Positions 1 to 8,640 of a stretch of 8,640 nt of DNA are shown one piece after another (the stretch's first letter is position 1; each line of letters opens with the position of its first letter). Both the position numbers and the translations under genes were made by a program. Where the stretch lies: NCBI GenBank assembly GCA_021779635.1, contig JAJYAH010000261.1, forward strand, positions 1 to 8,640, given 5' to 3'. The stretch is from Pseudomonadota bacterium. GTDB lineage: Bacteria; Pseudomonadota; Alphaproteobacteria; Rhizobiales; Xanthobacteraceae. The notes beneath the pieces are model-generated. The model did not search any database and was not told where the DNA came from. It worked only from the letters and a program-made list of their open reading frames with translations.

Positions 1-752
1 TTATTCGCGTCCTGGTCTTCTTTCTGCTCCTCAAGCCACTCGTTGTACTCGTCGCGCTTCTCGTCCATCACGTCGTTGACGACGTCGAACAGGTTCTCGT
101 CGATGGTCTCGAGCTGATCCAGCACGCCGGTCGCTTCCCATATGGTGTAGAGCTCGACCGACGTCTTCAGATTGACTTCCCAAGCCGTGTCCATGGTGTG
201 CATGGTCGGCACCGGGATCGCCTTGCGCAAAATGTTGAGCGGTGCATCGACCTTGGTCACATTCGGCCCCCAATCCGGGAAGGCGTCGCGCGTGATCATG
301 TTTGGCGCGAGCTGGTTGCCGGTGGAGATCACCTTGAGCAGCACGCGCGAGAATGGCCGCAGCACATCCTTCGCCGACTGCATGCCATGCTTGATCGCGA
401 CCTCGCGCATGATCATGACAAGGCCGCCGGGGGAATTCTCGAACGGGCAGCGGGCGGCGCAGGTATAGCACTGGGCGCAAGACCAGATTTTTTCCTGCAT
501 CGCGTCATAGATGCCTTCGAGATTCTCGGTCCAAAGAAGCTGAACAATCTCGCGCGGCGAATAATCATAATAGTGCGCCGAGGGACAGGTCGCGGTGCAG
601 ATGCCGCAGTTGAGGCAACCGTGCAGCTCGTGCTCGTAAAGCATGTGCGAGCGAATGTCGTCGAACACCTCTTCGAGCTTCTCGTAAGGCACGACCGGCG
701 CGGGCGATACCGGGTCGCCCATCGTCGTCCGCTCCGCCGCTACACTTGCCAT
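1..752 (-). CDS. shdrC1: sHdrC1, iron-sulfur subunit of the sulfur-oxidising heterodisulfide-reductase-like complex (3' end outside window)
   Basis: 250 residues are visible and the frame is still open at base 1, so the C-terminus is missing. Two ferredoxin-type motifs, C46-x2-C49-x2-C52-x3-C56-P and C92-x2-C95-x2-C98-x3-C102-P, are each set to bind a [4Fe-4S] cluster, as in HdrC. The segment after each motif (SAHYYDYSPREIV; FENSPGGLVMIMREVAI) is typical of the HdrC1 subunit of sHdr systems rather than of methanogen HdrC. In the family, this small subunit relays electrons within the cytoplasmic sHdrC1B1A-C2B2 complex. The start chosen is the ATG at 750-752, preceded by GAGGGTGA at a good distance; a second in-frame ATG at 720-722 is less well placed. 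The gene lies 13 bp after dsrE on the same strand, so the two are probably one transcript. Identity is strong. The C1 rather than C2 assignment rests on position next to dsrE. Confidence 0.88.
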   Translation of the reverse strand, partial: MASVAAERTTMGDPVSPAPVVPYEKLEEVFDDIRSHMLYEHELHGCLNCGICTATCPSAHYYDYSPREIVQLLWTENLEGIYDAMQEKIWSCAQCYTCAARCPFENSPGGLVMIMREVAIKHGMQSAKDVLRPFSRVLLKVISTGNQLAPNMITRDAFPDWGPNVTKVDAPLNILRKAIPVPTMHTMDTAWEVNLKTSVELYTIWEATGVLDQLETIDENLFDVVNDVMDEKRDEYNEWLEEQKEDQDAN

Positions 753-759
753 CTGTGTG

Positions 760-767
760 TCACCCTC
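760..767 (-). promoter_or_regulatory. Ribosome binding site of shdrC1
   Basis: On the minus strand the bases read GAGGGTGA, ending 7 bases before the ATG at 752. The TGA stop of dsrE (766-768) overlaps the 5' end of this site. Termination on dsrE therefore happens on top of the shdrC1 ribosome binding site, which suggests translational coupling. Confidence 0.6.
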
Positions 768-1146
768 AATAAGTCAGGACACGCACGTCGTCGTTTTCCA
801 TCACTTCCTCGATGACCTTGGCGCCACCCACGATGCCTTCACATTCGGGAATGAGATCCTTCTCGGTCATGTCGAACAGATCGAGGTTGGGGGAGCAACA
901 ATAGAACTTCACCCCGGCGCCATGCGCATCCTTGATGAAATCGTAGACCGACTTCGGCGACCCAGGCTTCACCACGAGCTTTTCGGCCACACCCTTCTTC
1001 ATCAACTGGCCCGCCGTCGCCGTGCAGATGACCTCGACCTCATAGTCCATCGCCGCGGCGACGGTCGCCTGGAAGAACGGCGCGCCCAACTCCTCGCCAT
1101 TCCGAGGGTCGGTATTGACCATGATGATAATGAGCTTCTTCGCCAT
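766..1146 (-). CDS. dsrE3C: DsrE3C-type sulfurtransferase (DsrE/F-like family)
   Basis: A 126-residue DsrE/F-like protein, the usual length for DsrE3. It opens with the beta-strand MAKKLIIIMVNTDP and has a Rossmann-like alternation throughout. The conserved active-site segment FYCCSPN carries the pair Cys83-Cys84, the pair expected in DsrE3C proteins encoded next to sHdr genes. DsrE-family proteins carry persulfide sulfur in the cytoplasm and exchange it with TusA. Here the protein would feed sulfur towards the sHdr-LbpA system. It is the first gene after the promoter at 1224-1253 and is followed 13 bp later by shdrC1. The purine-rich GGAGG before the start sits only one base from the ATG, closer than usual; no better start is visible. 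A tusA gene, often found next to dsrE in these loci, is absent on both sides within the window. Confidence 0.87.
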   Translation of the reverse strand: MAKKLIIIMVNTDPRNGEELGAPFFQATVAAAMDYEVEVICTATAGQLMKKGVAEKLVVKPGSPKSVYDFIKDAHGAGVKFYCCSPNLDLFDMTEKDLIPECEGIVGGAKVIEEVMENDDVRVLTY

Positions 1147-1223
1147 TCCTCCGTCCCATTCAAGCTATTCTTGTTTTTTATTCTGCACTGCAAGCGACCC
1201 TCAGATAGACGGTCGAAACGCCA

Positions 1224-1253
1224 ATTATAAAAATACATATTCTAATATCTGAA
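1224..1253 (-). promoter_or_regulatory. Predicted sigma-70-type promoter of the dsrE-shdr operon
   Basis: Minus-strand -10 hexamer TATAAT (1224-1229) is a perfect consensus. An 18-base spacer separates it from TTCAGA (1248-1253), a 4 of 6 match to the -35 consensus. Transcription would start near 1217 and leave a leader of about 70 bases before dsrE. The operator-like inverted repeat 1237-1255 covers the -35 element and most of the spacer, a classic position for a repressor. The call is from sequence alone. Confidence 0.5.
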
Positions 1254-1255
1254 TA
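1237..1255. promoter_or_regulatory. Operator-like inverted repeat, probable ArsR-family (sHdrR) binding site upstream of dsrE
   Basis: The + strand reads ATATTCTAATATCTGAATA, i.e. ATATTC-N8-GAATA(T), with 6-bp arms when 1256 is included. The site overlaps the predicted dsrE promoter. A second copy at 7914-7932, upstream of the ArsR-type regulator, is identical at 15 of 19 positions with the same arms and the same 8-base spacer. The ATTC-N8-GAAT layout is also what I recall for operators of SqrR/BigR-type persulfide sensors; that recollection was not checked. Confidence 0.6.
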
Positions 1256-1304
1256 TATGCTATAGGGTGCTGGAAAATATTTGTCGTTCGGGAGAGAGCG
1301 GTTC

Positions 1305-2006
1305 CTAAGGAGACGGCTGCATCAAATGCGTCGCTTGGACCAGGCCCACCATGACTTCGCCCAGCGCGGCGGCGATCTGGCCCTGCGCGGCGCGCAGTTC
1401 GGCGAGCGTTTCCGCCGTGCGCTCAGGCACTTCGTCGAATTCCATGATCAAGTCCTCGATCATCGCCGATTTGATCCCTGGATGGCCAAGGAACCCAAAG
1501 CAATTATTGCGGATCTGAAAGAGCGTCACCTCGCTGGCGGAATCGACGGCGAGAATGCGGGCGTCGGCGGGAAGCGTCGGGCGATCGCGCATATAGACGG
1601 CGATCGGAAACGAATCCGGCAAATGGCCGCCCAGCGCCTGGGGAACGACGCGTCGTGCGGTGTCTACCGTAAAGCGCAGCGGCGCTTCGTCGGCGCCGCC
1701 GCCGGCTTCGGTTGCGAGTATGCAAGCGCCGATGCCGATGCCAATGATGGGCAAGCCGCGTGCGAGAAAGTCGCGCGTCAACCGCAATTCCGGCCCGAGG
1801 CTGGGAATCAGACTACCGCTAACCACGCCCAACGGGCCGGCGCCGAGAATAATGAGACCATCATATTCCTCGGCCGTCGCGGGGATCGCACCGCCAGGAG
1901 TGAACGGCCGGCAATAGCGGAACCGGATGTTGCGACCTTCGAACTGGTCCTCCATCAAGCCGAGATAGTCCGATTCAAAATGCTGCAGAACGCAGAGCGT
2001 TTTCAT
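1305..2006 (-). CDS. Class I glutamine-amidotransferase-like protein with a degenerate active site (LipX-like)
   Basis: A 233-residue single-domain protein of the GATase-1 fold, starting MKTLCVLQHFESDYLG, which resembles the usual N-terminus of such proteins. The hallmark nucleophile elbow normally reads G-I-C-L-G-x-Q-L-L-A. Here it reads G-I-G-I-G-A-C-I-L-A, so Gly91 stands where the catalytic cysteine should be, and a cysteine appears four residues later (Cys95). The catalytic His is kept (His175 in FGFLGHPG), but the following Glu of the canonical HPE is Gly177. Ammonia transfer from glutamine therefore looks unlikely, and a binding or chaperone-like role is possible. Amidotransferase-like genes recur beside lipS1/lipT/lipS2 in sHdr loci and have, as I recall, been named lipX; the role is unknown to me. 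The ATG at 2006 was preferred over an in-frame upstream start at 2057 because the family's first beta-strand begins there. It is divergent from lipS1. Confidence 0.78.
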   Translation of the reverse strand: MKTLCVLQHFESDYLGLMEDQFEGRNIRFRYCRPFTPGGAIPATAEEYDGLIILGAGPLGVVSGSLIPSLGPELRLTRDFLARGLPIIGIGIGACILATEAGGGADEAPLRFTVDTARRVVPQALGGHLPDSFPIAVYMRDRPTLPADARILAVDSASEVTLFQIRNNCFGFLGHPGIKSAMIEDLIMEFDEVPERTAETLAELRAAQGQIAAALGEVMVGLVQATHLMQPSP

Positions 2007-2038
2007 GTGTTCGCCCAGTCGGAATGAAAAAGACCGCG

Positions 2039-2056
2039 TGCGGCACTGGTGCCGCA
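2039..2056. repeat. Perfect inverted repeat in the divergent lipX-like/lipS1 promoter region
   Basis: TGCGGCAC-TG-GTGCCGCA: two 8-bp arms that are exact reverse complements around a 2-base centre. It is one of few GC-rich stretches in this 97-bp divergent region and lies about 15-32 bp upstream of a possible lipS1 -10 box (TATGAT at 2071). The short centre disfavours an RNA hairpin and favours a dimeric protein-binding site. It differs from the AT-rich operators at 1237 and 7914, so a different regulator may be involved. Confidence 0.6.
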
Positions 2057-2070
2057 TGCCAGCCTAGATA

Positions 2071-2076
2071 TATGAT
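2071..2076 (+). promoter_or_regulatory. Possible -10 box of the lip operon
   Basis: TATGAT matches the -10 consensus at 5 of 6 positions and lies 28 bp before the lipS1 ATG. No acceptable -35 hexamer is found 16-18 bp upstream; that place is taken by the inverted repeat 2039-2056. This would fit an activator-dependent promoter, but the assignment is tentative. Confidence 0.25.
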
Positions 2077-2093
2077 TTTTTGCATGTGAACGC

Positions 2094-2099
2094 GGGGAG
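2094..2099 (+). promoter_or_regulatory. Ribosome binding site deciding the lipS1 start
   Basis: GGGGAG lies four bases before the ATG at 2104. In-frame TTG (2080) and GTG (2086) codons exist upstream, but neither has a purine-rich sequence before it. The ATG is therefore taken as the start. Confidence 0.5.
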
Positions 2100-2103
2100 C
2101 ACA

Positions 2104-3135
2104 ATGGCGTGGTTCGACAAATTGCAGGAAATCGAACCCTTTGACGATCTGCCGTTCGATCGCGATCTCGTCGATGTCCTGGAGGCGGCGGCGCGCGAGC
2201 GTACGCTCGGGCCGATGCGTTTCTACACGCCGACCTTCCGCGCCTATGCCAGCGACGAACTCAAGGGCTGCGGCAAGGCGAGCTTCCCTGCCTTCTCCAT
2301 CACTGGCGGCGCCTGTGCCCTGAATTGCGATCACTGCCAGGCGAAAATCCTGGAACCGATGATCCCGGCAACCAGCCCGGTGGAACTCGACCGCAAGGTG
2401 CGCGACCTCGTGCTGCTCAAGGACCTGCGCGGGTTTCTCCTTTCCGGAGGATCGAACCGACGCAACGAGGTGCCGTACGACCGCTACTATCGCACCCTCG
2501 AGAAGCTCAAGCGGGACTTTCCCCATCTGCGAATTGCCGTGCATTCCGCCCTGCTCGATGAGCGGCGCGCCAGGCTCATGCAGGACGCAGGCGTCGACGT
2601 CGCGATGATGGATGTGATCGGGGCGCAGGAGACGATCCGCGACGTCTATCACCTGGACCGAGCCGTGGCGGATTTCGAAGCGACACTGGCGGCATTGTCG
2701 GCGACCTCGATGGACGTCGTGCCACACATCGTCATCGGCCTACATTATGGCCGACTGCTCGGCGAGCAGAACGCGCTCAATATCATTTCGCGTTACAAGG
2801 TGGCAGCGTTGATTCTCGTCGTGGTGACACCGATTTACGCGCCTGCGGACCGCCCCTACGCCACGATATCCACCGATGACGTGGCCAAGGTTTTGGTCGC
2901 CGCCCGGCAACGTATCAACCATGCGCCGGTTCAACTCGGCTGCGTGCGGCCGGCGGGCCGCCACAAACTAATCACCGACGCCTATGCCGTGATGGCGGGC
3001 TTCGACGGTATCGCCTATCCTGCTGAAGGAATCGTGGCGCTTGCCCGCGCCATCGGTCGGCCAGTCGAGCAGGAGCACGCCTGCTGCTCGATCGCGCTCG
3101 ACGGCCTGGGCGGGCGGAAGGCCTGCGCCGCATGA
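2104..3135 (+). CDS. lipS1: LipS1, radical SAM lipoyl synthase component
   Basis: 343 residues. The radical SAM cluster motif C71-x3-C75-x2-C78 (GACALNCDHCQAK) binds the [4Fe-4S] cluster that cleaves S-adenosylmethionine. Further cysteines at 56 (LKGCGK), 280 (GCVRPAG) and a C-terminal Cys327-Cys328 pair could ligate the auxiliary cluster that lipoyl synthases sacrifice as a sulfur donor. This ligand assignment is an inference. LipS1 and LipS2 act together to insert two sulfurs into a protein-bound octanoyl chain, replacing the single enzyme LipA. In sHdr organisms the target is the lipoate-binding protein LbpA. It is the first gene of the lip operon and overlaps lipT by ATGA (stop at 3133-3135, next start at 3132). 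Recognition rests on the motif, the length and the fixed lipS1-lipT-lipS2-slpl order. Confidence 0.87.
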   Translation: MAWFDKLQEIEPFDDLPFDRDLVDVLEAAARERTLGPMRFYTPTFRAYASDELKGCGKASFPAFSITGGACALNCDHCQAKILEPMIPATSPVELDRKVRDLVLLKDLRGFLLSGGSNRRNEVPYDRYYRTLEKLKRDFPHLRIAVHSALLDERRARLMQDAGVDVAMMDVIGAQETIRDVYHLDRAVADFEATLAALSATSMDVVPHIVIGLHYGRLLGEQNALNIISRYKVAALILVVVTPIYAPADRPYATISTDDVAKVLVAARQRINHAPVQLGCVRPAGRHKLITDAYAVMAGFDGIAYPAEGIVALARAIGRPVEQEHACCSIALDGLGGRKACAA

Positions 3136-4214
3136 AAGTGGGGATGGGCAACGAATCTCCAGACGTCGTAGTCGTCGGGCTTGGGCCGGCTGGAAGCCGG
3201 GCCGCCGCGGTTGCCTCTGAGGCCGGTTACGGCGTCATTGCCATCGAACGCCGCGCCGAGGGGGGGTGCCCAGTGCAATGTGCCGAGTTCGTGCCAACCA
3301 TGATCGACCGGGATGTACCTGGCGTACGGACGGTAACCCGGCAGATGGTGGCTCGTATGCTGACCTTCACCGAATCTGGATCGCCCGACGAAACGGCAGA
3401 TTTTCGCGGACGCATGATCGACCGGGCTGCGTTCGACCGGATGCTCGCTGCCGAGGCCGCACGCGCGGGAGCAGACTGCCGATACGGCCGATCTGTGGTT
3501 GCTATCAACGCCAACGGAACCGTCCGCATATCAGACGGCCGAATACTCCAACCGCGTGTTCTGATAGGCTGTGACGGTCCCCATTCGCGGGTCGGAGCCG
3601 CCATTGGCCAGATCAATCGGGCGCTTGTCGATACAAGGCAACTGACGGTACCGCTCGTGCTACCGCACGATGCCACCGATATCTTCCTCAGCGCCGACTA
3701 TCGCGGCGGCTACGGCTGGCTGTTTCCCAAGGGAGCAGTCGCCAATGTCGGTATCGGCGTGGTGATGGAAGAACGGCAGCGGCTAAAGCCGATGCTCACC
3801 GAACTCATTGCCAAACTGTCCTCATTGCGTCGCATCGGTACAAACGCTTTTGGCGCGACCGGCGGCGCCATTCCGGTGGGCGGCCGGCTGCACCCGATCG
3901 GCCGTCTTGGGGCGGTGCCCGTTATGTTGGCCGGCGACGCGGCCGGCTTGACCAATCCGGTTACCGGCGCGGGCATCGCCGCAGCGGTGCAATCGGGAAC
4001 GCTTGCCGGACGCGCCGCGGTGGATTGGCTTGGCGGACGCGCAACCGCCCTCGGCGGTTACGAGGAAGAACTCGGCGACATTTTCGACGCAGCCCTCGGC
4101 CGCGCGCTGCGTCGACGACGGGAAGTGCTCGTACGCTACCAAGGTGGCGGTCGCCCCGATGCGCGGGCGCTCGCCAACGCATGGATCGGTTCGTCCAATT
4201 ATTGGGCGGCATGA
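3132..4214 (+). CDS. lipT: LipT, FAD-dependent oxidoreductase of the geranylgeranyl-reductase-like family
   Basis: 360 residues. The N-terminus holds a dinucleotide-binding fold, VVVVGLGPAGSRAA, with G16-x-G18-x2-G21, and an acidic Glu39 closes the second strand. The C-terminal FAD motif GDAAGLTNPVTGAG contains Asp269, and the family signature GYGWLFPKG lies near residue 194; both are typical of geranylgeranyl-reductase-like flavoproteins. A C46-x3-C50 pair (CPVQCAE) follows the Rossmann region where related reductases have a single cysteine, and it could be redox active. LipT is a regular member of LipS1/LipS2 clusters. A job in supplying electrons to the radical SAM enzymes is a reasonable guess rather than something visible here. 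Its start overlaps lipS1 by four bases, implying translational coupling. A second in-frame ATG at 3144 is possible. Confidence 0.85.
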   Translation: MKVGMGNESPDVVVVGLGPAGSRAAAVASEAGYGVIAIERRAEGGCPVQCAEFVPTMIDRDVPGVRTVTRQMVARMLTFTESGSPDETADFRGRMIDRAAFDRMLAAEAARAGADCRYGRSVVAINANGTVRISDGRILQPRVLIGCDGPHSRVGAAIGQINRALVDTRQLTVPLVLPHDATDIFLSADYRGGYGWLFPKGAVANVGIGVVMEERQRLKPMLTELIAKLSSLRRIGTNAFGATGGAIPVGGRLHPIGRLGAVPVMLAGDAAGLTNPVTGAGIAAAVQSGTLAGRAAVDWLGGRATALGGYEEELGDIFDAALGRALRRRREVLVRYQGGGRPDARALANAWIGSSNYWAA

Positions 4215-4243
4215 AGATACTAAACCAAGAGAAGAAGTCATGA
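4211..4243 (+). other. Ten-codon ORF bridging lipT and lipS2
   Basis: The frame encodes MKILNQEKKS. Its ATG overlaps the lipT stop as ATGA (4211-4214), and its TGA overlaps the lipS2 start as ATGA (4240-4243). The purine-rich stretch that would serve as the lipS2 ribosome binding site (AAGAGAAGAAG) lies inside it. A ribosome could thus pass from lipT to the mini-ORF to lipS2 by two successive re-initiations. It may equally be a coincidence of a 25-bp gap; nothing shows that the peptide is made. Confidence 0.3.
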
Positions 4244-5493
4244 GCTGTCTCGAAATGCCAAGACAACCGGCGCCCGATTTCCTCGAAGATCAAAAGCGCG
4301 CATTCAACGATCCGGAAACGATGCAGCCACGTGCGCCCGGCGCAGTGCCCGCGGACGCGCGCAATGGCGCGCGGGTGAAAACGCAGGACGTGCAGCCCGA
4401 GGGCGTCTACCTGCCGAACTACAATTTTCTTACTCCCAACATGCGTTCGCCGGAATACGTCCAAATGTCGACCGCGGCGGCGATCACGCTCGGCGTCATG
4501 AACGGCTATATGCACCGCACCAGCTGCACGCGTTGCCTGAACTTGTTGCTCACATATCCTGAGGGATGCCGGGCCAACTGCGCCTATTGCGGGCTTGCGC
4601 GTCATCGCGAGGCCGAGCGCAATTATGCCGACCGCAACTTCATCCGCGTCGACTGGCCCGCAGTTCCTTACGACCAGGTGATCGATATTGTCGCCGCGGG
4701 CAGCGATGGCGGACGCTTTCACCGAATGTGCATCAGCATGATCACCCACCCGCGCTCCGACGACGACACCCGCGTCGTGCTGAAGAGATGGGTCGAGCGC
4801 ATCAAGCATGTGCCGGTGTCGATCCTTTCCAATCCAACTACCATGACGCGGCTGGACGTGCAGGAACTGTACGACCTCGGCGCGGAGATCTTTACTGTCG
4901 CGCTGGACGCCTGCAATCCGGAGGTGTTCGACCGCACGCGTGGGCGCGGCGTGCAGTCCCCGCACAGTTGGGACAAATATTGGGAAATCCTCCATGCCGC
5001 CGCGGAGATCTTCGGTCCCGAGCGGTTCGGCGCACATCTCATTGTCGGCATGGGCGAAAGTGACCACGACGTGGTCACCCAAGTGCAGAAAATACGCGAC
5101 CTCGGCGGCCACAGCCACATGTTTGCATTTTTCCCCGAACGCGGTTCGCTCATGGACCATCTCCCGCCGGTGCCGCGCCCGCAATGGCGCCGCGTCCAGC
5201 TCGCCCGTTATCTGATCGACTATCGCAACCATCGACTGGAACACATGCGCTTCGATCACGATGGCCAGCTGGTCGATTTCGGCTTGCCGCAGGACGAACT
5301 CGACGCGGTGATCGACGCAGGCGTCGCGTTCCGCACGTCCGGCTGTCCCGGCAAGGAGGCGGCCGATGTCTCGGCCTGCGATCGGCCCTACGGCGATTCG
5401 CCGGTGAGCGATATCGCCTCCTACCCGTTCAAGCTCAATCGCCGGGACATTCGCAAGGTGCAAAGCCAGCTGCGGCGCGGGCTGCCGAAATAG
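4240..5493 (+). CDS. lipS2: LipS2, radical SAM lipoyl synthase component
   Basis: 417 residues. The radical SAM motif is C110-x3-C114-x2-C117 (GCRANCAYCGLA). Additional cysteines at 96 and 99 (SCTRC) and at 369 and 380 (GCPGKEAADVSACDRP) are candidates for an auxiliary [4Fe-4S] cluster, by analogy with the extra cluster of lipoyl and biotin synthases. The core (MITHPRSDDD, ILSNPTTM, VALDACNPEVFDRTRGRG, HLIVGMGESDHD) follows the beta-barrel of BioB/LipA-like radical SAM proteins. With LipS1 it converts an octanoyl group on a carrier protein to lipoyl. Which carbon each enzyme attacks cannot be read from the sequence. The open frame extends upstream to 4003, but the ATG at 4240 is chosen because it follows the lipT stop by 25 bp and has a purine-rich site in front. 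It is followed 12 bp later by the ligase fusion gene. Confidence 0.88.
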   Translation: MSCLEMPRQPAPDFLEDQKRAFNDPETMQPRAPGAVPADARNGARVKTQDVQPEGVYLPNYNFLTPNMRSPEYVQMSTAAAITLGVMNGYMHRTSCTRCLNLLLTYPEGCRANCAYCGLARHREAERNYADRNFIRVDWPAVPYDQVIDIVAAGSDGGRFHRMCISMITHPRSDDDTRVVLKRWVERIKHVPVSILSNPTTMTRLDVQELYDLGAEIFTVALDACNPEVFDRTRGRGVQSPHSWDKYWEILHAAAEIFGPERFGAHLIVGMGESDHDVVTQVQKIRDLGGHSHMFAFFPERGSLMDHLPPVPRPQWRRVQLARYLIDYRNHRLEHMRFDHDGQLVDFGLPQDELDAVIDAGVAFRTSGCPGKEAADVSACDRPYGDSPVSDIASYPFKLNRRDIRKVQSQLRRGLPK

Positions 5494-5505
5494 ACGAGAA
5501 CACGT

Positions 5506-7380
5506 ATGATCTCCAACGCAGCAAAGCCATTTCGGGTGATCGACACCGGCATTCGCGGCGGGCGTGCCAACATCGCTTTCGATCAGGCGCTCATCGAAGC
5601 ACATAAAGCCCGGCGGATTCCCGACACGATCCGGTTCCTGCGGTTTCGACCCTCGGCCCTCGTCGGCATTCATCAGATTTTGGGCCACGAGGTGCGCCTC
5701 GATTATTGCAGGACCAGGGACATCGAAGTCGGGCGCCGGATCACGGGGGGCGGTGGTCTCTATCTCGACGAGGGCCAGATCGGATGGGAACTCGTGTTCG
5801 ATCGCGCGAGCCTTGGCCACATGGATCTCACGGAGACAACGCGACGGATCTGCGAGAGCGCGGCATTCGGGCTCAACAAGCTCGGCGTCCCGGCGCGCTT
5901 CCGTCCGCGCAATGACATCGAGGTCGACGGCCGCAAGATCAGTGGTACCGGCGGCTTCTTCGACGGCAACACCCTGTTCTATCAGGGCACGCTGTTGATC
6001 GATTTCGACCCAGGGGAGATGATCGCGGCCCTTAAGGTGCCCGTCGAGAAGCTCGCCAAACGCGACCTCGCGTCGACGCGCCAGCGCGTCGTCACCATGC
6101 GCGAGATACTGCAAGACAAGCTTCCCGACCTCGCGACGATCTATCAGGGCCTGCTCGAAGGATTCGCCGAAGGACTAGGCATCCTGCCGCAATGGGGCGA
6201 GGTTTCTGCCTACGAGGAGCAACTCGCCGACCGGCTGTATCGTGACGAGATCGGCTGCGATGACTTCGTCGAGATGGTTGACGCCCCCGAGGTGGACGAC
6301 GCACTGGTTAGTGCATCTCTGACACGGCGCGGCGGCAGCCTGCGCGCCGACATCCGCCTGGAAGGGCCGGAGCGCCGCCGCATTCGCGAAGCGCTGATCA
6401 CCGGCGATTTCTTCGTCACACCACCACGCATCATTTTGGACCTGGAGGCGGCCCTGCGCGGCGCCGAGTTGGCCGATGCCGAGGCGATCGTGGACGATTT
6501 CTTCTCACGCACCCCGGCCGAATTCCTCAACCTCGGTTCCGCCGACATCCGCGATGTCGTCCTCGGAGCCACGCGACAGTTGAGCTTCGTTGCGGCCGGG
6601 CGCCGTCTCCGCGGCCATCGTATCGCGGCGGCGCGTGCGGACAGGCCGCCCCTGGTATTGCTGCATGACGCCTTAGGCTGCGCCCGGCTGTGGCGCGATA
6701 TTCCCGAGCGGCTTGCAGCAGCAACCGGTTGCGCAGTCCTGGTTTACGATCGGTGGGGGTCCGGCGACTCAGCGCCGCTCGAGCCACCTCATTCGCGGCA
6801 CTATCTGCTCGACGAGGCCCTGGAGTCGCTGCCGGAGGTCCTGCGGGCGACGCAGATCCGGCGCCCGATTCTGGTAGGACACTCCGACGGCGCTGCGATC
6901 GCGCTGACCTTCGCTGGCGCCTTCCCCGATCTGGTCAGCGGCGTGGTCGCGATTGCCCCCCATCTCTTCCGCGAGCAGCGGACGATTGCAGGCATTGCCG
7001 ATCAGATCACTGACTTTGAGCACGGAGATCTCAAGGCGCGGCTCGCACGCCACCACGGCAGCAAGACCGATCAATTGTTTCGCCGGCTCGTCGATGCCTG
7101 GACCGGAGAGGAACCGCGCGACTGGGGCATCGAGCAGTACATCCGGCAGGTTCGCTGCCCCGTGCTCGCCATTCAGGGTACCGAGGATGAGTTCTTCACG
7201 CGCGCGCAGCTTGATGCACTTCAGGCCCTCGTGCCCGTCCCAATCGAGACCTGCTTCTTGCCGGGCTGCGGCCATGCCCCGCACCAGCAAGCCACCAAGT
7301 CGGTGGTGGCCGCCGCCACGCACTTCATCGATCGCGTGACGACCGGCGACGGCGTCGAGGTTGCGCCAAGTTTCGGCTGA
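5506..7380 (+). CDS. slplAB: sLpl(AB) lipoate/octanoate-protein ligase fused to an alpha/beta hydrolase
   Basis: 624 residues in one uninterrupted frame. Residues 1 to about 245 are a lipoate-protein ligase A catalytic domain: G76-R-R-I-T-G-G-G-G-L-Y-L-D88 corresponds to the RRxxGGGxVxHD loop, with Leu87 in place of the usual His. N136-D-I-E-V-D-G-R-K144-I-S-G carries the lysine that contacts lipoyl-AMP, and FYQGTLL has Gln160 where E. coli LplA has His. Residues of about 270 to 350 match the small LplB-type accessory domain, as in single-chain sLpl(AB). From about residue 357 to the end is a complete alpha/beta hydrolase: oxyanion segment LLHDALG (386-391), YDRWGSGDS, nucleophile elbow G458-H-S460-D-G, acid Asp561 in QGTEDEF, and His590 in GCGHAPH. 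The ligase should load LbpA with octanoate or lipoate. The hydrolase might free the acyl group from a thioester, ester or amide donor; this is inference. No stop or strong internal ribosome binding site separates the domains. It is the last gene of the lip operon. Confidence 0.87.
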   Translation: MISNAAKPFRVIDTGIRGGRANIAFDQALIEAHKARRIPDTIRFLRFRPSALVGIHQILGHEVRLDYCRTRDIEVGRRITGGGGLYLDEGQIGWELVFDRASLGHMDLTETTRRICESAAFGLNKLGVPARFRPRNDIEVDGRKISGTGGFFDGNTLFYQGTLLIDFDPGEMIAALKVPVEKLAKRDLASTRQRVVTMREILQDKLPDLATIYQGLLEGFAEGLGILPQWGEVSAYEEQLADRLYRDEIGCDDFVEMVDAPEVDDALVSASLTRRGGSLRADIRLEGPERRRIREALITGDFFVTPPRIILDLEAALRGAELADAEAIVDDFFSRTPAEFLNLGSADIRDVVLGATRQLSFVAAGRRLRGHRIAAARADRPPLVLLHDALGCARLWRDIPERLAAATGCAVLVYDRWGSGDSAPLEPPHSRHYLLDEALESLPEVLRATQIRRPILVGHSDGAAIALTFAGAFPDLVSGVVAIAPHLFREQRTIAGIADQITDFEHGDLKARLARHHGSKTDQLFRRLVDAWTGEEPRDWGIEQYIRQVRCPVLAIQGTEDEFFTRAQLDALQALVPVPIETCFLPGCGHAPHQQATKSVVAAATHFIDRVTTGDGVEVAPSFG

Positions 7381-7420
7381 TGAACCGGCCGGCCAAGATC
7401 CGGAAAAGCTCCCCATCGCG

Positions 7421-7771
7421 TCACCGGCAGAAGGTGCGGTAGAGCGCCGAAATGACCTCGATGACATCCGGCCGCGCGAGCGAGTAATGGACGCTCTTTC
7501 CATTGCGGCGCGCCTCGACAAGATCGTCCGCGCGCAGTCGCGCGAGCTGTTGCGAGACGGCCGCCTGACGTATATTCAAAATCTGCTCAAGCTCATTGAC
7601 GGTTTTATCTCCGTCGATCAGCAAACAAAGAATGAGAAGGCGATTCTCGTGCGAAATTGCCTTGAGGAAATCGCTCGCCTTTCGCGCGTTGTCGAACATG
7701 GCGTCGGTGTCGATCGGCGGCCTTGTAGGGAAGCGCTTCTTCCCCTTGCCTGTCGATAGCGTTGTTGGCAT
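7421..7771 (-). CDS. shdrR: sHdrR-type ArsR-family repressor with persulfide-sensing cysteine pair
   Basis: 116 residues with a winged helix-turn-helix: the recognition segment NIRQAAVSQQLARLRADDLVEARRNGKSVHYSL is typical ArsR. Cys49 (LLILCLL) and Cys115 (the penultimate residue, FCR) are 66 residues apart, the same spacing as the redox cysteines of SqrR, BigR and YgaV, which form a tetrasulfide or disulfide link and release DNA. The metal-binding cysteine cluster of ArsR/SmtB is absent. In sHdr loci such a regulator represses the sulfur-oxidation genes when no sulfur substrate is present. The candidate operator at 7914-7932, with its twin before dsrE, supports control of itself and of dsrE-shdr. 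The frame is open for another 50 residues upstream (to 7921), but the ATG at 7771 gives the normal family length. AAGGAGG (7787-7793) is 15 bases away, further than usual. It is convergent with the fusion gene. Confidence 0.85.
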   Translation of the reverse strand: MPTTLSTGKGKKRFPTRPPIDTDAMFDNARKASDFLKAISHENRLLILCLLIDGDKTVNELEQILNIRQAAVSQQLARLRADDLVEARRNGKSVHYSLARPDVIEVISALYRTFCR

Positions 7772-7801
7772 CGGAGTTACAGATAACCTCCTTGTCACAA
7801 T

Positions 7802-7822
7802 CTCATAAGAATTACTCATAAG
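7802..7822. repeat. Tandem CTCATAAG repeat upstream of shdrR
   Basis: CTCATAAG at 7802-7809 recurs exactly at 7815-7822 with a 5-base spacer (AATTA), a 13-bp period. On the minus strand both copies read CTTATGAG, just upstream of the shdrR ribosome binding site. It might be an accessory regulatory site or a by-product of -10-like sequence. Confidence 0.45.
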
Positions 7823-7843
7823 CATTTTGCATAGCGGTGTCCA
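7815..7843 (-). promoter_or_regulatory. Possible shdrR-proximal promoter
   Basis: Minus strand TGGACA (7838-7843; 5 of 6 to the -35 consensus), a 17-base spacer, and TATGAG (7815-7820; 4 of 6 to the -10 consensus). The start would fall near 7808, leaving a leader of about 37 bases that contains AAGGAGG. The operator at 7914 would then be more than 100 bp upstream, so a second promoter nearer the operator remains possible. Confidence 0.35.
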
Positions 7844-7913
7844 CGGCTTGAACTGAATTTCGAAACCCCTGGACCATAAACCCGCCGGAAGGCTTGACGC
7901 AACCGTGATCGTG

Positions 7914-7932
7914 ATATTCATTTATTTGAATA
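7914..7932. promoter_or_regulatory. Operator-like inverted repeat, second probable sHdrR site
   Basis: The + strand reads ATATTCATTTATTTGAATA: 5-bp perfect arms (TATTC/GAATA) around an 8-base spacer. It is identical at 15 of 19 positions to the site at 1237-1255 in front of dsrE. It lies about 140 bp upstream of the shdrR start on the minus strand and suggests autoregulation. No gene starts to its right on the plus strand. Confidence 0.55.
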
Positions 7933-7980
7933 ATAAAATAGCATGAGCGGGGGGAGATGCGGTGAGGACTACGGACTGCC

Positions 7981-8003
7981 GCTGATAGGCGGCGCCGATC
8001 AGC
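7981..8003. repeat. GC-rich hairpin-forming inverted repeat downstream of hypE
   Basis: Arms GCTGAT and ATCAGC (6 bp) enclose an A-G mismatch and an inner GGC/GCC stem with a 3-base loop. It starts 91 bp after the hypE stop in the direction of hypE transcription. There is no run of U behind it, so it is not a convincing intrinsic terminator. It could protect a 3' end or pause polymerase. Confidence 0.35.
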
Positions 8004-8094
8004 ATGTGCGAGGTGCCAACCAATAGCGTTGAACTGCTGACTAGATTTTCGTCTCCGCATAACCCCACATTCAGCTTCTTGAAGCACCTAAACT

Positions 8095-8640
8095 TCAGCA
8101 TATCCGTGGAAGCGGATCGTCTTCCAGTTCCTCAAGGTAGCGCTCGCCGCCGATCTCCGTCTCCAGAATGACACGGCCACGACCGTCGCACATCACACCG
8201 ATGCGGCTTGCAAGCTCGCCGCCTGGCAGCGCGCGCCACAAAGCCAGGATGCTTTCCACCGCCTCGGGAGCCGTGACAGCGACGACGCGCCCCTCGCAAG
8301 CGAGGTAGTAGGCATCGTAACCCAGCATTTGACAGACCGAGCGCACTGAGTCCCGGACAGGGATATGCGCTTCGAAAAGACGCACATCCATCGAAGTGGC
8401 CGCGCCGATCTCGTGGGCCACGGTGGCGAGGCCGCCACGCGTCGGATCACGCATGAAGCGGACGCCATTCATGCCTGCGAGCGGCAAAGCGAATGCCGCA
8501 ACCGGCGCACAATCCGATTGCACGGAGCCGGATAGCTCGAATTCCTCCCGGGCCAGAAGGACGGCGATGCCGTGATCGCCGATCGGACCACTGACCACAA
8601 GTACGTCGCCATCGCGGATTTTCTCCATTCCGAGCACTAC
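8095..8640 (-). CDS. hypE: HypE, [NiFe]-hydrogenase maturation protein (5' part outside window)
   Basis: The visible 181 residues are the C-terminal half of an AIR-synthase/HypE-fold protein; the frame is open at base 8640. Recognisable HypE segments are DGDVLVVSGPIGDHGIAV, the MRDPTRGGLATVAHEI loop of the PurM-like C-terminal domain, and above all the terminal P-R-I-C. The last cysteine accepts a carbamoyl group from HypF, which HypE dehydrates with ATP to a thiocyanate, the source of the cyanide ligands on the hydrogenase iron. An intact C-terminal cysteine argues that the gene is functional. It is transcribed towards shdrR but separated from it by 323 bp, so it belongs to a neighbouring hyp/hydrogenase cluster rather than to the sulfur locus. 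Confidence 0.93.
   Translation of the reverse strand, partial: VVLGMEKIRDGDVLVVSGPIGDHGIAVLLAREEFELSGSVQSDCAPVAAFALPLAGMNGVRFMRDPTRGGLATVAHEIGAATSMDVRLFEAHIPVRDSVRSVCQMLGYDAYYLACEGRVVAVTAPEAVESILALWRALPGGELASRIGVMCDGRGRVILETEIGGERYLEELEDDPLPRIC

What the first reader, a model, noticed from the sequence alone, without database searches (positions are those of the whole stretch)
5506..7380. Lipoate ligase sLpl(AB) fused in frame to an alpha/beta hydrolase with intact catalytic triad
Residues 1 to about 350 are a lipoate-protein ligase plus LplB-like domain; from about 357 a full hydrolase follows with Ser460 (GHSDG), Asp561 and His590. I do not know this architecture from described lipoate enzymes. 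An acyl-releasing hydrolase joined to an acyl-activating ligase suggests one protein that frees octanoate or lipoate from a donor (acyl-ACP, acyl-CoA, ester or lipoyl-lysine) and then attaches it to LbpA, analogous in logic to BioH supplying an acyl precursor in biotin synthesis. This would answer where the ligase substrate comes from in a LipS1/LipS2 pathway lacking LipB. The alternative is that the hydrolase is unrelated and was joined by chance loss of a stop codon.
Basis: partly seen in the sequence, partly recalled or inferred. Interest (0 to 1): 0.82.

Follow-up and report, generated by a model that had tools for sequence, protein, structure and literature searches.

The report
Lipoate ligase fused to a hydrolase
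Some bacteria with sulfur-oxidation genes carry a lipoate-attaching enzyme permanently joined to an intact hydrolase related to those in benzoate-breakdown gene clusters; the pair may make its own fatty-acid substrate, which can be tested directly.

Summary
Window 5506-7380 (+) is one 624-aa frame: an sLpl(AB)-type lipoate ligase (residues ~7-354) joined to a complete alpha/beta hydrolase (~357-612) with Ser460-Asp561-His590. It is no assembly accident: 118 of the 120 listed homologues keep both halves, the triad in 118 of 118, junction length fixed in 114 of 118, and sampled trees show one origin. AlphaFold2 predicts a defined two-domain arrangement (pTM 0.86; 0.82 for a homologue). Corrections: 16 of 16 genomes tested carry LipB; the hydrolase is not BioH-like, its closest relatives being stand-alone hydrolases that track the aerobic benzoyl-CoA (box) pathway, and none was found beside 12 unfused slpl loci. 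In two of three orders sampled most slpl genomes lack the fusion: it is an add-on. Likeliest role: hydrolysing an acyl thioester to free acid beside a ligase whose characterised relative accepts only free acids. The substrate is unproven; editing is a main rival. I saw no description of the fusion in the passages read or in the search listings.

The parts
5506..7380 (+). sLpl(AB)-hydrolase fusion protein, 624 aa, stop codon included
   Evidence: single ATG frame; PF21948 + Abhydrolase; 118 of the 120 listed homologues have both domains complete
5527..6273 (+). lipoate ligase catalytic part (residues ~8-256)
5734..5754 (+). RRITGGG motif, residues 77-83
   Evidence: R77, R78, I79, T80, G81, G82, G83 each 120 of 120
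5935..5937 (+). Lys144, expected catalytic lysine of LplA-type ligases (assignment recalled)
   Evidence: 120 of 120
6274..6540 (+). LplB-like accessory part (residues ~257-345)
   Evidence: two-domain LplA structures align over residues 7-354; NF053749 LplB 33.9 bits, below cut-off 65
6538..6579 (+). junction (residues ~345-358): helix running straight into the first hydrolase strand, no flexible linker predicted
   Evidence: residues 341-383 are 43 long in 114 of 118; A355 and Q358 in 118 of 118; pLDDT block means above 90 across the junction
6580..7341 (+). alpha/beta hydrolase domain (residues ~359-612)
6883..6888 (+). nucleophile Ser460 (GHSDG) and invariant Asp461 next to it
   Evidence: Ser460 118 of 118 fused and 84 of 85 stand-alone; Asp461 118 of 118 and 85 of 85
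7186..7188 (+). Asp561, triad acid
   Evidence: 118 of 118 fused, 85 of 85 stand-alone
7273..7275 (+). His590, triad histidine
   Evidence: 118 of 118 fused, 85 of 85 stand-alone
2104..3135 (+). lipS1 (radical SAM lipoyl synthase part 1)
   Evidence: NF053742 LipS1 201 bits, below its cut-off of 230 but the best family
3132..4214 (+). lipT (FAD oxidoreductase of the geranylgeranyl-reductase type)
   Evidence: TIGR02032 180.3 bits, cut-off 158.8; position between lipS1 and lipS2 as given for H. denitrificans (PMC10332631)
4240..5493 (+). lipS2 (radical SAM lipoyl synthase part 2)
   Evidence: NF053743 LipS2 190.7 bits, below its cut-off of 270 but the best family
766..1146 (-). DsrE-like protein of the sHdr locus
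   Evidence: PF13686 and PF02635
3..752 (-). HdrC-like iron-sulfur protein (sHdrC), cut by the window edge
   Evidence: NF041890 HdrC 90.3 bits, below cut-off 270; Fer4_8
7421..7921 (-). ArsR/BigR-type repressor beside the fusion
   Evidence: NF033788 80.6 bits, cut-off 55; NF040642 BigR 85 bits, below cut-off 155

Best explanation
The gene encodes a conserved bifunctional enzyme: an sLpl(AB) lipoate/octanoate:protein ligase whose C-terminus is a serine hydrolase with an intact active site. Shown by sequence: both active sites intact, fixed junction, a single fusion event in the trees, co-divergence of the halves afterwards, location in the lipS1-lipT-lipS2/sHdr-LbpA setting. Inferred: the hydrolase came from the family of stand-alone hydrolases that goes with aerobic benzoyl-CoA (box) metabolism beside CoA-thioester enzymes, changed its pocket when it was captured, and now hydrolyses an acyl thioester (octanoyl-ACP or octanoyl-CoA being likeliest) to the free acid. 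The neighbouring ligase then activates the acid with ATP and puts it on LbpA, after which LipS2 and LipS1 insert sulfur. It is an add-on that raises or channels free acid, not a required step of the pathway.
For: Architecture and constraint. One origin: in an 83-row ligase tree the 49 fused rows sit in one clade (99*) that also holds three broken or shortened rows; in a hydrolase tree 30 of the 118 fused and 43 of the 85 stand-alone proteins are split by one branch (100*). Ligase and hydrolase distances over 118 fused proteins correlate at r 0.85, permutation maximum 0.05 in 500. Purifying selection: dN/dS of the window against 8 fused loci is 0.08-0.26 (ligase) and 0.13-0.36 (hydrolase), dS 0.7-2.5 and so rough. 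Confident two-domain models: pTM 0.86 and 0.82. Setting: lipS2 directly upstream in 6 of 9 fused loci (L001, L002, L003, L004, L008, L012); a GcvH-like LbpA gene about 0.4, 0.7 and 1.8 kb away in L005, L084 and L085, and about 11 and 6.5 kb away in G001 and G003. Donor logic: the Thioalkalivibrio sLpl(AB) uses only free octanoate/lipoate (PMC10332631; PMC6067878). Thioester link of the hydrolase family: neighbours BoxB, BoxC, benzoate-CoA ligase, another acyl-CoA synthetase or a CoA transferase; [quoted passage not shown] Changed pocket: residues switched between fused and stand-alone rows at 388-389, 489, 500, 528, 533, 563, 564 and, conservatively, 572.
Against: No substrate is known and no activity was tested. 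Close unfused relatives (ligase 66-71% identical, lipS2 next door) have no such hydrolase nearby, and the fusion is a minority in two of three orders: 1 of 17 and 4 of 51 ligase-positive genomes, against 3 of 3 in the third. P0243 looks like a fusion that lost its hydrolase. Splitting a thioester and then spending ATP to re-activate the acid is wasteful. Asp461 aligns with Asp123 of valacyclovir hydrolase, which neutralises a substrate amino group; octanoyl thioesters have none near the scissile bond. The hydrolase half diverges faster than the ligase half (mean distance 0.367 against 0.288).
Confidence: 0.4

Rival explanations
1. Editing or clearing: the hydrolase removes wrong acyl groups from the ligase's own reaction (misactivated acyl-AMP, or aromatic or dicarboxylic acyl groups on LbpA, or their CoA esters) in cells whose benzoyl-CoA metabolism makes look-alike acids. 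It would work like the editing domain of an aminoacyl-tRNA synthetase (analogy recalled).
For: The hydrolase derives from the benzoyl-CoA (box) type family. BoxB is found in 12 of 12 genomes with the fusion against 17 of 70 ligase-positive genomes without it (tallied). Fixed junction and defined domain arrangement.
Against: The BoxB association is carried by one order (4 of 4 against 2 of 47, p 6e-5) and is not significant among alphaproteobacteria (7 of 7 against 15 of 21, p 0.14); the fused proteins are one clade, so genomes are not independent. 17 unfused ligases also live with BoxB. A stand-alone relative of the hydrolase is present in the same fused genomes anyway (12 of 12).
Confidence: 0.2
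2. The hydrolase does a job unrelated to lipoylation (for example a lactone or ester of the box pathway or a detoxification substrate) and is merely carried, perhaps helped by co-regulation with sulfur oxidation.
For: Family tie to box metabolism; add-on distribution; an apparent loss (P0243).
Against: One origin followed by retention in alpha- and betaproteobacteria, a fixed junction and r 0.85 co-divergence are more than carriage needs; pocket positions differ from the stand-alone rows; a stand-alone copy is retained as well in 12 of 12 fused genomes.
Confidence: 0.2
3. Recycling: the hydrolase is a lipoamidase or acyl-lysine hydrolase that strips lipoate or octanoate from LbpA or from lipoyl peptides for re-use by the ligase.
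For: Physical link to a ligase type that accepts free lipoate (PMC10332631); LbpA encoded within 2 kb in three loci.
Against: Nearest families act on esters, lactones or thioesters, not secondary amides (activities of the named families partly recalled). Cutting LbpA while ligating it would be a futile cycle unless regulated.
Confidence: 0.12
4. The hydrolase part acts as an acyltransferase or on S-acyl-dihydrolipoyl groups, as the alpha/beta-hydrolase part of acetoin dehydrogenase E2 (AcoC) is thought to do (function recalled).
For: Best NCBIfam match of the hydrolase part is NF011457, the acetoin dehydrogenase E2 subunit.
Against: 50.4 bits against a cut-off of 307, and 3-oxoadipate enol-lactonase is close behind at 48.2; no lipoyl domain found in this protein.
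Confidence: 0.05
5. Artefact: chance loss of a stop codon or an assembly error joined two unrelated genes.
For: None found beyond the existence of close unfused relatives.
Against: 118 of the 120 listed homologues carry the same complete fusion, 114 of 118 with the same junction length; the trees agree.
Confidence: 0.01

Closest known systems
sLpl(AB) lipoate:protein ligase of sulfur oxidisers (Hyphomicrobium, Thioalkalivibrio; PMC6067878, PMC10332631)
   Same: Ligase fold, motif residues, and the lipS1-lipT-lipS2-slpl(AB) order given for H. denitrificans in PMC10332631
   Different: Here a full hydrolase follows the LplB part. 'Hydrolase' occurs 0 times in the main text of PMC10332631 and once, in a reference title, in PMC6067878; supplements not seen
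[quoted passage not shown]
   Same: 37-48% identity over the domain, same triad and G-x-S-D-G motif
   Different: Not fused; encoded with box or other genes; differs at positions 388-389, 489, 500, 528, 533, 563-564. That the genes here are the gene named in the paper is inferred from neighbours, not from a sequence link
Valacyclovir hydrolase/BPHL (2ocg)
   Different: 18% identity; a single-domain alpha-amino-acid ester hydrolase and thiolactonase (PMC4198189, passages)
BioH pimeloyl-ACP methyl esterase
   Same: Alpha/beta hydrolase feeding a cofactor pathway, by analogy only
   Different: 28.7 bits against a cut-off of 206.95
Acetoin dehydrogenase E2 (AcoC type, NF011457)
   Same: Alpha/beta hydrolase part in a lipoyl setting; best NCBIfam hit of the hydrolase part
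   Different: 50.4 bits against 307; no lipoyl domain found here
Ligase-lipoyl synthase fusion NF053790 (LplA_LipA_fuse)
   Same: A lipoate ligase fused to another enzyme
   Different: Partner is LipA, not a hydrolase; 93.3 bits against 800

Membership tests
sLpl(AB) lipoate:protein ligase | LplA/B catalytic domain | tested here: met
   PF21948 140.9 bits, cut-off 27
sLpl(AB) lipoate:protein ligase | conserved RRxTGGG motif and lysine | tested here: met
   120 of 120
sLpl(AB) lipoate:protein ligase | C-terminal LplB part in the same chain | tested here: met
sLpl(AB) lipoate:protein ligase | encoded with lipS1, lipT, lipS2 near sHdr genes | tested here: met
   Window; relatives. LipS1, LipS2 and HdrC models score below NCBI cut-offs
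sLpl(AB) lipoate:protein ligase | place in clade 3, subgroup 3 of the published tree | not tested
   No reference sequences of that tree were used; Hyphomicrobium-type ligases (L013, L014) fall with unfused rows on a long branch
sLpl(AB) lipoate:protein ligase | uses free octanoate/lipoate and modifies LbpA | not testable with these tools
   needs assay
alpha/beta serine hydrolase | fold and Ser-Asp-His triad | tested here: met
box-type hydrolase family | sequence relationship | tested here: met
   Split from 43 sampled stand-alone rows by one branch, 100*; the fused rows are a separate group, not mixed among them
box-type hydrolase family | encoded beside box genes | tested here: not met
   Fused copies lie with lipS/sHdr/LbpA genes; several stand-alone copies lie by BoxB, BoxC or benzoate-CoA ligase
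box-type hydrolase family | lactonase activity | not testable with these tools
   needs assay; for the stand-alone genes I saw only an assignment cited
BioH pimeloyl-ACP methyl esterase | TIGR01738 cut-off | tested here: not met
   28.7 bits, cut-off 206.95
acetoin dehydrogenase E2 (NF011457) | model cut-off and lipoyl domain | tested here: not met
   50.4 bits, cut-off 307; no lipoyl domain
valacyclovir hydrolase/BPHL | fold and Asp next to the nucleophile | tested here: inconclusive
LipB-less lipoylation pathway | genome lacks LipB | tested here: not met
   LipB over cut-off in 16 of 16 related genomes; the window's own genome is not held

The most novel reading that the evidence does not exclude
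A self-feeding lipoate ligase: one protein hydrolyses octanoyl-ACP or octanoyl-CoA at its C-terminal site and passes the acid to its N-terminal site for ATP-driven attachment to LbpA, turning a scavenging ligase into a de novo octanoyl-transfer machine that by-passes LipB, with the hydrolase borrowed from benzoyl-CoA metabolism.
Probability: 0.33. Interest if true: 0.82.

Novelty: new variant of a known kind. Interest (0 to 1): 0.62.

Why it matters
The sLpl(AB)-LipS1/S2 pathway starts from free octanoate, and the passages I read do not say how a bacterium provides it, while LipB uses ACP-bound octanoate directly. A natural fusion of the ligase with a hydrolase that has an intact triad gives a one-protein, one-mutant test of whether hydrolysis of an acyl donor (or editing) is part of LbpA lipoylation. 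It also suggests an enzyme family moving from aromatic degradation into cofactor attachment, and where the listed homologues bear a database name it is either a hydrolase or a lipoate ligase, not both.

Tried and rejected
Chance stop loss or assembly error: rejected. 'Pathway lacking LipB': rejected for the 16 genomes tested; LipA is over cut-off in 15 of 16. BioH kinship: rejected by score. Stand-alone hydrolase beside unfused slpl: looked for in 12 unfused loci (L009-L011, L013-L021), none at E <= 1e-3 within the held flanks; several flanks are short, and L022 is cut inside the ligase so it cannot tell. Mutual exclusion of fused and stand-alone hydrolase: not found; stand-alone copies occur in 12 of 12 fused genomes and in 5 of 8 plus 8 of 15 unfused ones (cut-offs 1e-15 and 1e-30). 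Whether the two active sites face each other: not tested, since the structure tool gave no coordinates or PAE. A named cultured isolate with the fusion: not found; the 9 genome loci with the fusion are all titled MAG, and 0 of 69 plasmid records with a match cover 80% of the query. Identity of the 'PE hydrolase' 9l75: the one paper search for that code gave an unrelated 1881 text.

Literature limits. Seen: PMC10332631 abstract, Results parts 1-2 of 3, Discussion and found passages; PMC6067878, PMC6449761, PMC4498308 and PMC4198189 found passages only.

Caveats on counts. E <= 1e-60 and at most three scored candidates per genome; 8 of its 59 matches are hydrolase-only and were dropped before the 4 of 51 count; two of 17 (G265, G340) are fragments and were counted as unfused. 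Genome completeness is not given, so an absence of BoxB or of the stand-alone hydrolase may be a gap. BoxB in G006 is two contig-end fragments, each below the cut-off, counted as present. The trees are quick searches on subsets. Of P0121-P0155 I read 16 of 35 starts before calling them fusion fragments; P0156-P0240 were taken as stand-alone from length and from six starts read. Off-frame queries: the sHdrC query and the LbpA query were translated in a wrong frame; LbpA claims rest, only agreeing in place, and sHdrC.

Full report
What is there. The frame at 5506-7380 (+) encodes 624 residues without interruption. Pfam finds the lipoyl ligase catalytic domain at 21-220 and an alpha/beta hydrolase at 381-602. 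Upstream lie lipS1 (2104-3135), lipT (3132-4214) and lipS2 (4240-5493); the first and last are best matched by the NCBI models LipS1 and LipS2, though both score under those models' cut-offs. On the other strand are a DsrE-like gene and an HdrC-like gene cut by the window edge. Downstream, on the minus strand, is an ArsR/BigR-type regulator. This is the lipS1-lipT-lipS2-slpl(AB) order that PMC10332631 gives for Hyphomicrobium denitrificans.

Is it real. A search of 5.8 billion proteins gave 4523 matches, of which the best 120 were listed and used. 118 of these 120 have both halves complete. The ligase residues R77, R78, G81-G83 and K144 are in 120 of 120; Ser460 in 120, Asp561 and His590 in 119 of 120 each, the exceptions being gaps. 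The stretch between columns 341 and 383 has the same length in 114 of 118. A quick ligase tree of 83 rows puts the 49 fused rows in one clade (99*) together with three rows that lack a recognised hydrolase: P0241 and P0242 break off at or inside the hydrolase, and P0243 ends about 20 residues past the junction and looks like a loss. Unfused Xanthobacteraceae/Bradyrhizobium-type ligases lie outside that clade when the tree is rooted on distant unfused ligases, so I read the fusion as gained. A quick hydrolase tree separates 30 of the 118 fused from 43 of the 85 stand-alone rows by one branch (100*), and over 118 proteins the distances of the two halves correlate at r 0.85, against at most 0.05 in 500 permutations. 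dN/dS of the window against eight fused loci is 0.08-0.26 for the ligase and 0.13-0.36 for the hydrolase, lowest against L001; dS of 0.7-2.5 makes these rough.

Where the hydrolase came from. The search with the hydrolase alone returned first fragments of the fusion and then, from P0156 down, stand-alone proteins at 40-51% identity. Stand-alone copies occur in 13 of the first 16 genomes. Neighbours confirmed by NCBIfam are BoxB and BoxC in three genomes (G001, G009, G011) and a benzoate-CoA ligase in G001, G002 and, as a partial gene, G010. An acyl-CoA synthetase adjoins it in G005, a CoA-transferase-family gene in G006, an ABC transporter ATP-binding gene in G013 and ccmA in G003 and G008; for G004 and G007 the adjoining gene gave no informative match, and G012 was not scanned. 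In the first 16 genomes the stand-alone copy is in 12 of 12 with BoxB and in 1 of 4 without, the exception G010 having the benzoate-CoA ligase. In 19 further genomes it is in 12 of 13 with BoxB and 0 of 6 without. [quoted passage not shown] So the family goes with CoA-thioester metabolism of aromatics. Against the stand-alone rows the fused clade has switched residues in the loop after a hydrolase core strand (388-389), in what I take as the cap region (489, 500, 528, 533), next to the triad acid (563, 564) and, conservatively, at 572.

Distribution. Six of nine fused loci have lipS2 directly upstream; in the others the contig ends first (L006), lipS2 lies elsewhere on the contig (L005), or none is found (L007). 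The fusion is a minority form in two of the three orders sampled: 1 of 17 ligase-positive genomes among 397, 4 of 51 among 399, but 3 of 3 among 22. All 16 genomes first examined have LipB and GcvH-type proteins, and 15 have LipA over cut-off. Twelve unfused slpl loci have no family member within the held flanks.

An association worth noting. BoxB is found in 12 of 12 genomes with the fusion and in 17 of 70 ligase-positive genomes without it. Within the order of G004 it is 4 of 4 against 2 of 47, but among alphaproteobacteria 7 of 7 against 15 of 21 is not significant (p 0.14). Separately, within the order of G001, ligase-positive genomes carry BoxB in 12 of 17 cases against 51 of 380. Kinship is not corrected for.

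Mechanism. [quoted passage not shown] A hydrolase on the same chain that frees an acid from a thioester is therefore a coherent design, and it is my first choice at 0.4. Editing of wrong acyl groups (0.2), an unrelated carried activity (0.2) and recycling of lipoate (0.12) remain open. The unfused relatives show that the pathway works without the hydrolase, so whatever it does is an improvement, not the missing step.

Novelty. The main text of PMC10332631 has no occurrence of 'hydrolase' or 'esterase', PMC6067878 has one, in a reference title, and seven paper searches on lipoate ligases showed nothing about the fusion in their listings. Database names, where given, call the protein either a hydrolase or a lipoate ligase. 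Both halves are known kinds; the pairing is a new variant.

Noticed in passing
window 1305-2057 (-): A glutamine-amidotransferase-like gene (NF005458 60.8 bits, cut-off 250; no Pfam hit) sits beside lipS1, lipS2 or slpl in fused and unfused loci alike (L001, L005, L008, L009, L011, L012, L022, L087-L091). A possible unrecognised member of the sHdr/LipS locus.
   Followed up: partly
order of G001: Genomes with an slpl-type ligase carry the benzoyl-CoA epoxidase BoxB far more often (12 of 17) than those without (51 of 380), whether fused or not; kinship not corrected.
   Followed up: partly
L010 2538-8927 (+): An unfused slpl is followed after 25 bases by a 2129-residue frame that reads like a multidomain polyketide synthase (by eye, not searched).
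   Followed up: no
L013, L014 10001-11029 (+): Two Hyphomicrobium-type genomes have an slpl-like ligase on a long branch with no LipS1, LipT or LipS2 match within the held flanks.
   Followed up: partly
P0243: A ligase nested in the fused clade that ends about 20 residues past the junction: an apparent secondary loss of the hydrolase, or a frame break.
   Followed up: partly
window 8095-8637 (-): C-terminal part of a hydrogenase maturation protein HypE (TIGR02124, profile 154-332 of 332, 169.8 bits, cut-off 251.6) running to the window edge.
   Followed up: no
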